DNA from: a virus | Virus record (IMG/VR): IMGVR_UViG_3300043446_004167 | Location: 1 to 64,000 of that record | Length of the DNA: 64,000 bases | Direction: 5' to 3' (one strand) | In this document: piece by piece, positions 1 through 64,000 of the stretch | Layout: each line of letters opens with the position of its first letter | Numbering within the stretch: the stretch's first letter is position 1 | Notes under the pieces: model-generated | What the model was told of the DNA's origin: nothing | Seen by the model: the letters and a program-made list of their open reading frames with translations, nothing else | Databases searched by the model: none | Made by a program: the position numbers and the translations under genes

Positions 1-1098
1 TTCAGACACATCAGTCATATCCGGGTCTGTAGTTGTATTTCTACCAGATTGAGTTGCGGACACAATTGGAACATTATATTCAACAGCAAGAGCTCTAACC
101 TCTTCCGCAATACTCTTAACATAAGTGTATGAGTTTACACCTGAGTTTGATTTAAATCTACTTGAAGAGCAAATATTTAGGTAGTCAATAAAGATGACAT
201 CTGGATGAAAATGTCTCTTTAATGCCAGTTCATTAAGCAAAGCTTTAAAATGACCAACGTGTGCAGATGAAGTTGGATATTCTTTAATAATTAATTTACC
301 TTGAGTCTTTTTTGCAAGTTTAATAATTCTATTCTCAAAATTATCTTTTGATACTGAAGATAAATTTGTAATGTTGAGATCGAGTAAGTTTGCATCAATT
401 CTTTGAGCAATTTTCTCTTCTGCCATTTCAAGAGTGATATAAAGTACATTCTTACCTTGAAGTAAAAAATTAGAAGCAAAAGAACACATAGCCAATGATT
501 TACCAGCATTTGGAGAAGACATAATTAAGAATACAGTCTTCTTTGATAAACCACCTCCAGTAATTTTATCAAAGTAATTTAAGTTGAATGGAATCTTGTC
601 TTCTTTTCTTGTATAAACCTCATATCTTTTCTCATAATCTTCAATTAGATCGTGACCGATATGCTCATCAAAAGAAATAGATAAAGCTTCTTGAAGGATT
701 CCGGGAATAGCATCTCTTCCTTTTTTTGTATCATTACCATCTGCAATCTGAATGCTCTCCATTAGTGCAAGGTATATTGCACGATCTCTACACCATTTTT
801 CAGTTGTATCAATTAGCCACTGTAAATCAGCTTGCTCATCAGATAATCCTCTAACAAACTCACAAAAAGAATGATAAGTATCTTCATTTAAATCTCTTCT
901 CTTTTCACCTTCAATTAAAAGAACTTCTTTAGTTGCAAGTTTTTCATAAGAGACAATGAACTTGTCAATTTCTTCAAAAACTACTCTTTCGTGTAGATTT
1001 TCAAAGTAATCAGGTGTAATGAAAGGTAAAACCTTTCTGCAATATTCATCATTGAATAGTAAATTACGAAGTATGGTGGTCTCTACTCTCTCTGACAT
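1..1098 (-). CDS. 41: Replicative DNA helicase gp41 (DnaB-like), 3' end outside window
   Basis: This is the hexameric 5'-3' helicase that unwinds DNA ahead of the phage replisome and carries the primase. The window holds the first 366 codons; the frame is still open at base 1. Visible RecA-fold motifs are Walker A SPNAGKS (residues 195-201), Walker B VIFIDYL (301-307) and the DnaB-type switch SATQSGRN (347-354), after an N-terminal helical domain of about 150 residues. The ATG at 1098 lies one base after the stop of the upstream gene, so translation is probably coupled. T4 gp41 is about 475 residues, so roughly 100 residues are missing. No intein is seen in the visible part. gp41 loci elsewhere are known split-intein sites, so the part beyond the edge is of interest. 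Identification is firm from motifs and position after uvsX. Confidence 0.93.
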   Translation of the reverse strand, partial: MSERVETTILRNLLFNDEYCRKVLPFITPDYFENLHERVVFEEIDKFIVSYEKLATKEVLLIEGEKRRDLNEDTYHSFCEFVRGLSDEQADLQWLIDTTEKWCRDRAIYLALMESIQIADGNDTKKGRDAIPGILQEALSISFDEHIGHDLIEDYEKRYEVYTRKEDKIPFNLNYFDKITGGGLSKKTVFLIMSSPNAGKSLAMCSFASNFLLQGKNVLYITLEMAEEKIAQRIDANLLDLNITNLSSVSKDNFENRIIKLAKKTQGKLIIKEYPTSSAHVGHFKALLNELALKRHFHPDVIFIDYLNICSSSRFKSNSGVNSYTYVKSIAEEVRALAVEYNVPIVSATQSGRNTTTDPDMTDVSE

Positions 1099-1099
1099 T

Positions 1100-1657
1100 T
1101 CATTTATAATGTAGGTATGTTTTTAGAATATACTGAGGTTCATTAACTGGCAAATTTTTCTTATGAGGAAACATCCAGAAGGGAGGATAAATGATCAATT
1201 TACTTTTTTCAGGTTGTATAAAATTATCCAAAAACTCATACTGACCTGCTGAATTATCATTCAAAAACCAAGTAAAACATAAAAATCGTCTAGCAGTAGA
1301 ATAATCATAAACATCCACATAGGTAGTATAGGATTCTTCTTCACTTGGCGAAAATTTTAAGACTTTAAATTGCTCAAATGCGTGTTTATCTGGAAAAAGA
1401 TTTCGTTCAAATACCTCATAATATTCATCCCTTAACTTAAACACAGATGATATCAAATCATTATGTATTGTTTTCAATTCATCATAATAATCACGAACTT
1501 TTGTTAAATTAAATGAGTAGTATTGTTCATCATCTGAAAGTTCGTGATGTTCTAGATTCTGTTCGAATAAATCAATAAGAAAATCACATACACTGGAGTC
1601 TAAAGAATTATCGTGTATGTGAATAAAATCATTTAGATTGACCATAAGAGAACTCAT
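1100..1657 (-). CDS. 2OG-Fe(II) oxygenase-like protein, iron site apparently degenerate
   Basis: A 185-residue protein with the layout of the prolyl-4-hydroxylase-like oxygenases common in marine T4-like phages. A double-stranded beta-helix core of the type YVDVYDY (113-119), RRFLCFTWFLND (123-134), IQPEKSKLIIYPPFW (147-161) and a distal FPHKKNLP (163-170) can be followed. In active family members the first strand carries HxD. Here the His position is Tyr113 (Y-V-D), and the usual Lys/Arg that binds 2-oxoglutarate near the C terminus appears as Gln175. Only Asp115 and His165 remain as expected metal ligands, so activity is doubtful. The start at 1657 overlaps the end of the uvsX 3' gene by 29 bases; Met5 (1645) is an alternative start. 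The gene lies between uvsX and gene 41. Family call is moderate; substrate unknown. Confidence 0.6.
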   Translation of the reverse strand: MSSLMVNLNDFIHIHDNSLDSSVCDFLIDLFEQNLEHHELSDDEQYYSFNLTKVRDYYDELKTIHNDLISSVFKLRDEYYEVFERNLFPDKHAFEQFKVLKFSPSEEESYTTYVDVYDYSTARRFLCFTWFLNDNSAGQYEFLDNFIQPEKSKLIIYPPFWMFPHKKNLPVNEPQYILKTYLHYK

Positions 1658-2105
1658 TTATTGCGATTTCATTAAGTTTTAACATTATTTCTTCAGTAAA
1701 ATATTCATCTGGATTTGCTAAAATTTGTTTGGCATATATTTTTTTACCATTCATTTCATAACGACCCGCTACATTTTTCCATAGACCTCCAAGTTCTCCA
1801 AGCTCTAATAGACCGTAATAGCGATCTAGGCCCCTTTCATCATAAAAAAGACGAACTTCTACATCTTGGTTTTCTTTGCTTAGTCGAGATTTAAAAGTTT
1901 TGGCTTTAATTATATTACCAATAATGTCAGTTCCATCTTTTTCTTTCTTTTTACTGAGGTAAATGATGGTAGAAGCAGCATATTTAAGACCAGAGTTATG
2001 GGAAACAATACCACCATGAAGTATGTAATGATGTTCCCCCTCAACCGTAATATCATATACTTTTTCTGTTTCAACTTTTCTGATAGACTTTACAATTCGA
2101 TCCAT
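1629..2105 (-). CDS. uvsX: UvsX recombinase, C-terminal part, preceded by split-intein C-half
   Basis: The 158-residue product starts with a 37-residue intein C-half: block F EKVYDITVEGEHHYI (residues 14-28), then block G GGIVSHN ending at Asn37. Ser38 is the +1 residue. From Ser38 the protein reads as the end of a RecA/UvsX core (SGLKYAASTIIYLSKKK), matching the part of RecA that follows the L2 loop. Joined to the upstream half (residues 1-215 of the gene at 2785-3717) it gives about 336 residues with ...KEMGGG + SGLKYAAS..., a normal length for a marine T4-like UvsX. The ATG at 2105 has a good purine-rich ribosome site (AAGAGGTGG) inside the end of the HNH gene, which it overlaps by 35 bases. 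Independent expression and protein trans-splicing are inferred. Confidence 0.93.
   Translation of the reverse strand: MDRIVKSIRKVETEKVYDITVEGEHHYILHGGIVSHNSGLKYAASTIIYLSKKKEKDGTDIIGNIIKAKTFKSRLSKENQDVEVRLFYDERGLDRYYGLLELGELGGLWKNVAGRYEMNGKKIYAKQILANPDEYFTEEIMLKLNEIAINEFSYGQSK
1995..2105 (-). other. UvsX split intein, C-half (37 aa)
   Basis: The intein segment spans Met1 to Asn37 of the uvsX 3' gene. It holds block F with the canonical Asp (VYDITVEGEHH) and block G ending Ser-His-Asn, followed by Ser+1. The first 15 residues are slightly basic (five Lys/Arg against three Asp/Glu). Its partner is the N-half at 2788-3072. Confidence 0.92.
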
Positions 2106-2739
2106 GCCACCTCTTATACATTGGGTATGTTATTTGTTTCTGACAATGCTCACAGACAACCTGCCTGTGTTTTTTTCCATAACGAGGAGACTTCTCCCCT
2201 ATTCTTTCAGATGCCAGTTCCGAAAGAAGTTTTTTTGTTTGCTCTGAGTGTTTTTTGTTGAAGAATGGATTGGATTCTCCACTCATCTTTTCACTCATCA
2301 TTTTTCTGTGTTCTGGAGAAGAAACAATTTGTCTATGTTTCTCACGAACCCCAGGATTAGACATTGGATTATTTTGTCCATAATGCCCTTTCCTATAGAA
2401 GGGGTTATTCTCACCTGAAGTTAAATGAGAATAACTTCTCCTTATTCTATCATAAGAATTTAGATTCTTACACCTAACTCCATTACCATTAATTGAACAC
2501 ATGCGATAAAAAGCATAGCACATTTTTTTCTTATACTCACCCTCAACCATCTTTAATAATAAATGATGACAGATGAAATGTTCTCTTGGGGTTAAATTTA
2601 CTAAATTGTCTTTTGTGTTTTTACCACCAAATGATTTGGGGATGATGTGGTGTTTTTCTGTAATATCATTGATTTTTCTTTCCTTTGCTCTTTCTATAAT
2701 ACGAAAGTAGCAACTTGTATATTTATTTACTATAAACAT
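2071..2739 (-). CDS. HNH homing endonuclease with NUMOD3-like repeats, inside broken uvsX
   Basis: A 222-residue freestanding endonuclease sits between the two uvsX halves. The HNH active site is near the N terminus: KHHIIP (29-34), Asn45/Asn48 in DNLVNL and HFICHH (54-59). It is followed by NUMOD3-like DNA-contacting motifs with the SGExNPF signature (108-115, 153-160) and a related GEKSPRYG segment (181-188). The C terminus holds a likely zinc-binding finger, Cys196, Cys199, His212 and Cys216. The start is 45 bases after the stop of the uvsX 5' gene and the end overlaps the start of the 3' gene by 35 bases. Inferred role: cleave uvsX alleles that lack the intein/endonuclease interruption and spread the cassette by recombination. 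This differs from the Vsr-like enzyme in broken gene 43. Confidence 0.88.
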   Translation of the reverse strand: MFIVNKYTSCYFRIIERAKERKINDITEKHHIIPKSFGGKNTKDNLVNLTPREHFICHHLLLKMVEGEYKKKMCYAFYRMCSINGNGVRCKNLNSYDRIRRSYSHLTSGENNPFYRKGHYGQNNPMSNPGVREKHRQIVSSPEHRKMMSEKMSGESNPFFNKKHSEQTKKLLSELASERIGEKSPRYGKKHRQVVCEHCQKQITYPMYKRWHGSNCKVYQKS

Positions 2740-2784
2740 TAGGTTCTGGTCTTAAGTATTAATATTTAGACAAAAAACTTATTT

Positions 2785-3717
2785 TTATATCGAAATTGTT
2801 GGAATGCATTTGATTTTATCTCCAGGTAAAAGATCAATTACTTTTTTCCATTCATAACCATTTTCAGTATCCACTAAAAATTTATGATCTGCGCTACACT
2901 TAACAATTTCCCCATCCCACAATTCCATCTCAAACACTTCTTTGTCATTAAAACAAAAAGTATCAGTAACATAAGAGTATCCAAACATAGTTCTTACTTT
3001 ATCTCCAACTTGAATAGATTCAATAGGAACAGAACCTTTTACTGTTTGTATCTTAGTTCCGGCAACTAAGCAACCTCCTCCCATTTCCTTAGTTGGAACA
3101 TAAGCTCCAATAACATCATATGTATGATTTGTTACTATCATAGGAATATTTGCCTGACCTAATTTAAGAGTAAGCATCCTAAATGCACCTTTGATAAGTT
3201 GAGATTTAGTCATATCTCGGACTTGCTTATCATTCAACGCATCTGTGATTTCTTTCTCGGTTGAGAGCATTCCAAGAGAATCCAATACAAACATACAGGG
3301 TTTGCGTTCTTCTAATGGTTTTTTAAGATATATGTCAACTGTCTTAAGTGCTTTAGTTCTAAATTCCTCAACAGTTACTACATTTGCAACGATAAATCTA
3401 GATGTATCAATTCCCCTACTTTCTAAAAGTGATTTAGTGATAGCAGCCTCAGAGTCAAAGTAGAGACAGTAACCATCGGGATTAGTATCAAGAAAATTCT
3501 TAACAACGGCGAGAGAGAAAAAAGTTTTTCCAGTAGAAGACTCTCCAGCAATAGCAGTAATCTTATTCCCAGATACACCACCAAAAATACTACCTGAAAC
3601 CAATGCGTTAAAAATGTATGAGCCCGTATCAACATAAGTCTCTGTTTCGTCAATTTCTGATGCAAGTTTAACATAGTCATCTGAAATTTGATCAACTATT
3701 TCCTTTAAAAAATCCAT
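2785..3717 (-). CDS. uvsX: UvsX recombinase, N-terminal part, ending in split-intein N-half
   Basis: The 310-residue product begins as the T4-like RecA homologue that coats single-stranded DNA and drives strand exchange. Walker A GESSTGKT lies at 58-65 and Walker B CMFVLDSLG at 141-149. The core breaks off after EMGGG (residue 215), in the L2 region equivalent to TTGGNALKFYA of RecA. Cys216 begins a 95-residue intein N-half: block A CLVAGTKI (216-223) and block B VKCSADHKF (272-280). It ends with a normal stop, so this is not a frameshift of UvsX. AAAGGAG precedes the ATG by about 9 bases. The gene follows the polymerase 3' gene by 27 bases. Activity needs trans-splicing with the product of 1629-2105. 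Confidence 0.95.
   Translation of the reverse strand: MDFLKEIVDQISDDYVKLASEIDETETYVDTGSYIFNALVSGSIFGGVSGNKITAIAGESSTGKTFFSLAVVKNFLDTNPDGYCLYFDSEAAITKSLLESRGIDTSRFIVANVVTVEEFRTKALKTVDIYLKKPLEERKPCMFVLDSLGMLSTEKEITDALNDKQVRDMTKSQLIKGAFRMLTLKLGQANIPMIVTNHTYDVIGAYVPTKEMGGGCLVAGTKIQTVKGSVPIESIQVGDKVRTMFGYSYVTDTFCFNDKEVFEMELWDGEIVKCSADHKFLVDTENGYEWKKVIDLLPGDKIKCIPTISI
2788..3072 (-). other. UvsX split intein, N-half (95 aa)
   Basis: This covers residues 216-310 of the uvsX 5' gene. Cys1 is the predicted first nucleophile (CLVAGTKIQTVKG). Block B has SADH at the usual TxxH position. The segment is mildly acidic (15 Asp/Glu, 11 Lys/Arg). It pairs with the C-half at 1995-2105. Confidence 0.92.
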
Positions 3718-3744
3718 TTTAAATCTCCTTTAAATTAAATAAAA

Positions 3745-4683
3745 TCACTCATAAAAATTAGACAATTTCACTTTTTTCTCAATAGACCAACCTATAATAT
3801 CAATCAAGGATTTAATAGGTTGAAGGAAAGTTTTATCGAATTGAGAGTCATAATCAATATACTTATGTAGACCAAGTTCAGTTGGTAACTTTTGAATATA
3901 TGAAATTACATTTTCACGTATTGGATTTGGAAGTTTTAAATAACAACATTTGATTTTTTCTCCATTTGAAATTAATGAATACTTATGAGTAAGATTAAAC
4001 TTACGTAGGTAGTGATTATAAAGTAATGCTCCTCTAGTATGCATTGGAGTACTCTTACCATAAATGGTAATAGGAGAATGGAACTTATCCATATTTGACA
4101 TACCTTGAGGGGTTGAAATCATTTCTGGAGGAAGACTAAAGAACTCTTTTTTAACTTCTTGAATATAACTTATGAGTTCATTTTCCTCTCCATTCATAAT
4201 GATTTTAATTGCATCCTTAATAGCAGTTCTACAGAATGCGGGAGTTGAAGTTTTTACTGCTTCAATTCCTGAGATTTTAATCTTAGGCTCAGAATAACGA
4301 ACTCCTTCATTATCCCATACGTTCAAGATATAATTTTTTTTCTTTCTCCACAATGCAGAAGAGCATATCTTCTCCCTCTTCATATGTAAACAATTTTGAT
4401 AGGCATTTGTTACAATGCATAATTCATCAAAACTCTTATCAATATATTTCTGGAGAACTCCATCGCATACTTCCGTTAGGAAATTTATAACATCTTGTTC
4501 ATTTTTACTCTTACCTTTAAAGAGCTTCTCTACAATTGGGTTAAAATGTAAAAAGCAGCTATTGTGAACACATATATCGTTTGCAAAGAAATTGTGGTTA
4601 TCTTCAACTTCTATATCATATACCCATTCTTCTTGAACTCCTAAGTCTTCTATTTCAAAATCATCATCAAAAATTAGTTCCAT
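3745..4683 (-). CDS. 43: DNA polymerase gp43, C-terminal part, preceded by split-intein C-half
   Basis: The 312-residue product starts with a 41-residue intein C-half: a very acidic leader, block F EWVYDIEVEDNHNFF (19-33) and block G DICVHN ending at Asn41. Ser42 is the +1 residue. From Ser42 (SCFLHFNPIVEKL) it continues the family B polymerase straight after DTD of motif C, through the palm and thumb. It includes the KREKICSSALWRKKKNY segment (KxY-type region, about 104-118), ending in a short C terminus. Joined to residues 1-562 of the 5' gene it makes an 833-residue polymerase, a normal size for marine T4-like phages. The start codon is one base from the stop of the endonuclease gene upstream, suggesting translational coupling. 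Confidence 0.95.
   Translation of the reverse strand: MELIFDDDFEIEDLGVQEEWVYDIEVEDNHNFFANDICVHNSCFLHFNPIVEKLFKGKSKNEQDVINFLTEVCDGVLQKYIDKSFDELCIVTNAYQNCLHMKREKICSSALWRKKKNYILNVWDNEGVRYSEPKIKISGIEAVKTSTPAFCRTAIKDAIKIIMNGEENELISYIQEVKKEFFSLPPEMISTPQGMSNMDKFHSPITIYGKSTPMHTRGALLYNHYLRKFNLTHKYSLISNGEKIKCCYLKLPNPIRENVISYIQKLPTELGLHKYIDYDSQFDKTFLQPIKSLIDIIGWSIEKKVKLSNFYE
4561..4683 (-). other. gp43 split intein, C-half (41 aa)
   Basis: This covers residues 1-41 of the polymerase 3' gene. It contains 14 Asp/Glu and no Lys/Arg, which is extreme for an intein C-half. Block F has the canonical Asp (VYDIEVEDNH), and block G ends Val-His-Asn before Ser+1. The partner is the basic N-half at 5725-6096. Confidence 0.93.
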
Positions 4684-4684
4684 A

Positions 4685-5719
4685 TTAAATAGTAAATTCT
4701 CTACGATTTGATATAAATTTTTTTATTTTTTCCAAAACTTTGCTTGGGTCATTCCTCCATTCACTATCCCAAACAATAATAGTAACATATCCACGCTGGT
4801 CCTCCAACCATTTGGCTTTCAATTCGTCTTGTTTCCATTTTTCTTTTGCTTTCATATGAGTACAACCTCTTCCCCTTAAATGAGAATCTGGTTTATAAAT
4901 TAATGGATTTCCGTGAAAATGATCTCCATGATATTCAATGCAAAATTTTAAATGAGTGCAAACAAAGTCATACAAAAAACATTTATTCTCATATAATAAT
5001 GCATATTCTTTATTTTTAGTTGCATAATAAGTATATTCTCGTTCAAATTCAGTTAGAAACTCCTCAACCTCATTAAAACATCTTTGAGATATTTTGGAAT
5101 ATGAATTACCGCAACTAGACTTTTCATAAAATTCCAATAATTTTTTTCTTCCTATTTCCTCTCCATATCTTTGTATATAAGTATCTAAACTATGTGATTT
5201 TAATTTGTTAACTTTTTTATATCTTTCCTCACCTAGATACTCAACTGTATTTGTAAAAGCTTGCCGTTTACAGTATTCATCATATCTATTCTTACCATCG
5301 TTCTCCCCATATTTTTTTATTAAATTATCTAGAGTAACCGCTCTAGATTTATTATATTCATTAAATTCATCTAAAGATATTCCATATTTTACTTTTTTAT
5401 ATTCATATGTATTTGTAATCGCCTGTTTTCTTCGATATTCATTAAATTTTAAAGTTCCTTTTTCTTTTCCATATACAAAAATCATTTTTTCTAAAAATAC
5501 TCCTCTTTTAAATGAATTATATTTTAATATAAGATTCAAATATTCATCCCATGTTTTTGGTTTATGAGTCTTACCCAATTCTATTCTAGGAACTGAATAA
5601 TTTATAATTTTAAATAATTCATCATAGTTAAATATTTTTTGAAAGGGTGGATAATCCACCCAATTATTTTTAGAACATTGAACTATTATTTTATCGTATG
5701 AAGATGTAGCTTGCGGCAT
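4685..5719 (-). CDS. Vsr-like (EDxHD-type) homing endonuclease inside broken gene 43
   Basis: A 344-residue freestanding endonuclease lies between the two polymerase halves, two bases after the stop of the 5' gene and one base before the start of the 3' gene. The middle holds three related segments of about 50 residues, each with a YGxxxG motif followed by a basic/aromatic stretch (starting near 83, 137 and 185), likely DNA-binding. The C-terminal domain resembles very-short-patch repair nucleases: Asp251, Glu262 in IEYHGDHFHGNP (261-272) with His264, Asp266 and His269, then WKQDELKAKWL and VWDSEW (316-321). Vsr-like endonucleases between split-intein halves are the arrangement described for fractured genes in marine metagenomes. 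Predicted role is cassette mobility into uninterrupted gene 43. Confidence 0.85.
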   Translation of the reverse strand: MPQATSSYDKIIVQCSKNNWVDYPPFQKIFNYDELFKIINYSVPRIELGKTHKPKTWDEYLNLILKYNSFKRGVFLEKMIFVYGKEKGTLKFNEYRRKQAITNTYEYKKVKYGISLDEFNEYNKSRAVTLDNLIKKYGENDGKNRYDEYCKRQAFTNTVEYLGEERYKKVNKLKSHSLDTYIQRYGEEIGRKKLLEFYEKSSCGNSYSKISQRCFNEVEEFLTEFEREYTYYATKNKEYALLYENKCFLYDFVCTHLKFCIEYHGDHFHGNPLIYKPDSHLRGRGCTHMKAKEKWKQDELKAKWLEDQRGYVTIIVWDSEWRNDPSKVLEKIKKFISNRREFTI

Positions 5720-5721
5720 TA

Positions 5722-7782
5722 CTATCTGTGTCCATCTATAATATATATAATCTCATGTTTTAAATTAGATAGTTCACTTGGCTTAATCTTTTTTATTTTT
5801 CCTGTATTTTTAGTTCTTACAATGACTGAATGGTCTTCCGTTATTACTACTGATTTACCTCCTGCTTTAATTCTATAAAGTCTCTTTTTGACCTTATGTT
5901 TCATAACATATTTAATTTTTTTATTTTCAAGATTTCCGTCTTTAGACAAAGATAAAGCATTATGACCATTTACTTTCTTTACATAATTCTCATTAAAATA
6001 ATCTTTTTTTAAATAATCTTCGGGAATTGAATCAAAGAAATTAGAAATTGTCATTTCACCATTATCAACCTTGATGATACTATCTCCAGCAACGCTATCA
6101 GTATCCATTGCTAGAATCATATCTACATTTTTTGACCCTGCAACTTTATTTAAGTAATCATTTAATTTCATCTCAATCCACTTAATAACAGCTTGCCCTG
6201 AATACGTAATGGCTTCTGCATTTCGAATATCATAAAATCTAAAATAAGCATTACCTAAAGAACCAAAAGCTGAGTTTAAGCAAATTTTAAGAGCTTGTTG
6301 ATAGTTTTTATATCTTGTAATGTCCTCTTCTAATTTTTCTGATGGATTTGTTTCATTTAATGATTGACACTCAAGCATCTTTTTTTTGTAAACTGTACGT
6401 TCAGTAAACATCTTCTCCATAATTTTAGGAAGAAATCCCTGCTTACTTTTATCATACATTGAACCATTAGGACAAATTGTGTAATTGGAATGCTCATCCT
6501 TGAGTTTAAAGTTCCCACTTACAATAGATTCAATTGAGACGTAATCATTTCTTTCATTAATTAAAGTCTCGGGACTGATGTTGTAAGTGCGAATCAAAGA
6601 TGGGTATAGAGAAGCTAAATCAAGGCTACATACATATTTAAATTTACCAATTTGAGGTTCTTTTACGTGAGCTCCTTTAAATTTACTTAATTTTTCCGTT
6701 ATATTTTTCTTGGATGGAATTACTATATTATCTCGTTTTAAATAATTGTAGATAATCCCATCCCACATTCTACCCTGATAGTAGACATCTTCTAGATTTA
6801 CTTTTGCTTGATATGCAAGAGTAAAAGCAAGTTGAATTAGACAAAGCTTTTTTTCAAATCTTGAAATTAGTCTACAGTCTTGAACGTTGTACTTAACAAA
6901 TAAATTAAAGTCCTTTGTATAAAAATCTTTAAATGATTCAAACTCGTCGTGGTCTAATTTAGATTCTTTTAGTACTTCTTCTGCAACTGTATTCAAACGA
7001 TTATTTTCAACGTTAATAAATGCAAATTTTTTAAAAAGTAAAAGATAATCTAAAATAGTAATTCCAGCTAATTCATATTCAATTTCAAGTTTATCATTTA
7101 AAGTATAGCTTCTCGATGATACCTTTTTCCAAATGGATAAACGTTTAGTTTCATTATCACCAAAATTTTTAGCTATACGATTAACAATATATGGAATGTC
7201 AAAATTTAATATATTCCAGCCAGTAATAATATCAGGATAGTCATCTTCCCAGAAGTTTAAGAACTTTTGAAGTAAATCTCTTTCATTCTCACACTCATAA
7301 TAAAAATGATTTTCGACGTTATCCGCAAATGGACGAGACCCCCAAGTATGAACTATTCCATTCCTATAGTCTTGAATTGTAATTAACAATATCTCTTCAT
7401 TTGCAGCTTGAGGGTCAATACTACCTTGTTCCGCTGTAGTTTCAATATCTAAAATATAAAGTTTTGTATGTTGAATATCAAATTCAATGGTCTCATCTGG
7501 AAATTTATCCGAAATATACTGATAGATTGAATTTGATTGACCAAAATACTCAAACCCTTCAACTTCTTGATACCTTTCTACAAATTTTCGAGTTTCTGTT
7601 ATTGTACCTGGTTGTACAGGAGTTACAAACCTATTATCTAATGTTAAATAATGAGTTTTTTTATTTGCAGGTACATATAAAGTTGGATGATATTTAATTC
7701 TTTCTTTTATCTCTACTTCATCATCATAACCCCTATAGTAAATATAGTCACCAATTATTTTAACATTAGTATAGAATTTCAA
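5722..7782 (-). CDS. 43: DNA polymerase gp43, N-terminal part, ending in split-intein N-half
   Basis: The 686-residue product carries the 3'-5' exonuclease and most of the palm of the family B replicative polymerase. ExoI LDIETT lies at 111-116, ExoII NFDIPYI at 193-199 and ExoIII YNVQDCRL at 298-305. Motif A SLDLASLYPSL is at 386-396 (Asp388), motif B KICLNSAFGSLGN at 499-511 and the start of motif C AMDTD at 558-562. Ser563 begins the intein N-half, which runs to residue 686 and a normal stop. The break removes the second half of motif C, so the product alone cannot be a working polymerase. The start overlaps the upstream small gene by 4 bases. Confidence 0.95.
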   Translation of the reverse strand: MKFYTNVKIIGDYIYYRGYDDEVEIKERIKYHPTLYVPANKKTHYLTLDNRFVTPVQPGTITETRKFVERYQEVEGFEYFGQSNSIYQYISDKFPDETIEFDIQHTKLYILDIETTAEQGSIDPQAANEEILLITIQDYRNGIVHTWGSRPFADNVENHFYYECENERDLLQKFLNFWEDDYPDIITGWNILNFDIPYIVNRIAKNFGDNETKRLSIWKKVSSRSYTLNDKLEIEYELAGITILDYLLLFKKFAFINVENNRLNTVAEEVLKESKLDHDEFESFKDFYTKDFNLFVKYNVQDCRLISRFEKKLCLIQLAFTLAYQAKVNLEDVYYQGRMWDGIIYNYLKRDNIVIPSKKNITEKLSKFKGAHVKEPQIGKFKYVCSLDLASLYPSLIRTYNISPETLINERNDYVSIESIVSGNFKLKDEHSNYTICPNGSMYDKSKQGFLPKIMEKMFTERTVYKKKMLECQSLNETNPSEKLEEDITRYKNYQQALKICLNSAFGSLGNAYFRFYDIRNAEAITYSGQAVIKWIEMKLNDYLNKVAGSKNVDMILAMDTDSVAGDSIIKVDNGEMTISNFFDSIPEDYLKKDYFNENYVKKVNGHNALSLSKDGNLENKKIKYVMKHKVKKRLYRIKAGGKSVVITEDHSVIVRTKNTGKIKKIKPSELSNLKHEIIYIIDGHR
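5725..6096 (-). other. gp43 split intein, N-half (124 aa), Ser1
   Basis: This covers residues 563-686 of the polymerase 5' gene. Block A is SVAGDSIIKVDNG with Ser as the first residue; block B is VVITEDHSVIV with the TxxH motif. The reading that makes Ser1 the first residue restores DTD + SCFLHF at the splice point, and both junction serines use AGC codons. The segment is basic: 25 Lys/Arg against 15 Asp/Glu, with most of the positive charge in its second half. Confidence 0.92.
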
Positions 7783-8108
7783 TCTTGATTTACCTCCTCA
7801 TCATTTTCTTCAAGAATGTCATCATAATCCAAATCATTTTCAATCAATATAATCTTTTTATATCTCTCTAGTATATCTGGCAATGGATCAACCATTGTAA
7901 TTATCTTACTCGGGTCAATCATAAAGCTATTTTCTTCTGTAATATCTTTCAGCCAAGGAGTCAATTGAAATGCAGTATCTTTAATTTCACTTAAAGTTAT
8001 AAGATACGGGTCGATAAGTCTACAATTTGGTGCTCCTGGTTCAGCATCAATTTGATATACTTGACTAATGATAATTTGATTATTAGATAGTAAAATAGCT
8101 TGAATCAT
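7779..8108 (-). CDS. Small uncharacterised phage protein upstream of gene 43, possibly Sm-like
   Basis: About 109 residues from the ATG at 8108. A longer reading from TTG at 8129 is possible, but the ATG is the better start. The body has beta-type hydrophobic alternation (IQAILLSNNQIIISQVYQI), a TPWLKD segment followed by SKIITMVDPLPDILERYKK, and a very acidic tail. The same layout (short beta strands, TPWL, basic-hydrophobic I-x-T-M, helical tail) is seen in the protein at 15917-16330, so the two may be distant paralogues. An Sm/Hfq-like barrel is a guess only. It lies downstream of the Hsp20 terminator and overlaps the polymerase start by 4 bases. Function unknown. Confidence 0.75.
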   Translation of the reverse strand: MIQAILLSNNQIIISQVYQIDAEPGAPNCRLIDPYLITLSEIKDTAFQLTPWLKDITEENSFMIDPSKIITMVDPLPDILERYKKIILIENDLDYDDILEENDEEVNQD

Positions 8109-8147
8109 TGTTATTATGGAAGTGACCAATTAATTTTAACACAAAAA

Positions 8148-8182
8148 AAAGAGGTCGTCAATTTTAAACCAACGACCTCTTT
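8148..8182 (-). terminator. Rho-independent terminator after hsp20
   Basis: Perfect 11-base arms (AAAGAGGTCGT at 8148-8158 and ACGACCTCTTT at 8172-8182) flank a 13-base loop. Read on the minus strand the stem runs into a T tract, 18 bases after the hsp20 stop codon. It separates the hsp20 transcript from gene 43. Confidence 0.88.
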
Positions 8183-8200
8183 GTATATTTAATTCTTAAC

Positions 8201-8593
8201 TCATTCTATCTGATATTTAGTTCTAGGAGGTTTAGGGGGAACTACCTTAGAAACTTCAACCGTAAGAAGTCCATTTTCAAATTTAACTTTGTCCACCTTA
8301 GAACCTTCGGTAAGTAACCAACTATCTGAATATTTTCTAGATGATGAGTCACTTTCATCTTTTGCGGTTACTACTAAATATCCATTTTCTTCATAAACTT
8401 CAATTTGTTCTTTTTTATATCCGGCAAGTTCCACTTCAATTTTTAGTCTGTCATCAGATATTCTGTTTAAACGTGACCTTGAAGATGAAGGATAATAGTA
8501 AGAAGTAAATGGTCTTAGTAATGAACGAGCAGTTGAATAAAAATCCTCATCCATTAAGAGACTTGAATTGAGATAACGAGCTAGTAAAGACAT
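8201..8593 (-). CDS. hsp20: Small heat shock protein, Hsp20/alpha-crystallin family
   Basis: A 130-residue chaperone of the type carried by nearly all marine T4-like phages, thought to hold misfolding phage or host proteins. The alpha-crystallin domain runs from about residue 40 to 122. It has the signature VELAGYKKEQIEVYEENGYLVV (about 53-74) and the conserved strand VKFENGLLTVEVSKV (103-117, with the G-L motif). The short C-terminal tail PPKPPRTKYQIE replaces the usual I-x-I motif. The start has a very strong ribosome site, AAAGGAGG at 8603-8610 (minus strand). The gene appears to be its own unit: a promoter-like gap upstream and a strong terminator downstream. Confidence 0.93.
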   Translation of the reverse strand: MSLLARYLNSSLLMDEDFYSTARSLLRPFTSYYYPSSSRSRLNRISDDRLKIEVELAGYKKEQIEVYEENGYLVVTAKDESDSSSRKYSDSWLLTEGSKVDKVKFENGLLTVEVSKVVPPKPPRTKYQIE

Positions 8594-8625
8594 AATTGTA
8601 AACCTCCTTTATTGTTTACGGGTAT

Positions 8626-8660
8626 AGTATATAACAAAAAAGGAGTAAAAAGTAAGTGAT
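8626..8660 (-). promoter_or_regulatory. Possible sigma70-type promoter for hsp20
   Basis: The 93-base gap upstream of hsp20 has a -10-like TATACT at 8626-8631 on the minus strand. No good -35 is seen, only T-rich sequence. The strong ribosome site and the downstream terminator support a separately transcribed gene. Weak call. Confidence 0.35.
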
Positions 8661-8686
8661 GAGAACCGATTACTTAAGGTTCGGGT

Positions 8687-9127
8687 TCACTCATTCCCAT
8701 CTACTGGAGTAGTTTTTTTACCAATTGTATATTTTTGAATGAGGTTCCACTCATCCTTTTCTTTAAAAGCAATGACTTTAATTTGATTTAATGGAGCAAT
8801 ATCACTAAATCGGTCTGGTTCTACTATTGTAAGTAGACCCCAATCCTGAAGTAAGAATGCAATTCTATTTCTTCGTTGAATATCATTCAATGTCAATGAA
8901 CAATATTTACCATCAAGTGCAAAAAGCTCCTTGAAAGAGCAAATATAATATTTACCGAGTTTATGTAAAATGTTGCAGCTTTGATAAAGAGTTTTTTCTT
9001 TTCGAGATGCAACACCAATTCGACTTAGAGTTTCTCGAATTTTAAGAAAGTCGTCAGGTTCAGAAAGAGTAACCTCCAACATCATTGAAGGAGTCCATTC
9101 TACTTTATTTTCAGAAGAAATTGTCAT
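8687..9127 (-). CDS. regA: RegA translational repressor
   Basis: A 146-residue homologue of T4 RegA, which binds near the start codons of early mRNAs and blocks ribosome loading. The family pattern is visible: VTLSEPDDFLKIRETLSRIGVASRKEKTLYQSC near the N terminus, then FALDGKYCSLTLNDIQRRNRIAFLLQDWGLL (about 70-100) and EKDEWNLIQKYTIG near the end. Size is close to T4 (122) with small extensions. It is the last gene of the 44-62-regA run and overlaps gene 62 by 4 bases (ATGA), as in T4. Likely targets among neighbours, by analogy only, are genes 44, 45 and regA itself. Confidence 0.92.
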   Translation of the reverse strand: MTISSENKVEWTPSMMLEVTLSEPDDFLKIRETLSRIGVASRKEKTLYQSCNILHKLGKYYICSFKELFALDGKYCSLTLNDIQRRNRIAFLLQDWGLLTIVEPDRFSDIAPLNQIKVIAFKEKDEWNLIQKYTIGKKTTPVDGNE

Positions 9128-9501
9128 TTGGTCAATCCACCATTTTGTAGTTTGTTCTTTATATATTCGATTTCTTTTTTTGAAAATAAATCAATTATTT
9201 CATATACCTTAACATCACTTAAATTATAGTATTTTTTTAAAATTTCAATATCTTCTGTATTTTCATTTTTAATCCACTTCGCCATTCTCTTTCGTTTCGA
9301 CAAAGTATTATAATAAAATTGATATTGACATTCACTTGGAACAAAATGAAGTCGATTCATTTCATTTGAAAATAAAATAGAATCTAAATGATAGGATAAT
9401 GATTTGTTTACCACATATGGTACATAATCTTTAATATTCCCTTCATTTAGAATATTAGTTTTTAAATTAATTGAATTCACCCAATCCCATACACTACTCA
9501 T
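9124..9501 (-). CDS. 62: Clamp loader small subunit gp62
   Basis: A 125-residue protein in the gene 62 position between 44 and regA. It is shorter than T4 gp62 (187), as usual in marine relatives. It opens with WDWVNSINLKTNIL and has LHFVPSECQYQFYYNTLSKRKRMAKW (about 51-76), the most recognisable stretch. It is the non-ATPase partner that, with four gp44 subunits, loads the gp45 clamp. It overlaps gene 44 by 4 bases and regA by 4 bases, so the three are translationally coupled. The call rests on position plus weak sequence resemblance. Confidence 0.85.
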   Translation of the reverse strand: MSSVWDWVNSINLKTNILNEGNIKDYVPYVVNKSLSYHLDSILFSNEMNRLHFVPSECQYQFYYNTLSKRKRMAKWIKNENTEDIEILKKYYNLSDVKVYEIIDLFSKKEIEYIKNKLQNGGLTK

Positions 9502-10439
9502 AGAAATTCACATTCTCCCATTATTTCAGTTAAACACGCCATTAGATTTATCTCTTGGTCAACTACAAAATTACTTTTATATTGATACTCGGCTAATAAA
9601 ATAATTAAAGAAGGAATTGTCTTTGGAACTAATACCTTTGGCATTGAATCATATAAGGTTCTAAAAATTAAACTTACATCATTACTTGAGTTCAATGCTA
9701 CCCACCTTCGAACCTCTCTAAAATTAGAGTCCTTCATAAAGGAAATTAATTCTAAAATATTAGAACTGATGTTTACACCTAAGGAACTTATTTCCAATTT
9801 ACCTGTAGAAGTATACCTCTGAAGCTCGTGAAGAGTTCTACGAAAATCAGGAAAATACTTTCGAACTACCTCAACTAAAATATTTTCTTCAAACTTAATA
9901 TTTTCTTGATTTAGAATTAAAATTAGCTTCTCAAAAAACTCTGCTGCTAATTTTGGTCTTTCTTTTGTAGGAATTTTAAACTCAATGGAGGATGCCCTTG
10001 AATGAATTGCAGGTAAAAGTTTATTTACATAGTTACAAGTAAATACATAGATGCAATTTTTTTGAGTTTCTTCAATGATACCCAAAAGAGCTTTTTGAGC
10101 ATCAAATGTTAAATTATCAGCCTCGTCAATTAGTAGTATCTTTTTACTCTTCCCCGATAAAGATATAGTAGAAGCATATGAACTAATTTTATTTCTTACA
10201 GTATCAATACTTCTACCTTCATTTGACCCATTAACTTTCATAAAATCCATCTTTAACTCTTTTGCGAGAGCTAGTACAACTGCAGTTTTACCAATTCCAG
10301 AAGTACCATAAAGAATTAAATTTGGAATTTTTTCACTATCTCGATATGAGATGAAAGTTTTTTTAATCTCTGAAGATAAAATGCATTCTTCAATTGTATT
10401 TGGAGCGTATTTATTTACAAAAAGAAAGTCATCAGTCAT
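9498..10439 (-). CDS. 44: Clamp loader ATPase gp44
   Basis: A 313-residue AAA+ ATPase that opens and loads the gp45 sliding clamp. Walker A GTSGIGKT is near residues 45-52, Walker B LLIDEADN near 102-109 and the SRC-like arginine-finger motif HSRASS near 146-151. The order is that of bacterial, archaeal and T4 clamp loader large subunits. A GTG one codon upstream (10442) could also start it, directly against the stop of the previous gene; the ATG at 10439 is preferred. Its end overlaps gene 62 (ATGA). Confidence 0.95.
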   Translation of the reverse strand: MTDDFLFVNKYAPNTIEECILSSEIKKTFISYRDSEKIPNLILYGTSGIGKTAVVLALAKELKMDFMKVNGSNEGRSIDTVRNKISSYASTISLSGKSKKILLIDEADNLTFDAQKALLGIIEETQKNCIYVFTCNYVNKLLPAIHSRASSIEFKIPTKERPKLAAEFFEKLILILNQENIKFEENILVEVVRKYFPDFRRTLHELQRYTSTGKLEISSLGVNISSNILELISFMKDSNFREVRRWVALNSSNDVSLIFRTLYDSMPKVLVPKTIPSLIILLAEYQYKSNFVVDQEINLMACLTEIMGECEFL

Positions 10440-10442
10440 CAC

Positions 10443-10973
10443 TTAATTCATCCACGAAGGTTTACGTTCCGGTCTTTTTTCATAATTAGTTAAAGGCCAT
10501 ACCTTTGAAATCATATATTTACGATAAGCTTCGATTGTATCAATCGAAGTATCATACTTAATATCATCAGGCATAGCTCTCACGAAAGACTTAACATCTC
10601 TCCAAATATCTAAAGTTTTTTCAGTTTTTTCTTCAAAAATAGATTGAGCTACTTTCAAAGTGTTGTATGTACCGTGACTTTTAGCGTAACGATATTTAAA
10701 TTCATTTGCAATCTCTATTCCGTGAGTAATCAGCCAAGCTAGATTTTCAAAAGATTCAGCTGCCCAAATAGTACAAGGATGCTTCCTGAATGCTCCTTTT
10801 TTAGTTGAATAGGGGGTTCCATCTTTTTTAGGAATTTCCCCCCAGTTATGAAACCAAGATGAATATACAATAGAAATCATTTGGCATGACTCTAGTGCCA
10901 TCTTGTTTATGTGTTTATCAGGAAGTTGATGAGCTGATTCTATCGGACTACAGGAAACCACAAAAATGTTCAT
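10443..10973 (-). CDS. Conserved phage protein of unknown function between clamp and clamp loader
   Basis: A 176-residue protein I cannot assign with certainty. Notable segments are PDKHINKMALESCQMISIVY (18-37), a KHPCTIWAAESFENLAWLITHGIEIANEFKYRY stretch rich in aromatic and helical residues (about 63-95) and a C-terminal WPLTNYEKRPERKPSWMN. The helical pattern with R-KHP, E and W is loosely like pyrimidine-dimer glycosylase (T4 DenV) relatives, which would make it a DNA repair enzyme. I regard this as a hypothesis only. It sits in the 45-44-62 replication run, 15 bases after gene 45. Confidence 0.8.
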   Translation of the reverse strand: MNIFVVSCSPIESAHQLPDKHINKMALESCQMISIVYSSWFHNWGEIPKKDGTPYSTKKGAFRKHPCTIWAAESFENLAWLITHGIEIANEFKYRYAKSHGTYNTLKVAQSIFEEKTEKTLDIWRDVKSFVRAMPDDIKYDTSIDTIEAYRKYMISKVWPLTNYEKRPERKPSWMN

Positions 10974-10988
10974 AATATAAAAAAATAT

Positions 10989-11660
10989 TCAAGGAGTAAA
11001 ATAACTATCGCTACATAATCCAACAAAGTAAGTTAATTCAAAATCTTGGTTCTTAAATCTAGCAATCATTTCTTTTGAGATGGTTACATCATAAGAACCT
11101 TCAATCATAAGAAGATTATTCTTATCAAAATTGAACTCAAACTCTTTGTCAGTCTCTCCAACTACAATTGAAACTTGATTGGAGGTTGGGTTTGATTTAT
11201 TCCTTACTTGTAAGACGATTCTTCCACTTTCCGATAGAACAGTGAAATAAGGAAGTCCAAATACATTAGTAGCTTTAATTAATTTATCAAAATATTCACT
11301 TTTTAATTCAAATTCTACGTCTTGAGATGGTAATTTGAGATTCCTATTCTCTGGAGCTACAACTAGATCTGGGTCAGTTAAGAAATACTTAATTGTATGA
11401 TTGCCGTGTTTAATTAAAACATAACCAGAATCACTTAAGATTTCAACCTCAGGGTTATCGTACAACCTCAGCCCTTTTAGGAACTGAGGCAAATCATAAA
11501 TAGCAAATTCTGAATTAAAAGTTTCATCAATTACTGCAGTTGCGGAAACATCTCCAGCTACTGAGATAGTTCGAAGTATGTTACCAGGTCGAAATAAAAT
11601 ATTAGAGTTAATTGAAGCAAAATTATTTAAAATAGCAAGAGTGTTATTTGAAAGTTTCAT
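10989..11660 (-). CDS. 45: Sliding clamp gp45
   Basis: A 223-residue homologue of the T4 trimeric clamp, the processivity factor for gp43 and, in T4, the mobile activator of gp55-dependent late transcription. The N terminus MKLSNNTLAILNNFASINSNILF aligns well with T4 gp45. The ATG at 11660 is chosen over an upstream TTG at 11669 because it gives the T4-like MKLS start. IYDLPQFLKGLRLY (about 54-67) corresponds to the T4 IYDLNGFLGIL segment. It follows the gene at 11666-12085 immediately and probably shares its promoter. Confidence 0.94.
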   Translation of the reverse strand: MKLSNNTLAILNNFASINSNILFRPGNILRTISVAGDVSATAVIDETFNSEFAIYDLPQFLKGLRLYDNPEVEILSDSGYVLIKHGNHTIKYFLTDPDLVVAPENRNLKLPSQDVEFELKSEYFDKLIKATNVFGLPYFTVLSESGRIVLQVRNKSNPTSNQVSIVVGETDKEFEFNFDKNNLLMIEGSYDVTISKEMIARFKNQDFELTYFVGLCSDSYFTP

Positions 11661-11665
11661 AATAA

Positions 11666-12085
11666 TCAAAAAGTTTTATATTCATCAGAAATATTAGAAT
11701 GTAACCCAGAGAAATGATAAAGAAGAATGCAATAATGCATTGCCTTTAATAGATCAAGTTTACTTTTACCATTCTTACGTCCAAACCTTGAAAGATACTT
11801 AATTGCGTTTGAACGACTGAATGGTTCAGCATCTCCGATACTTTCAATTAAGTCAAGTGTCTGTGTTTTTGAAGTGTCTGAGGTATAATGAGAATGGTAA
11901 GTCATCTTTAAATACTCTTCGAGTTCTTTTAGAGTTTTATCCTCTCCGTACTTCCAAAATCCATTTTTATTTTCATCATTTGATGATGTGTTTGAATTAA
12001 ACGTAACATATGATTCTTCTCCATTGAAATAAAGAGAGTCATCATAATTATAGTTGATAGTGCCAATCATAGAATCTTGAATCAT
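11666..12085 (-). CDS. DUF3310-like protein upstream of gene 45
   Basis: A 139-residue protein. The C-terminal half, GDAEPFSRSNAIKYLSR (89-105) followed by KSKLDLLKAMHYCILLYHF, matches the pattern of the small phage proteins grouped as DUF3310 (helical, sometimes called nucleotide-kinase-like, function unproven). The N-terminal 65 residues are variable and rich in Asn/Ser. A clear sigma70-type promoter lies 27 to 55 bases upstream of the ATG, so this is the first gene of the clamp transcript. Confidence 0.8.
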   Translation of the reverse strand: MIQDSMIGTINYNYDDSLYFNGEESYVTFNSNTSSNDENKNGFWKYGEDKTLKELEEYLKMTYHSHYTSDTSKTQTLDLIESIGDAEPFSRSNAIKYLSRFGRKNGKSKLDLLKAMHYCILLYHFSGLHSNISDEYKTF

Positions 12086-12111
12086 AATTAAAAAAAGAGG
12101 TGGACAATGGT

Positions 12112-12140
12112 ATCCTAAAGCGATGCCAGCAAGGAGTCAA
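12112..12140 (-). promoter_or_regulatory. Sigma70-type promoter for the gene 45-44-62-regA run
   Basis: On the minus strand TTGACT (12135-12140), a 17-base spacer and TAGGAT (12112-12117) form a near-consensus host-type promoter. The surrounding 50 bases are clearly richer in G+C than the neighbouring genome. It lies between the end of gene 46 and the start at 12085, giving a short leader. Confidence 0.7.
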
Positions 12141-12151
12141 GTCGGTTTGAA

Positions 12152-13861
12152 TTATTGAATTTTAGTAAATCCATTAACTTTTTTAACTTCTAATACTCTT
12201 TCAAATTTATCGTCATATCCATCCCTGTGTGAAATAATCAGAACGTTCGAATCCTTTACAATATAATTTATAATTTTTAACATATCCTCAATCCCAGTGC
12301 TATCCAAAGAACTATCTAAAGTCTCATCGAAGAACATAATATTACAATTAACTGAGTTCTTGAGTCTTGCAATATCCCTCCAAGCTAGTAAAAGACTTAG
12401 ATTAATTCTTTGTTTCTCTCCTTCGGAAAAAGAACCATATGAATAATTTTCGTGAATTGGTGTATTAATAGTCTCCTTAAACTCACCATCTAATTGAAAA
12501 TTAATATACAAGTCCATCATTTGAAGATACTTATTAATTTGAGTGTTCATTACTGGTAAGTAATTTTCAATAATCTTAGATTTAACTCCAGTATCCTTCA
12601 TCAAAATATGAGAAAATTTTAAATACTCTAATGATTCATTATATGAAGATTGCATTTTCTCCAATTTTCTCAAATTAGAAATTAACTTCTTTAACCTTTT
12701 AATACCATCATCTTGGGTTTCTATTTTATTTTTAATTTCTTCTATTTCTTTATGAATACTTTTAATTTGCTTATTCTTTATGCTGATTTTACTTTGATTG
12801 TTTGATAAATTTGAATTTATATTAGTAATTTCTTTTGACAATTTAATAAATTCATTCTCTCGTTCTTCTTCTCTTTTGATATCTTCATATATTTGAGCCT
12901 CCCCCTGTACTAATTCATCTAAAGTTTTCTGTAGAGAAATGAATTTATTTTTTCGAAAATCTTCATCTACAGTTTGTGTGCAAGTAGGACAAACAGTATT
13001 ATTTTCGAAAAAAAATACTTCCTCTTTTATTGTAGATGTTTTTTGTTGGAGCTTTCCATATATTCCTAAAAATTGTTTTAACTTTTTAGGGATGTAAGAT
13101 AGTTTTTCTAAATCTGAATTTAATTCAAGTAAAGTATCTTGAAGTTTTGAATTTAATTCAATAAGATTGTCGGTTTCTTCTGATAGTGAATTTAGTTCTA
13201 TTTGTTTTCTTTCTATCATTTCAGAACCAGAACTTCTTATTATTTCAATATGTTCTTTTTCACTTTCTATTAAATCCTTAATTGATTTTTTCTGAAGATC
13301 TATTTCTCTTATATCGCTCTCTAGATTTCTAATTTTATCTTTTAAAACTAGATTCATTGCAGAAAATATTTTTATGTCAAGAAGTTCTTCAACTAAGTCT
13401 CTCCGCTCTGAGGAGGATAATTCCATAAAAGGAACATAATTTGTACTTCCAAGAACAACAACTTGCATAAATGTCTTATAAGACATTTTTAAAATATTTT
13501 GCTCTAGATATTTTTGTTGATCCTTAACTGCAGATAGTTCATCTTGTAATTTATCATTTACATAAATTTCAAAGATATTTGGAGAAATTCCTCTGCGAAT
13601 TTTATAGCTCTTATTACTTACGGTGAAAGAGATTTCAACCAAACAATCCTTCTTATTCACACTATTAACTAATTGTTTTTTTGTAACACCTCTATTGGAT
13701 TTACCATAAAGACCGAATATAAGAGCAGTAATAAGCAAACTCTTGCCCTGCCCATTTGCTCCTCTTAAGATTGTAGTTTTATGGCTGTTTAAAGTAACTT
13801 CAATAAATTGATTTCCAGCGGAAAGTATATTTTTATATTTTATTTTTTCAAAATAAAGCAT
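12152..13861 (-). CDS. 46: Recombination endonuclease subunit gp46 (SbcC/Rad50-like)
   Basis: A 569-residue SMC-type ATPase that pairs with gp47 to resect DNA ends for recombination-dependent replication. Walker A GANGQGKS is at 34-41. Long coiled-coil arms occupy roughly 165-420 and carry the zinc hook CPTC at 291-294. The ABC signature region FSEGEKQRINLSLLLAW and the Walker B IMFFDETLDSSLD lie near the C terminus, and a switch His is in VLIISHRDGYDD. All elements for activity are present. The gene follows a small DUF3110-like ORF and ends just before the promoter at 12112-12140. Confidence 0.96.
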   Translation of the reverse strand: MLYFEKIKYKNILSAGNQFIEVTLNSHKTTILRGANGQGKSLLITALIFGLYGKSNRGVTKKQLVNSVNKKDCLVEISFTVSNKSYKIRRGISPNIFEIYVNDKLQDELSAVKDQQKYLEQNILKMSYKTFMQVVVLGSTNYVPFMELSSSERRDLVEELLDIKIFSAMNLVLKDKIRNLESDIREIDLQKKSIKDLIESEKEHIEIIRSSGSEMIERKQIELNSLSEETDNLIELNSKLQDTLLELNSDLEKLSYIPKKLKQFLGIYGKLQQKTSTIKEEVFFFENNTVCPTCTQTVDEDFRKNKFISLQKTLDELVQGEAQIYEDIKREEERENEFIKLSKEITNINSNLSNNQSKISIKNKQIKSIHKEIEEIKNKIETQDDGIKRLKKLISNLRKLEKMQSSYNESLEYLKFSHILMKDTGVKSKIIENYLPVMNTQINKYLQMMDLYINFQLDGEFKETINTPIHENYSYGSFSEGEKQRINLSLLLAWRDIARLKNSVNCNIMFFDETLDSSLDSTGIEDMLKIINYIVKDSNVLIISHRDGYDDKFERVLEVKKVNGFTKIQ

Positions 13862-13862
13862 A

Positions 13863-14117
13863 TTATCTAGGAGGGATTAAAAATTCATCTGGCTGAATTA
13901 CCACATATCGATAATTATAATGCTTACAAGCTTTTATTGCAATATCTTTTTCAATCTCTACAATCCTCATTGGAGGATAATCATCAGCTTCCAGTAATCC
14001 TAAGTATCTTTCAGCATCATCCTCCTCCTCAAAAAAATAAATTACTTTTAGACCATATTCATCTTCAATTGCAAAAGCGCCAGTATTTGTATCATCATCG
14101 GACGAAAGCATATACAT
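13863..14117 (-). CDS. DUF3110-like small protein between genes 47 and 46
   Basis: An 84-residue acidic protein. The stretch YFFEEEDDAERYLGLLEADDYP (27-48) resembles the FEDEDDAxRYAxLLEAQDFP signature of the cyanobacterial DUF3110 family, followed by a basic/aromatic tail. It lies between 47 and 46 with gaps of 1 to 3 bases, so it is made with the Mre11/Rad50-like complex and could be an accessory to it. Function unknown. The cyanobacterial-type family is a mild hint towards a cyanobacterial host. Confidence 0.8.
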   Translation of the reverse strand: MYMLSSDDDTNTGAFAIEDEYGLKVIYFFEEEDDAERYLGLLEADDYPPMRIVEIEKDIAIKACKHYNYRYVVIQPDEFLIPPR

Positions 14118-14120
14118 TGT

Positions 14121-15167
14121 TCAAATCTCCATTTCTAAAGCCTCCTTATAAACATCGTGTAGAATTTTATGAACATTATCCTTGTTCAGATTAAAATCAG
14201 ATTGTTGAATATATTTATTTAATATTGTTAATGTATCTTCACAATCAATTTCTGATATATTCACATAATCATCATTTATATCCAAAGTATCAACAATTTT
14301 TAAATCAATAATATCTTGCTTCAATACTTCATTAATAAAAGATTCGTAATTACTTTGATTTGTTTTTTTCTTGATGACTATTTTAACATTTTTATTATTA
14401 AGAGATGAGTAATCAAAATCTTTAGTATTCAAGTCTGAATAGTAAACTCTTTTGTAGATTTCAAATGGATTCTGAATAAATTCCATTTCATATGTCTCTG
14501 TATCAAAGATAGTAAACCCTCTTTTGTCATCGACATCTGACCAATACATTTGATATGGATTGCCTAGATAAAATATTTTACCGTCATCGCTTTTTGTGTG
14601 GTAATGACCAGAAAACACTCTATCAAATTTTTGAAACATCTCTTTCGACTGTCCGTGTTTCTGAACCATTCCAGGAAATAAAGTAAACCCACTAAGCTCC
14701 AAATGCCCAAAAACAACTTTAGAATTTGTATTCTGAATTAATTCTAAAGTTTCTTTTTGATTTTCTTTACATATCCAAGGAACAAACAAGCATTTTAAAT
14801 TATCTAATATGTGTTCCTCTGCTTTTGAAATACGAGTAATATTTGAATAATCCCGAAGCAGAGTGTCAATGGCATTATATCTATTGGTATTTTTTAACTC
14901 AACATCGTGATTACCACAAATTTGATATAATGAAATATTTAAGTCTCTTAGCCTATCATAGAATACTCTGTGTGCCCACTCTAAGCCCCAATAATCAATT
15001 CCTTTTCGATTATCAAATGCATCTCCCATATGAATGACACAATCGATTCTACGGTCTTCTAGAGTAGGGAAGAATACATTGGAATAAAACTTTTCAAAAT
15101 AGTCGTGATATATTTTATTTGATTTTTTAAACGAAAAATGAGTATCAGTAAGAATTGAAATCTTCAT
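14121..15167 (-). CDS. 47: Recombination endonuclease subunit gp47 (SbcD/Mre11-like)
   Basis: A 348-residue calcineurin-like phosphoesterase, the nuclease partner of gp46. The metal-binding motifs are in order: LTDTHF (6-11), HMGDAFDNR (about 46-54), CGNHD (about 84-88), FGHLELSG and SGHYHTKS (about 153-193). The ATG at 15167 is preferred; the two codons before it would need a TTG start at 15173. The stop of gene 55 lies just before it, so the two are coupled. The C-terminal third is variable as usual. Confidence 0.95.
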   Translation of the reverse strand: MKISILTDTHFSFKKSNKIYHDYFEKFYSNVFFPTLEDRRIDCVIHMGDAFDNRKGIDYWGLEWAHRVFYDRLRDLNISLYQICGNHDVELKNTNRYNAIDTLLRDYSNITRISKAEEHILDNLKCLFVPWICKENQKETLELIQNTNSKVVFGHLELSGFTLFPGMVQKHGQSKEMFQKFDRVFSGHYHTKSDDGKIFYLGNPYQMYWSDVDDKRGFTIFDTETYEMEFIQNPFEIYKRVYYSDLNTKDFDYSSLNNKNVKIVIKKKTNQSNYESFINEVLKQDIIDLKIVDTLDINDDYVNISEIDCEDTLTILNKYIQQSDFNLNKDNVHKILHDVYKEALEMEI

Positions 15168-15169
15168 AG

Positions 15170-15700
15170 TCAATTATACTTAGAATAAACTAAATCTTTA
15201 ATTGAGTTATACTCAAAAGAATTGACATCATCATCTACAAAAAATACTTCATCATATAATGTTTTTTCTAAAATTTTATCAGCAATTTCTTTTTGTCTAT
15301 TTTCTCTGTTTATTCTTCTCAAAAATGCAAAATATGAAATTTGAGTAAAATAAGCAAAAGGATTTTTCTTCTTGCCCGTTTTAGGATTTACATAATCAGG
15401 ATCAAAATTATAAAGATATAAAATTGAATTTTCAACTGCATCCATAATCATATCTTCTCTGGATGAGTAGTTTGCAAATTTAGGAAGGTAAGATAAATGA
15501 GTAGCAATTTTTAAAAGACACTCTCCAATGTATTTTGGTATCTCTGGTCTTCCTTCCCAATCATCAGTATTTTTGGGATATGCTCCATACTTAATAAAGT
15601 AGTTCTCCTTAGCGTCCTCCCAACTTCTTTTATATTTTACCATTGCATCATAAAATTCTTTATTATTTACATAATGTTCAATTTTATCTCTTTTTTTCAT
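15170..15700 (-). CDS. 55: Late sigma factor gp55
   Basis: A 176-residue homologue of T4 gp55, the minimal sigma that directs host RNA polymerase to late promoters of TATAAATA type. The region 2-like core is visible: ATHLSYLPKFANYSSREDMIMDAVENSILYLYNFDP (about 67-102), then PFAYFTQISYFAFLRRINRENRQKE (about 112-136). Its presence fits the repeated NATAAATA elements upstream of structural genes elsewhere in the window. The start follows a 216-base gap with a host-type promoter candidate. Confidence 0.94.
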   Translation of the reverse strand: MKKRDKIEHYVNNKEFYDAMVKYKRSWEDAKENYFIKYGAYPKNTDDWEGRPEIPKYIGECLLKIATHLSYLPKFANYSSREDMIMDAVENSILYLYNFDPDYVNPKTGKKKNPFAYFTQISYFAFLRRINRENRQKEIADKILEKTLYDEVFFVDDDVNSFEYNSIKDLVYSKYN

Positions 15701-15728
15701 TTTTTTAATTTGACGTGTGAATTGACCA

Positions 15729-15758
15729 ATTTTACTATTTAAATATCATCTAAGTCAA
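15729..15758 (-). promoter_or_regulatory. Sigma70-type promoter candidate for gene 55
   Basis: On the minus strand TTGACT (15753-15758), an 18-base spacer and TAAAAT (15729-15734) lie about 29-58 bases upstream of the gene 55 start. The rest of the gap (15701-15916) holds small inverted repeats but no ORF. A host-type promoter here would let gp55, and the coupled 47 and 46, be made before late transcription. Confidence 0.55.
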
Positions 15759-15889
15759 ATTAAATAATGAGTAACATTACTTATTGACAAACATCTAAAA
15801 GATACATATAATCCTTCTGTCACTGAAGGAAATATTATATCTATAAGATCTATAGGACTTAGATATTTAAAGAGCAAAATTTAAGCATA

Positions 15890-15917
15890 GTCCGAAGGAC
15901 ATTCTCCGAAGGAGAAT
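15890..15917. repeat. Two consecutive mini-hairpins sharing TCCGAAGGA
   Basis: GTCCGAAGGAC (15890-15900) and ATTCTCCGAAGGAGAAT (15901-15917) are adjacent perfect inverted repeats with the same TCCGAAGGA core. On the minus strand their loop regions read CTTCGG. They begin at the stop codon of the gene at 15917-16330. There is no T tract, so they look like RNA-end or processing structures and not a rho-independent terminator. Confidence 0.65.
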
Positions 15918-16330
15918 CAATCTGTTTTGCTGTGAGATTCTTTTGAGTGATAAAGCTTTTCAAACATCTCTCTCGCTTCATCTACCTTTATAATATTTTT
16001 AGGTCTAGAATTAGATTTATTTGAATAGTCTACTCCAAAGATTTCACCAACATATTGCTTATGAATAGCAACAATAGATTTATCTTTAACTTCTGTCATT
16101 GTCATTATATCTTTTCTACGAATGATATGAGTTGTATCGGAACTCAAAGATAACCAAGGTGTAACTTTGACAAATGGAGTTCTATTTTTTGAAGATAATC
16201 CCATATTTACAATAATAGGATTATCTAAAACAATCATAACTTCATCGTTTTCTATAAATGCACATACTTTTGCTAATATCTCTTCTCCTGAGACCAACTT
16301 AAGAATCGAATAAAATATATCATTTGTCAT
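15917..16330 (-). CDS. Small conserved phage protein, possible relative of the gene before gene 43
   Basis: A 137-residue protein of unknown function. The N-terminal half has short beta strands (FYSILKLVSGEEILAKVCAFIENDEVMIVLDNPIIV), then VTPWLSLSSDTTHIIRRKDIMTMTEVKDK, and a basic/helical C-terminal tail. The SGEEI-x-A-x-V plus TPWL plus I-x-T-M layout is also found, more weakly, at 7779-8108. An Sm-like RNA-binding fold is possible but not shown. It overlaps the end of uvsW by 11 bases, so expression is coupled. Confidence 0.8.
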   Translation of the reverse strand: MTNDIFYSILKLVSGEEILAKVCAFIENDEVMIVLDNPIIVNMGLSSKNRTPFVKVTPWLSLSSDTTHIIRRKDIMTMTEVKDKSIVAIHKQYVGEIFGVDYSNKSNSRPKNIIKVDEAREMFEKLYHSKESHSKTD

Positions 16331-17819
16331 TTATACTCACCTCCTTTTTTGCTTTGAAATTAATTTTAAATAATTGATAATTAAATAATTCTTCGGAGTA
16401 AATTTTAATTCTTTCAATGAGATGATTTAAAGTATAATTTTTTTTAGATTTATATGTAATATCATCAGCAATATCATACAAAATCGCTTTATTTTTACTT
16501 GAAGATTTACGAAGAATACGACCAATACTTTGTAAACTACGAATTTTAGATTTAGTAGGACTTGCAAATATTAGATTGTGAAGATTACGAATTGAAACTC
16601 CTGTGCTGAAAACTCCATATGAAGCTACTATAATTGCGTTATTTTCTAATTCAGTAATTTCACGAATTCTTTCTCTTTGTTCAGTATCAACACCACCATA
16701 AACAAAGAATACTTTTCTTTTTTCACCCTCAGAATTATTTATAAGATCGTAAATAATCTGACCGTGAGTTTCAACACGAGAATATAATATCAAAGTATTT
16801 CCACTTAAATCTAAAGCCAAGTTCTTGATAAAATTATTTCTTTTTTCGTGAGTAATTAAATACTGAATTTCTTCTTCATATGTATTAAATTCCTTACCGT
16901 CGTGTTTAAGTATAATTATTTGAATTTCGAGCTTAGCGATGTTTCCTTTCTCCATCAGCTCATTTGTACGAATGACCTTGTAGATAGGGCTAAAAAGCCC
17001 TTCTAGAGTCCATATATGAACCTTCTCAGGTTGAGTAGTACCTGTAAATCCAAAACGATATTTTGTATCACACATCTTATTCAAAATTCCTTGAATTGAT
17101 GATGAGACACTTGCGTGGCATTCGTCTACAATAACTACATCATATTGACTAAAATACTTGTTATCTAATTTATTTAAACTTTGATATGTGGAAACAATTA
17201 CTGGTTTATCTGATGTTTTCTCATAACCAGAGTATATCTGATGTACAAGCTCAGAAGAATTCCATCCGTAGTCATCAAAATCTTTACTTAATTGAGAGCA
17301 CAGTGAAGTTCTAGGTACAATAATTAAAACTTTGAGACCTTTTTCTACATAATATCGACATATTGAGTAAATACACATTGATTTACCAGAAGAAGTTGGA
17401 GAAACTAAAAGCTTTCTGTTATGTCGAAGCGCCTGATATACGGCATCTACTTGATAATCTCTAAGCTCAAAGTTTGACGAAATGATTCTTTGCATATAGG
17501 CTTTAACCCCATCTTTTGAAATCATTTCATTCTCTTCATAGGGGAGTCCATAATATTCACTATTTTCAAATGAATATGTATATCCGTGAGCTTCAATTTT
17601 CTCAATTAAGCGGTCTAGAAGCCCAACATAAATTTCTTTTGTATGTAAATTTAATAGATTAATAATTCCATTCCAACCTTTATATCTTTTACTTCTCATA
17701 AATTTTGCTTGCTCCACTTCAAATTGAAAATAAGGAGCAAGTTCATATAAAATATGAGGCTCACAAGTTAATTTAAGATAAACTTCATTCTTTTTACTAA
17801 TAATTACATCATATTTCAT
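16320..17819 (-). CDS. uvsW: UvsW RNA-DNA/DNA helicase
   Basis: A 499-residue superfamily 2 helicase that in T4 unwinds R-loops and branched DNA and switches replication to the recombination mode. Motifs in order are: ELRDYQVDA (Q-type/motif 0), SPTSSGKS (Walker A), VIVDECHAS (DECH box), FGFTGT (motif III), LILYSRVETHG (motif IV) and SIGRILRKSS (motif VI). The N-terminal 110 residues are the small UvsW-specific domain (RSKRYKGWNGIINLLNLHTKEIYVG). It directly follows uvsY with a one-base overlap. Confidence 0.95.
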   Translation of the reverse strand: MKYDVIISKKNEVYLKLTCEPHILYELAPYFQFEVEQAKFMRSKRYKGWNGIINLLNLHTKEIYVGLLDRLIEKIEAHGYTYSFENSEYYGLPYEENEMISKDGVKAYMQRIISSNFELRDYQVDAVYQALRHNRKLLVSPTSSGKSMCIYSICRYYVEKGLKVLIIVPRTSLCSQLSKDFDDYGWNSSELVHQIYSGYEKTSDKPVIVSTYQSLNKLDNKYFSQYDVVIVDECHASVSSSIQGILNKMCDTKYRFGFTGTTQPEKVHIWTLEGLFSPIYKVIRTNELMEKGNIAKLEIQIIILKHDGKEFNTYEEEIQYLITHEKRNNFIKNLALDLSGNTLILYSRVETHGQIIYDLINNSEGEKRKVFFVYGGVDTEQRERIREITELENNAIIVASYGVFSTGVSIRNLHNLIFASPTKSKIRSLQSIGRILRKSSSKNKAILYDIADDITYKSKKNYTLNHLIERIKIYSEELFNYQLFKINFKAKKEVSINDK

Positions 17820-18247
17820 TAATTATACCCCGCTGTGAACTTCATAAATTCTATACTGTTTTTAATAACAAAAGTGCGATTTTCTATACTTTTAATGATA
17901 CTCTCAATATACTTGACCATTAATTGATAATAATCAATTTTAGTTTTTGATTTTATCAATTCAACATCTGCATTCAAATAGATATCTAAATCTGATTTCA
18001 TTACACGATGGTCAAATGGTTTTTCTTTATAGACTTCTGGACTTGCTTTTCCTGAATAATACAACCATTTCTCTTTTTGTAACTCTAAAAATTTATTCTC
18101 TTCTATCTTTTTAAGTAGTGTTATGTTATTATAAATTTCATAATATTTTGAATGAAGAGTTGGTATCCTTAAACTTTCTAAATGTAAATTATCTGGATCT
18201 ATTTTTGAGTCTTCATTCCATAATTTTTCAATTTCATTTATGTTCAT
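17819..18247 (-). CDS. uvsY: Recombination mediator UvsY
   Basis: A 142-residue homologue of T4 UvsY (137), which helps UvsX displace gp32 from single-stranded DNA. The family pattern is visible: IDPDNLHLESLRIPTLHSKYYEIY, then LQKEKWLYYSGKASPEVY (56-73) like T4 LKARLDYYSGRG. KIDYYQLMVKYIESIIKSIENRTFVIKNSIEFMKFTAG at the end matches T4 LQYWGILLDFCSGALDAIKSRGFAIKHIQDMRAFEAG. It lies between gene 3 and uvsW. Its partner UvsX is the one encoded as two trans-spliced pieces. Confidence 0.92.
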   Translation of the reverse strand: MNINEIEKLWNEDSKIDPDNLHLESLRIPTLHSKYYEIYNNITLLKKIEENKFLELQKEKWLYYSGKASPEVYKEKPFDHRVMKSDLDIYLNADVELIKSKTKIDYYQLMVKYIESIIKSIENRTFVIKNSIEFMKFTAGYN

Positions 18248-18252
18248 AAATT

Positions 18253-18801
18253 TTAATCGGAAACTCTCATTATATCATAAATTGTGTATTTGAAAACTAC
18301 ATCTGCAGTTGCATATTTAACATCGGTATCGGTAGAATCAAATTGAATAGAACTTAATGATACTGGAAATAGATCTTTAAAGTTTACTTTTAAATTTGCA
18401 TTATAGTTACTATTGTAAATAATCAAAGTACCATCAGACATTCCAGATATTGCATTCTGTTTGCCATTACTATTTTCATCTTCATTTAGAAGTTGTTGAT
18501 ACTGTCCAAAATCTCTTGGAAACCCAAATTGACATAACCAATTCCAAACTTCCAAATAATTTTCCATATCTTCATCTACCATAAAACGAATTGCTAAATC
18601 TTCAAATGATAGAACATCTCCTGGAACTGGAAGCATCTTCAATGGAGTGGCTTGCATTGCAACTCCTAAATTAATTCCTGGAATATTTGCAGAATTACAA
18701 AAGAAATCTATTTTTGGTTTTTTTTGTAAAGTGAATTTAAATCCAATTGTAGATAAAAAATTACGATTTTGAATTTGTTTTTGATATGGATTTGTACTCA
18801 T
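18253..18801 (-). CDS. 3: Tail completion (tail terminator) protein gp3
   Basis: A 182-residue homologue of T4 gp3 (176), the hexamer that caps the tail tube at its head-proximal end. CNSANIPGINLGVAMQATP followed by VPGDVLSFEDLAIRFMVDEDMENYLEVWNWL (about 56-86) follows T4 SVPIPGIRIDVTDTP...IPGSTFEFDPLVVRFLVDEKLTAYMECYKWM closely. The C-terminal half gives the tail-tube-like beta strands. It has a late-promoter element 23 bases upstream and diverges from the plus-strand gene at 18861. Confidence 0.92.
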   Translation of the reverse strand: MSTNPYQKQIQNRNFLSTIGFKFTLQKKPKIDFFCNSANIPGINLGVAMQATPLKMLPVPGDVLSFEDLAIRFMVDEDMENYLEVWNWLCQFGFPRDFGQYQQLLNEDENSNGKQNAISGMSDGTLIIYNSNYNANLKVNFKDLFPVSLSSIQFDSTDTDVKYATADVVFKYTIYDIMRVSD

Positions 18802-18823
18802 TATTCCTAAAAGGTGGTTAAAT

Positions 18824-18831
18824 TATTTATT
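18824..18831 (-). promoter_or_regulatory. Late promoter element for gene 3 (AATAAATA)
   Basis: A minus-strand AATAAATA element lies 23 bases upstream of the gene 3 start. It is back to back with the plus-strand TATAAATA at 18834-18841, two bases away. Confidence 0.6.
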
Positions 18832-18833
18832 TT

Positions 18834-18841
18834 TATAAATA
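18834..18841 (+). promoter_or_regulatory. Late promoter element (TATAAATA) for the plus-strand gene
   Basis: A perfect T4-type late -10 element TATAAATA lies 20 bases upstream of the ATG at 18861. The leader is only about 10-15 bases and has no clear Shine-Dalgarno sequence. Confidence 0.75.
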
Positions 18842-18860
18842 AAGTAAACTATTATTTTTT

Positions 18861-19349
18861 ATGGATAATTTAAATTTTAAAAATCTACAACTCTCATATC
18901 AAGCTGTCTATGATGAGACTCTTTGTGAGTCTATGGATGAGCTTGGACTTTTTGGTGAATATGATTATATTGATGAAGCAATGGCTGAAGGTCCTCGTAA
19001 GCAAAAAATGATAGCAAAGCAATTTGATCCACACGTTTCTGCTAAAGATCGTGCTACTGCTTTTAATGTTGGAGTTCGTGATGACCGTCCTCGCGATAAA
19101 AAGTCAACAGGAGGTAAAGGTGCAAGATTTTCTGATTATGGAGATAGAGGTGCTGGTAACAAAGCACGTCGCAGAGCTGGATTAGCTCCTTTAAGAGGGA
19201 ATACTAGAAATGAAGAAGTAGAACTATATGAACTAATCCTATCTCATCTTCTTGATGAGGGTTATACTGATAATCTAGAAAGTGCTATTGCAATTGTAGA
19301 AAATATGAGTGATGAATGGATTCAAGATATTGTTGAAAACAAATTATGA
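18861..19349 (+). CDS. Conserved marine T4-like phage protein, probably late/virion-associated
   Basis: A 162-residue protein and one of only two plus-strand genes. The middle (about 52-112) is rich in Lys/Arg/Gly/Asp (KKSTGGKGARFSDYGDRG) and probably disordered. The C-terminal segment YELILSHLLDEGYTDNLESAIAIVENMSDEWIQDIV (about 123-158) is a motif that recurs at the C termini of several small cyanophage proteins. A perfect late promoter element precedes it and a rho-independent terminator follows, so it is a single-gene late transcript. Function is unknown; I do not recognise a specific T4 equivalent. Confidence 0.85.
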   Translation: MDNLNFKNLQLSYQAVYDETLCESMDELGLFGEYDYIDEAMAEGPRKQKMIAKQFDPHVSAKDRATAFNVGVRDDRPRDKKSTGGKGARFSDYGDRGAGNKARRRAGLAPLRGNTRNEEVELYELILSHLLDEGYTDNLESAIAIVENMSDEWIQDIVENKL

Positions 19350-19372
19350 TTTAATTCACTAAAAGTGAGTAT

Positions 19373-19395
19373 AAAGCTCCTTAAATAGGAGCTTT
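19373..19395 (+). terminator. Rho-independent terminator after the 162-residue gene
   Basis: Arms AAAGCTCC (19373-19380) and GGAGCTTT (19388-19395) with a 7-base loop run into a T tract on the plus strand, 24 bases after the stop codon at 19349. Confidence 0.85.
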
Positions 19396-19449
19396 TTTAT
19401 TGACATAAATTTTTATATGTTCTATCCTATTTTTAAATAAAAGGTATAA

Positions 19450-20943
19450 ATGAAACTAAAAGAATTTATTCAAGAAAATTGGGAAAAATCTAAATTTATA
19501 TCTTTATCTTTAAACAAAGATAAAGTAAAAATTATAAAGGATAATACTCTTTTTTTAGATTCTTTATATCCAAAGGTTCCACTTCGAACTAGAGCTTATG
19601 TTATTATTAATGATATAACTGAAAGTAGTCTACCTCGTTGCAAATGTGGAAAGTATGCAGCAATTAATACTACTCACTCTGAACAAGGATTTCGAAAATA
19701 CTGCGGACCAGAATGCTCTAGATGTGATAAGACTATTGATAAGAATATTTTAAATACTCTTGATGATTATGAGTTCCTATATCAAGAAAAGATCATAGAC
19801 CAAAAATCTATAGAACAAATTGCAGAAGAGCTTAAAATTTCCATTACTCCTGTAATAAAGTATTTAAAAAAGTATAATCTCTATCAATTAAATGATGCTC
19901 GAAGACGCAACACTAAAGCTAATTCTTTGTTATCTGATAGAGACGAACTTATAAATCTTTATAGCAATAACACTTTAGATGAAATCGCAAAAACTGTAGG
20001 TACTACTAAAGCCACGGTTTCTAGGTGGTTTAAAATCCATCAAATTGAAACAAAGCCCTCAAACTCATATGAAAGAAAAATTAAAAAAATATCAAATGAG
20101 GAAAATAGTTTATATGAATATGTAAGTTCAGTTTATAACGGAGAAATACAGCAATCTAATAGAAGCATATTAAATGGCAAAGAATTAGATATTTACATTC
20201 CCGAGCAAAAAATTGCAATTGAATATAATGGATTATTCAGCCATCACTATAGACCTTGGGAAGATAAAGTAGGATTAAAGAAAGACTCAAATTATCATTT
20301 AAATAAAACTATTGAATGTGATAAAAATGGAATTCAACTATTACAATTTTATAGTGATGAGTGGAATTTAAAAAGGGTTATAATTCAGAATATTATAAAA
20401 TCTAAATTAAATTTAAATAAAAAAATATATGCTCGTAGTTGTGAAATTATAGAAGTTGATAGATATTCTAAAAATTCCTTTTTAAATGAATATCACCTTC
20501 AAGGTGAAGATAAAAGTTCAATTAAATTAGGACTTGTATATAAAAATAATATAATTGCAATTATGACATTTGCAAAATCTAGATTTAATAAACATTATGA
20601 TTGGGAATTAACTCGCTATTGTGTAAAAGGTGGTATTAGTGTTACTGGGGGATTTAGTAAATTATTAACTTACTTTAAAACTCAATATAAAGGTTCCATC
20701 ATATCTTATGCAGATAGAAGATATTCAAATGGTAATGTGTATTTAAAAAATGGTTTTAATTTAATTCACATCAATACACCCTCTTATTATTATGTGGACA
20801 AGAACTTTTTAAGAAGAGTTAATAGGATGAATTTTCAAAAGAAAAATATTGGTGCTTATGAATGTACTGAATATGAAAAAGCAAGAGAAATGGGGTTTGA
20901 AAAAATATGGGATTGTGGTTCGTTAGCTTTTGGGTTGTCATAA
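19450..20943 (+). CDS. Freestanding homing endonuclease, Vsr-like/Hef-type, beside major capsid gene
   Basis: A 497-residue plus-strand gene. The N-terminal part has a probable zinc-binding cluster (Cys64, Cys66, Cys85, Cys89, Cys92). Two helix-turn-helix-like stretches follow: QKSIEQIAEELKISITPVIKYL (118-139) and DELINLYSNNTLDEIAKTVGTTKATVSRWF (165-194). The nuclease-like core follows: KELDIYIPEQKIAIEYNGLFSHH (244-266; Asp247, Glu258, His265/266), HLNKTIECDKNGIQLLQFYSDEW (283-305) and a C-terminal domain of about 190 residues typical of these enzymes. It resembles large Hef/I-Bth0305I-like endonucleases of T4-like and giant phages. AAAAGG precedes the ATG. It is convergent with gene 23, ending 48 bases from it, a favoured place for homing genes. 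Confidence 0.82.
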   Translation: MKLKEFIQENWEKSKFISLSLNKDKVKIIKDNTLFLDSLYPKVPLRTRAYVIINDITESSLPRCKCGKYAAINTTHSEQGFRKYCGPECSRCDKTIDKNILNTLDDYEFLYQEKIIDQKSIEQIAEELKISITPVIKYLKKYNLYQLNDARRRNTKANSLLSDRDELINLYSNNTLDEIAKTVGTTKATVSRWFKIHQIETKPSNSYERKIKKISNEENSLYEYVSSVYNGEIQQSNRSILNGKELDIYIPEQKIAIEYNGLFSHHYRPWEDKVGLKKDSNYHLNKTIECDKNGIQLLQFYSDEWNLKRVIIQNIIKSKLNLNKKIYARSCEIIEVDRYSKNSFLNEYHLQGEDKSSIKLGLVYKNNIIAIMTFAKSRFNKHYDWELTRYCVKGGISVTGGFSKLLTYFKTQYKGSIISYADRRYSNGNVYLKNGFNLIHINTPSYYYVDKNFLRRVNRMNFQKKNIGAYECTEYEKAREMGFEKIWDCGSLAFGLS

Positions 20944-20946
20944 AAA

Positions 20947-20966
20947 AAGGGACCCAAAGGTCCCTT
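20947..20966 (-). terminator. Terminator between gene 23 and the convergent endonuclease gene
   Basis: Arms AAGGGACC (20947-20954) and GGTCCCTT (20959-20966) flank a 4-base loop. The minus-strand transcript from gene 23 runs into seven T residues, so it is a strong rho-independent terminator for the capsid operon. On the plus strand it directly follows the endonuclease stop codon, but the T tract is short there. Confidence 0.9.
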
Positions 20967-20991
20967 GAACATTCCAGTTAAAAATTGGATA

Positions 20992-22410
20992 TCACATTAA
21001 GTTCTTGACGAGAACTCTTCTGTAGTATCTATTGGAGTTCTTGCTGAGTCGGCCAAGACCTTGTTCAGTACCTTCAGCGAATGGATTGGCAACAATACCA
21101 TAACGAGTCTTAAAGCCAATCTTGGGCTGGAAGGTTTGCTCACCAACGGCACGAACCATTTGGAGAGGAACATAAGGACAATAGAACAAGCCAGCATCAT
21201 AAGGACTTGTGCCCTTATAACCGGCAACATAGAACTGCTGGTCAGAAGTGTTAGCAGAATAGGGGTCAATATAGACCTTAAACTTACCCTGAAGAACACC
21301 GGCAAATGTATTACCAGTATCGTCTACCTGAAGATTTGCATTGAGAGCTGGGGTATAATCAAGAATACCAGCGTGAGCAAGAGCAGACGCAACATCAGCA
21401 GAGCAAAGGATCATATTGCCCTTCCCTCTACGAGTTCTTTGAGCGATAGCGTTAGCATCTCTTTCAATTTGGAAAATGAGACCTTTGAACTTCTCAACTG
21501 ACCAACGACCATTGGAGTCAACATCAAGGTCAAAGATACCCTGAGTTGCAACGTTATTCTGAGCACCAGGCTCAGCAATCATATAAATGGTACGAATAAC
21601 TTCGCGGTTGATTTCAGCAAGAATCTCAGTTGAAAGAATATTCGCAAGCTCAGCTTCAGCATTCAAGCCGTGAATAGCTTTCAAGTCCTGAGCTAGCTCA
21701 AGGCTGTACTCAGCTTTTAGAGCGCGGCTTCTAGCTGTAACTGAAATTCTCTCGATGGAGAGGCCCATTTCGTTGAAATAGGTGTCTGTTCCACCACCAC
21801 CAAGAGCTTCAGCTTGAGCTGTGGTCATTGCCTGACCTACTCTGTAGTTTTCAGAACCAGCAGGAGCAAGAAGACCTGGATTACTACCAGCTTGAGAAGT
21901 TGTACCAAAACCTACGTTATCGTTAGTAGCACCAGTGTGGCCATAACCACTAAAATCGGTATTACCAAAGCCGGCATTTTGACCAGAGAAGGCGGTATCA
22001 ACTTCGTTAAAGAAAGTCTCATTACCTTGAGGTCCTTTGTACTTAGAACGTAGTGCGAAGATAAGACCTACAGGAGCGTTCATTGGTTGTACGCCAGCCA
22101 AGTCATAAGCGACAAGGTTAGGCATTGAACGACGAATTAAGCTGATAAGAACAGGATCAAAACCAGCAACTGGACCAGCGGAATTAGCACCATAGCTAAA
22201 ACCAGCAGCACCTGATCCAGCTGGATCAGTATTCATCGTAGGAGCAGCTTCTGATAGAAACTGTCTCTCTTCTCTGAGAGCTCTTTCTTGGTTTTCTAAC
22301 AGGATAGCGGTAACCATTCTACGATGTGAGTCTTGAATAGACTCAAGACCGTTATAATCAAGGACTGGTGCCCACTTTTCCTGCAGATGCTCTGCATTGA
22401 ACATTTGCAT
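20992..22410 (-). CDS. 23: Major capsid protein gp23
   Basis: A 472-residue HK97-fold capsid subunit. SLIRRSMPNLVAYDLAGVQPMNAPVGLIFALRSKYKG (about 108-144), LKAEYSLELAQDLKAIHGLNAEAELANILSTEI and FAGVLQGKFKVYIDPY with a C-terminal IGFKTRYGIVANPFAEG follow T4 gp23 closely. The N-terminal region ends in RQFLSEAAPT. Leu52-Ser53-Glu54 fits the L/I-x-E rule of the gp21 protease, so cleavage after Glu54 is expected. AAAGAGG lies before the ATG. It closes the 20-21-22-23 head operon and is followed by a strong terminator. Confidence 0.97.
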   Translation of the reverse strand: MQMFNAEHLQEKWAPVLDYNGLESIQDSHRRMVTAILLENQERALREERQFLSEAAPTMNTDPAGSGAAGFSYGANSAGPVAGFDPVLISLIRRSMPNLVAYDLAGVQPMNAPVGLIFALRSKYKGPQGNETFFNEVDTAFSGQNAGFGNTDFSGYGHTGATNDNVGFGTTSQAGSNPGLLAPAGSENYRVGQAMTTAQAEALGGGGTDTYFNEMGLSIERISVTARSRALKAEYSLELAQDLKAIHGLNAEAELANILSTEILAEINREVIRTIYMIAEPGAQNNVATQGIFDLDVDSNGRWSVEKFKGLIFQIERDANAIAQRTRRGKGNMILCSADVASALAHAGILDYTPALNANLQVDDTGNTFAGVLQGKFKVYIDPYSANTSDQQFYVAGYKGTSPYDAGLFYCPYVPLQMVRAVGEQTFQPKIGFKTRYGIVANPFAEGTEQGLGRLSKNSNRYYRRVLVKNLM

Positions 22411-22469
22411 TTTACTTTACCTCTTTATAAAAATTGTTGTAAATTTGTTTGATTTTTATGATTTAAAAA

Positions 22470-23660
22470 TCACTTTCTAGAAACTCTTTCAAGAGCATTT
22501 AGATAAACATCCATAGCACCACCTGAGGTGTTATATGGAACAGTTTCTGTTACAGTCTCAACTAGATAATCTTGAGTGCTTCTAGGAGTAACAGCTTTTT
22601 CAGAGAAGTAAGCTTCTCTAATTGTGGCTAATTTCTCACGAAAACTATTTTCACCATCAAACTCAACATTTTCTGCAAGAGAAGCGAGCTTTTCTTTTTG
22701 AGAAAGTGCAAGACCTTCAGACATTTCACTGACAATTGAATCAGTGACTGCTTCTGCAAGTCTTTGATTTAGAGCAACATTGGTCTCAATTTGCTCGTTG
22801 AGTTTAGTCTCCATTTCATCAAGTTTTTCTACCATACTCTCAAGTACATCATATCTTTCTTCAGGAATTGATACATAATGTTCTTCAAAAAGATTCTTCA
22901 AATTAAATAAGAAGCTTTCAGTAAATTCGGTACGAAGACCTTGGTCAATAACTAAAGCATTTTCCTTTAGCCACTCATCAGCAACGTACTCAAGATAGGA
23001 ATCTACTCTTTCACTAAGGGATTCCGCAATTTCTTCAACTTCTTCTACGAGTTGCTGCTCATATTTGCGAAGAATTGCTTCTTCAATTTGTTCAGTTCTT
23101 GTATTTAGAGCAGCTTCAAAAACTGTTTTCGCTTTAAACTTGAACTCTTCGGAAAGTTCTTCACCTGAAAGAAGAGCATCAACATCTTCGCGAATTCTGG
23201 ATTCGATTTCTTCAATCTCTTCCTTCATTGACTCATCTTCATCTTCATCTTTCTTTGCTTTCTTTTTCTTAGGAGATTTTTCTTCCTCCTCGTCATTTTC
23301 ATCATCTTCTCCCTCTTCTCCACAGGAAGCCTCTTCTAACTCATCATACTCATATTCATCTTCATAATCTTCCTTCATTTTTTTCATTGGTTCAGCAGAT
23401 TTTGCGCCACTGTTTACTACATTACGAACCTGAGCTAAAATAGCAGCAGGATCTTTTAGCTTGGCTGAATCATCATCTGGCTTGTAATTATCTACAGTTG
23501 GACCACCTAAGTCTTCCCAACCTCCAGCTCTTTGACCATCAGGGATACCTGTGGTTAAATGAGGCATTGGTTCGGCTGGTTTTGCACCAGCATTTACAGC
23601 AGTGCGAGATTGCTTAGTGCCGGTTTCCATTTCTTGTAAATTTTTTCTTCCACGAGGCAT
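22470..23660 (-). CDS. 22: Prohead core scaffold gp22
   Basis: A 396-residue scaffold in the standard place between protease 21 and capsid 23. The centre (about 100-150) is a run of Glu/Asp/Lys (EDYEDEYEYDELEE, KSPKKKKAKKDEDEDESMKEE). It is followed by a long helical and coiled-coil region to about 340 with repeated ExxxxL patterns and several L/I-x-E sites for gp21. The C-terminal NTSGGAMDVYLNALERVSRK is conserved in this group. The N-terminal 90 residues contain a duplicated AVNAGAKPAEPMP / VVNSGAKSAEPMK motif. A perfect late promoter element lies 39 bases upstream. Confidence 0.93.
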   Translation of the reverse strand: MPRGRKNLQEMETGTKQSRTAVNAGAKPAEPMPHLTTGIPDGQRAGGWEDLGGPTVDNYKPDDDSAKLKDPAAILAQVRNVVNSGAKSAEPMKKMKEDYEDEYEYDELEEASCGEEGEDDENDEEEEKSPKKKKAKKDEDEDESMKEEIEEIESRIREDVDALLSGEELSEEFKFKAKTVFEAALNTRTEQIEEAILRKYEQQLVEEVEEIAESLSERVDSYLEYVADEWLKENALVIDQGLRTEFTESFLFNLKNLFEEHYVSIPEERYDVLESMVEKLDEMETKLNEQIETNVALNQRLAEAVTDSIVSEMSEGLALSQKEKLASLAENVEFDGENSFREKLATIREAYFSEKAVTPRSTQDYLVETVTETVPYNTSGGAMDVYLNALERVSRK

Positions 23661-23698
23661 TTTAAACTCTCCGATTTGTTCTTGATTAAATCTGTATA

Positions 23699-23706
23699 TA
23701 TTTATA
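23699..23706 (-). promoter_or_regulatory. Late promoter element (TATAAATA) for gene 22
   Basis: A minus-strand TATAAATA lies 39 bases before the gene 22 start, in the gap after gene 21. It would provide scaffold and capsid transcripts in excess over the protease. Confidence 0.75.
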
Positions 23707-23717
23707 AAGTTTTAATT

Positions 23718-24371
23718 TTATATGAGTTTTAAGTAATTTTCAAAATGCTGAAGCTTTCTTTCTTCAGTTAATTTTCTTGAAATTACATCTCTTTCAATCT
23801 TATTTTTAATATTTTCAGAAATCCAAATTTGTTTCTTTGAATCATATAACCAGTTTACACCTTCCATTATTCCATTAACAAATGCATCTGGAGCTGAAGG
23901 GTCGTGTACAATATCAGCAGCAGTAGAAAGCATAAAATCTTTACCTACTACACTATATCCCTTATCTGTTGGAATAAGTGAACCAACTCCACGAGAAGAA
24001 ACTCCTAATTTTACACCTTCTTCATAGAGACCAGCTGCAATTTTACCCATAGGCAAAGAAGTAAGAATCTTAGCTTTTCCCCAGAAATTGTTACCCTGTT
24101 CTCTCAGGCTAACAATATTATGAGAAACTCTATCTAAATTAATAGTAGGCCCTTGAGGATGACCAAGTTCACCTACTGCACGTCCTTTGCTTAAATATCT
24201 ATCAGTATAATTTCGAACACCTTCTCTTAAAGTGTCCATTTCATATAATCTTTTGTTACGATTTGGTAGGTTACCTTGAAGGAATATGCCTTCAATAAAA
24301 AGGTTTTTCTTACCATTTACATTTTCTACAATGACTTCTACGTCATCGATTTCTTCTGTGATGAGTTTCAT
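23718..24371 (-). CDS. 21: Prohead core protease gp21
   Basis: A 217-residue serine protease of the T4 prohead/herpesvirus assemblin type, which cleaves scaffold and capsid at L/I-x-E sites. RAVGELGHPQGPTINLDRVSHNI (64-86) contains the likely catalytic His71. GKAKILTSLPMGKIAAGLYEEGVKLGVSSRGVGSL (98-132) contains the Ser125/Ser126 motif. Both match T4 gp21. It starts one base after the stop of the upstream structural gene, so the genes are coupled. Confidence 0.95.
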   Translation of the reverse strand: MKLITEEIDDVEVIVENVNGKKNLFIEGIFLQGNLPNRNKRLYEMDTLREGVRNYTDRYLSKGRAVGELGHPQGPTINLDRVSHNIVSLREQGNNFWGKAKILTSLPMGKIAAGLYEEGVKLGVSSRGVGSLIPTDKGYSVVGKDFMLSTAADIVHDPSAPDAFVNGIMEGVNWLYDSKKQIWISENIKNKIERDVISRKLTEERKLQHFENYLKLI

Positions 24372-24935
24372 TTAACTAAAATTCGAAACGACTTGGACTT
24401 CTGTAATATGAATTACATTGGGACTTGAACTATCATTATATGCTGCTACTTTAGTTACTTTTCTCAATTCACCATTAGGATTAGTAACTACACCTTGAGA
24501 TGAAGTATCCCAGTTTAATGTAATGCGAGTATTATAATATCCATTATATGAAGTATTATTATCATTAGCTATTACTTCAGCAAATACTGTATTAATACCA
24601 GATGGTGATATTCCAGATAATTGTACATAATCTCCGGCATTAAATGCGGAGGTCGTACCTTCTGGAATGATAACAGTAGTTGTAGCACCAGTCATAATTC
24701 CAACAGTTGGTTGAGAACGAACTGTTTCTTTAAGAACTACTTCAGAATTAGCTGAAATCCAAATTGAATTTGAAGTATTAATTCCTGGATTTGTTCCAAT
24801 TTCAATAAAAGTATTTTGAGTTGGAACAATTCTCAAATACCCAGATTTCAAAGGTATTGGATTACTTGTTGAGATTCCTGCTGCTGAACCTATGCTCAAT
24901 GAAGGTATCTTTTGTACTATCTTAAATGCAGACAT
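24372..24935 (-). CDS. Putative virion protein upstream of protease 21
   Basis: A 187-residue protein, mostly beta, rich in Thr/Ser/Asn/Gly, with no recognised enzyme motif. Segments such as LKSGYLRIVPTQNTFIEIGTNPGINTSNSIWI and TVIIPEGTTSAFNAGDYVQLSGI suggest an immunoglobulin- or decoration-like beta sandwich. It lies between the portal/core genes and the protease, a slot used in marine T4-like phages for head or neck-associated structural proteins. It has its own late element (24958-24965) 23 bases upstream. Function is inferred from position only. Confidence 0.75.
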   Translation of the reverse strand: MSAFKIVQKIPSLSIGSAAGISTSNPIPLKSGYLRIVPTQNTFIEIGTNPGINTSNSIWISANSEVVLKETVRSQPTVGIMTGATTTVIIPEGTTSAFNAGDYVQLSGISPSGINTVFAEVIANDNNTSYNGYYNTRITLNWDTSSQGVVTNPNGELRKVTKVAAYNDSSSPNVIHITEVQVVSNFS

Positions 24936-24957
24936 GTTAAATGTATATTATATAATT

Positions 24958-24965
24958 TATTTATA
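24958..24965 (-). promoter_or_regulatory. Late promoter element (TATAAATA) before the 187-residue gene
   Basis: A minus-strand perfect TATAAATA lies 23 bases before the start at 24935, between that gene and the end of the upstream one (24989). Confidence 0.7.
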
Positions 24966-24988
24966 CTTTTTAGAGTTTATTTTAAATT

Positions 24989-26245
24989 TTAGTAAATCTC
25001 TCTCCACCTTATACATACTCCAACATTTGTACTTGCATCTCCAATATTCGTTACCCGAACTGAAAAAATTTCAGAATCGGTTGAATCAAAATTTTGAGAT
25101 AAAAAGTTTTTCTTTGAGGTTGGACCAGACTGGATATTTGCAGAAGTTGCAGATGGTTTTTGAGAGTTTTGACTTTCTCCAGATGCATATCCACCCATAA
25201 AATCTTCAAAGTAAACGGTGCTAATCCCAGTTGCAGTTTGATTATACTCAACAACTGACTCATCATTTTCAGATACCCAAGTACCAGTGGTATTAATGCC
25301 AACTGAACTTCTAAGCTTTACAACTTCATATCTAACGTTTGAACCGTTAGTAAATACTGAAATATCTTCTAGCTTTACTGTTGATCTATTTGGATATCCT
25401 TTAAATTCATTTTTAAGTCTAATAGCAATAATTGGTACTGTAGTTCCAACTCCTACTGTTCTAAGTGGAGTTGCGTGTGAAAATTCTCTTCCAGCTTCTG
25501 TATATCCACCTTCACTCATAACAGTGGAACATAGTTGCATAAATGAGCCACCTGCACCAACTTGAGTCCCACTGTTTCTGACCTCACATCTTACTGGAAG
25601 ATTTGGATTAGACATATAAACAGTAGGGAGAGTATTTGAATTATAAAATTCGTGAGCGACAATGTTAAGTCCACCTAAACTAAATCCACAACGAACTCTA
25701 CCAACACCCAACCATTCAAAGTCAGTAAAGAATAGTTGAGTTTTTGTAATATCCAAATTAAATCCAGATACTCCAGTGCCGTCAAGTTTATCTTTATTCC
25801 ATTGAGACTGTGGAATTCTTCTTTCTGAATTTCCTATTCCAGCAGATGTATATGAACGAATAACAAAGCTTAGAGTTCCATCTGGAGCTTGCTCAAAGAA
25901 AATTCCATCTCTGTCATCAAAATATCCAGTTCTTTTGGTAACATTTTGCTGTGCTGTACCAAAATTAAATGTGGAGAAAATCAATTGAGATTTTCCTGGC
26001 ATGTAATGATGATACCTTTTAGTCTGATGAATTGCATAACCAGTACTACTTATTCCAGACTGAAGAATTGCTGCTGCTTGATTTGCTTCAAACGTTATAG
26101 TGGAACCAGTCCCAGATAAAACATTTATAAAATCTGGGTCAATAGAATATAAATGTTTATAATCTCCAAGAGTGTATGGCTCAGATACTCTTAATCTACC
26201 AAAAGCATCAATTTCAGGCTTAAACGGTTCATATAAATGAGACAT
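24989..26245 (-). CDS. Conserved virion structural protein (head/neck region), 418 aa
   Basis: A 418-residue protein with strong conservation across marine T4-like phages but no assigned function. The N-terminal PEIDAFGRLRVSEPYTLGDYKHLYSIDP (9-36) is its hallmark. It continues with HQTKRYHHYMPGKSQLIFSTFNFG and a long beta-rich body (FFTDFEWLGVGRVRCGFSLGG). No signal peptide or membrane segment is seen. The AFGRLRVSxP opening also occurs in virion proteins of unrelated phages and some giant viruses, which suggests a general particle-assembly or decoration role. It overlaps the upstream gene by one base. Confidence 0.85.
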   Translation of the reverse strand: MSHLYEPFKPEIDAFGRLRVSEPYTLGDYKHLYSIDPDFINVLSGTGSTITFEANQAAAILQSGISSTGYAIHQTKRYHHYMPGKSQLIFSTFNFGTAQQNVTKRTGYFDDRDGIFFEQAPDGTLSFVIRSYTSAGIGNSERRIPQSQWNKDKLDGTGVSGFNLDITKTQLFFTDFEWLGVGRVRCGFSLGGLNIVAHEFYNSNTLPTVYMSNPNLPVRCEVRNSGTQVGAGGSFMQLCSTVMSEGGYTEAGREFSHATPLRTVGVGTTVPIIAIRLKNEFKGYPNRSTVKLEDISVFTNGSNVRYEVVKLRSSVGINTTGTWVSENDESVVEYNQTATGISTVYFEDFMGGYASGESQNSQKPSATSANIQSGPTSKKNFLSQNFDSTDSEIFSVRVTNIGDASTNVGVCIRWREIY

Positions 26246-26931
26246 CAGATTACTCTCCAGGAATTACTTTTCCAAATAAATGTTAAACTGCCATAATCAT
26301 ATGCAAGAATTGCTCTATCTCTGTTATCAATTAAATCATTTCCAGATGGGAGCACAGTGATATGTCTATTTGTACCCTTTGATGATTCTCCTAATTCATC
26401 TTTGACTACAAATATTTTACCTTCTCTATCTGCTTTTGGTAGAGTAATTGTGACTGCACCTGCATAATTCACCCCAATGTAATAATCTTGAGGTCTTATT
26501 GTGTAAGAAGATGTTGTTACGGATGTTATAGGAACATCCATATAAGTTAAATTGGTTTCACCTCCTCCACCTAATGTAGAAAGTTGTTGCTGAATTCTAC
26601 TTAAAAATAGGTTATAATGACGATTAAGCTCGTCTAAAGTGACAAATTTTTGATTTAATGGAGTTAATGGGTCTTTAGTTTTAACCGTAGGAGGTTCTAT
26701 AAAATTAGATTCAATTAAAGTTTTAGGAACTTCTTTATCTTCTTTTTTTATTTTACGAATTATCTTTTTTGTCTTTTTTGGTTCAACTTCTTCCTTTAGT
26801 TTTGACCAAAAAAAGTCATCAAATGATTCACCTACGAGGTCATTTAACTCTTCTTTTTTTATTTTTTTCCCTTCACTTATTGTTGAAAAGAAATCACTTA
26901 AATCATTGGAATCTAATCCAAAATTGTTCAC
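26245..26931 (-). CDS. Virion structural protein between core protein and 418-aa protein
   Basis: A 228-residue protein in two parts. Residues 1-90 are charged and helical (lysine-rich KKTKKIIRKIKKEDKEVPK), possibly for packing inside the head or contact with the core. Residues 100-228 are a beta domain (TLDELNRHYNLFLSRIQQQLSTLGGGG linker, then TSSYTIRPQDYYIGVNYAGAVTITLP...) like receptor- or fibre-type beta helices ending in WKSNSWRVI. The start codon is GTG at 26931 with GAGGAG upstream, three bases after the stop of the acidic core protein. No known T4 equivalent. Confidence 0.75.
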   Translation of the reverse strand: MNNFGLDSNDLSDFFSTISEGKKIKKEELNDLVGESFDDFFWSKLKEEVEPKKTKKIIRKIKKEDKEVPKTLIESNFIEPPTVKTKDPLTPLNQKFVTLDELNRHYNLFLSRIQQQLSTLGGGGETNLTYMDVPITSVTTSSYTIRPQDYYIGVNYAGAVTITLPKADREGKIFVVKDELGESSKGTNRHITVLPSGNDLIDNRDRAILAYDYGSLTFIWKSNSWRVI

Positions 26932-26934
26932 TTA

Positions 26935-27141
26935 TCACTCCTCATCCTCATAGCCATCATCTTCAGAATCATCATAGTCATCATCTTCATCTTCAGGGTC
27001 TTCTTCAAAAATACTTGAAGCTACATATGGTTTTACAGCTTCAACTCTTTCAGCAGCCTTTGAATAAAGAGATGCCATAATTGCATCTCTAATTGCATCT
27101 GGGCTTTCGTCATCAATAATCATTTTTCCAATGTTTGCCAT
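26935..27141 (-). CDS. 67: Small acidic prohead core protein, gp67-like
   Basis: A 68-residue protein directly after the portal gene, as T4 gene 67 is after gene 20. The N-terminal half is helical (SPDAIRDAIMASLYSKAAERVEAVKPYVASS) and the C-terminal 24 residues are almost all Asp/Glu (EEDPEDEDDDYDDSEDDGYEDEE), as in T4 gp67. Inferred role: a minor prohead core protein cleaved to an internal peptide. The gp67 name rests on position and composition, not clear homology. A late-promoter variant lies 26 bases upstream, inside the end of gene 20. Confidence 0.75.
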   Translation of the reverse strand: MANIGKMIIDDESPDAIRDAIMASLYSKAAERVEAVKPYVASSIFEEDPEDEDDDYDDSEDDGYEDEE

Positions 27142-27166
27142 ATAGTTTTAAATAGGTAATTTTTTA

Positions 27167-27174
27167 TATTTATT
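27167..27174 (-). promoter_or_regulatory. Late promoter variant (AATAAATA) before the gp67-like gene
   Basis: Minus-strand AATAAATA at 26 bases before the start at 27141, immediately after the stop of gene 20. Confidence 0.55.
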
Positions 27175-27177
27175 GAA

Positions 27178-28881
27178 TTAAATTTCTCCAACATTGGGTG
27201 GAGTTATTCCTTTCTCGGATGCTGTGGGTTCTTGCATTGGAGACCCTAAAGCTTCTCCCCCAACTGCACCTTGTTGAGGTTGACCTCCATCCATACCTGG
27301 AACTCCTTGCTGCTGCATCATTGCAGCTTGAGGGTCTGGTAATATTCCTTTTTTAATTTCATTTTTAATCTGCTTATCAATATCTTGAATTTCACTATCA
27401 GATTGCCCTAGTACCGTTTTTCTAACATACTCAACTGAAAAGTACTTACCGAGATAAGGCTCCATCGCAGAAATAACTGCTAGTTTATCATTTAGAATTT
27501 CATTCTTCTTTAGATCTGCAAAATGATTATCATAAAGAAAATCAAATTGAATATGGTCTGATAATCTTGTCCAATCTTCTGGAGTGACAATGTTTTTAAG
27601 AATTAGCTGAGTTTTCAGCATATCTACAAACATTTGAGAGAACCTTTTTCTTAATCTACCCACAAAACGAGTAAACTTAAGCTCATCTCTTAAGATTTCA
27701 GAAGATCTTCCTAGATTGAAACCACCACCTGCATCTAAACGTGTAGATGGTACGCCAAGTGATTTATAAAGTTTCTTTTGAAAATATTCAAGGTCTGTTA
27801 GTTCTCCTAAGTTTTGACCACCAGGTAGTGTTTGAACTTCAGTTCCCTTACCATTATCTCTTCTAGGAAGCCAATAATCTTCCATCATCGCCATATACTT
27901 ACGATCATCTTTAATCTCACCAGTGCCTTGATCGTAAATTAATTTATTTCTATAGCGATTCATTACATCTTTCATATATTGTTCTGCCTGGTTTCTAGGC
28001 AGACCTCCAATATCAATGTAGAAGATTCTCTTTTCACTTGAACGACTTAATCTGTAGATAACTAAACTATCCTCAATCATTCTTAATTGATTAAGAGATT
28101 TAATTGCTTTATGTAAGCAAGACAAAATAGTTTGACGATTCCTATCTACCAGTCCAGATGTGATATAAGTTACTGAATCTTTTGTAAGTTTAACTGCTTT
28201 AGATGCCGCAGATGCACTTGTATGAATACTTGATTGAGTTGGTGTATAGCCAACATTAGGGTCATATAGATAATATTCTTCTATTAATGGATTTGAAATA
28301 TCATCTAATATATTACCTCTTGACATTATAGAACGTACTTGTGCAGATAAAGTACTTTCTTGTGTTTTTTTGAGTTTACGAATAAATTTAATTTTAAGTG
28401 GGTCAATATAACGTACTTCTTGAATACCCTTACTCGGGTCTTTCATATCGATTACTTTATGATAGTAAATTCTACCATCTATATACCAGTTTCTAAAGAT
28501 TTCGTGGGCTTTTTTATCAAAGTCCATTATCTCTTTAATATATTTAAATTCTTTTCTTATTGCATCTTTTAATTTATCTGTAGCATTCAAATTTGAAAGT
28601 TCAATCTCAACTGGGCTATCATTTAAATCAGAAACTATTGCTTCATTTACAATATCTTCAATGGCACTATCACACTCAGGGTGAAGTGCCATCTCTCTAT
28701 ACCTACGGACTAAATCCGCTTCATTTTTATATACACCCTCAATATCTACATATTGGCCATAAAAGCCACTTGTAATGTAGTAATCCGATTTATCCTCAGA
28801 GTTTTGAGGGACAGGAGAAATAATTTTACTATTTTTTTTCTCCTGTCCCTCTTCAATTTTAAAACCAAATAATTTTGCCAT
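27178..28881 (-). CDS. 20: Portal vertex protein gp20
   Basis: A 567-residue portal subunit; twelve copies form the DNA entry channel and the assembly initiator of the prohead. LVRRYREMALHPECDSAIEDIVNEAIVSD (59-87) and EYYLYDPNVGYTP are family hallmarks. So are the stem/loop region RMIEDSLVIYRLSRSSEKRIFYIDIGGLPRNQAEQYM (about 269-305) and the crown region DRKYMAMMEDYWLPRRDNGKGTEVQTLPGG. The C-terminal tail is Gln/Gly-rich and likely flexible. A perfect late element lies 32 bases upstream. Confidence 0.97.
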   Translation of the reverse strand: MAKLFGFKIEEGQEKKNSKIISPVPQNSEDKSDYYITSGFYGQYVDIEGVYKNEADLVRRYREMALHPECDSAIEDIVNEAIVSDLNDSPVEIELSNLNATDKLKDAIRKEFKYIKEIMDFDKKAHEIFRNWYIDGRIYYHKVIDMKDPSKGIQEVRYIDPLKIKFIRKLKKTQESTLSAQVRSIMSRGNILDDISNPLIEEYYLYDPNVGYTPTQSSIHTSASAASKAVKLTKDSVTYITSGLVDRNRQTILSCLHKAIKSLNQLRMIEDSLVIYRLSRSSEKRIFYIDIGGLPRNQAEQYMKDVMNRYRNKLIYDQGTGEIKDDRKYMAMMEDYWLPRRDNGKGTEVQTLPGGQNLGELTDLEYFQKKLYKSLGVPSTRLDAGGGFNLGRSSEILRDELKFTRFVGRLRKRFSQMFVDMLKTQLILKNIVTPEDWTRLSDHIQFDFLYDNHFADLKKNEILNDKLAVISAMEPYLGKYFSVEYVRKTVLGQSDSEIQDIDKQIKNEIKKGILPDPQAAMMQQQGVPGMDGGQPQQGAVGGEALGSPMQEPTASEKGITPPNVGEI

Positions 28882-28912
28882 TATAATATTAAATTAAAAT
28901 TTTACCTATTGA

Positions 28913-28920
28913 TATTTATA
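28913..28920 (-). promoter_or_regulatory. Late promoter element (TATAAATA) for gene 20
   Basis: Minus-strand TATAAATA at 32 bases before the portal start, ending at base 28920, just before the stop codon of gene 19. Confidence 0.75.
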
Positions 28921-29640
28921 CTATATTTGTTGACCAAGAGTTCCACTAACTCCATCAACTGCTTGATTTGGATTTTGCCCTGAAAAAATAGTGGTTCCAT
29001 CTGGTTTTAATGCATCCCACCATTGAACTTCAAAGGTTACATTAAATTCTTCAATAGAATCTGAAGAATCATATGAAAGTGGAATTGGATCAATAGATGT
29101 TGGAAAACAACCATAAAGTTTATATCCTTTTAATATCTTCATACTATTTACTGGGCGTGGAACATCATTGCTCTGCGAATTGACAGGGCTAGCAGCATCA
29201 GAAGCTTCATTTCCTCTAGATAATTGATATACTGATATATCAGTTTGGTATGTATTTGGAGTAATTGCACCTGCATTATCCTCGTGCCTATTCATATAAT
29301 TACTCCACTTTTCAAATGCATCACGAATTCTAAAATTAGTATCATTTAATACAGTAATTGTCCAAGGCTCATAAGTTCTATCTCCTGCTAATTTCAAAGT
29401 TCTTCCTCTAAAAGGAACTGGAATTGAATTTATAGTAGATCCTGGTAATTGAGCAGCTTTAATTAAAAATCTTAGATCGGTATATAAATCATTTGCATTT
29501 GATCCCTCAATTTGTTGTAATACTGAAGTTGGAAATGGAATAACACATTCGAATAGATTTGCTCTAGCTCCACCTCCAGTTAAGCGACTTCTAAAATCAT
29601 AAATTGTTCTATCTGTATATCTTGGTGCATTATTTGCCAT
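28921..29640 (-). CDS. 19: Tail tube protein gp19
   Basis: A 239-residue tail tube subunit, longer than T4 gp19 (163) but usual for marine relatives. TIYDFRSRLTGGGARANLFECVIPFP at the start, FLIKAAQLPGSTINSIPVPFRGRTLKLAGDRTYEPWTITVLNDTNFRIRDAFEKWSNYMN (about 72-131) and the C-terminal FNVTFEVQWWD are the tube-fold hallmarks. It lies between sheath 18 and portal 20. A Shine-Dalgarno (AGGAGG) precedes the ATG; no promoter lies in the 34-base gap, so it is co-transcribed with 18. Confidence 0.95.
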   Translation of the reverse strand: MANNAPRYTDRTIYDFRSRLTGGGARANLFECVIPFPTSVLQQIEGSNANDLYTDLRFLIKAAQLPGSTINSIPVPFRGRTLKLAGDRTYEPWTITVLNDTNFRIRDAFEKWSNYMNRHEDNAGAITPNTYQTDISVYQLSRGNEASDAASPVNSQSNDVPRPVNSMKILKGYKLYGCFPTSIDPIPLSYDSSDSIEEFNVTFEVQWWDALKPDGTTIFSGQNPNQAVDGVSGTLGQQI

Positions 29641-29674
29641 TGTTGAAATCCTCCTTGAATGAAATTAATTAGAA

Positions 29675-32113
29675 TTAGATATTCCCTACAACTTCACTGA
29701 AGGATATTCCAGTTCTAGTTGCAACGAAGGTTATATTAATAAAGTTAATACTTCTCGCGGGCTGAATGAAAATATCAGCTCTAAATTGATTTGAATCAAT
29801 AATATCAGGAGTATTGTTACTTTCATCACAAACTAAAAGATAATCAGTGATGCCTCTCTTGACTCTTATATCACGAAGATATGGGTCAACTAGATTAATG
29901 AAGTTTGTTCTTGTAATTGCATCATTAAATTCAAAGAGTTGAGACCTTGCGGCTTGTTCTATTGTTCTTTCGATAGTGAGGAACAATCTTCGAACATTAA
30001 TTCTATCAAAGGCAGATATATATGAAGATGCTGTCTTATCACCATATAGAATGATTCCTTGCCCAGGAGACGCTATAATTGGATTAATACCATTTGAGTA
30101 CAATTCATCTCTTTGTGATTCTGTTGGATTGTATGCAAGACGAATGGCATTATTCAACACTCCTCTGGATGCACCAGCGGGAGAGAACCAAGGATACTGA
30201 TTAATAGAAGTTCTTGCCATCAAACCAGCAACATCAGAATTACAAGCTAAGTAGAGAAACTGCTTGTTATATCTATCATAGGTATACTTATATCCAGCAT
30301 CAAATACTGCATAAGTACTTCCATTTACTCCATTGAAAAATTCCACTATATTCTCTGTCTGCTGAGCAGAATTATTCATCGAGTTTAATACCCCAGTTTG
30401 ATAAGCTGATACAACAGCCATACAATCTTTTCTTTGGTTTGCAATTGCAACAAGTTGAGATGCCTTAGCCTGAGCTTCAAAAATGTTGTCGCCTTTAGCT
30501 GGTCCACCTAAAATATAATTAATGGAATATTCGGCAGGATTTTCAAAAATTGAATATTTTTCAGTGATAGAACTTTCAGATAAATCATAGGATTCAACTC
30601 CACTTGCTGAATAATCAGAACCATAATTAAGAGCATATTCTTTATTTCCAGTTACTTCAAAGAAAGTATCACTAGAATCAGTCTGCCAATCTCCTCCAGT
30701 ATATGTTGAATATGAATCTATATCTGCAAATTTAGTTGAAGCCCCACTAGTTGCTGCTCCCACAAACAAATAACTTGAATTATCACGAATATAATCCTTA
30801 TAGTATATTGATTGAGATGATGCCACTTTACCATCTGTAGCTTTAGATAGCTTTTCAAATTTTTCTAGTATTTCTCCTACATTTCCAGATAAAGTTCCTT
30901 TATTATCAACTACTACTATATTGATTTCATCATTTCTTCCGCCCTTAGATAGAGTGTATTCCGAAGTTGAGGGTCTTCCTGCAATATTTTTCCAATTGAC
31001 TGAGCTAGTTCCTAGTATTAATGTTTGTTGGTCATACCAATCTAATAGTTTGTAATTACTAGTCGGAGAATATGATGCAATTGTTGATGCATTACTTCCT
31101 ATGATATTGATAGTAGAACCTTCTGGAATTGAAGCTAGTTGTTTTTTGGGAGCGTATTCAATATAAGTAGATGTTGAATTCGTAGTATCGTGTCTTGAAA
31201 TAAGTTTAACATCAATTGATGAATTACCAATTCCAGTTATAATTCCTTTTAAATATCCATTAAAAACAGTAGGTGTACTTTGATTGATTGGTACGCTAAC
31301 TCCTTGACCAACTACTATATTAACTCCAGTTGTTGATGAAGTAGTTGAAACTGTTCCAAATCTGAAAGTTCCATTATATTCGGTTTCACCATCTGTAAAA
31401 GTAAATGGTGGAGTTACATATACAGTACCTATTCCAAGTGAGGTCACTGAAGATAGTCCAGTTAGACTTGAATAATCTCCTGGTACTTGTACATATTTAC
31501 CAATCATTGCAATATCAGTAGTAATTCCAGTAATTTGTCCTGGAGCTGTAGATACTGCTGTTCCAGTTTTGGTAGTAGTTACATCAAAAATCTGAGTCGT
31601 TACAGTTGTTTCAGTTGTATTAATACCAGAAATAATTTGGTCAGCAGCTGCATCAATTGTATATACTGTTAATGCATTACCCCAAGTTCCTGGATTTTTA
31701 GCAGCAAATGTAAAATTATTAAGAGTATTATCTAATAATTGACCTGTTTTGCCATTATAATCTTGAACTGATTTTATTTTTACACCTCCAGTTGAACCAA
31801 TCCCAACAGGAATATATGCATTCCCCATTGCTTTATTGGTATTACTATCAGCACGAACAATTCTCATTATACCGCCGTATGACAAATAGTTCGAAGCAGT
31901 TAGCCAATATTCGTTTTGACCGTCTGTTAGCTTAGGGTCACCAAATACACTACGTAATTGCTGTTCATTCTGAATTAAAACAGGAAGATCAACTGGACCT
32001 TTTTGAAATGGGCCGACAAAAGCTGCAACTTGGTCATTAGTTTGATCAATTCTACCAAGTGTTAGGTCAATTTCTCTAATTTTAACTCCAGGTGATACTA
32101 AATTTACCGCCAT
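29675..32113 (-). CDS. 18: Tail sheath protein gp18
   Basis: An 812-residue contractile sheath subunit (T4: 659). The conserved N terminus is SPGVKIREIDLTLGRIDQTNDQVAAFVGPFQKGPVDLPVLI. The conserved C-terminal half includes KDCMAVVSAYQ, YPWFSPAGASRGVLNNAIRLAYNPTESQRDELYSNGINPI, GQGIILYGDKTAS and INVRRLFLTIERTIEQAARSQLFEFND. About 150 to 450 is variable and Thr/Ser/Gly-rich, forming the outer sheath domains, and accounts for the extra length. It has a late promoter element upstream inside an unusual hairpin (32125-32175). Confidence 0.96.
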   Translation of the reverse strand: MAVNLVSPGVKIREIDLTLGRIDQTNDQVAAFVGPFQKGPVDLPVLIQNEQQLRSVFGDPKLTDGQNEYWLTASNYLSYGGIMRIVRADSNTNKAMGNAYIPVGIGSTGGVKIKSVQDYNGKTGQLLDNTLNNFTFAAKNPGTWGNALTVYTIDAAADQIISGINTTETTVTTQIFDVTTTKTGTAVSTAPGQITGITTDIAMIGKYVQVPGDYSSLTGLSSVTSLGIGTVYVTPPFTFTDGETEYNGTFRFGTVSTTSSTTGVNIVVGQGVSVPINQSTPTVFNGYLKGIITGIGNSSIDVKLISRHDTTNSTSTYIEYAPKKQLASIPEGSTINIIGSNASTIASYSPTSNYKLLDWYDQQTLILGTSSVNWKNIAGRPSTSEYTLSKGGRNDEINIVVVDNKGTLSGNVGEILEKFEKLSKATDGKVASSQSIYYKDYIRDNSSYLFVGAATSGASTKFADIDSYSTYTGGDWQTDSSDTFFEVTGNKEYALNYGSDYSASGVESYDLSESSITEKYSIFENPAEYSINYILGGPAKGDNIFEAQAKASQLVAIANQRKDCMAVVSAYQTGVLNSMNNSAQQTENIVEFFNGVNGSTYAVFDAGYKYTYDRYNKQFLYLACNSDVAGLMARTSINQYPWFSPAGASRGVLNNAIRLAYNPTESQRDELYSNGINPIIASPGQGIILYGDKTASSYISAFDRINVRRLFLTIERTIEQAARSQLFEFNDAITRTNFINLVDPYLRDIRVKRGITDYLLVCDESNNTPDIIDSNQFRADIFIQPARSINFINITFVATRTGISFSEVVGNI

Positions 32114-32124
32114 CTGTTTACCTC

Positions 32125-32175
32125 AATAAGAAGTCTATTTTTATCTATAAGTATTTATAAAATAGACTTCTTATT
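32125..32175. repeat. 17-bp perfect inverted repeat between genes 17 and 18, late promoter in loop
   Basis: Arms AATAAGAAGTCTATTTT (32125-32141) and AAAATAGACTTCTTATT (32159-32175) are perfect complements separated by 17 bases. The right arm touches the gene 17 stop codon (32175-32177). The left arm lies 12 bases before the gene 18 start. The loop contains the late element. It can act as a transcript-end structure for gene 17 and would be only half transcribed from the loop promoter. Confidence 0.9.
32152..32159 (-). promoter_or_regulatory. Late promoter element (TATAAATA) for gene 18
   Basis: Minus-strand TATAAATA at 39 bases before the sheath start, placed in the loop of the 17-bp inverted repeat. 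Confidence 0.75.
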
Positions 32176-35100
32176 CAGTACATATAATTATAAGATCCCA
32201 TATTTATATCAAACTCCAACGACTCATATGCTGGAGATTTATTTGCAGCTATCCATAAATCTCCAGTGCTTTTGTCTATAATTCTTTCTTCATCACTATC
32301 TATGCCATCATTGAAAAACCCAAGAGGTATTAATTCAGAATCTAATTGCTCTTTTTGCTCCTCTGATAGCTTTTTTCGAATATCATTATTTGTTAAGTCT
32401 TTAAAGTAATCTTGAACTATAAACCAAGCAAATATAACTAAACAACTAACCAAATCATCATTTGCTCCTATTTCAGCTTCATATGAATTATTTTTTGAAA
32501 TATATGTTGTAAGCTCACTAATTATTTCAATATCACGAATGAGTAATTTATCATCTTCTACAATAGTTTTTAAATTTGAACACCCTACTCTTTTTACTTG
32601 TTTTGATATTTTAAGGCCATATTGACTATTCTTCCCGTAAAAATTTTGACCAATTACTTGACCTGCTCTTCCATTTACCATACTCATCAGAAGATTTCCA
32701 TATTCTAAATCATAATGAATTGTTTTTGCGACTTGCTCACCTACGCTTGCAATTTCAACAATTATGTATGCATTGTTATAAGCAACTGCTACTCTTTTAA
32801 TAATGTCCGCCAGTAACATTGGTTTCAATTCATTATTTTTATATTTTGCTGCAATCGTATATGGTATTGACGTTATATCAAATACAATAAAAGCGTGATA
32901 ATCTTTACCAACACCTTCAGAGCAATCTACTACTATTAAATATATTCTATTCTTTTGAGGCTCTTTGTAAATATCTAAACTATCACTTCTAGATATTGGC
33001 TTATCGTGTACTAATGTCTTTAATTTTGATGGTGCAATTAAAGTCCCAGCAGAACCTAAGAAAGAACATTCAAATTCCTGATTCCAAGCATCAGCTCCAA
33101 TGTTTGAAATTGTTTGTTCTCTAAATTTCTTATCTCTTCCTGGTATTTCATTCCAAGCTACTTCTGTCGGAACATATTCATTTTGACCCCTTTCAGCTTC
33201 AGTCCATAATTTATAGTACATATTCATCCCTTTAGGGGTTTGATGCCCAAGGAAATTATTGTACAACACTGAATGACACCACTTATCTTCCTCTATTTCT
33301 GGTAAAGAAAAATCATAAACTTCATTTTCAGATTCTTCTATATTTTTTATTTTATACCATACTAAATTCTCCTTTACATTATCAATTAAAAATTCATTAA
33401 GATTGTCTATATTTAATTGAATTAATTCTTTTTTAAGTTTTAATAATTCAGTTCTTGAAATATTTTCAGTTTGAATAAAATATTTTTTAAATATTCCAAG
33501 ATTTCGAATATCATTATTATAATTTTCTTTTAAATATTTTTTGGCAAATGGAATAATATCATTATTATTTCCTATTCTATTTTTATATTCTACATTCTCA
33601 AATGTAATTTGCTTTCTTTTTAAACGAAATCCAATATCAGTTAAATATTTAATGGCTTGATTTCCATTAATTTCAATACAATAAACACTAGATTCTACTT
33701 TTACTTTTTGAGTAGGAGCCGTTTTATGAAAATTGACATTTCCTAAAACACCTAAATTTGCTAATAATAATTGAATTTGTTGTATCAGTTCTTTAGAAGT
33801 TGAAGTATAAGTTACTCTCATTCTATTATTATTTGAACATCCATCCCCATCAAAAAGGCCCTGAATTAGAGCTAAAATATTATCTTTAGATAAAGATAAT
33901 AAACGTTGAGGTATTACCTTTTTTGGAGATTTTAAACCAATATCAAAACCAATATGTTTTATAAAACTTACTAAATCCTTTGAATTTATACAATAATGAA
34001 AATCATCTTTTTTTGTATAAGTTAGATTAAGTTTATTTAATTCTTCTCTTATATCATCTCCAGATGTTATTATAACCTGACCTCCAGTTATATTGTTAGT
34101 ATCCTTACTTACAATATCTCTTGCGTAACCTTCAGCTATGAATAATCCAAGAAAATATGAAATATCTGGAGTAATGTACTCGCAACTAAAAGTATTTTTA
34201 GATTTTCCTTTTTCAGTATAAAACCCAATGTAATCATCATTTCCAAAAACTTGTTGATTATAATGAACCGGAATATAATCACCTATATTTAAATCTTTAC
34301 TCTTAACCCACCCATAAGTTCCATTTTTACAAGCCCATAGCTTATGTTCGTGTGAGCATTCTAAATCACCATATCGTGTTTTTATGATTTTAGTCGGAGC
34401 TTTCCCATTATTAAATACTATATTTCCACTTCTAAATTTATCCATTCCATAAACTGAATATTCATCAACTTCATATGCACCATTTCGAGAATGATCTATA
34501 AAATTATCAATTTTTGAATACCCAGATGGAGTTAATACATAAGTATTTTTAACGACACAAGAAACTATAATTACTTTTGTATCTTTACCTGAAGTTACAG
34601 TGGGGTAAGTTGATCTGAAAAATTCTTCGGCTATTTGATTTGGAATAAAAGCAAATTCATCTAGGAAAATGATATTATAAGTACCTCCTCGTACTGATGA
34701 GGCTGAAGTCGAAGCTGCTAGAATTTTAGAACCATTATCTAATTCTAAAGATGCTTTGTTCCAAATTTTAACTCCGTGTTGCATCCATTTGGGTAAATTT
34801 TCATATGCAAGTTGGAGTCTTGCTAATAAATCCTTAGCAGTTTGTGCCTTGTTTGCGAGAATTGCAATATTTACATCACTATTAAAAATAGCATAATGCA
34901 ATAGATATGATACTGCGGTTGTCGAATTGTGAGTTGGAATAAAAGTTTTTCCACATAAGAAAAGATGGTCTTCACTATCAACTCTAATGCAAGCTACAGG
35001 TACACTGTCAACTTTTTCTATTTTTTGAATATAGTGTCTTTTATCTTGAATTCTTGTTGATTTAAACTTATCTATTAAATTTATCTTTCTTGGTAAATTA

Positions 35101-36170
35101 AATACAACTTCTTTTGTAGTAAATGAAATCGTATAGTATAAACACCCATTTATTTTTTTAACTCTTACTTTAGATTTAATGCTTAAGGTTGAAAGTAATT
35201 CAACTACTTGCTCTATAAGCTCATAATTTTTTTGATAGAATTCGAATGATCTACTATTTGGCTTTACTGACCCATCAGTATCCATTAATCCTCTTAATAG
35301 CTCTAGTCTATCAGAGTATGATGCCCTTAAATATTTTTGAGGTATATGTTTATTTTTTAAAAGTTTATTTTCTTTTAATTTTTGATATAAATTAATACAC
35401 TTAAATCTTATACAATTATCTTGTTCTTTAAAATGTTCAACTTCTATTTTAGTTTTATAATAACTAAAATCATCTTTGTGTGATATAACTCTTCCATCTG
35501 CAGAGTATCCATCCCCTAACCAAACTCCAAGTAAATATGGATTAATAGGAAGTTCACCATCTATAAAATTATCAATATGTTTAGCTAATTCAATATAGTA
35601 AGAACCTTGTACACCTAATCCTCTTTTATTTTTAGTTTTCTTTTCATATACATTTGCTATATCTTGAGTTCTAAGTATTTTCTTACCAGAAGTCCAATAT
35701 GAACTGTTAACTTCCCATAAATGGTCAGCATCCGCAATAATTTCTTCACCATTATCAAAATAGAGCTTATAGCAACTATGATTATACATAGTTTCAGTCT
35801 TCATTGTAACTGAAACTGGTCTACCATTAGGAGACAAGATAATATCACCTACTTTAATCTCACCCATTGTAGTCCAACCTTCTGGAGTTGGAATAGGAGT
35901 ATCTAATGCTAATGCCTTTCCACTCTGCCGAGGCAGTTTACATATATTAAAACGATTTTTATGAAATCTAGTAATAAGTTTTTCTTGAAACTTATACATA
36001 TTGAAAGGAACTACCCCTTCATCTACACTAATAATTTTAATATATTTTTTGGCAAAATATACAGGGTCTTTTCGGCATTTAATTATTTCATCTACTTGTT
36101 CTGGAGTAAACTCAATATTAGTATATGCTTTTTTTAATTGAGGATTACCAGAATATATTTCAGAACTCAT
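32175..36170 (-). CDS. 17: Large terminase gp17 carrying two in-frame inteins
   Basis: A 1331-residue precursor; removing residues 86-415 and 538-977 leaves a 561-residue terminase, close to T4 gp17 (610). Exteins rejoin as LPRQSGK + STTAVSYLL (Walker A) and VIIVS + TPKGMNMYYKLW (coupling motif III). Walker B IIFLDEF is at about 500-506. The RNase H-like nuclease domain begins near 1076 with IVVDCSEGVGKDYHAF (Asp1082) and includes VEIASVG and the acidic NDDLVSCLV. It drives ATP-powered DNA packaging into the prohead and cuts the concatemer. Both insertions hit ATPase active-site motifs, so the unspliced protein cannot work. Start overlaps the small upstream ORF (ATGA). Confidence 0.96.
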   Translation of the reverse strand: MSSEIYSGNPQLKKAYTNIEFTPEQVDEIIKCRKDPVYFAKKYIKIISVDEGVVPFNMYKFQEKLITRFHKNRFNICKLPRQSGKALALDTPIPTPEGWTTMGEIKVGDIILSPNGRPVSVTMKTETMYNHSCYKLYFDNGEEIIADADHLWEVNSSYWTSGKKILRTQDIANVYEKKTKNKRGLGVQGSYYIELAKHIDNFIDGELPINPYLLGVWLGDGYSADGRVISHKDDFSYYKTKIEVEHFKEQDNCIRFKCINLYQKLKENKLLKNKHIPQKYLRASYSDRLELLRGLMDTDGSVKPNSRSFEFYQKNYELIEQVVELLSTLSIKSKVRVKKINGCLYYTISFTTKEVVFNLPRKINLIDKFKSTRIQDKRHYIQKIEKVDSVPVACIRVDSEDHLFLCGKTFIPTHNSTTAVSYLLHYAIFNSDVNIAILANKAQTAKDLLARLQLAYENLPKWMQHGVKIWNKASLELDNGSKILAASTSASSVRGGTYNIIFLDEFAFIPNQIAEEFFRSTYPTVTSGKDTKVIIVSCVVKNTYVLTPSGYSKIDNFIDHSRNGAYEVDEYSVYGMDKFRSGNIVFNNGKAPTKIIKTRYGDLECSHEHKLWACKNGTYGWVKSKDLNIGDYIPVHYNQQVFGNDDYIGFYTEKGKSKNTFSCEYITPDISYFLGLFIAEGYARDIVSKDTNNITGGQVIITSGDDIREELNKLNLTYTKKDDFHYCINSKDLVSFIKHIGFDIGLKSPKKVIPQRLLSLSKDNILALIQGLFDGDGCSNNNRMRVTYTSTSKELIQQIQLLLANLGVLGNVNFHKTAPTQKVKVESSVYCIEINGNQAIKYLTDIGFRLKRKQITFENVEYKNRIGNNNDIIPFAKKYLKENYNNDIRNLGIFKKYFIQTENISRTELLKLKKELIQLNIDNLNEFLIDNVKENLVWYKIKNIEESENEVYDFSLPEIEEDKWCHSVLYNNFLGHQTPKGMNMYYKLWTEAERGQNEYVPTEVAWNEIPGRDKKFREQTISNIGADAWNQEFECSFLGSAGTLIAPSKLKTLVHDKPISRSDSLDIYKEPQKNRIYLIVVDCSEGVGKDYHAFIVFDITSIPYTIAAKYKNNELKPMLLADIIKRVAVAYNNAYIIVEIASVGEQVAKTIHYDLEYGNLLMSMVNGRAGQVIGQNFYGKNSQYGLKISKQVKRVGCSNLKTIVEDDKLLIRDIEIISELTTYISKNNSYEAEIGANDDLVSCLVIFAWFIVQDYFKDLTNNDIRKKLSEEQKEQLDSELIPLGFFNDGIDSDEERIIDKSTGDLWIAANKSPAYESLEFDINMGSYNYMY
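33240..34559 (-). other. Terminase intein 2 (440 aa), LAGLIDADG, C-terminal Gln
   Basis: Residues 538-977 of gp17. It starts with Cys538 (CVVKNTYVLTPSGYS), with block B LECSHEHKLW (603-612). LAGLIDADG motifs are FLGLFIAEGYA (673-683) and ALIQGLFDGDG (767-777), block F is NEVYDFSLPEIEEDKWCHSV (949-968) and the end is NNFLGHQ. The last residue is Gln977 instead of the usual Asn, with Thr978 as +1. Gln-ending inteins are rare but some splice. The insertion lies at the SerThrPro motif of the ATPase. Confidence 0.93.
34926..35915 (-). other. Terminase intein 1 (330 aa), class 3-like (Ala1, W/C/T), LAGLIDADG
   Basis: Residues 86-415 of gp17, inserted between Lys85 and Ser416 of Walker A. It starts with Ala86 (ALALDTPIPTPEGW), so it lacks the Cys/Ser nucleophile of class 1 inteins. 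The class 3 triplet is present: Trp152 in DADHLW (block B), Cys394 in PVACIRVD at the block F position that normally has Asp, and Thr413 in IPTHN. LAGLIDADG motifs are LLGVWLGDG (213-221) and LLRGLMDTDG (291-300). Asn415 is the last residue. Confidence 0.92.
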
Positions 36171-36349
36171 TGTTTAAGTACGACTCCTAAGTCACTATAA
36201 ACTTCCAATGTGGAAAGATATAATTTAACACAATATTTAGCCTTCTCTCTCATCTCTTCAATATTATTACAATTATCTAATTCTCTAGATATTTTTTCAT
36301 ACTCAAAAATTTTACTTAAATTTTTAAGTTCAATTTCATCTGGATTCAT
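36167..36349 (-). CDS. Small conserved ORF directly before gene 17
   Basis: A 60-residue, largely helical, acidic protein (NPDEIELKNLSKIFEYEKISRELDNCNNIEEMREKAKYCVKLYLSTLEVY). It overlaps gene 17 by ATGA and the DUF5661/DUF5872 gene by 4 bases, so it is translated with both. Small helical ORFs in this slot are common in marine T4-like phages; the role is unknown. A packaging accessory role is only positional inference. Confidence 0.75.
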   Translation of the reverse strand: MNPDEIELKNLSKIFEYEKISRELDNCNNIEEMREKAKYCVKLYLSTLEVYSDLGVVLKQ

Positions 36350-37338
36350 TTTTTATTATCTCCTGAAATTACGTAAGGTTTTGTTGGGTCAATTCTTGAA
36401 GGCTTATATGACAATACTATTGCACCTGGATAAACTTTATTAACTTCAAACGTAACTTCTTCTTTTGTTGGAACTTTCATATTTGGGAAAAACATTTGAA
36501 GGGTTTTAGGTATTCCTCTCCAAGAAAGAAGAATAGTGAAGGTATTTCCATTAATTTGTAATCTTGTATACTCTTCCTTTAATTTTTTAGATGTTTTCCC
36601 CCAATTTGCAGCTCCTACTTTACGGCATTTGACCAAAGCAGCAGAACCATATGCGCTGGGCCAGACTGAAAATCTAGATTTTACTTTATAGTAACAAGCA
36701 TCTTTAGTACCACTTCCCTTTCCTGGTATATCTTTTTGTCCTTCATTTAACCTAACTGATTCTTTAATACCAGGCTCTGCTTTTATATAATTAGGATCTC
36801 TTTTGCCCTTTGCGAATGTTTTAACCATTTTAGGTTTAGATGCCCCACTTTTTTCTTGTTGCTCGGGGTCTTGCTTTCTTTTTCTACGAATTGCAGAGTT
36901 TATGAGAGATTTACCTTTTTTACCTAACCTTTTAAGTGATTTCAGCCTTCCGCTACTAAAGCACTTTGGAGTTTTAGTTTCTCCAGGTTCATTTGCACAT
37001 GGGCTACCATCCGCTTGCACCCAACCTGGTTTTCCATCTTTTGATTTGGAACCTTTAAACCAATGATGAAGAGTTCCTTCCGATACTGATGATTTTTTTG
37101 CTTGTTTTTCTAATTTGTTTAGTCTCGTATAATAATCTGGTATCTCATTTAAATGTTGGAGTGCTATAATTTTAGCTAAGTCCTCATCTTTAGTATGTTC
37201 TTTTTCAATTTTTATTCCAGCCTTTAATTGGTCTAAAATTAAAGAAGAATCTACTTTATGCTTCTTTGCAATTTCTTGAGGACTTTTGAAAGAATTTATT
37301 TTATCGGTTTGTTCTCTAAACTCTTGAAATGTTTTCAT
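36346..37338 (-). CDS. DUF5661 + DUF5872 protein between terminase subunits
   Basis: A 330-residue protein with several modules. Residues 20-80 (IAKKHKVDSSLILDQLKAGIKIEKEHTKDEDLAKIIALQHLNEIPDYYTRLNKLE) match the DUF5661 pattern. Residues about 88-155 (LHHWFKGSKSKDGKPGWVQADGSPCANEPGETKTPKCFSSGRLKSL, then a basic run) and 208-245 (GTKDACYYKVKSRFSVWPSAYGSAALVKCRKVGAANWG) match the cysteine-containing DUF5872 pattern. The C-terminal 90 residues are a separate beta domain. Such proteins are common in cyanophages and freshwater/marine phages; role unknown. Placement between gp16 and gp17 suggests a head or packaging link. A late-element variant precedes it. Confidence 0.8.
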   Translation of the reverse strand: MKTFQEFREQTDKINSFKSPQEIAKKHKVDSSLILDQLKAGIKIEKEHTKDEDLAKIIALQHLNEIPDYYTRLNKLEKQAKKSSVSEGTLHHWFKGSKSKDGKPGWVQADGSPCANEPGETKTPKCFSSGRLKSLKRLGKKGKSLINSAIRRKRKQDPEQQEKSGASKPKMVKTFAKGKRDPNYIKAEPGIKESVRLNEGQKDIPGKGSGTKDACYYKVKSRFSVWPSAYGSAALVKCRKVGAANWGKTSKKLKEEYTRLQINGNTFTILLSWRGIPKTLQMFFPNMKVPTKEEVTFEVNKVYPGAIVLSYKPSRIDPTKPYVISGDNKK

Positions 37339-37351
37339 TTTAGTTTATAGT

Positions 37352-37359
37352 TATTTATT
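37352..37359 (-). promoter_or_regulatory. Late promoter variant (AATAAATA) before the DUF5661/DUF5872 gene
   Basis: Minus-strand AATAAATA at 14 bases before the start at 37338, overlapping the gene 16 stop codon. The close spacing lowers confidence. Confidence 0.45.
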
Positions 37360-37813
37360 TTTGTATGTTTTCTTTCAAAAATTTTTGTAGTTCTGCAGTC
37401 GAACCGACAAAAACTGCATTAGTTGTTTGATTAGTAACAGATGGTTTTTTACTAGAAGTCTCTTCTTCTTTTATTTTCTTCATTTTTTGATGACGGTCCA
37501 AATACCCATCATCTATTTCTTTTGCAATTTTAATTAGTTGCCCAACAACTTCAAAATCTCTAGCTTTTTGTGTATTTTTTGCAATCTCAAACATTTCATA
37601 TATCACATCATTAATTGTAGAAGTTAAATCATAGTTATTAGTACGAGAGTAATCATAATCTAAATCAATCTCTTCATTTTGATTCGTTTTTTTATTCTTT
37701 TTATTATCTTTGATAATTTTATTTGATACTCTACGAACTTCGTCAGGCTTAATGTCAATAATTGATGATTCAATGTCTAATGCCTCGTCTATTGGGTCAA
37801 ATCTTTTTGTCAT
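37355..37813 (-). CDS. 16: Small terminase subunit gp16
   Basis: A 152-residue protein in the gene 16 position. The core DLDYDYSRTNNYDLTSTINDVIYEMFEIAKNTQKARDFEVVGQLIKIAKEIDDGYLDRHQKMKKI (about 50-114) follows the T4 gp16 pattern of two coiled helices with AxDFEVVGQLIK. The N-terminal part is charged; the C terminus is variable. It recognises DNA and stimulates the gp17 ATPase during packaging initiation. It overlaps gene 15 by 4 bases. Confidence 0.9.
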   Translation of the reverse strand: MTKRFDPIDEALDIESSIIDIKPDEVRRVSNKIIKDNKKNKKTNQNEEIDLDYDYSRTNNYDLTSTINDVIYEMFEIAKNTQKARDFEVVGQLIKIAKEIDDGYLDRHQKMKKIKEEETSSKKPSVTNQTTNAVFVGSTAELQKFLKENIQK

Positions 37814-38865
37814 ACATCTTCATCCTTTCTAGGGCTATAAATTTTACCATCATCAAAATTAAAATTCTCTTCATTAAAATCAAAATCATCTCCAAATTCT
37901 ATCAATTCATCATCTGATGAATTTATCACATTAATATAATCACCATCTTGATGTACTGAAATTGTGGTATCATCTTTTCCTCTAACTACTGTAATTAGAT
38001 TATCTTCAATCTTAGTTATATACATATTTTCATTATTAATCTGAATATATGTATTTTCTTCTAAAACTGCTCCATCTGAAACATTAAATTGATTAGTTAA
38101 TCTATCTATATTTTGAGCTAGAGTCGTTGTTTCATCATTATCATAATCTTTAACTGCTCTTGGAGTTGCAATATATCGAAGCTGTCTAGAAGCATTTACT
38201 CTTTGAGTATTTGAATAATAATCAACTTGTACTTTTTTAATCAGCTTAGAGTTCTCGTCTGAAGGTATTGGACCATAAAAATATATTTTAGCACTAAAAT
38301 TTAAAGTGCATTGTATAAATCTTCGAGTTTCATAATATCCATCATATTCATCCTGGAATGGTGATATACTTTGCAAAACAATAGGAATATCTTTAGTATC
38401 TCCTAATGATGAAACTAAATTTACTGATAAATTATATTCAGGTTTAAATATTGGTATTATTTGCTCTACAATTTGAAACATATCATCATTGTTTTTTGTA
38501 GCTATTGAAAGCTCAAATGGTAAAACATAAGGAATTGGCATAAACAAATTAGTTGGCGTATTATTTGAGCCATATCCAGCTTTAAATGTTTGAGTCGATT
38601 GAGACTTTCTAGATGCATCATAAGTTAATTGACCAATCTGAAATGACATTCTTGGTAGAGTAATCGCTACCCTATTTCTTAGGTCTGGTTTTTGTTCAAT
38701 TCTCGCTAAAAACTTTTGAATTGGTCCATATGCCAATGGTACTTTAATATAACTGAAATCTTCACCTTCATCGGTTTGATGGCGGATGTATATGTTATTA
38801 AATAAAGTACCAAAGGCTGCACTAGTTCTCCTTATTATTTCGTGATAGGAGTAGTTAATTGCCAT
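37810..38865 (-). CDS. 15: Tail completion and sheath stabiliser gp15
   Basis: A 351-residue protein (T4: 272). The N-terminal two thirds follow T4 gp15: YHEIIRRTSAAFGTLFNNIYIRHQTDEGEDFSYIKVPLAYG (about 6-46), IALPR-type ITLPRMSFQIGQLTYDASRK and PYVLPFELSIATKNNDDMFQIVEQIIPIFKPEYNLSV (about 111-147). The C-terminal 90 residues are acidic and unlike T4. It forms the hexameric ring joining tail to neck. It starts 26 bases after gene 14 and overlaps gene 16. Confidence 0.94.
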   Translation of the reverse strand: MAINYSYHEIIRRTSAAFGTLFNNIYIRHQTDEGEDFSYIKVPLAYGPIQKFLARIEQKPDLRNRVAITLPRMSFQIGQLTYDASRKSQSTQTFKAGYGSNNTPTNLFMPIPYVLPFELSIATKNNDDMFQIVEQIIPIFKPEYNLSVNLVSSLGDTKDIPIVLQSISPFQDEYDGYYETRRFIQCTLNFSAKIYFYGPIPSDENSKLIKKVQVDYYSNTQRVNASRQLRYIATPRAVKDYDNDETTTLAQNIDRLTNQFNVSDGAVLEENTYIQINNENMYITKIEDNLITVVRGKDDTTISVHQDGDYINVINSSDDELIEFGDDFDFNEENFNFDDGKIYSPRKDEDV

Positions 38866-38891
38866 ATAAATTATAAATTATTCTAATTTAT

Positions 38892-40265
38892 TTAGAATTC
38901 TCCAAATGGATTTATCTCTGAGAAATCTATAACACTATCTGCTGCTGTTTCAATTTCATCATTAGATGCATATGCATCATATATGTCATCAGTTTCAATG
39001 GAATATACTTTATAACTACCTCCCGCTCCAACTATGTATTCACCTTCAGTGAAGCCACCATCGATGATTGAAACTTTTAGTATCCTAGTGTTAGAATCCC
39101 AATTTTTAACATATGCTTTTGTGCTCGTTGATTGTCCTTGTACAATTTCATTAAAGTTATAAGTACCTGATGTAATTGTAGCTGATGGGCCAATTTGAAT
39201 GCTTGGGGTCTGAGTATATCCAGCTCCAGCATTGAGATACCTAACGGAACTTACAGATCCTTCACTTGTGATTACAGAGATTGCTGATGCATTGTTCCCA
39301 GATGGTGATGTTGAAATTGAAACTACAGGAGAAAAACTATAATTATCTCCTCCATCTATTATATTAATTTTACCTAATACTCCTGTATTAATTATACAAG
39401 TGCCAATAAATCCAGTACCAGATGTAGATATAATTGTAACATTAGGTGAAGATATGTATCCATATCCAGGGTCTGTTATTAAAATTTTATCTATGGTGCT
39501 ATTATTTCCTAGTCGTCTTAAAGTTGCAACAGCTTTTGCAGTTGCTCCACCTTCGGGGGGATTATCAATCTGTACTAATGGAGTTGACTTAAATCCGTAT
39601 CCACCATTTAGTATATCTACATATTGAACCGATTTAGAATTTACATTATTAGTTGCTAACCCTACAGTTATTTGAGCATTTTGAGCAGTTTCGGCTACCA
39701 TCTGTAAAGTTTGCATATATCCAAAATCTTTCACTGAATTATCTACTTCTGTAATGCCAGTATCAATAATTTCATCTTCATATTCAAATATTTCACATTT
39801 TAATTGATATGTATACAAATTGTTCAATTGATAAAAAGGTGATTTCACTTCTACATATTTAACCTCGAACAAAGCATTATCAATTGGAAAATAAATTAAA
39901 TCACCTTCTTGTGGTCTAGATGTTAATTTTATATTAGACGAATTCGCTATAAAAGGAATAATACTTTGCTCATATCTTTCCTTTGATATTACAAAAGTAA
40001 TAGCATCAGAAGTTCTAACTCCAAATTTACTTAATATATCTCCTTGGCCACCAAATCCATCATATGTTAAAACATAAGCTTCAAGTGAAAACCCAGAATC
40101 AAATTTAGATACTAGTATTTCTTTTATAATCTCTTTTTCATTTATAATCTTTCTTGGTAGATATACTATATCTTGACCTCCCATTCTGATTAGTTCATTT
40201 ACTAAATCTTGAACTAACCCTTGCTCGCTTTTAGTGCCGTTTAAAAAAAATGGATTTAATGACAT
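38892..40265 (-). CDS. 14: Neck protein gp14 with inserted GxGY beta repeats
   Basis: A 457-residue neck protein, much longer than T4 gp14 (256). The N terminus (FFLNGTKSEQGLVQDLVNELIRMGGQDIVYLPRK, 6-39) and the body to about 190 follow T4 gp14. Residues 217-360 hold at least four repeats of the form V-x-I-x-N/D-x-G-x-G-Y-x-x-x-P-x-V-x-I (GGYGFKSTPLVQI, PGYGYISSPNVTI, GGDNYSFSPVVSI, AGAGYTQTPSIQI), the same kind found in gp8 and the two giant proteins. The C terminus ETAADSVIDFSEINPFGEF resembles gp14 tails of the group. It starts next to gene 13 (one base gap). Confidence 0.93.
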   Translation of the reverse strand: MSLNPFFLNGTKSEQGLVQDLVNELIRMGGQDIVYLPRKIINEKEIIKEILVSKFDSGFSLEAYVLTYDGFGGQGDILSKFGVRTSDAITFVISKERYEQSIIPFIANSSNIKLTSRPQEGDLIYFPIDNALFEVKYVEVKSPFYQLNNLYTYQLKCEIFEYEDEIIDTGITEVDNSVKDFGYMQTLQMVAETAQNAQITVGLATNNVNSKSVQYVDILNGGYGFKSTPLVQIDNPPEGGATAKAVATLRRLGNNSTIDKILITDPGYGYISSPNVTIISTSGTGFIGTCIINTGVLGKINIIDGGDNYSFSPVVSISTSPSGNNASAISVITSEGSVSSVRYLNAGAGYTQTPSIQIGPSATITSGTYNFNEIVQGQSTSTKAYVKNWDSNTRILKVSIIDGGFTEGEYIVGAGGSYKVYSIETDDIYDAYASNDEIETAADSVIDFSEINPFGEF

Positions 40266-40266
40266 A

Positions 40267-41082
40267 TTAACCTATTAGACCTAAAGGTGGCAATTCATAT
40301 TCTTCTCTTAACTGACGTTCAATTACTTCTAACTCACGCTCTGCATCTGAATAGAGTTTCTCACCATTCATAGTAACTCCACCCAAAAGTTGAACATTGT
40401 TAAATTTACTTAAATTTTGACCCCATTGCTTTTTAATAGATGCAATTAAATATTTTTTGAGCCAGTAATCATTATAAATTTTAGGAAACTCGTTAGGATC
40501 TACAATTCTATAACAATCTATAATTATGTAATAATTTTCTGTTACTTGAGACCAATCAATATCTAAGTATAGACGATGATTTTTCTTATTAAATCTAATT
40601 TGAACATCAGGAGAAATAACCCTACTTATTTCCTCCAAGTAGGTTTTAACCATTGCATAATTTAAAAGATCCAAAGTTCCAAAATAATATAAATCATTTA
40701 GGAAAATTTGATATTTAATATTAAACATTCCACTTGAAATGCTAGTAGTATCCATTTTAAAAATACTATTTACACTTACTACAGTATCTGGTAATGGAAT
40801 AAAATTTTGAGCTTCTTCTGTAATTGAAGTTGTTATACCAGTTAATGAATTTGAAGTCTGATATACTGGAGTTTTTCTAATTACATCTAGTTCACTTCTA
40901 AGAATTTTATGCTTTAAAAATACTCTCTGAATTCCATCAAAATGGCGCTCTTGAAAGTATTGAAGAGCATCATCTAATCTATCATTTAACTGCTCTTCAC
41001 TTACATTAATTTCAGAAACTGGAGCACCTAATGCTCGTAAACAATATTCTATTAGTTCGTTTCTTGAATTAGGTTGCGCCAT
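40267..41082 (-). CDS. 13: Neck protein gp13
   Basis: A 271-residue homologue of T4 gp13 (309), which with gp14 seals the filled head. The opening RNELIEYCLRALGAPVSEINVSEEQLNDRLDDALQYFQERHFDGIQRVFLKHKI is highly typical of the family. The middle PDTVVSVNSIFKMD and TLDLLNYAMVKTYLEE, and the end KQWGQNLSKFNNVQLLGGVTMNGEKLYSDAERELEVIERQLREEYELPP, also match. A late-element variant lies 23 bases upstream. Confidence 0.95.
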   Translation of the reverse strand: MAQPNSRNELIEYCLRALGAPVSEINVSEEQLNDRLDDALQYFQERHFDGIQRVFLKHKILRSELDVIRKTPVYQTSNSLTGITTSITEEAQNFIPLPDTVVSVNSIFKMDTTSISSGMFNIKYQIFLNDLYYFGTLDLLNYAMVKTYLEEISRVISPDVQIRFNKKNHRLYLDIDWSQVTENYYIIIDCYRIVDPNEFPKIYNDYWLKKYLIASIKKQWGQNLSKFNNVQLLGGVTMNGEKLYSDAERELEVIERQLREEYELPPLGLIG

Positions 41083-41104
41083 TTTAATTTACTTTACCTT
41101 TAAC

Positions 41105-41112
41105 TATTTATT
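41105..41112 (-). promoter_or_regulatory. Late promoter variant (AATAAATA) for gene 13
   Basis: Minus-strand AATAAATA at 23 bases before the gene 13 start, overlapping the stop of the 64-residue gene. Confidence 0.55.
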
Positions 41113-41302
41113 TTTGTAGAATAGCCTTTAACATAGTTTTGATTTCAGATATATCATCTTCTATTTTAGTTAAACGATTTTGATTATTAATCAATCTATG
41201 TTTTATCTTCAAATACTCATCGTAACTATTATCATTCATATTAATAATTGCATCAGTTGTTTCATCTCGATATAACCCATTGTAACCCTTAACTTTAATC
41301 AT
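41108..41302 (-). CDS. Small conserved coiled-coil protein before gene 13
   Basis: A 64-residue protein. MIKVKGYNGLYRDETTDAIINMN is a recognisable start of a small family found in marine T4-like phages, and residues 30-62 form a short coiled coil (RLTKIEDDISEIKTMLKAIL). It overlaps the 2372-residue gene by 4 bases. Probably a virion or assembly protein of the distal tail; function unknown. Confidence 0.78.
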   Translation of the reverse strand: MIKVKGYNGLYRDETTDAIINMNDNSYDEYLKIKHRLINNQNRLTKIEDDISEIKTMLKAILQK

Positions 41303-44300
41303 CGTGTTGCAATAATCTTGAGATTTTTAATTTTAGGAATGTAAGCTTGATTAGTTCCAGTCATAATTATCTTAACCTGAGCTCCAGTAAATGTATACGG
41401 AACTTCTACAGTATACTCATACTCCTTATAATCCTGTTCATTATCCGAGCTTGGTATCATTCTATCGGGAAGTCCTTCATTTTTATTGATATCAATAACA
41501 TTTCCCGAAGAATCTATATTTGAATACCCTGGGAATAATTCATATAATTGATAACTATCGGGAGAGTCATCTCTAAACAATCTGTAGGCCACTCTTATTT
41601 TATTAGTATTATGTCGATATGCATTAAATGTAACTTTTAAGCCATCTGCTGGATTTTTTAAATTAAATCTCTTAGACACATAAATTGTAGAATTTGGGTC
41701 ATCAATTAATGAATTTACTCTAGAATCAGTAATCCAATTAGAGACTGGATCATCAATTCTATTTGACCTTGCAATTACTCCAATTGTATCTAAATTTATA
41801 ACAGGAGATAGTTTACTATTTTCGGTTCTATTTAAATTTAATTTTAATATGAAAGAAGTTGTGTTATTCTGCTCATTAATTTTTGAGTATATTGCTCTCA
41901 TAGAATCAAACACATTATATGATTCCAATGAACAGTTTTGATATCCTGTGTCTCTATATGGAACCTCTACTCCATTTACACTTGTTGATGTATACGTTTT
42001 ACATTCAGCGGTAACTCTAGAACGTCCCGGAGTAACAATGTCTGTAATTAATTTTAAAGAATTAAATGGAACATTATAGCTAGTTCTAGGAGTATTTACT
42101 ATTCCTAGAGGTGTTGTGACGTTACTAGCTGTTTTAGTTTTAAAGAAATACTTATTTGAATCATTTACTACTTTAATATAGAAACTATCAATTTCTGGTT
42201 TATATTTTCCAGAATTACTTACACTATGAGTATTATTAATTTTTCTAAGAGAAATCCCATTGAATTCATATTTATATACTAAAGTGTCGCTCTCATCATC
42301 TTTATTTGGAGTATATTCATTTGCCTTTGTATTATCAATTTCTCTTCCACTTATTGATATTTGATGTGGAGTCGTCGTTGTTGTCACTCCATTATATCTA
42401 ATTATTTCATTTTCTATCATTAAATACCCAACGGTAGACCCCCCAACTGTCCTACCTTCAAATAACTTAAATTGATTTGCGTCTTCTACTTGTATTGTTG
42501 AGCTATCTAAATCAACAACACTAAGTAATTTTGTTGGCATATAATCAGGCTGAACTGATGATATTACAACTGAATTTCCAGATGAATACATTCCGTGATT
42601 TTTTGCATTTATCTTTAAGTATAATCCATTTTCTATCTCTTCAAATGAATCTGGTTGAATTCCGTTAAGAGTTGTATTGCCTATAATTAAATCATTCGAA
42701 AGTGATAATGCACCTTGAACTTCATCTATAATTATTGAATTATAATCAGTCACTATTCCTGTTGTATTTTGAACCGTAAGAATTATATTAGAACCTAAAT
42801 TTTCAGTATCTCCGTTTTCAATTGTTAAGATATCGCCTATTGAATAACCATTTCCACCAGCAGTTACAGTAGCTTGATATGCAACTCCGGTGCCAACTCC
42901 TAATGTTATTCTACCATTATTTCCAGATCCAGTTAAATTAATTAATCCAACATCTGTATAATTTTTAACTCCATCGGTATATCCAAATCCTGGATTTGTT
43001 ATAGCAAGAGTATAACCTGTATTTAAAGAACCTAAAACTCCAGTCACTTTCGCATTAAACACAGAGTTATTAGATTGAGTTAGCAAGTCTCCAGAATTTA
43101 AGGAATTAACCTGACCATTTGTTAAATTATTATTTAAATTGACATATAAAGAGCGGCTATACGCTTGAATTGAATTTTGTGATAATTTTTTAACCTGATT
43201 CGTATTTAAATCATCACTATCACTTGAGCTTATAAAATAAACAGAACCAGTTTCTTCCGTAAATTCAGCTCGATATAATGTAAATTTAAGGTCATCTCCT
43301 CGGCTTGGCTCCCAAACAGATGCATTTTGTGATTTAAATAGAAGACCATCAAAAGGTCTAGATATTCTTACTTGATTAGTTGATAATGTAGAAATATCAT
43401 ATTCGCCTTCTCTAGATATCCAAATTGAATAATCATTTGAATTTGAAGAAATTATCAAGCTATATTCTTCATTATCCCCTTCGAGATAAATTGGAGCAGG
43501 AAATTCAAAAGTTGTAGCTATAGATGCATCTTCGGATACTTGAATATCATTAGGTAATAGAGTAACTCTACTATTTTTTAATACGTTCTTTGAAGGAACT
43601 CCATTTTCTACAGTTCTTATTTCAACTTTAATTGGAATATTACCAATGTCTTTTGTTCTAAAGTAAAGGTCACATTTGGTTAAAAATATTCCAGTAGTGT
43701 CATTAACCTTAAAAGTTTGAGCTAGAGGAGTTCTATATACTGGATTTACTCTTAATTTTCTAAATTCAGTACTTTCATTATCTTCACTATTCGGCTCTAT
43801 AGGTTGAGTTTCAGATGTATTTTCATCAATTTCTTCTATATTATTAAATACTCTATAAATTGTCTCGGCATAACTATCATATGGAGTTAATGATTTATTA
43901 TTTCTACTATTTGTTGTTAATACAAAACTCTTTTTCCCTGAAGTAAATCTTGGATTTGTCTCATCAGATTCATCTGGAATGAATAAAGAGCCAATAAATT
44001 CTCCACTTTCATTTGTAATCACTCTAACATCTTTAACTTTTGCTTTTGCTCCACTTGTTTCACCTACAAGTATCATTCCTTTAGATATATTACCAGAATA
44101 CATTCTTCTAGTATTTGATGCTAAAGAATCAATATCTATGTTTAATATTGTAGATGTTGTTGAATAGTTGTTTGGAATTATTGAATTTATAGAATATGGA
44201 TTAGTATTATATTCTTTAGTTGGATTTGTAATGAGTCCATATTTATGTCTAGGGTGAGCTAAGTTAAATGTTATATTGGATTTATTTAAATGAGTTCCTC

Positions 44301-47300
44301 TTACTAATTCATTTATACTGAATACTCCTGAAATCATTTCAATTTCAACTAATTTTGGAATTAAATATGAACCAACATTAATATTATTAAAAAATGGATA
44401 AAATAGAGTATTTGGTTTCAATGCAGTCGCTATTACCTTAATATTTCTTCTTCTGATGAAATGTTTAGTATCATCATCTTCTTCTTCATCTGTAGTTGCA
44501 GCTGAGGTTTCTTCTGAACTTGTACCTGATGTATCATCTGCTGTATTTCTCTCTCTAGTTTCACCATCTTCTACATTCAATGGCCCAGTTTCAGGGTCAT
44601 CAGTCAATTCCCACATATCATTAGAGGGGTATAAGAATATATTTCCAACCCAACTAGAATTGTTGATGTTTACATCGACTGAATTAGATGCAAAAGTATT
44701 TTTTAAATATTCAACATTATCATAATCTAAACACACAATATTTTCTTTTACTTTAATATTGGTGCTTAATCCTGCATTTACTTCTAAATCTACATAAGCT
44801 TCACTAATTTTTGGTCTTAACTCTTTATTTTCTGTATCAACGTAAACTCTGTATAATTTATTTTGTACATCTCCTTTATTTTCTTTTGTAAAATTATCTA
44901 CAAAAAACCCAGTTTTATATCGATTTAGATTTGTAATTCTATCAATAATATCTAAATTCTGAGCTTCAAGTTCTAAGAGTGATAGATTAGTATCTTTTTC
45001 AAATGTATTTAATTTGTTTTCTAGTTTAGAGATATCTTTCATCGTATATCTCTTATTTTTTCTAGTTTTAATTTTAATATCTTTTACATTTACAACGTAT
45101 GGGGGTAAATGTAATCTAGCAACTTCTAAAGATTCATTTAAGTTTTCAGGCTCTCTTGGATCTATTGATGGCACTCCACTTATTAAATTAAATTCCCCAT
45201 TCTTAGTTAAGAATAGTTTATCAATTCTAGGTAAATAATATCTGTAATTAATAACAATATTAGTATTTTTTGCAACTATTGAATTAGATGATGAGTTTAA
45301 ATCACTAAATTCTCTTGATCTAAAATCAAATGGAGATATTGATGAAGCTATATTATATGGAGTTACTCTAGGTCTAAAATCTAAAATATCACTAAATCTA
45401 TTTTTATTAATTTTTGGAAGATTGGGATATAAAGATGCATCATATGAGTTTACACTTACAAATGAACCACTATCATTTGAATTTATGGAATAATGATTGA
45501 AATATATTCTTATTTTTTTAGTTGGAGAACTGACATTATTTTTTCTAATTATCCTGGAAAAATCAAAGTAAGAATCTCTTATTCCACTGTCTAATATGTA
45601 AGAATCTTTTATATTATTAGAGCCTAAATTCACAACACCTACCGTTGCTATAACTCCACTTTCTTCAAATTTAATAGTTTCTCCAATTTCAAATGTTCTG
45701 TTATTTAAATAACAGAAACTTATAGTAGAAGTATTTGATGCCCCTAGTACAGACGCAACTGCTTTACTGTTTTGTCCTATAATTTTTTCACCTTTAATTA
45801 AAAGATTAAAGCTACCTTCATCAACAGATGACGCACTTAAAGATGGAGGTACTGGAGTTGTATCATCTGAGGATTCATATATTGCCAATATTGAGGTTAC
45901 TTCTGGATAGTTTAAAGATATTATTTTATCTTCAATTCTAGTTCCATATACGTTACTAAATGTTAAATCAGTATCTATTGTATTGTTTTTGTCACTTGTT
46001 CTATTAATTACTAAAGACGTTCCTCTATTATATACTTTACTTCTAGAAGTACATTCTACATCCTCATAAGTTACTGTTAGTTTAGCATTTCCAATTTTAC
46101 TAAGGTTTCTTAATGTTATGTCTCCTTGATTTGGAGTATTTGGTAATAATTTTATATTTGATAATCTTTCAACTGTTCCATCATTAAAAGTCAATGTATA
46201 TAATTCTTCATCGAATGGTAATAATATCAAATTGGAAGATGAATTGAATGGAGCTGCAGATACGACATAGGATGACTTATTATTAATATTAATATCTAAT
46301 GTTTTTCTTAATGTTACACTAGACTCATTCGAGTCAATAGACTCTACAAATTTATTTTTTAAGGGTGAATATAATCTTGAATCTTTACTAATTATTTTAT
46401 TTGTTATTTTAAAAATGTCATTTACTGTTATTTGACTAGTCGGTAGTTCCCCTTTATTGACATTTGTAACATTGGCTAAACTTTTTATAATTACTTTACC
46501 ATCTTCAATCTTGTCTACCTTATTATAAAATATGCTATCTGAACCTTCTTTTGAGTAAGCAATTACATCACCATTTTTAATGTATCTACTAAAATCATCA
46601 TTTGCAGTTGTTATAGTGCTTATTCCGATGGTACTTATTCCAGATGTACGTGAGGATATAACATAATTTGCTTTTTCATTAGAATAATTAAGTCTTCTTG
46701 ATAAAACAGTATCTGCTGTAAAAGACGCGGCATAAGTTGAAGGATTTACATCATTTGAAGTTATTTGATATACATCTTGCAGTGAATAATCTCTTTTATT
46801 TACTACAATTCTGTTTGAATCAACTCCATTTACTAAAAGTTTTTCATCATTTATAAATGAACCAGATACTTGATATAAATTAAAGCTAGTGGTTGATGTT
46901 GAAATATCGTCAACTAAAAATCCATTTGCTCCACTTTGAACCCCTTCAATATAAGTAGATTTCGAATAAGAAGTTGAGAATCCAGTATTTATAGTTATTT
47001 TAGTATATGTCTGAACATCATATAAAGAAACTTCAAATATAGATGAACTATCAATATATTCTTGTGACTTTAATTTTAAATCATACAACCTAGCGATTCC
47101 AACCTGAGATCCAATCGAAGTTGCTGACCCTACACTAGAATCAGTTCTGTGATTATAAAGTCTAACATATGAACTTGTAGTATAACCTACTGGGATAGTT
47201 CCATATACATTATTAATTTCTATTTGTGTTCCAAAATCAAATGGAATTGCCTGATTTTGAGCTCTTTCGGTATCTCTTGTTTTTTGTAAATTTAAAAATG

Positions 47301-48417
47301 TATTACTTATCTTCTCAATTTCATAACCTCTAACATATGCTTTACCTGGACTTACTATTATATGAGCTAGACTATCTGATGGGTCATCTCCAGCCTCTGT
47401 TACATCATTCTCATTATAAATTCCATTATTTCCAAGATAATTGTTTAAAGACTCTTTAATTTCAATTTCAAAGGGATTTATGTAGTAATCTCCACTCTCG
47501 TCATAAGTTCTACGGGCTAATTCTTTTAATAATATATTGTAGCTTGTATTATTTACTACTGATATTAATTCTCCGTTTTCTACCCTAAGCAATTGAACAA
47601 AATTCTCATCATCAAAATCTTGTAATTCTTTTTTATATAATTCAGTTTCTATTAAAAGTCTGTCCGCACCACTAGATGCAAAATTATAAAATCCTTGAGA
47701 ATTATCTAAAAGGTCATTGTATTGGTTAGATGCAGTCGCAAAAGACTCTTTTATAGATAGACCAACTCTATATGAAGGAGTATTTTCATATTGATCTAGA
47801 ATTAAAGTCTGACCCTTAATCTTTAAGAAAAAACCTCTGATAAAATAAACTCCATCTGTTATTTTAACAGATGAGCCAATAGAGTTTGAATTATTTGCAA
47901 TAGTGTTTGCAAATGTTGTATTTTGCCTCAATACACCCAAAGGATAATTTACATCCTCTAATAAAACTAAATTTTCCCCATCTTCAAATACTGTGGCAGT
48001 AAAATCAGTTTGGCTTGATGAAATATATTTTACATATAAAGTATTATTACCCCTTTCGGATATATTTTCATTTATAACATTTACTATTTTTGCTTTTACT
48101 CGACTGACTTCACCTTCTATTTCCTTTCCTACAAGTTGGTCGAGGTAGTCAATTACTGGAATTCCTAAATGAATGCTATCAATTTCAACACAAGTGTAAT
48201 TAGTATCTAAGGAAATATCTCCAGGAATGACCATTGAGCCATCCTTGAAAAAATGTTTTCCAAATTTTTCAATTTGATTTTGTAAAATTGACTGTAAAGT
48301 AGTAAGCTCTCTAGCTTGAATTGATTTGCCAGGCTTAAATAATACTCGATGATAATTTTTATCATCATCAAAATCATCATAATAAGGAGATACGTTTAGG
48401 TTGATATTTTGAGGCAT
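41299..48417 (-). CDS. Giant DUF4815 virion protein (2372 aa), distal tail/fibre region
   Basis: A 2372-residue protein in the place where T4 has genes 9 to 12. The N-terminal approximately 600 residues carry DUF4815: YYDDFDDDKNYHRVLFKPGKSIQARELTTLQSILQNQIEKFGKHFFKDGSMVIPG (12-66), VYFIRGFF and IIVSPGKAYVRGYEIEK. The centre is an extended beta/repeat region with an acidic Thr/Ser/Glu-rich linker (about 1270-1320: TSGTSSEETSAATTDEEEDDD). A GxGY repeat pair (TNPGFGYTDG, AGGNGYSIGD) lies near residue 1830. The C-terminal third is beta-rich. Probably a baseplate-attached fibre or spike that reaches the host surface; the receptor role is inferred from size and position. Confidence 0.85.
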   Translation of the reverse strand: MPQNINLNVSPYYDDFDDDKNYHRVLFKPGKSIQARELTTLQSILQNQIEKFGKHFFKDGSMVIPGDISLDTNYTCVEIDSIHLGIPVIDYLDQLVGKEIEGEVSRVKAKIVNVINENISERGNNTLYVKYISSSQTDFTATVFEDGENLVLLEDVNYPLGVLRQNTTFANTIANNSNSIGSSVKITDGVYFIRGFFLKIKGQTLILDQYENTPSYRVGLSIKESFATASNQYNDLLDNSQGFYNFASSGADRLLIETELYKKELQDFDDENFVQLLRVENGELISVVNNTSYNILLKELARRTYDESGDYYINPFEIEIKESLNNYLGNNGIYNENDVTEAGDDPSDSLAHIIVSPGKAYVRGYEIEKISNTFLNLQKTRDTERAQNQAIPFDFGTQIEINNVYGTIPVGYTTSSYVRLYNHRTDSSVGSATSIGSQVGIARLYDLKLKSQEYIDSSSIFEVSLYDVQTYTKITINTGFSTSYSKSTYIEGVQSGANGFLVDDISTSTTSFNLYQVSGSFINDEKLLVNGVDSNRIVVNKRDYSLQDVYQITSNDVNPSTYAASFTADTVLSRRLNYSNEKANYVISSRTSGISTIGISTITTANDDFSRYIKNGDVIAYSKEGSDSIFYNKVDKIEDGKVIIKSLANVTNVNKGELPTSQITVNDIFKITNKIISKDSRLYSPLKNKFVESIDSNESSVTLRKTLDININNKSSYVVSAAPFNSSSNLILLPFDEELYTLTFNDGTVERLSNIKLLPNTPNQGDITLRNLSKIGNAKLTVTYEDVECTSRSKVYNRGTSLVINRTSDKNNTIDTDLTFSNVYGTRIEDKIISLNYPEVTSILAIYESSDDTTPVPPSLSASSVDEGSFNLLIKGEKIIGQNSKAVASVLGASNTSTISFCYLNNRTFEIGETIKFEESGVIATVGVVNLGSNNIKDSYILDSGIRDSYFDFSRIIRKNNVSSPTKKIRIYFNHYSINSNDSGSFVSVNSYDASLYPNLPKINKNRFSDILDFRPRVTPYNIASSISPFDFRSREFSDLNSSSNSIVAKNTNIVINYRYYLPRIDKLFLTKNGEFNLISGVPSIDPREPENLNESLEVARLHLPPYVVNVKDIKIKTRKNKRYTMKDISKLENKLNTFEKDTNLSLLELEAQNLDIIDRITNLNRYKTGFFVDNFTKENKGDVQNKLYRVYVDTENKELRPKISEAYVDLEVNAGLSTNIKVKENIVCLDYDNVEYLKNTFASNSVDVNINNSSWVGNIFLYPSNDMWELTDDPETGPLNVEDGETRERNTADDTSGTSSEETSAATTDEEEDDDTKHFIRRRNIKVIATALKPNTLFYPFFNNINVGSYLIPKLVEIEMISGVFSINELVRGTHLNKSNITFNLAHPRHKYGLITNPTKEYNTNPYSINSIIPNNYSTTSTILNIDIDSLASNTRRMYSGNISKGMILVGETSGAKAKVKDVRVITNESGEFIGSLFIPDESDETNPRFTSGKKSFVLTTNSRNNKSLTPYDSYAETIYRVFNNIEEIDENTSETQPIEPNSEDNESTEFRKLRVNPVYRTPLAQTFKVNDTTGIFLTKCDLYFRTKDIGNIPIKVEIRTVENGVPSKNVLKNSRVTLLPNDIQVSEDASIATTFEFPAPIYLEGDNEEYSLIISSNSNDYSIWISREGEYDISTLSTNQVRISRPFDGLLFKSQNASVWEPSRGDDLKFTLYRAEFTEETGSVYFISSSDSDDLNTNQVKKLSQNSIQAYSRSLYVNLNNNLTNGQVNSLNSGDLLTQSNNSVFNAKVTGVLGSLNTGYTLAITNPGFGYTDGVKNYTDVGLINLTGSGNNGRITLGVGTGVAYQATVTAGGNGYSIGDILTIENGDTENLGSNIILTVQNTTGIVTDYNSIIIDEVQGALSLSNDLIIGNTTLNGIQPDSFEEIENGLYLKINAKNHGMYSSGNSVVISSVQPDYMPTKLLSVVDLDSSTIQVEDANQFKLFEGRTVGGSTVGYLMIENEIIRYNGVTTTTTPHQISISGREIDNTKANEYTPNKDDESDTLVYKYEFNGISLRKINNTHSVSNSGKYKPEIDSFYIKVVNDSNKYFFKTKTASNVTTPLGIVNTPRTSYNVPFNSLKLITDIVTPGRSRVTAECKTYTSTSVNGVEVPYRDTGYQNCSLESYNVFDSMRAIYSKINEQNNTTSFILKLNLNRTENSKLSPVINLDTIGVIARSNRIDDPVSNWITDSRVNSLIDDPNSTIYVSKRFNLKNPADGLKVTFNAYRHNTNKIRVAYRLFRDDSPDSYQLYELFPGYSNIDSSGNVIDINKNEGLPDRMIPSSDNEQDYKEYEYTVEVPYTFTGAQVKIIMTGTNQAYIPKIKNLKIIATR

Positions 48418-48422
48418 TTTAT

Positions 48423-49949
48423 TTAAAATTCTATGATAATTTTTATGTCTTCTTTTTGACTTAGTGAGCGAAGAATAGGCTGTCTATTATCTATGTAAAT
48501 AATAGTCCCTGACCCACTTTCATATTCTGAAGATGAAATTCCAGAAATGTAATTACTTCCTAAATTATATATTTTACCATTTACGTTAGTTGTGATTCCT
48601 GTAAATGATGTGTCTATATTTAAACTATTCCCAGATGAGTTTACAATGGTCAAACTACCCCCAGTTCCAATGGTTGAGGTAAATTTATGTAACACGTATC
48701 CAACCGACTCTCCAGCGGCTCCTACAGGCTGATAATAGCGTAATATCTTAGTATCATTATCCCAAGATGCTACATATCCTATTGCTGTTTTACCAGTTCC
48801 TATAGTTTGTGTTATTTTTTGGTCTACTACATAATTTGCATTTCCACCTGTGAGCTTCAGACCACCTAATGCACTTACATAATCCAATTGGTTTTGTACT
48901 GTAGGATTGTATATAATGCCAACGGTAGCAAAATCATTTCCTACTATTACATCTGGATTTTCTGACTCAGTTTCAAATCTAGAATGAATTATTACTCTAT
49001 TTGCTCCAAGTTCATTGTATATATCATAACCGTGACCTCCTTTTGGAGGAATAATGACATCAAATTGAGCTATGTTACCCGAACTAGATAAACTACTTGG
49101 AATGCCAGGAGCACCAGATTGAAATTTAATTAGTCCTTTCGTATAACCATATCCACCGTTTGTAACTATTACATCAGAAACTTCACCAAATGAGTTGGTA
49201 ATAATTGTAACTTCTCCATCTTTACCATCTCCCAAAATAGGTATGCCCGTAAAAGTAGATGACGCAGGATAGCCATTACCATATTTTGTTATAATTACAC
49301 TTTCAATTTTTCCAGCTACAGCGTTATTTTTTATAGATAGACTTTCAGTTCCAGTCTGACCCCAATTTTCAGGTAGTGGTATATAAGCATCTGTATCAAA
49401 TTTAATTAAATCAGAAGGTTTAATTGTAAAAAGATATTTCCAAACATAACCATCCCCACTTGAGCCAGCAGGTCTTGGCTCTAAGTCAATAAAATCAGGT
49501 TGGTCTAAAGAAATTTGACCTAATGGATTATCTGCATTTGTTCCATTGTTTAAACATATATAAACTCTATAATTGTCATTAATTACATAATAATTACTTT
49601 CATATAGTGAAGAAGAATTAGTTATTGGAGATAAGTTGTAAATACTATAGTCGTGCCTATACATTTCATAGATTTGACCAGTAGTCCAAGTAACTTTTCT
49701 AACAGCTCGTCTAATATCCGCTGAAGTTATTTTTTTAAGTGCTATTAAAGTTTCTTTAATTCTATTTTCTTGGTCTAATGTATCTAATGGGTCTGGTCCA
49801 AACCCCCAGTTTGTTATCCCAATTCCAACTTCTGGATTACTTGAATTAGGTTGGCCTATGAATGTATACGCAGAGTTAGCTCCCGTTAAAGACGTTACAA
49901 AATTTTCTGCATTTAAAATTCTAAATTTATCTGATATAATAGCTGACAT
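48423..49949 (-). CDS. 8: Baseplate wedge protein gp8 with GxGY extension
   Basis: A 508-residue wedge subunit (T4 gp8: 334). The N-terminal 200 residues follow T4: SDKFRILNAENFVTSL, FIGQPNSS, RRAVRKVTWTTGQIYEMY and SGDGYVWKYLFTIKPSDLIKFDTDAYIPLPENW (about 163-195), matching T4 GDGYVWEYLFEIPP...YIVVP. The rest contains beta repeats of the GxGY type (YGNGYPASS, NGGYGYTKG) and an end domain not in T4. It links the inner wedge to gp10-type outer components. A late-element variant lies 20 bases upstream. Confidence 0.9.
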   Translation of the reverse strand: MSAIISDKFRILNAENFVTSLTGANSAYTFIGQPNSSNPEVGIGITNWGFGPDPLDTLDQENRIKETLIALKKITSADIRRAVRKVTWTTGQIYEMYRHDYSIYNLSPITNSSSLYESNYYVINDNYRVYICLNNGTNADNPLGQISLDQPDFIDLEPRPAGSSGDGYVWKYLFTIKPSDLIKFDTDAYIPLPENWGQTGTESLSIKNNAVAGKIESVIITKYGNGYPASSTFTGIPILGDGKDGEVTIITNSFGEVSDVIVTNGGYGYTKGLIKFQSGAPGIPSSLSSSGNIAQFDVIIPPKGGHGYDIYNELGANRVIIHSRFETESENPDVIVGNDFATVGIIYNPTVQNQLDYVSALGGLKLTGGNANYVVDQKITQTIGTGKTAIGYVASWDNDTKILRYYQPVGAAGESVGYVLHKFTSTIGTGGSLTIVNSSGNSLNIDTSFTGITTNVNGKIYNLGSNYISGISSSEYESGSGTIIYIDNRQPILRSLSQKEDIKIIIEF

Positions 49950-49968
49950 TGATTTTTAGACTTTTATA

Positions 49969-49976
49969 TATTTATT
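49969..49976 (-). promoter_or_regulatory. Late promoter variant (AATAAATA) for gene 8
   Basis: Minus-strand AATAAATA at 20 bases before the gene 8 start, overlapping the stop of the 3044-residue gene. Confidence 0.55.
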
Positions 49977-52900
49977 AAAAAAGTAAAGCCGGGATTCTAT
50001 TTAAATTAGGAGATGAAGAGAGGCCAACTAGACCATTGTCTGCGTTAACGGTAAAATCAAAGGCTTCGTTTTGGTCTCTATTTTGGAAATCAAATATCTT
50101 ACTCCAGCTATAATTTCCGTAATAATTTGTAGTTACTCCAGATGTATTTATAGATATTCCTCCATTTACTGGAACTACGTGGCAAGTTACGGTTACAATT
50201 CCCTGAGGTACATTATTATTTTCCACAAAATCAACTCTATATACTCCATCTAAAAATGTTTTAGCTGTTCCAATTTTAGATGCTGGATAGTTACTCATTC
50301 CACCCAAGTAAGTTGTTATGCCAGTTAAAGCATAACCAGCTAAAGTTCCTACATTACTATTTTTAATTATAAAATAATCTCCAACTGATAAACCACTATA
50401 AGTTATTCCAAAAGTATTTAATGAATCATATCCACTTTCTGAATATTCTGATAATAATTCGAAGCCAATTCTTGGTGAATTTGTACCAATCCCACTATTT
50501 GATGTCTTTATTCCAACTATACGACCAAAATCACCAATAGCCTTGATTGAAGATAGTTCTTCTATTCTATTTTTTGGAGAATCTATAATCACTCCGGGGG
50601 AATTAGAACTTGAATATCCATAACCTTCATCTAGAACATTTATGTCAGTTATTTCGCCATTAGTTACTATAGCTTCTAAAACTGCTCTGTGTAGATTTGG
50701 AACCGAATAGAAAATAGTTCCAGAAGTTCCAACTAAAGTTACATAAGTTTTTAATACATCATTAACTTCTTTTACATTATTTAAACTCTCATTCGATTCA
50801 ATATCTTGTTTTACCCAATTAATTAAGTTTATGGATGAGTATAATTCACCAACCGTCGAGATTCCAATATAATTTTCTTTGATTTTCAGTATCTTTTTGA
50901 ATGTTACTGATGGAGTTATGTTAGTTAGAGCTCCCCATATTCTTCCATTACTTGACGCAGTTCTTATTGAATTATCTGAAGTTGCTATAAATTTATCTCC
51001 ATCCCAAATTACAGAATAGTAATTACCAGATGATACTGCATTAATCCAAGTAGCTCCATTATCGCTGATACTAATTCCACCAATACCTACTGCAACCATT
51101 GTATTTGAGTTATAATCAATTCCTTTATAGCTATAGCTTTGTGAAACTGATTCTATAAATTCTGTAGGAGTTGGTCCATTTGCATAGCATATTTTACCAC
51201 TGTTTCCAATAGATACCCATCTATTGTGAATTTCATTATAAACAACTCCGTTAAACTCACCATCATAAGTACTATCAATTAAATCTTGAAAGAATGGTCC
51301 TGCATATACCTCAGATTTAATTCCACATCTCACCCAAGAACTATTTTTATTATTTTTAATTAAAATAGAGCCTGAACTTCCAACTGCAACATAAGAATTC
51401 TGAGTAGATACTCCGACATCATTTAAATTTATATAATTTTCACTATTTAAGTTATCAAATGACCAATTTTTAAAGTCGGTGCTAATTGCAACTAGACTAC
51501 TACTACCTACTGAAATTATAATATCACCTTGGACTAATGAATTAAATGCAAAAGATGTATTAACACCAGAGCTATAACTCCAATTATAGAAAGGATCTGC
51601 TATATTTGGAGATGAAATTGAAATATTTGGAGAATTATCATAACCAAAACCTCCAGATATTATGTTAATTGAACTTATAGTTGAAGAACTTGATACATTA
51701 ACTTGAATATCTGCAAGATTGAAACTTGAAGAATCTATAATATTCACTTTTCTTTGGTCTTCTAATATTTGACCTATTGAGTTATCGAGCTCAATGAACA
51801 ATGGATATGCATTATCTACATAGACCTTATTATCTTCTTTATTAAAATTCCAAATTAATTTCGCACTTGGATATATTTTAGAAGAATTATTTCTTCTTGA
51901 TTTAGTTATCAATGCTCCATTTATAACTCTATCATTTTTTTGTTTAGTCCAGCTAATTGGCTTTACAGTAAGCCCATTTCTGCCAGCTCCTGAGTATGGG
52001 AAGGTGTCTAATTCATTTGTGGATACTATGCGTTTAACTACTCTATCATCTTGCTCATAATCAGTTAAAGTTAATTCACTATCTTCTATTCTTAGAGTAT
52101 CTCCAATCTTTATTGTTTCTGGGGGGACAATTAGGTCTACGTCATAAATTGAACCCTGATAGAAAAGTATCATACAAGTTGATTCTTCTTTTGGAGGCTC
52201 TTTGAATGATAACAAACCATTTAAGTAAATATATGATTCATTTGGAACCTGTAAAATATCATTGATGTATACTAGTAGATTATTTTCAATCTTTATATTT
52301 ACATTTTTATTTTTAAATACAACTTTTCTTCTTTCACCCTCAACTGTGGTAATTAAATCAAAATCAGTTCTAATAGAGTCAAATTGTGATGATATATCTT
52401 CAAATTGTACAAATTGCCCTAGATACATTCCAGAAAATGAGTCTGAATATGTCTCAGTGACTGTAATCTTCAATTCTTCAAAATTGTTACCTACGCCAGA
52501 ATCAGTAACTAGTCCAACTACATTTAATACTTCTCCAACTTTATAGTTAAACCCGGAATTAGTTATTTCTATTTTACTAATACTTGAATCATCATCTACT
52601 ACAATTGATACCTTAGCCTCAGTTCCTATTCCATTTAATGAATCATAATTAAGACTTAGTTCATAATAGGGAATAGGTTCATCTATTTTAACTTCGGGGG
52701 TATTATCACTTGTATATCCAACTCCAGGATTTGTTATAATTAAACTCGTAACAGAGCCAGAAGCTCCTACTACTGCTGTTATAGATGCACCATATCCAGT
52801 CTCTGTTATCAATTCGATATTAGGAGGAGTTCTATATCCACTTCCTCGTCCATTTAAGTATACATTTGATATTGTTCCAGCTGCAGAGACAGATACAGTA

Positions 52901-55900
52901 GCCCCAGCTGCGACTAAAGGTTGATATCCAAATCCTTTATTTGCACTAAATGTTAGAATTTTTCCAATTTTTGGAGATTCATCTATGAAATTAATTTCAT
53001 TAGATGAAGAATTTAAGATATCAAAAGAATAATTCGGAACTTGTGGTACATTATTAATCAATATAATTGGATTATTGTTTAAATCTCCTCCACTTTCACT
53101 ATTTGTATTTGTATATACACCTACTATAGTCTCTCCTTCTTGTTTAAGTTTAAATGAACTAACCCCGACAAATTGGTCAGAAATATCATCAAATATTACA
53201 TTTTTATCATTAGGTCTTGTTGGGCTAGATGTTCTATTAAATAATCTACCATTAAATTTAGATGAAATTTCTATTCCTGGTAATCCTGATGGTCCAAATG
53301 GAGGAGAAGTGAAATAAATTATATCTTCTTTGATTGAATAATTACCATTGTATACATAAGCAGTTTGTATACCAGAATGGTCTTTAATATCACTTCCTAA
53401 AAATGCTCTTTCTACTTCAATTGAGTTTTCTTCATTAATTCCTATTGTTTTTATTCTTAAATATTCATCTTCTATTTTTAAAACATTGGAAGGCGTAATG
53501 GAATTTATTCCACTACTTACAAATAATACAGTTGATGAAATTCCTACATCTGAACTCAAATCCAATTTAATACTAGTTTTATAAATTGGAGCCTGAATAA
53601 TATTATCAATTGTAAGTAAAACATTAGAATTTGGAGAACTAAAACTAAATTTATGAATTCCAGAACCAGTTGACGTTAAGATGAGTGGGCTACTTGTTGA
53701 TAATCCAGATACTTTAAATCTAGTATTAGAAATTTTAGTGACATATAGAGTGGATGGTAGCTTATCAGTTGACACTCCACCTGTAACTAAACTTGTAGTT
53801 TGAATCCCTATTTTGGTCCCTCCAATATTTTCATATTTAATAATTTGACCATTTTCGAAAGAATTTGGAATTGATATGCAGTTAGGTGCTCCTATTAATA
53901 CTCCAGAAGTATTAGTTGATATTGCTAATACTGGTGAATTATTTTCAGATAGTATTCTAAATGAAGTGATTCCAGATATTTTGTTCTGATTGAGATTTCT
54001 TCTTACTTCCAAATTTTGAGTTGTACTTCCAGAATAAAGTCTGTGTGGATGTAAAGTTCTTACACTGTTTATACCTATTGATATGATTTTAGTATCATTC
54101 GGAAATTCGTGATAAGTTGAATATCCAATTTTATCCCCTACTATCAATCCTACAGTCGATACTCCTAGATATTCCCTCTGATTTGAATTAAATGTAAATA
54201 CTCTTTCACCTAAACTATATGAGTCGTAAGACCCATCAAATTCAGAAGCTAATTTTAAATTAGTAACAGTATTAGTTTTATTTAAATAATATGGAATTAA
54301 TTCTAGACCATTTACTAATGAGTCTCCTTTAACTGCAACTGGCCAAAGGTTACTTCCAGAACCAAAGTAAATTCTTTGTGTTGGATTTCTTACAGGTGAA
54401 CCTTCATTTACAACAGTAAAGTTATTTTTTGTATGAATATATGATTCTTTTTCTATATTTACATTGAAATTTAAAGTTGAATTTGTAGAGTTGAGTTTAA
54501 GTCTATTCTTAGGCTTACTTACGATTTGAAGGTCTGAAAACTCTTTAAAACCAGATGGATGTATTATTGATTTTACTGGCTCTTTCCAATCTTCATATTG
54601 AGTATGTCCTTTTATTGAATATGAAAAATCTTGATAGTAATTACTATCTTGTATTTTCTTTAAATCACTATTTAAATCAGTAATATTATCTTTATAATTT
54701 ATTTTATCTCTCGAAACTCCTAATTTTGCTTTAATATTAAATGAATTCAAATAAATTACTTTCGAATTTATTAATGATTGCTCTCCATATAGTACATCAT
54801 TAATTTCTAGTTTACCTAAAGCCTTAGTTATTTTTAATTCACTTTTTTCTCGATTCCAACCATTGTTATCTAAAACTTGTCCTGTAAATTTGATATTTCC
54901 ATTTTCATCTAAAGTTTTTACTGTTTCTCCATTTATGTAATCACAAGACTCTAGTTCCATTTCAAAAATGGCTATATCATTTTTATTTACAACAGTTCCA
55001 TATCCAGAATCAATAGTATAAGTACCATAAGTTTCATTATTTATTTTATAATCAACTCTTCCTAGATTTGTGTTTATACCTACAACTTCGAAGTAAGAAT
55101 AGTCATTATCAGAAGAATTATAGTTTTTATAGTTGATTGTTGTTTCTTTTATTTTGCAATTTTCTATAAAAATTAAATCTCCTACTTTAAATGGATACTT
55201 AATAGTAGGATCTCCATAATCATTATACATTAAAGGGAAATTAGTAGTATCTAATTCAATTCTATTAATTGTTGAAGATACTTTATAAATGTTTAAAATA
55301 TCTACTCCATTCGAATTATTAATTGGAATTATGGGTAAAGGTTCTTCTAAATTGTTAGGAGTTTTCTCTACAACTACTCTGTCAACCGAGTAATTCTTGA
55401 GAGCTGTTCTTAATAAAATATCATCTCGGCCAATGACTTTTAATGTAGGAGGAGTATTGTAGTTTACACCTCGACTTAATACATTAACTCTTTTTATCTT
55501 TTTATTATTTCTTATAACGCAAATTTGATTAGTACCAAGTCTTGGCTGTAAGGTGTAGTCAGTTGGATAATCAAATCCGTCTTTAATCCTCTGAACAGTA
55601 TCAATTTTTCCGATTTTACTTGAGAACGGAATAATTATTGCATTTTTTCCATTCTCTGTAATTGTCTCCTTAATAGCAGGTAGTTCTTTATAAAATAAAC
55701 TAGAATAAATTATTTTTATATCTGAAATACCGCCACCGGCTGTCAATGAATTAGTTAAATATGAGATATTAGAAGCCGATAATGGCTTAACTGGTATATT
55801 ATTATCTACAGCATATTTTATAAATGATGGTTTTTTAATATTAAATTTAAATTCATCAGAATCAACTACATCTATGTTATATGACCCATTTAGATCAAAT

Positions 55901-58900
55901 TTCAAGACATAATATTCCCAAGTATCAATAGGAGCTTTTAATTTTATTGAATCTCCATCTGATAATTGATGGTTTGTATTTGTTATAATATTTACATTTG
56001 TATGCTCTACATTGCCATTTATAGTTCTTCCTTTATATTCAAAAGAATGTATTTCATTTGAATTGTATTGATTTTCTCTAAATGTTAAACAAGTCGTAGA
56101 TGATGCTACTGTAGATATACCTAGAATATCTCTTCCTAATTTAACTGCATATAATTCTTGATTATCTTGAAGTCTGTAAGTACTTGAAGTTGGAGTATTA
56201 CTTACCAATAATCCATCAAAATTTGAGTTTTTATTATAAACTATTTTTTGATTAGTTCTGTAATTATGGTCAGGAATGTATATGGATTGAGTATTTACTA
56301 AGTATGATTCACCAATTTCTACATTGTTAATATAACTTCCAGTCGTTCCAAGACCAACTGAGTATCTTGGATTAAAATATTTTTTATTTGATATGGTTAA
56401 AGTTTCTGTGATGTTTTTAACATCAAACTCGAACTTAGAAGGTAATAAAGTTACACTAGAGGCAATAGAAGTATGAACTCCAATATTTTCTCTTCTATAG
56501 ATATAGAATTTTGATTGCTCTGGTATGACTTCTAATATAGATGCAATTTCATTATCAATTTTGATATAATCATCTACGTCAAACCCAGTGACATCATCGA
56601 CAGTTATGTAAGTTACAATTCCACTTGATGGTAAATTTGATAATAGTTTTACTTTCTTTTGTAATACATTAACTTTCTGATCACCTAATAATGATGAATT
56701 ATTTGAAGTTTTAATGTAAATAAAATCATTATGATTAATTAAATTATATGTTGATGAAATTCCTATGATTTTATTGTTACCATTTTTAAATATAACATTT
56801 GAATAAGTTGTAACTCCAACATTAATTGAGGCAACATCCTTACCTTTAATTTCAGTTACTTTTGAATTTAAATCTATATTTTGTTCATCATCAGTTGAGA
56901 ATATAAATCTATCATTTACTTTGTAATCTGTTCCAGGTTCTACAACTTCTAGACTTTCAACATTAGAATTTAAAGTATTGCTAACAATAACATCCTGTTT
57001 ATATGTTTCATCTATAGAATTTATAGAATTATAATTTGAATTATTCGATAACAGATAAAGCGGGCCTGTGTTCTTTACAGCCTCTTTATCTGATAAATTT
57101 ATATTTTGATTATACCCTGAATCATAATTTAGGGGATTTGGGTCATTTTTAAATTCTGTGCCAATAACATAAGGGTATTCTGGATTATTTAATGCATCCA
57201 GAGTCATAAAATAAGCATAAGTTCCATTTGGGAATTCATCATTTATGATGAACATTCCATTATTTTCATCCAATGTAGATTTATCTTCAAGATACTCATA
57301 GTCTTGAATAAAATATCCACTTGGGAATGGAGGTCTCTTGCGATTATTTCTTAGAGTATTATTTAATGGATTTAATCTATAACTACTTCTTACCGTGGAT
57401 GTATTAACTCCATTTTTAATGTATGGGCCATAAATTGGATTCCCATCATAAGCCCACCCTACAATTGGAGAGGTATTTTCTCCTACATCATAAATATCAT
57501 TTCTTAATTTATTTGAAGGAAAGAAATTAATGTATTGTAATGAATTTTTAACATTTGGACTTGGGATTATAAAATCATTCAGCCTTTCATTTTTAAAATA
57601 TTGATTTACTGTCCACTTTTTAACATTTGCTAAAAACTTTGCGTCCTTTCCTCTTTTTTTCGCATATATCAATGTTGTATTCTTATTATATCCAACTCCT
57701 TGGTCTAGAACTACAACTTTTGTTATCTTTTTATTCTCTACTATTGGATATAATTTAGCATACTTACCTTCCCCTTCTACTATAATATCAATATCATTAC
57801 TATAATTATTTCCTGTATTTAATATTTGAACATCTACTATTTTGTTATCTATAATTACTGGCTTGAAAACAGCATTTGATGAAAAATTATTGTATAAATC
57901 TTTTTCATTTTTTAAAGAAATTTCAGGATGAATTTGAACACCTTTTACATCTGAAATTCCATATCCAACACCATAATTTTCTATGAATATACTTTCGTAA
58001 CTACCTAGTACTACTGGCTTTAGAGTAGGAGGCTTTAATGAATTAGATGAGCCTACTGTAGATATTAAAATTTTAATGGGAGGGTACTTAAATGTGTGAG
58101 TTCCCACTCCTACTGAGTTTAAAGATACATAAACTTTATTTAAATAATTAGTGTCATCTGGAATATCAGTATATCCAGCGTTTGATAATTTGAATGTATC
58201 TTCATCTATGACGGTTACATAATATTGAGAGGTTGTACCTAAACCTACGATTGAAGTTCCTGTTGATTTATAAACGATTAAATCTTTTTCTTTAAGATTA
58301 TGATTTTTTGCGTAAATGTAATCTAAATCTATATTGATTCCGTTTATGTTTTCACTATTTGGATATCTTCTTGATGGAATAGATACGGTTTTTTCATATA
58401 ATTCTGAGTTGTAATCTTCAATATAAACCTTGTCTATTACGTTTTTAATATTTAATGTTCTAAAATATTGAATTCCGCTACTTACTCCTACTGCTGGAGC
58501 TAAATCTCCAATAAAATTTACTTTATTCAATGCATCATTATCGGTTCTATACAAAGAAATAGTATTTAATCCTACAACTCCAACGTAATAAGATGAATTT
58601 GTAACTAATCCAACTACATTTGGATAATTATTTGGAAAATATATTACTTCTTCCCCATTCTCAAAATTGTGCTCAGTTAAAAAGGTTATAGTCGTACTCG
58701 CTATACTCACATCATTTGGAGTAAAATAAGCTGTTATATTTTTTTTAACTAGATTTGATTCTAATCTTACACTTCCCTTTTGGTTTCCACCCACTAAAGA
58801 TAATTTTGGCTTTTCATTATAACCAATTCCTGGAGATAATACCAAAACATCTTTTAATTTACCTTTTAAATTTCCATAAATTTTAGCACTTGTTCCCGCT

Positions 58901-59109
58901 CCAACAACATCTTCAATTAAGATGTCAGAGGTATTAATTAAATCATAATCAGTACCACCATTTAATATGTTAACCTCGGCCAATTCTCCAAAATAAATGG
59001 TTTCATTCAAAACTGAAGGTGAATATAATTCAACCCCATCTATTGATAGACCGATAGGCTTATTCAATGTTGATTTATTATTATCTTCTGTGTTTGCCAT
59101 TAAAGGCAC
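49975..59109 (-). CDS. Giant multi-domain virion protein (3044 aa): GxGY repeats, YHYH domain, beta-propeller
   Basis: A 9.1-kb open frame between the gp7-position gene and gene 8. GxGY/beta repeats are scattered through it (SPGIGYNEKPKLSLVGG near residue 95, DQGVGYNKNT near 470, GRGSGYRTPPNIEL and NPGVGYTSDNTPEV near 2100, DEGYGYSSSNSPGVII near 2830). A YHYH-type segment (IVGWAYDGNPIYGPYIKNG, then SGYFIQDYEY and GTYAYFMTLD) lies near 540-650. Residues about 2500-2760 repeat a WVSIGNSGKI/MVAVGIGGISISDNGATW pattern, a sialidase/BNR-like beta-propeller. Such proteins are large baseplate or fibre components in marine myoviruses. Adhesion to the host surface is inferred. Codon use and frame are continuous, so it is not a fusion artefact visible here. 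Confidence 0.88.
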   Translation of the reverse strand: MPLMANTEDNNKSTLNKPIGLSIDGVELYSPSVLNETIYFGELAEVNILNGGTDYDLINTSDILIEDVVGAGTSAKIYGNLKGKLKDVLVLSPGIGYNEKPKLSLVGGNQKGSVRLESNLVKKNITAYFTPNDVSIASTTITFLTEHNFENGEEVIYFPNNYPNVVGLVTNSSYYVGVVGLNTISLYRTDNDALNKVNFIGDLAPAVGVSSGIQYFRTLNIKNVIDKVYIEDYNSELYEKTVSIPSRRYPNSENINGINIDLDYIYAKNHNLKEKDLIVYKSTGTSIVGLGTTSQYYVTVIDEDTFKLSNAGYTDIPDDTNYLNKVYVSLNSVGVGTHTFKYPPIKILISTVGSSNSLKPPTLKPVVLGSYESIFIENYGVGYGISDVKGVQIHPEISLKNEKDLYNNFSSNAVFKPVIIDNKIVDVQILNTGNNYSNDIDIIVEGEGKYAKLYPIVENKKITKVVVLDQGVGYNKNTTLIYAKKRGKDAKFLANVKKWTVNQYFKNERLNDFIIPSPNVKNSLQYINFFPSNKLRNDIYDVGENTSPIVGWAYDGNPIYGPYIKNGVNTSTVRSSYRLNPLNNTLRNNRKRPPFPSGYFIQDYEYLEDKSTLDENNGMFIINDEFPNGTYAYFMTLDALNNPEYPYVIGTEFKNDPNPLNYDSGYNQNINLSDKEAVKNTGPLYLLSNNSNYNSINSIDETYKQDVIVSNTLNSNVESLEVVEPGTDYKVNDRFIFSTDDEQNIDLNSKVTEIKGKDVASINVGVTTYSNVIFKNGNNKIIGISSTYNLINHNDFIYIKTSNNSSLLGDQKVNVLQKKVKLLSNLPSSGIVTYITVDDVTGFDVDDYIKIDNEIASILEVIPEQSKFYIYRRENIGVHTSIASSVTLLPSKFEFDVKNITETLTISNKKYFNPRYSVGLGTTGSYINNVEIGESYLVNTQSIYIPDHNYRTNQKIVYNKNSNFDGLLVSNTPTSSTYRLQDNQELYAVKLGRDILGISTVASSTTCLTFRENQYNSNEIHSFEYKGRTINGNVEHTNVNIITNTNHQLSDGDSIKLKAPIDTWEYYVLKFDLNGSYNIDVVDSDEFKFNIKKPSFIKYAVDNNIPVKPLSASNISYLTNSLTAGGGISDIKIIYSSLFYKELPAIKETITENGKNAIIIPFSSKIGKIDTVQRIKDGFDYPTDYTLQPRLGTNQICVIRNNKKIKRVNVLSRGVNYNTPPTLKVIGRDDILLRTALKNYSVDRVVVEKTPNNLEEPLPIIPINNSNGVDILNIYKVSSTINRIELDTTNFPLMYNDYGDPTIKYPFKVGDLIFIENCKIKETTINYKNYNSSDNDYSYFEVVGINTNLGRVDYKINNETYGTYTIDSGYGTVVNKNDIAIFEMELESCDYINGETVKTLDENGNIKFTGQVLDNNGWNREKSELKITKALGKLEINDVLYGEQSLINSKVIYLNSFNIKAKLGVSRDKINYKDNITDLNSDLKKIQDSNYYQDFSYSIKGHTQYEDWKEPVKSIIHPSGFKEFSDLQIVSKPKNRLKLNSTNSTLNFNVNIEKESYIHTKNNFTVVNEGSPVRNPTQRIYFGSGSNLWPVAVKGDSLVNGLELIPYYLNKTNTVTNLKLASEFDGSYDSYSLGERVFTFNSNQREYLGVSTVGLIVGDKIGYSTYHEFPNDTKIISIGINSVRTLHPHRLYSGSTTQNLEVRRNLNQNKISGITSFRILSENNSPVLAISTNTSGVLIGAPNCISIPNSFENGQIIKYENIGGTKIGIQTTSLVTGGVSTDKLPSTLYVTKISNTRFKVSGLSTSSPLILTSTGSGIHKFSFSSPNSNVLLTIDNIIQAPIYKTSIKLDLSSDVGISSTVLFVSSGINSITPSNVLKIEDEYLRIKTIGINEENSIEVERAFLGSDIKDHSGIQTAYVYNGNYSIKEDIIYFTSPPFGPSGLPGIEISSKFNGRLFNRTSSPTRPNDKNVIFDDISDQFVGVSSFKLKQEGETIVGVYTNTNSESGGDLNNNPIILINNVPQVPNYSFDILNSSSNEINFIDESPKIGKILTFSANKGFGYQPLVAAGATVSVSAAGTISNVYLNGRGSGYRTPPNIELITETGYGASITAVVGASGSVTSLIITNPGVGYTSDNTPEVKIDEPIPYYELSLNYDSLNGIGTEAKVSIVVDDDSSISKIEITNSGFNYKVGEVLNVVGLVTDSGVGNNFEELKITVTETYSDSFSGMYLGQFVQFEDISSQFDSIRTDFDLITTVEGERRKVVFKNKNVNIKIENNLLVYINDILQVPNESYIYLNGLLSFKEPPKEESTCMILFYQGSIYDVDLIVPPETIKIGDTLRIEDSELTLTDYEQDDRVVKRIVSTNELDTFPYSGAGRNGLTVKPISWTKQKNDRVINGALITKSRRNNSSKIYPSAKLIWNFNKEDNKVYVDNAYPLFIELDNSIGQILEDQRKVNIIDSSSFNLADIQVNVSSSSTISSINIISGGFGYDNSPNISISSPNIADPFYNWSYSSGVNTSFAFNSLVQGDIIISVGSSSLVAISTDFKNWSFDNLNSENYINLNDVGVSTQNSYVAVGSSGSILIKNNKNSSWVRCGIKSEVYAGPFFQDLIDSTYDGEFNGVVYNEIHNRWVSIGNSGKICYANGPTPTEFIESVSQSYSYKGIDYNSNTMVAVGIGGISISDNGATWINAVSSGNYYSVIWDGDKFIATSDNSIRTASSNGRIWGALTNITPSVTFKKILKIKENYIGISTVGELYSSINLINWVKQDIESNESLNNVKEVNDVLKTYVTLVGTSGTIFYSVPNLHRAVLEAIVTNGEITDINVLDEGYGYSSSNSPGVIIDSPKNRIEELSSIKAIGDFGRIVGIKTSNSGIGTNSPRIGFELLSEYSESGYDSLNTFGITYSGLSVGDYFIIKNSNVGTLAGYALTGITTYLGGMSNYPASKIGTAKTFLDGVYRVDFVENNNVPQGIVTVTCHVVPVNGGISINTSGVTTNYYGNYSWSKIFDFQNRDQNEAFDFTVNADNGLVGLSSSPNLNRIPALLF

Positions 59110-59118
59110 TCCTCCTTT

Positions 59119-61248
59119 TTATAACGCATTGGATTCATAAGCGTCTTTAATATTATTTATTTGATTACCAGATGTTCTTAAATTACGTCTGGCTGATTTT
59201 TGAACCTCAAACTCCTTTAACAGCAATTGATTTTTATATTGATTTTCTAAATCTTTAAATCTAAAAATAGTTATTTTTCCAAGTAAAATTCCAGGAGAAG
59301 GTACAGTTAATGGAACTGCTCTTTCTCTTTTTTGTTCATCGGTAGAATAACTTAAAATTAAATCACCAGTACTTTTAAATAAACTCACTCTATTATTTGT
59401 CCTTACTCTAATAAAATAATAACCAGACTCAATTCCTTCATATTCCGTTTCTAAGTAAACTTTTTCACCACTTATCAAATAATGAACAACTGAAGTATTG
59501 GGGTCTATGGACGTACTTAAATTATTTGAATCTTTTGTTAAATATGTAGTTCCTGTTAGATTTACGCTCACTAGATTAAATTCATATCGATTTAATCTTT
59601 CAGAATCAAGATTACGTGGTAATCCAGATGATGTAACTAGAACTGTATCATCTTTATAACTTAAATATGTGCTTTGAGTATATGCAGATTCATTTGAGTT
59701 TAAAACACTCTTTTCTATAATTCTTTTAACTTTTATTACACTGCCTGATGGGATTACTCTTGTTTTTATTACATTTGGTGCCAAAACTTCTTCTATAACT
59801 GTAGAAAAAGGATCATCTTCTTCTCTAATGAGTAATATTTCTTCATTTTTTCTAAATTTTACATTATCATACAATATTATAATATTTACTTCTTCATCTA
59901 TAGACTTTATGTTATGATATATTGGGTAGTTATAAACCCAACAATTAAATTCTGGTCTAGATGTATAATTATCCCCAAAATTGGTTAAATATAAAGTATC
60001 ATTTACTTTAGACGCATATGACTCTGAAAAATCAAAATTTTCTATTAAATTTAATAGTCTAAAGCTTATTGTATTAGTATCATCAATATCAATATTCACC
60101 AAATTATTTTCAATAATTCTATCGCCTTCCTTGAGTATAGACATATCTTCATCTATATTTAAGAATTTGTTAATTGTCTTCCCAGAATAATTAAAACTTG
60201 TATATTGAATTTCTCCATTTATATCTCTAATCTTTACATAAACTTCACCTTCATTTGGAAATCCAATCGTAGAATCTACTATAATTCCATCATCTACAAC
60301 TTCGTGTACAGATGTGGTATTAGTTACATTAAAGTTATAAATTAAGGACTCTTCATCTAAAGAAAGTTCATACAAACTTAAATCATCAGTTGGTCTAAAC
60401 TCAACATTATAAATTGAAGCACTAGCTCTATTACCTGAAGGTAAATCCTGATATATTGTTTTACCTATTAAACTAAGTGGTTCTATAACAATATTTAAGG
60501 GTTCTATTAATATATTTTTGGTTACAATCGTATTTTTGTCTTCAGTTCTTATTACAAATTCTTTTGGTTTAAATACTTCAACTGAGTCTCCAAATAAAAC
60601 TTCAAATAGTATTTTGAATGAAATATCTGAACCTTTCGTTAGATAGAAATCTCTAGCTCTACTTAATAATAATTCTAACCCAACTTTTGTGGATAATTCT
60701 CTTTTTTCAAAGTCTGGAAAATAATGTGCTTTAAATTTTTCAAATAATTTATTGTAGAATATTAGATTTAAATTTGTAACCTTGGTCTTAGAATTGTGAT
60801 AATTTGCACTAGATTTTGTAAAAGTTAATCCAGATGAATTAGGAACATCAGAAATTGCAGTAATTCCACTAAATCCTCTATAGCAATTTACAAAAGAATC
60901 TTCAGTCTTTTCTAGATATGTAATAATTTCATCATCTATTTGTAATAGCCCGTACTTATCTGGAAACCCCTCTGTCGAGTTTACTTGAATAGTAGTCTCA
61001 AATGCAGTGACATCTTCTATCAAATAGCAATAATCGAATCCATTCTCAAGATTAAAGATGCCAGAAGTATATGTCTCTATGTTTTTATATCTTGAAAGAT
61101 TAGAAGTAACATCTAGTAGTCCAGTTTCGTGGGACTGTGAGATATAATACTGCTTAAGAAATTCTTGAAATAAATTGGATTCTGATGATAAGAATTGAGG
61201 TATTTGAGTACCTAAAATATCTTCTATCTTTACTTTTCTAGTTGACAT
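59119..61248 (-). CDS. 7: Baseplate wedge protein, gp7-position
   Basis: A 709-residue protein between gp6 and gp8, where T4 has gp7 (1032). The N terminus VKIEDILGTQIPQFLSSESNLFQEFLKQYYISQSHETGLLDVTSNLSRYKNIETY is strongly conserved in the marine group. The next segment (about 75-135: EDVTAFETTIQVNSTEGFPDKYGLLQIDDEIITYLEKT) is a compact beta domain of a kind repeated in virion proteins. The C terminus is helical (ENQYKNQLLLKEFEVQKSARRNLRT). Homology with T4 gp7 is not obvious, so the name rests on order and partners. It starts one base after gene 6. Confidence 0.72.
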   Translation of the reverse strand: MSTRKVKIEDILGTQIPQFLSSESNLFQEFLKQYYISQSHETGLLDVTSNLSRYKNIETYTSGIFNLENGFDYCYLIEDVTAFETTIQVNSTEGFPDKYGLLQIDDEIITYLEKTEDSFVNCYRGFSGITAISDVPNSSGLTFTKSSANYHNSKTKVTNLNLIFYNKLFEKFKAHYFPDFEKRELSTKVGLELLLSRARDFYLTKGSDISFKILFEVLFGDSVEVFKPKEFVIRTEDKNTIVTKNILIEPLNIVIEPLSLIGKTIYQDLPSGNRASASIYNVEFRPTDDLSLYELSLDEESLIYNFNVTNTTSVHEVVDDGIIVDSTIGFPNEGEVYVKIRDINGEIQYTSFNYSGKTINKFLNIDEDMSILKEGDRIIENNLVNIDIDDTNTISFRLLNLIENFDFSESYASKVNDTLYLTNFGDNYTSRPEFNCWVYNYPIYHNIKSIDEEVNIIILYDNVKFRKNEEILLIREEDDPFSTVIEEVLAPNVIKTRVIPSGSVIKVKRIIEKSVLNSNESAYTQSTYLSYKDDTVLVTSSGLPRNLDSERLNRYEFNLVSVNLTGTTYLTKDSNNLSTSIDPNTSVVHYLISGEKVYLETEYEGIESGYYFIRVRTNNRVSLFKSTGDLILSYSTDEQKRERAVPLTVPSPGILLGKITIFRFKDLENQYKNQLLLKEFEVQKSARRNLRTSGNQINNIKDAYESNAL

Positions 61249-61249
61249 A

Positions 61250-63142
61250 TTATCTTATATAATTATTTTGATTATAGCTTGAAGAAGTAATATAACTTTC
61301 ACCTGATATATCGTATCCTGACGCTAAAGTATCTTCAATCATATTTACAGTTGTATACTTAGTATCAATCTGTAAGAAAAGCTCTCTCAATCCAATTATG
61401 TCATTCGATTCTGGAGTTGCTTCTATTTGTATTTCATTTCCTTGAAATGATGTAAATATTACTGAATTTAACATTATTTCACCTTTTAAGTAATCTATTG
61501 TTCCTACATTATTTCTTACAACAACAGGATTCAAATCTACTAACTTGAAGAAAAATAAAGTACCTTCAGTCTCAGAAGTTGGTGTATCACTTAAATAAAC
61601 AAGACTAGATTCTTGTTGAATTCTAAAAGCTGTTGATTTTATATTATAACCACGCCCATCTGACATATTTGATTTTTTTACGTGAAATTGATTACCAAAG
61701 CAAATTTCATAGCTTGCATTTCGATTTAAAACCGGATATAGATTTCTACGTATTTTGATTGTTGTAATATTGGATGTAATTGCGTTATTAGTTCTATCTA
61801 TTAATGAAACCAATTTGCTATATCTAAATCTACCACCAAATACATTTAAATCTGATGAGTTTGAATAACTAGAAATGGTATTGATTACTCTACTTCTTAA
61901 TTCATTTACTTTATTTACTTTACTTTTGTTATAATATACATTTGTATTTAACTCAATAAAAAGGTATTTTAAATCCACTAATTCGGGTTTAATTCCAGCG
62001 ACTGAATAATTCTTTAGTTGATTTAAAATCGATGTCTTAGTTGCATTTGATAGAAAGTTTCCATTCTTAGGTTTAACCGATATATAGACTTTCCCATATT
62101 CTGGAGTTGGAAGCTCTTCTCCACCATAAGCATTTACTGACTCCACATTTGGAAAAATAAAAGGAATCAGTCCCTTATAATCATTTGCAGTTACTGCTCT
62201 ATATTGAGATGAATATACACGAGGAGCTAGATACTTGATACTGTTTAAACTTTCAATATCATCTCCATTCTGCGATGATTGTATCGTTGATACTAGGCTT
62301 ATTCCATTCGTAATAGTATTGCCATTATTATCTTCTAAGATACCATTGAATGTAAAAGAAGCAGCTCCATTACCAACAGACCCATTTGTTACGATATAAC
62401 TTACAAAAATTGTGGCATTATTTTGTGGGCTCTTACCTAGAATGTCATCTCCAAAAATAATTTGATATTTCTCATCTAATATTTCTTGAAGAAGAAACAT
62501 TCGAGTTTGAGAATTTACATTAAATACATTTGTAATTTGTTGATACTCTTCAGTAACTGTTGTTGTGACTCTAACCTTAACTGTAGTACTATCAACTCCT
62601 GGATTTGGAATTACATATTTTTGATTATATTGTCTATCGTTAACTATGAAAGTCTTTGTTAAATAGTTACCTTCATATATTTCAATATTATCGAAGCTCG
62701 CAATATTATCACTTCCCACTGGAACTGTTATATCTTCTGGAATGGAAAATACATAACTTCCATTTTGAACCGCACCTAATGCAACAACTCCAGCTTTTAA
62801 GGTCACTGTTCTTAATGTGGATTGTTGACCTAGTAGTGAAGTATCTACTGTAAAACTTATATTTGCTCTTGCTGCTCTCTTTGAACGAGGTACATACCCA
62901 ATATTACGAGCAAGAGATACTACATTTTCTCGAATAGTCGCACTATCAATAAAACTCTCATTGACTGCCATATTTGTATTAAAGGCAGTTATATAAGAGT
63001 TATATGCAAGAATATCAATTAATATTGAAAAATTAGAACCTTCAAAGTCAAAATCAGTAAAATTACTATTTGTTCTTAAGTATTCCTTGATTTGACCTCT
63101 TAGACTTCTAAAATCAAGATTTGTAAATTGATTGAATGACAT
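61250..63142 (-). CDS. 6: Baseplate wedge protein gp6
   Basis: A 630-residue homologue of T4 gp6 (660), the dimeric wedge clamp of the inner baseplate, with the J-type baseplate domain. FRSLRGQIKEYLRTNSNFTDFDFEGSNFSILIDILAYNSYITAFNTNMAVNESFIDSATIRENVVSLARNIGYVPRSKRAARANISF (12-98) is the conserved N terminus. YQIIFGDDILGKSPQNNATIFVSYIVTNG (229-257) and the J-domain stretch SSQYRAVTANDYKGLIPFIFPNVESVNAYGGEE (310-342) also match. It begins at the stop of gene 25 (1-base overlap). Confidence 0.95.
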   Translation of the reverse strand: MSFNQFTNLDFRSLRGQIKEYLRTNSNFTDFDFEGSNFSILIDILAYNSYITAFNTNMAVNESFIDSATIRENVVSLARNIGYVPRSKRAARANISFTVDTSLLGQQSTLRTVTLKAGVVALGAVQNGSYVFSIPEDITVPVGSDNIASFDNIEIYEGNYLTKTFIVNDRQYNQKYVIPNPGVDSTTVKVRVTTTVTEEYQQITNVFNVNSQTRMFLLQEILDEKYQIIFGDDILGKSPQNNATIFVSYIVTNGSVGNGAASFTFNGILEDNNGNTITNGISLVSTIQSSQNGDDIESLNSIKYLAPRVYSSQYRAVTANDYKGLIPFIFPNVESVNAYGGEELPTPEYGKVYISVKPKNGNFLSNATKTSILNQLKNYSVAGIKPELVDLKYLFIELNTNVYYNKSKVNKVNELRSRVINTISSYSNSSDLNVFGGRFRYSKLVSLIDRTNNAITSNITTIKIRRNLYPVLNRNASYEICFGNQFHVKKSNMSDGRGYNIKSTAFRIQQESSLVYLSDTPTSETEGTLFFFKLVDLNPVVVRNNVGTIDYLKGEIMLNSVIFTSFQGNEIQIEATPESNDIIGLRELFLQIDTKYTTVNMIEDTLASGYDISGESYITSSSYNQNNYIR

Positions 63143-63546
63143 TAGAGTCGAGATGGCTGAAGTATAAATTGAATCGTTTGTGTTGGAAATGGTAGTCCAA
63201 CGATATCATATATAATCTCAATATCAATTTCGTGAGAGTCATCTTGAGATAGAGAATTTATCTCTTTAACTCTCACTCTTGGCTCAAAATTCTCAAGAAG
63301 ATTTCGAATCTCTTCTTCTAATGAATCTGAAAAATTACTATAATTTAACTCAAATAATGAAGAACGGAGAGAAGTTCCAATTAAATTATTAAAAAACCTC
63401 TCTCCAATTTGAGTTCTAACTAAATTCATCACTGATTTTTTTATGGCATCTTCATTATTAATTGATATTATGTCATTTGTAATTGGATTTCGAGTAAAAG
63501 ATAAACTTATATCTCTAAATGACCTTGATATATTCTTTAGTGCCAT
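63142..63546 (-). CDS. 25: Baseplate wedge protein gp25
   Basis: A 134-residue homologue of T4 gp25 (132), the small inner-wedge protein that also nucleates sheath assembly. DISLSFTRNPITNDIISINNEDAIKKSVMNLVRTQIGERFFNNLIGTSLRSSLFEL (13-68) contains the EPR-loop/lysozyme-like gp25 pattern, and NLLENFEPRVRVKEI (83-97) carries the conserved ExR core. A late-element variant lies 26 bases upstream. Confidence 0.95.
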   Translation of the reverse strand: MALKNISRSFRDISLSFTRNPITNDIISINNEDAIKKSVMNLVRTQIGERFFNNLIGTSLRSSLFELNYSNFSDSLEEEIRNLLENFEPRVRVKEINSLSQDDSHEIDIEIIYDIVGLPFPTQTIQFILQPSRL

Positions 63547-63571
63547 AAAATTGAATTGAACATATCTATAT

Positions 63572-63579
63572 TATTTATT
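63572..63579 (-). promoter_or_regulatory. Late promoter variant (AATAAATA) for gene 25
   Basis: Minus-strand AATAAATA at 26 bases before the gene 25 start; a shifted GATAAATA overlaps it at 63576-63583. Confidence 0.55.
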
Positions 63580-63583
63580 TATC

Positions 63584-63829
63584 TCACCCTCGAAGTACTT
63601 TTTGGTTTTTATCCACTTTATATGTGGGCTCTATTCCATATTCAAATTCATTTTCATTCTCACTCATTTCAAAAAGGTCTTGTCTTTTAATTTTAGACAT
63701 ACTGACTTCAGAATCATACATCACTTCTTGAATTACTTTAGGTTCTGTTACATAATCTGTAATCAATTGAACAGTTCCCCAGTTATCTTTCATATATTGT
63801 GAATTACGATCAACTTTTGAATTTGCCAT
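63584..63829 (-). CDS. Small conserved protein upstream of gene 25
   Basis: An 81-residue protein I cannot name. It is acidic and partly helical (KVIQEVMYDSEVSMSKIKRQDLFEMSENENEFEYGIEPTYKVDKNQKV). It has an AGGAG ribosome site (TAAGGAGAAT) before the ATG. It lies between the partial gene at the right edge and gene 25 and is probably co-transcribed with the baseplate genes. No membrane segment or catalytic motif is visible. Confidence 0.7.
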   Translation of the reverse strand: MANSKVDRNSQYMKDNWGTVQLITDYVTEPKVIQEVMYDSEVSMSKIKRQDLFEMSENENEFEYGIEPTYKVDKNQKVLRG

Positions 63830-63895
63830 TTGTACTAATTCTCCTTAATTTAGAGTAAAGGAGAAACTTTTAAAGAGGTTTCTAAATCTCTAAAA

Positions 63896-64000
63896 CTATC
63901 TATACAAGTCTCGAAGTTCATATGAGTCTGAATTACAATACTGAAGTAGTAAATTCATAATCATTTTTGGATTTCCTTCACCACAAGTATATGCATCTGC
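63896..64000 (-). CDS. C-terminal end of a gene cut by the right edge
   Basis: The last 34 codons of an open frame enter the window (reading ADAYTCGEGNPKMIMNLL, then a QYCNSDSYELRDLYR-type end and TAG). The frame is open to base 64000. The family cannot be judged from so short a tail. Its place upstream of gene 25 suggests a baseplate-region gene. Confidence 0.6.
   Translation of the reverse strand, partial: ADAYTCGEGNPKMIMNLLLQYCNSDSYELRDLYR

What the first reader, a model, noticed from the sequence alone, without database searches (positions are those of the whole stretch)
3745..7782. DNA polymerase gene 43 is fractured by a split intein with a Vsr-like endonuclease gene in the break
The 5' gene ends the polymerase at DTD of motif C and continues as an intein N-half. 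The 3' gene starts with an intein C-half ending in His-Asn and continues SCFLHF. The joined product has a complete motif C (DTDS) and a normal length of 833 residues. Between them, separated by 2 bases and 1 base, is a freestanding Vsr-like endonuclease. This is the fractured-gene arrangement first described from marine metagenomes. Here it affects the replicative polymerase at its catalytic aspartates, so every replication cycle would depend on trans-splicing.
Basis: partly seen in the sequence, partly recalled or inferred. Interest (0 to 1): 0.93.

Follow-up and report, generated by a model that had tools for sequence, protein, structure and literature searches.

The report
Phage polymerase rebuilt by split intein
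In this cyanophage-like virus the DNA polymerase gene is broken in two at its catalytic centre, each piece carries half of a self-splicing intein, and a probable mobile DNA-cutting gene sits in the break; the arrangement is real, but it belongs to a known and, as the searches here show, widespread kind.

Summary
On the minus strand lie gp43-N plus a 124-aa intein N-half (7782-5722), a Vsr-like nuclease gene (5719-4685) and a 41-aa intein C-half plus gp43-C (4683-3745). Splicing would restore DTD|S of motif C in an 833-aa polymerase.

It is not new in kind. Aeromonas phages (Aes123, Aes508, AS-gz) carry the homologous intein at the same site with a homologous nuclease in the break, annotated as 'intein-containing split DNA polymerase precursor'. 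The Aes123 PolB1 intein trans-splices in vitro; PDB 9hth matches it. I found about 130 non-redundant fractured or intein-bearing relatives: contiguous intein, split without nuclease, and split with nuclease at two neighbouring sites; intein-free alleles and nuclease-only breaks also occur. Polymerase and intein trees conflict and the nearest polymerases include intein-free ones, so the element moves.

New here: a short DNA copy of motif C where intein-N meets the nuclease gene, in the window and several relatives, absent from 129 kb of background. It may be a scar of nuclease capture.

The phage also has a second fractured gene (UvsX) and two terminase inteins. Splicing and homing by the window's own proteins are inferred, not shown.

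The parts
6097..7782 (-). gp43 N-extein, 562 aa, exonuclease and most of the palm, ending ...MILAMDTD (TTG start)
   Evidence: PHROG 262 1.9e-190; Pfam DNA_pol_B and DNA_pol_B_exo1; length
5722..6096 (-). intein N-half, 124 aa plus stop, Ser1 ... TEDH ...; net charge +10, no Cys
   Evidence: NCBIfam intein_Nterm 1.1e-6; 44% identical to Aes123 intein-N; charges
5721..5735 (-). motif-C echo ATGGACACAGATAGT (MDTDS in the +1 frame), overlapping the end of intein-N and 1 base before the nuclease start codon
4685..5719 (-). free-standing Vsr-like nuclease gene, 344 aa; D251, E262, G265, H269, W317 invariant in relatives
4561..4683 (-). intein C-half, 41 aa, ending NDICVHN; net charge -14, one Cys
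   Evidence: NCBIfam intein_Cterm 1.5e-9; 69% identical to Aes123 intein-C; charges
3745..4560 (-). gp43 C-extein, 271 aa plus stop, starting SCFLHF
   Evidence: PHROG 262 3.5e-95

Best explanation
A mobile composite element has fractured the replicative polymerase gene (gp43) of a T4-like, cyanophage-type phage: a Ser1/Ser+1 split intein inserted after DTD of motif C, plus a free-standing Vsr-like nuclease gene between its halves. The three genes are translated separately from one gene string. The oppositely charged intein halves bind each other and splice in trans, joining DTD to S and releasing an 833-aa polymerase. The nuclease most likely cuts the uninterrupted motif-C sequence of co-infecting relatives, so that repair copies the nuclease gene and both intein halves, with some flanking polymerase sequence, into the empty allele (homing). 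Shown by sequence: anatomy, homology, conserved residues, empty-site relatives, and movement between lineages from tree conflict. Inferred: that these halves splice, that the nuclease cuts at motif C, and that the phage has no other polymerase.
For: Anatomy and 833-aa spliced length. Intein family matches on both halves. Homologous intein at the same site in Aeromonas phages with a homologous nuclease in the break; that intein (Aes123 PolB1) trans-splices in vitro (PMC11923092) and PDB 9hth matches the window's intein at 1.9e-42. Ser1, HN and Ser+1 conserved in 69 of 69 comparable loci. Same layout in many independent contigs and in Desulfovibrio, Lak, Campylobacter and Klebsiella phages. Nuclease residues D251, E262, G265, H269, W317 invariant in 48 relatives. 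dN well below dS for exteins, intein-N and nuclease against L002, with the caveat that dS is saturated. Mobility: L002 groups with intact L030 from the same metagenome in the polymerase tree, the intein tree groups the window with distant polymerases, and the polymerase data reject that grouping (AU p 7e-59).
Against: No splicing or cleavage data exist for the window's proteins. The nuclease fold match to Vsr is best but not significant (E 0.9). The record is incomplete, so an intact polymerase elsewhere is not excluded.
Confidence: 0.88

Rival explanations
1. The two polymerase pieces work as a non-covalent two-subunit enzyme, and the intein halves no longer splice.
For: Split gp43 without splicing is described for Aeromonas phages 25 and 44RR (review PMC2988022; details from memory). 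In L117/L118, L033 and L143 the same nuclease family sits in a broken polymerase with no detected intein, so splicing is not always needed.
Against: All splicing residues are kept in the window and in 69 of 69 comparable loci; intein-N changes at dN 0.31 against dS 2.2; a homologous intein splices in vitro.
Confidence: 0.07
2. The nuclease gene is a passenger that does not drive homing of the intein; the intein halves spread only by ordinary recombination.
For: 15 split loci have no detected nuclease between the halves and 14 contiguous inteins have none; intein-free and intein-bearing alleles could be exchanged by general phage recombination.
Against: The catalytic residues are invariant, the nuclease occupies the break at two neighbouring intein sites and in intein-less breaks, and in both the nuclease and the intein tree the window is nearest to L002, L037/38, L050, L053 and L066.
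Confidence: 0.15
3. The break is a sequencing or assembly artefact.
For: The window is a single metagenomic contig.
Against: The same three-gene layout recurs in L002, in about 69 non-redundant loci, and in sequenced phages Aes508, AS-gz, Aes123, CP21, KP13-7, Lak-B5 and Desulfovibrio 7757.
Confidence: 0.01

Closest known systems
Aes123/Aes508 PolB1 split intein with VSR-like gene, Aeromonas T4-like phages (JN377894, JN377899, MF479730)
   Same: Same insertion site DTD|S in gp43, homologous intein halves (44% and 69% identical), homologous nuclease (32%) between the halves; PDB 9hth matches
   Different: Aeromonas gp43 has a further break (gp43A/gp43B), and Aes508 also a GIY-YIG gene and a group I intron; the Aes intein is free of cysteine, the window's C-half has one Cys; the window's polymerase is otherwise unbroken
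Fractured genes of Dassa et al. 2009 (cited in PMC6892783; paper itself not held)
   Same: Essential gene broken by a split intein with a free-standing homing endonuclease gene in the break
   Different: As far as I recall those were mainly helicase, IMPDH and ribonucleotide reductase genes; here it is the polymerase. Original sequences were not compared
PolB16 OarG split intein, sheep gut metagenome (PMC10189870)
   Same: Ser1/Ser+1 split intein in a PolB gene with extein residues GDTD before Ser1
   Different: Atypical split with a 15-aa N-half; sequence similarity weak (8cpo/8cpn, E 0.004-0.006)
Pseudomonas phage MIJ3 split PolB intein (PMC6892783)
   Same: Split PolB intein with an endonuclease gene between the parts; N-half begins SVDGSTIL
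   Different: The endonuclease is described as HNH, not Vsr-like; not aligned here
Vsr and I-Bth0305I nucleases
   Same: Among the five PDB sequences hit by the nuclease profile are Vsr (1vsr, 1odg, 1cw0) and 3r3p ('mobile intron protein', I-Bth0305I by memory); Vsr tops the fold search
   Different: Scores are marginal (E 0.02-0.44 and 0.9); the window's protein has a long helical N-terminal part; I-Bth0305I belongs to a group I intron (from memory)

Membership tests
Fractured gene (split intein plus free-standing endonuclease) | Host gene in two cistrons, each carrying one intein half at the break | tested here: met
Fractured gene (split intein plus free-standing endonuclease) | Separate endonuclease gene in the break | tested here: met
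   344-aa gene, nuclease families DUF559/MTES_1575 weakly, conserved nuclease residues
Fractured gene (split intein plus free-standing endonuclease) | Protein trans-splicing restores the host protein | not testable with these tools
   Only shown in vitro for the homologous Aes123 intein (PMC11923092)
Aes123 PolB1 intein allele | Insertion after DTD of gp43 motif C | tested here: met
Aes123 PolB1 intein allele | Homologous intein halves and homologous nuclease | tested here: met
   9hth 1.9e-42; nuclease tblastn hits to Aes phages at 6e-34 or weaker
Aes123 PolB1 intein allele | No cysteine in the intein (characteristic of the Aes123 intein, not of the insertion-site allele) | tested here: not met
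   One Cys in intein-C (DICVHN), none in intein-N
Class 1 intein, Ser1/Ser+1 type | Ser1, block B TxxH, [KR]H motif NX, C-terminal HN, Ser+1 | tested here: met
   SVAGDS, TEDH, MKH, VHN|S; motif NX defined in PMC10189870, assigned here by eye
Vsr-like (EDxHD type) homing endonuclease | Conserved Asp, Glu, His nuclease core | tested here: met
   D251, E262, H269, W317 invariant in 48 sequences
Vsr-like (EDxHD type) homing endonuclease | Vsr fold | tested here: inconclusive
   Best match is Vsr 1cw0 but E 0.9, probability 0.66; profile E 0.02-0.44
Vsr-like (EDxHD type) homing endonuclease | Cuts the intein-free allele and drives homing | not testable with these tools
   Needs purified enzyme and mixed infection
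Two-subunit split gp43 (phage 44RR type) | Two cistrons without intein sequences at the break | tested here: not met
   Both pieces carry intein halves
Replicative family B polymerase gp43 | Exonuclease and polymerase domains, motif A SLYPSL, motif C DTDS after splicing | tested here: met

The most novel reading that the evidence does not exclude
The motif-C echo between intein-N and the nuclease gene is a scar of capture: a Vsr-like nuclease gene that had inserted beside motif C of an intein-free polymerase (compare L117, L033, L143) was recombined, with its motif-C flank, into a contiguous mini-intein at the same site and so split it. This one site would then preserve the steps from empty gene through contiguous intein to fractured gene, and show how natural split inteins arise.
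Probability: 0.3. Interest if true: 0.65.

Novelty: new member of a known kind. Interest (0 to 1): 0.47.

Why it matters
The window's locus adds one more cleanly readable fractured polymerase. The survey matters more: one nuclease family and one intein family occur together and apart at the catalytic motif of phage family B polymerases, in about 130 non-redundant loci and in several named phages. That makes the origin of split inteins, and the partnership of free-standing nucleases with inteins, directly testable on natural intermediates. It also offers many new candidate split inteins for protein engineering.

Tried and rejected
A single-sequence nuclease query of viral contigs found one locus; alignments were needed. 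PDB by single sequence found nothing for the nuclease. A 21-bp per-locus test of the motif-C echo was weak for the window alone (12 of 21 bases; 9% of background windows as good), and a mirror echo at the 3' end of the nuclease gene was not supported. The 12-nt pattern test carries the echo claim, and that pattern was chosen after seeing examples. Group I introns as the explanation of the intein-less breaks in L033, L117 and L143: no Rfam match. dN/dS: dS is saturated and YN00 failed, so NG86 values are quoted only with caution. AU tests for two smaller groups did not finish. Dassa 2009 and the I-Bth0305I paper are not in the library. One alignment and one paper look-up failed on input errors.

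Full report
Observation. The window is bases 1-64000 of a 67,944-base viral record. Translation confirms every coordinate in the finding. The N-extein is 562 aa, intein-N 124 aa, the nuclease 344 aa, intein-C 41 aa and the C-extein 271 aa; the spliced polymerase would be 833 aa. NCBIfam, Pfam and PHROG matches identify the intein and polymerase parts. The +1 Ser of the intein is the native serine of DTDS, so splicing would leave no trace; both catalytic aspartates of motif C are in the N-piece.

Context. Upstream lie gp45, gp44 and RegA and downstream UvsX, the order seen in Kyanoviridae cyanophages. The spliced UvsX is 80-87% identical to four Kyanoviridae, but the polymerase is only 48-50% identical to theirs, while theirs are 70-79% identical to one another. 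L002, L003 and L030 polymerases are equally distant. So the polymerase lineage, not only the intein, looks foreign to its neighbourhood or has evolved unusually fast.

Precedent. Aeromonas phages Aes508, AS-gz and Aes123 have the same arrangement at the same site, with a VSR-like gene between the halves. Against Aes123, the window's intein halves are 44% and 69% identical and the nuclease 32%. The Aes123 PolB1 intein trans-splices in vitro (PMC11923092), and a solved structure with the Aes sequence matches the window's intein at 1.9e-42 (9hth). PolB16 OarG is a second characterised split PolB intein following GDTD (PMC10189870), MIJ3 is a further split phage PolB (PMC6892783), and Jug phages have polymerase genes often split by endonucleases (PMC12363816). 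This settles novelty as a new member of a known kind.

Survey. Searches with intein and nuclease alignments and classification gave 130 non-redundant loci: 69 split with nuclease at DTD|S, 22 split with nuclease at GD|TDS two residues upstream, 15 split without a detected nuclease at DTD|S, 14 contiguous at DTD|S, and 10 others. The sample is not unbiased, since it was gathered with these queries. Four further phage genomes with little or no annotation at the locus also carry it: Desulfovibrio phage 7757 (also recorded as SRB7757), Prevotella phage Lak-B5, Campylobacter phage CP21 and Klebsiella phage KP13-7. In L117/L118, L033 and L143 the same nuclease family sits in a polymerase broken near motif C with no intein detected.

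Mobility. In the polymerase tree the window and L002 are nested among intact alleles; L002's sister L030 is intact and from the same metagenome. In the intein tree they group with L037/L038, L050, L053, L046 and L040 (starred). Holding the six nuclease-bearing rows (window, L002, L037, L038, L050, L053) together on polymerase data is rejected (AU p 7e-59). The window's intein is 58% identical to L037's while the exteins are 40% identical; with L002 the figures are 61% and 74%. Horizontal spread of the element fits; vertical descent alone does not.

Function of parts. Ser1, HN and +1 Ser are kept in 69 of 69 loci; the window has TEDH in block B and the KH of the Ser1-specific motif NX. The charge split of +10 and -14 is the kind that split inteins use to find each other (PMC11923092). 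The nuclease alignment keeps D251, E262, G265, H269 and W317 in all 48 relatives, the model is confident over the nuclease domain, and the best matches, though not significant, are to Vsr. Cleavage and homing are inferred.

Motif-C echo. Just before the window's nuclease start lies ATGGACACAGATAGT, a copy of motif-C coding DNA in another frame than intein-N. L002 (ADTDSN), L037/L038 (DTDSM) and L050 (TDTDS) have it in the intein-N frame, L190 has it just after the intein-N stop, and L053 (DKDS) and L066 (DTDK after the stop) have altered versions. The nuclease-free L046 lacks it, and none is seen in the contiguous intein of L040. The 12-nt pattern occurs in 5 of 113 junction stretches, plus the window itself, and in none of 129,343 background positions; 2000 shuffles gave at most 1. 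The serine codon class agrees with the locus's own motif C in the window, L002, L037, L050 and L053. The pattern was chosen after seeing examples, and the loci are related, so the number of independent events may be as low as one. I read it as a scar of nuclease capture, with probability about 0.3.

Verdict.

Noticed in passing
window 3717-1629 (minus): A second fractured gene: UvsX-N plus a 95-aa intein-N beginning with Cys (3717-2785), an HNH/NUMOD3 endonuclease gene (2739-2071), and a 37-aa intein-C plus UvsX-C (2105-1629). The spliced UvsX is 336 aa and 80-87% identical to Kyanoviridae UvsX.
   Followed up: partly
window 36170-32175 (minus): The terminase large subunit seems to carry two contiguous inteins with LAGLIDADG domains. 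The second appears to end in His-Gln before Thr (GHQ|TPKG), an uncommon ending.
   Followed up: no
window 19450-20943 (plus): A 497-aa free-standing homing-endonuclease-like gene (PHROG 3339, 4.4e-101) on the opposite strand to its neighbours.
   Followed up: no
window 7782-3745 against 3717-1629: The polymerase is only 48-50% identical to Kyanoviridae polymerases while the neighbouring UvsX is 80-87% identical: a possible ancient polymerase replacement, shared with L002, L003 and L030.
   Followed up: partly
L117/L118, L033, L143: Same nuclease family inside polymerase genes broken near motif C with no intein detected, and no Rfam intron in L033, L117 or L143.
   Followed up: partly
L137, L139, L140, L142, L145, L149, L160, L176 and others (22 non-redundant loci): Split inteins with the same nuclease family at a second site two residues upstream, GD|TDS.
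   Followed up: partly
L054, L059: Polymerases that appear to carry two inteins in succession, the second before a C-extein starting CMVQVAKKKY or CAIWVAKKKY.
   Followed up: no
PHROG 22677: This phage protein family, listed as unknown function, matches the window's nuclease at 1.5e-52 and could be named Vsr-like homing endonuclease of fractured polymerase genes.
   Followed up: no
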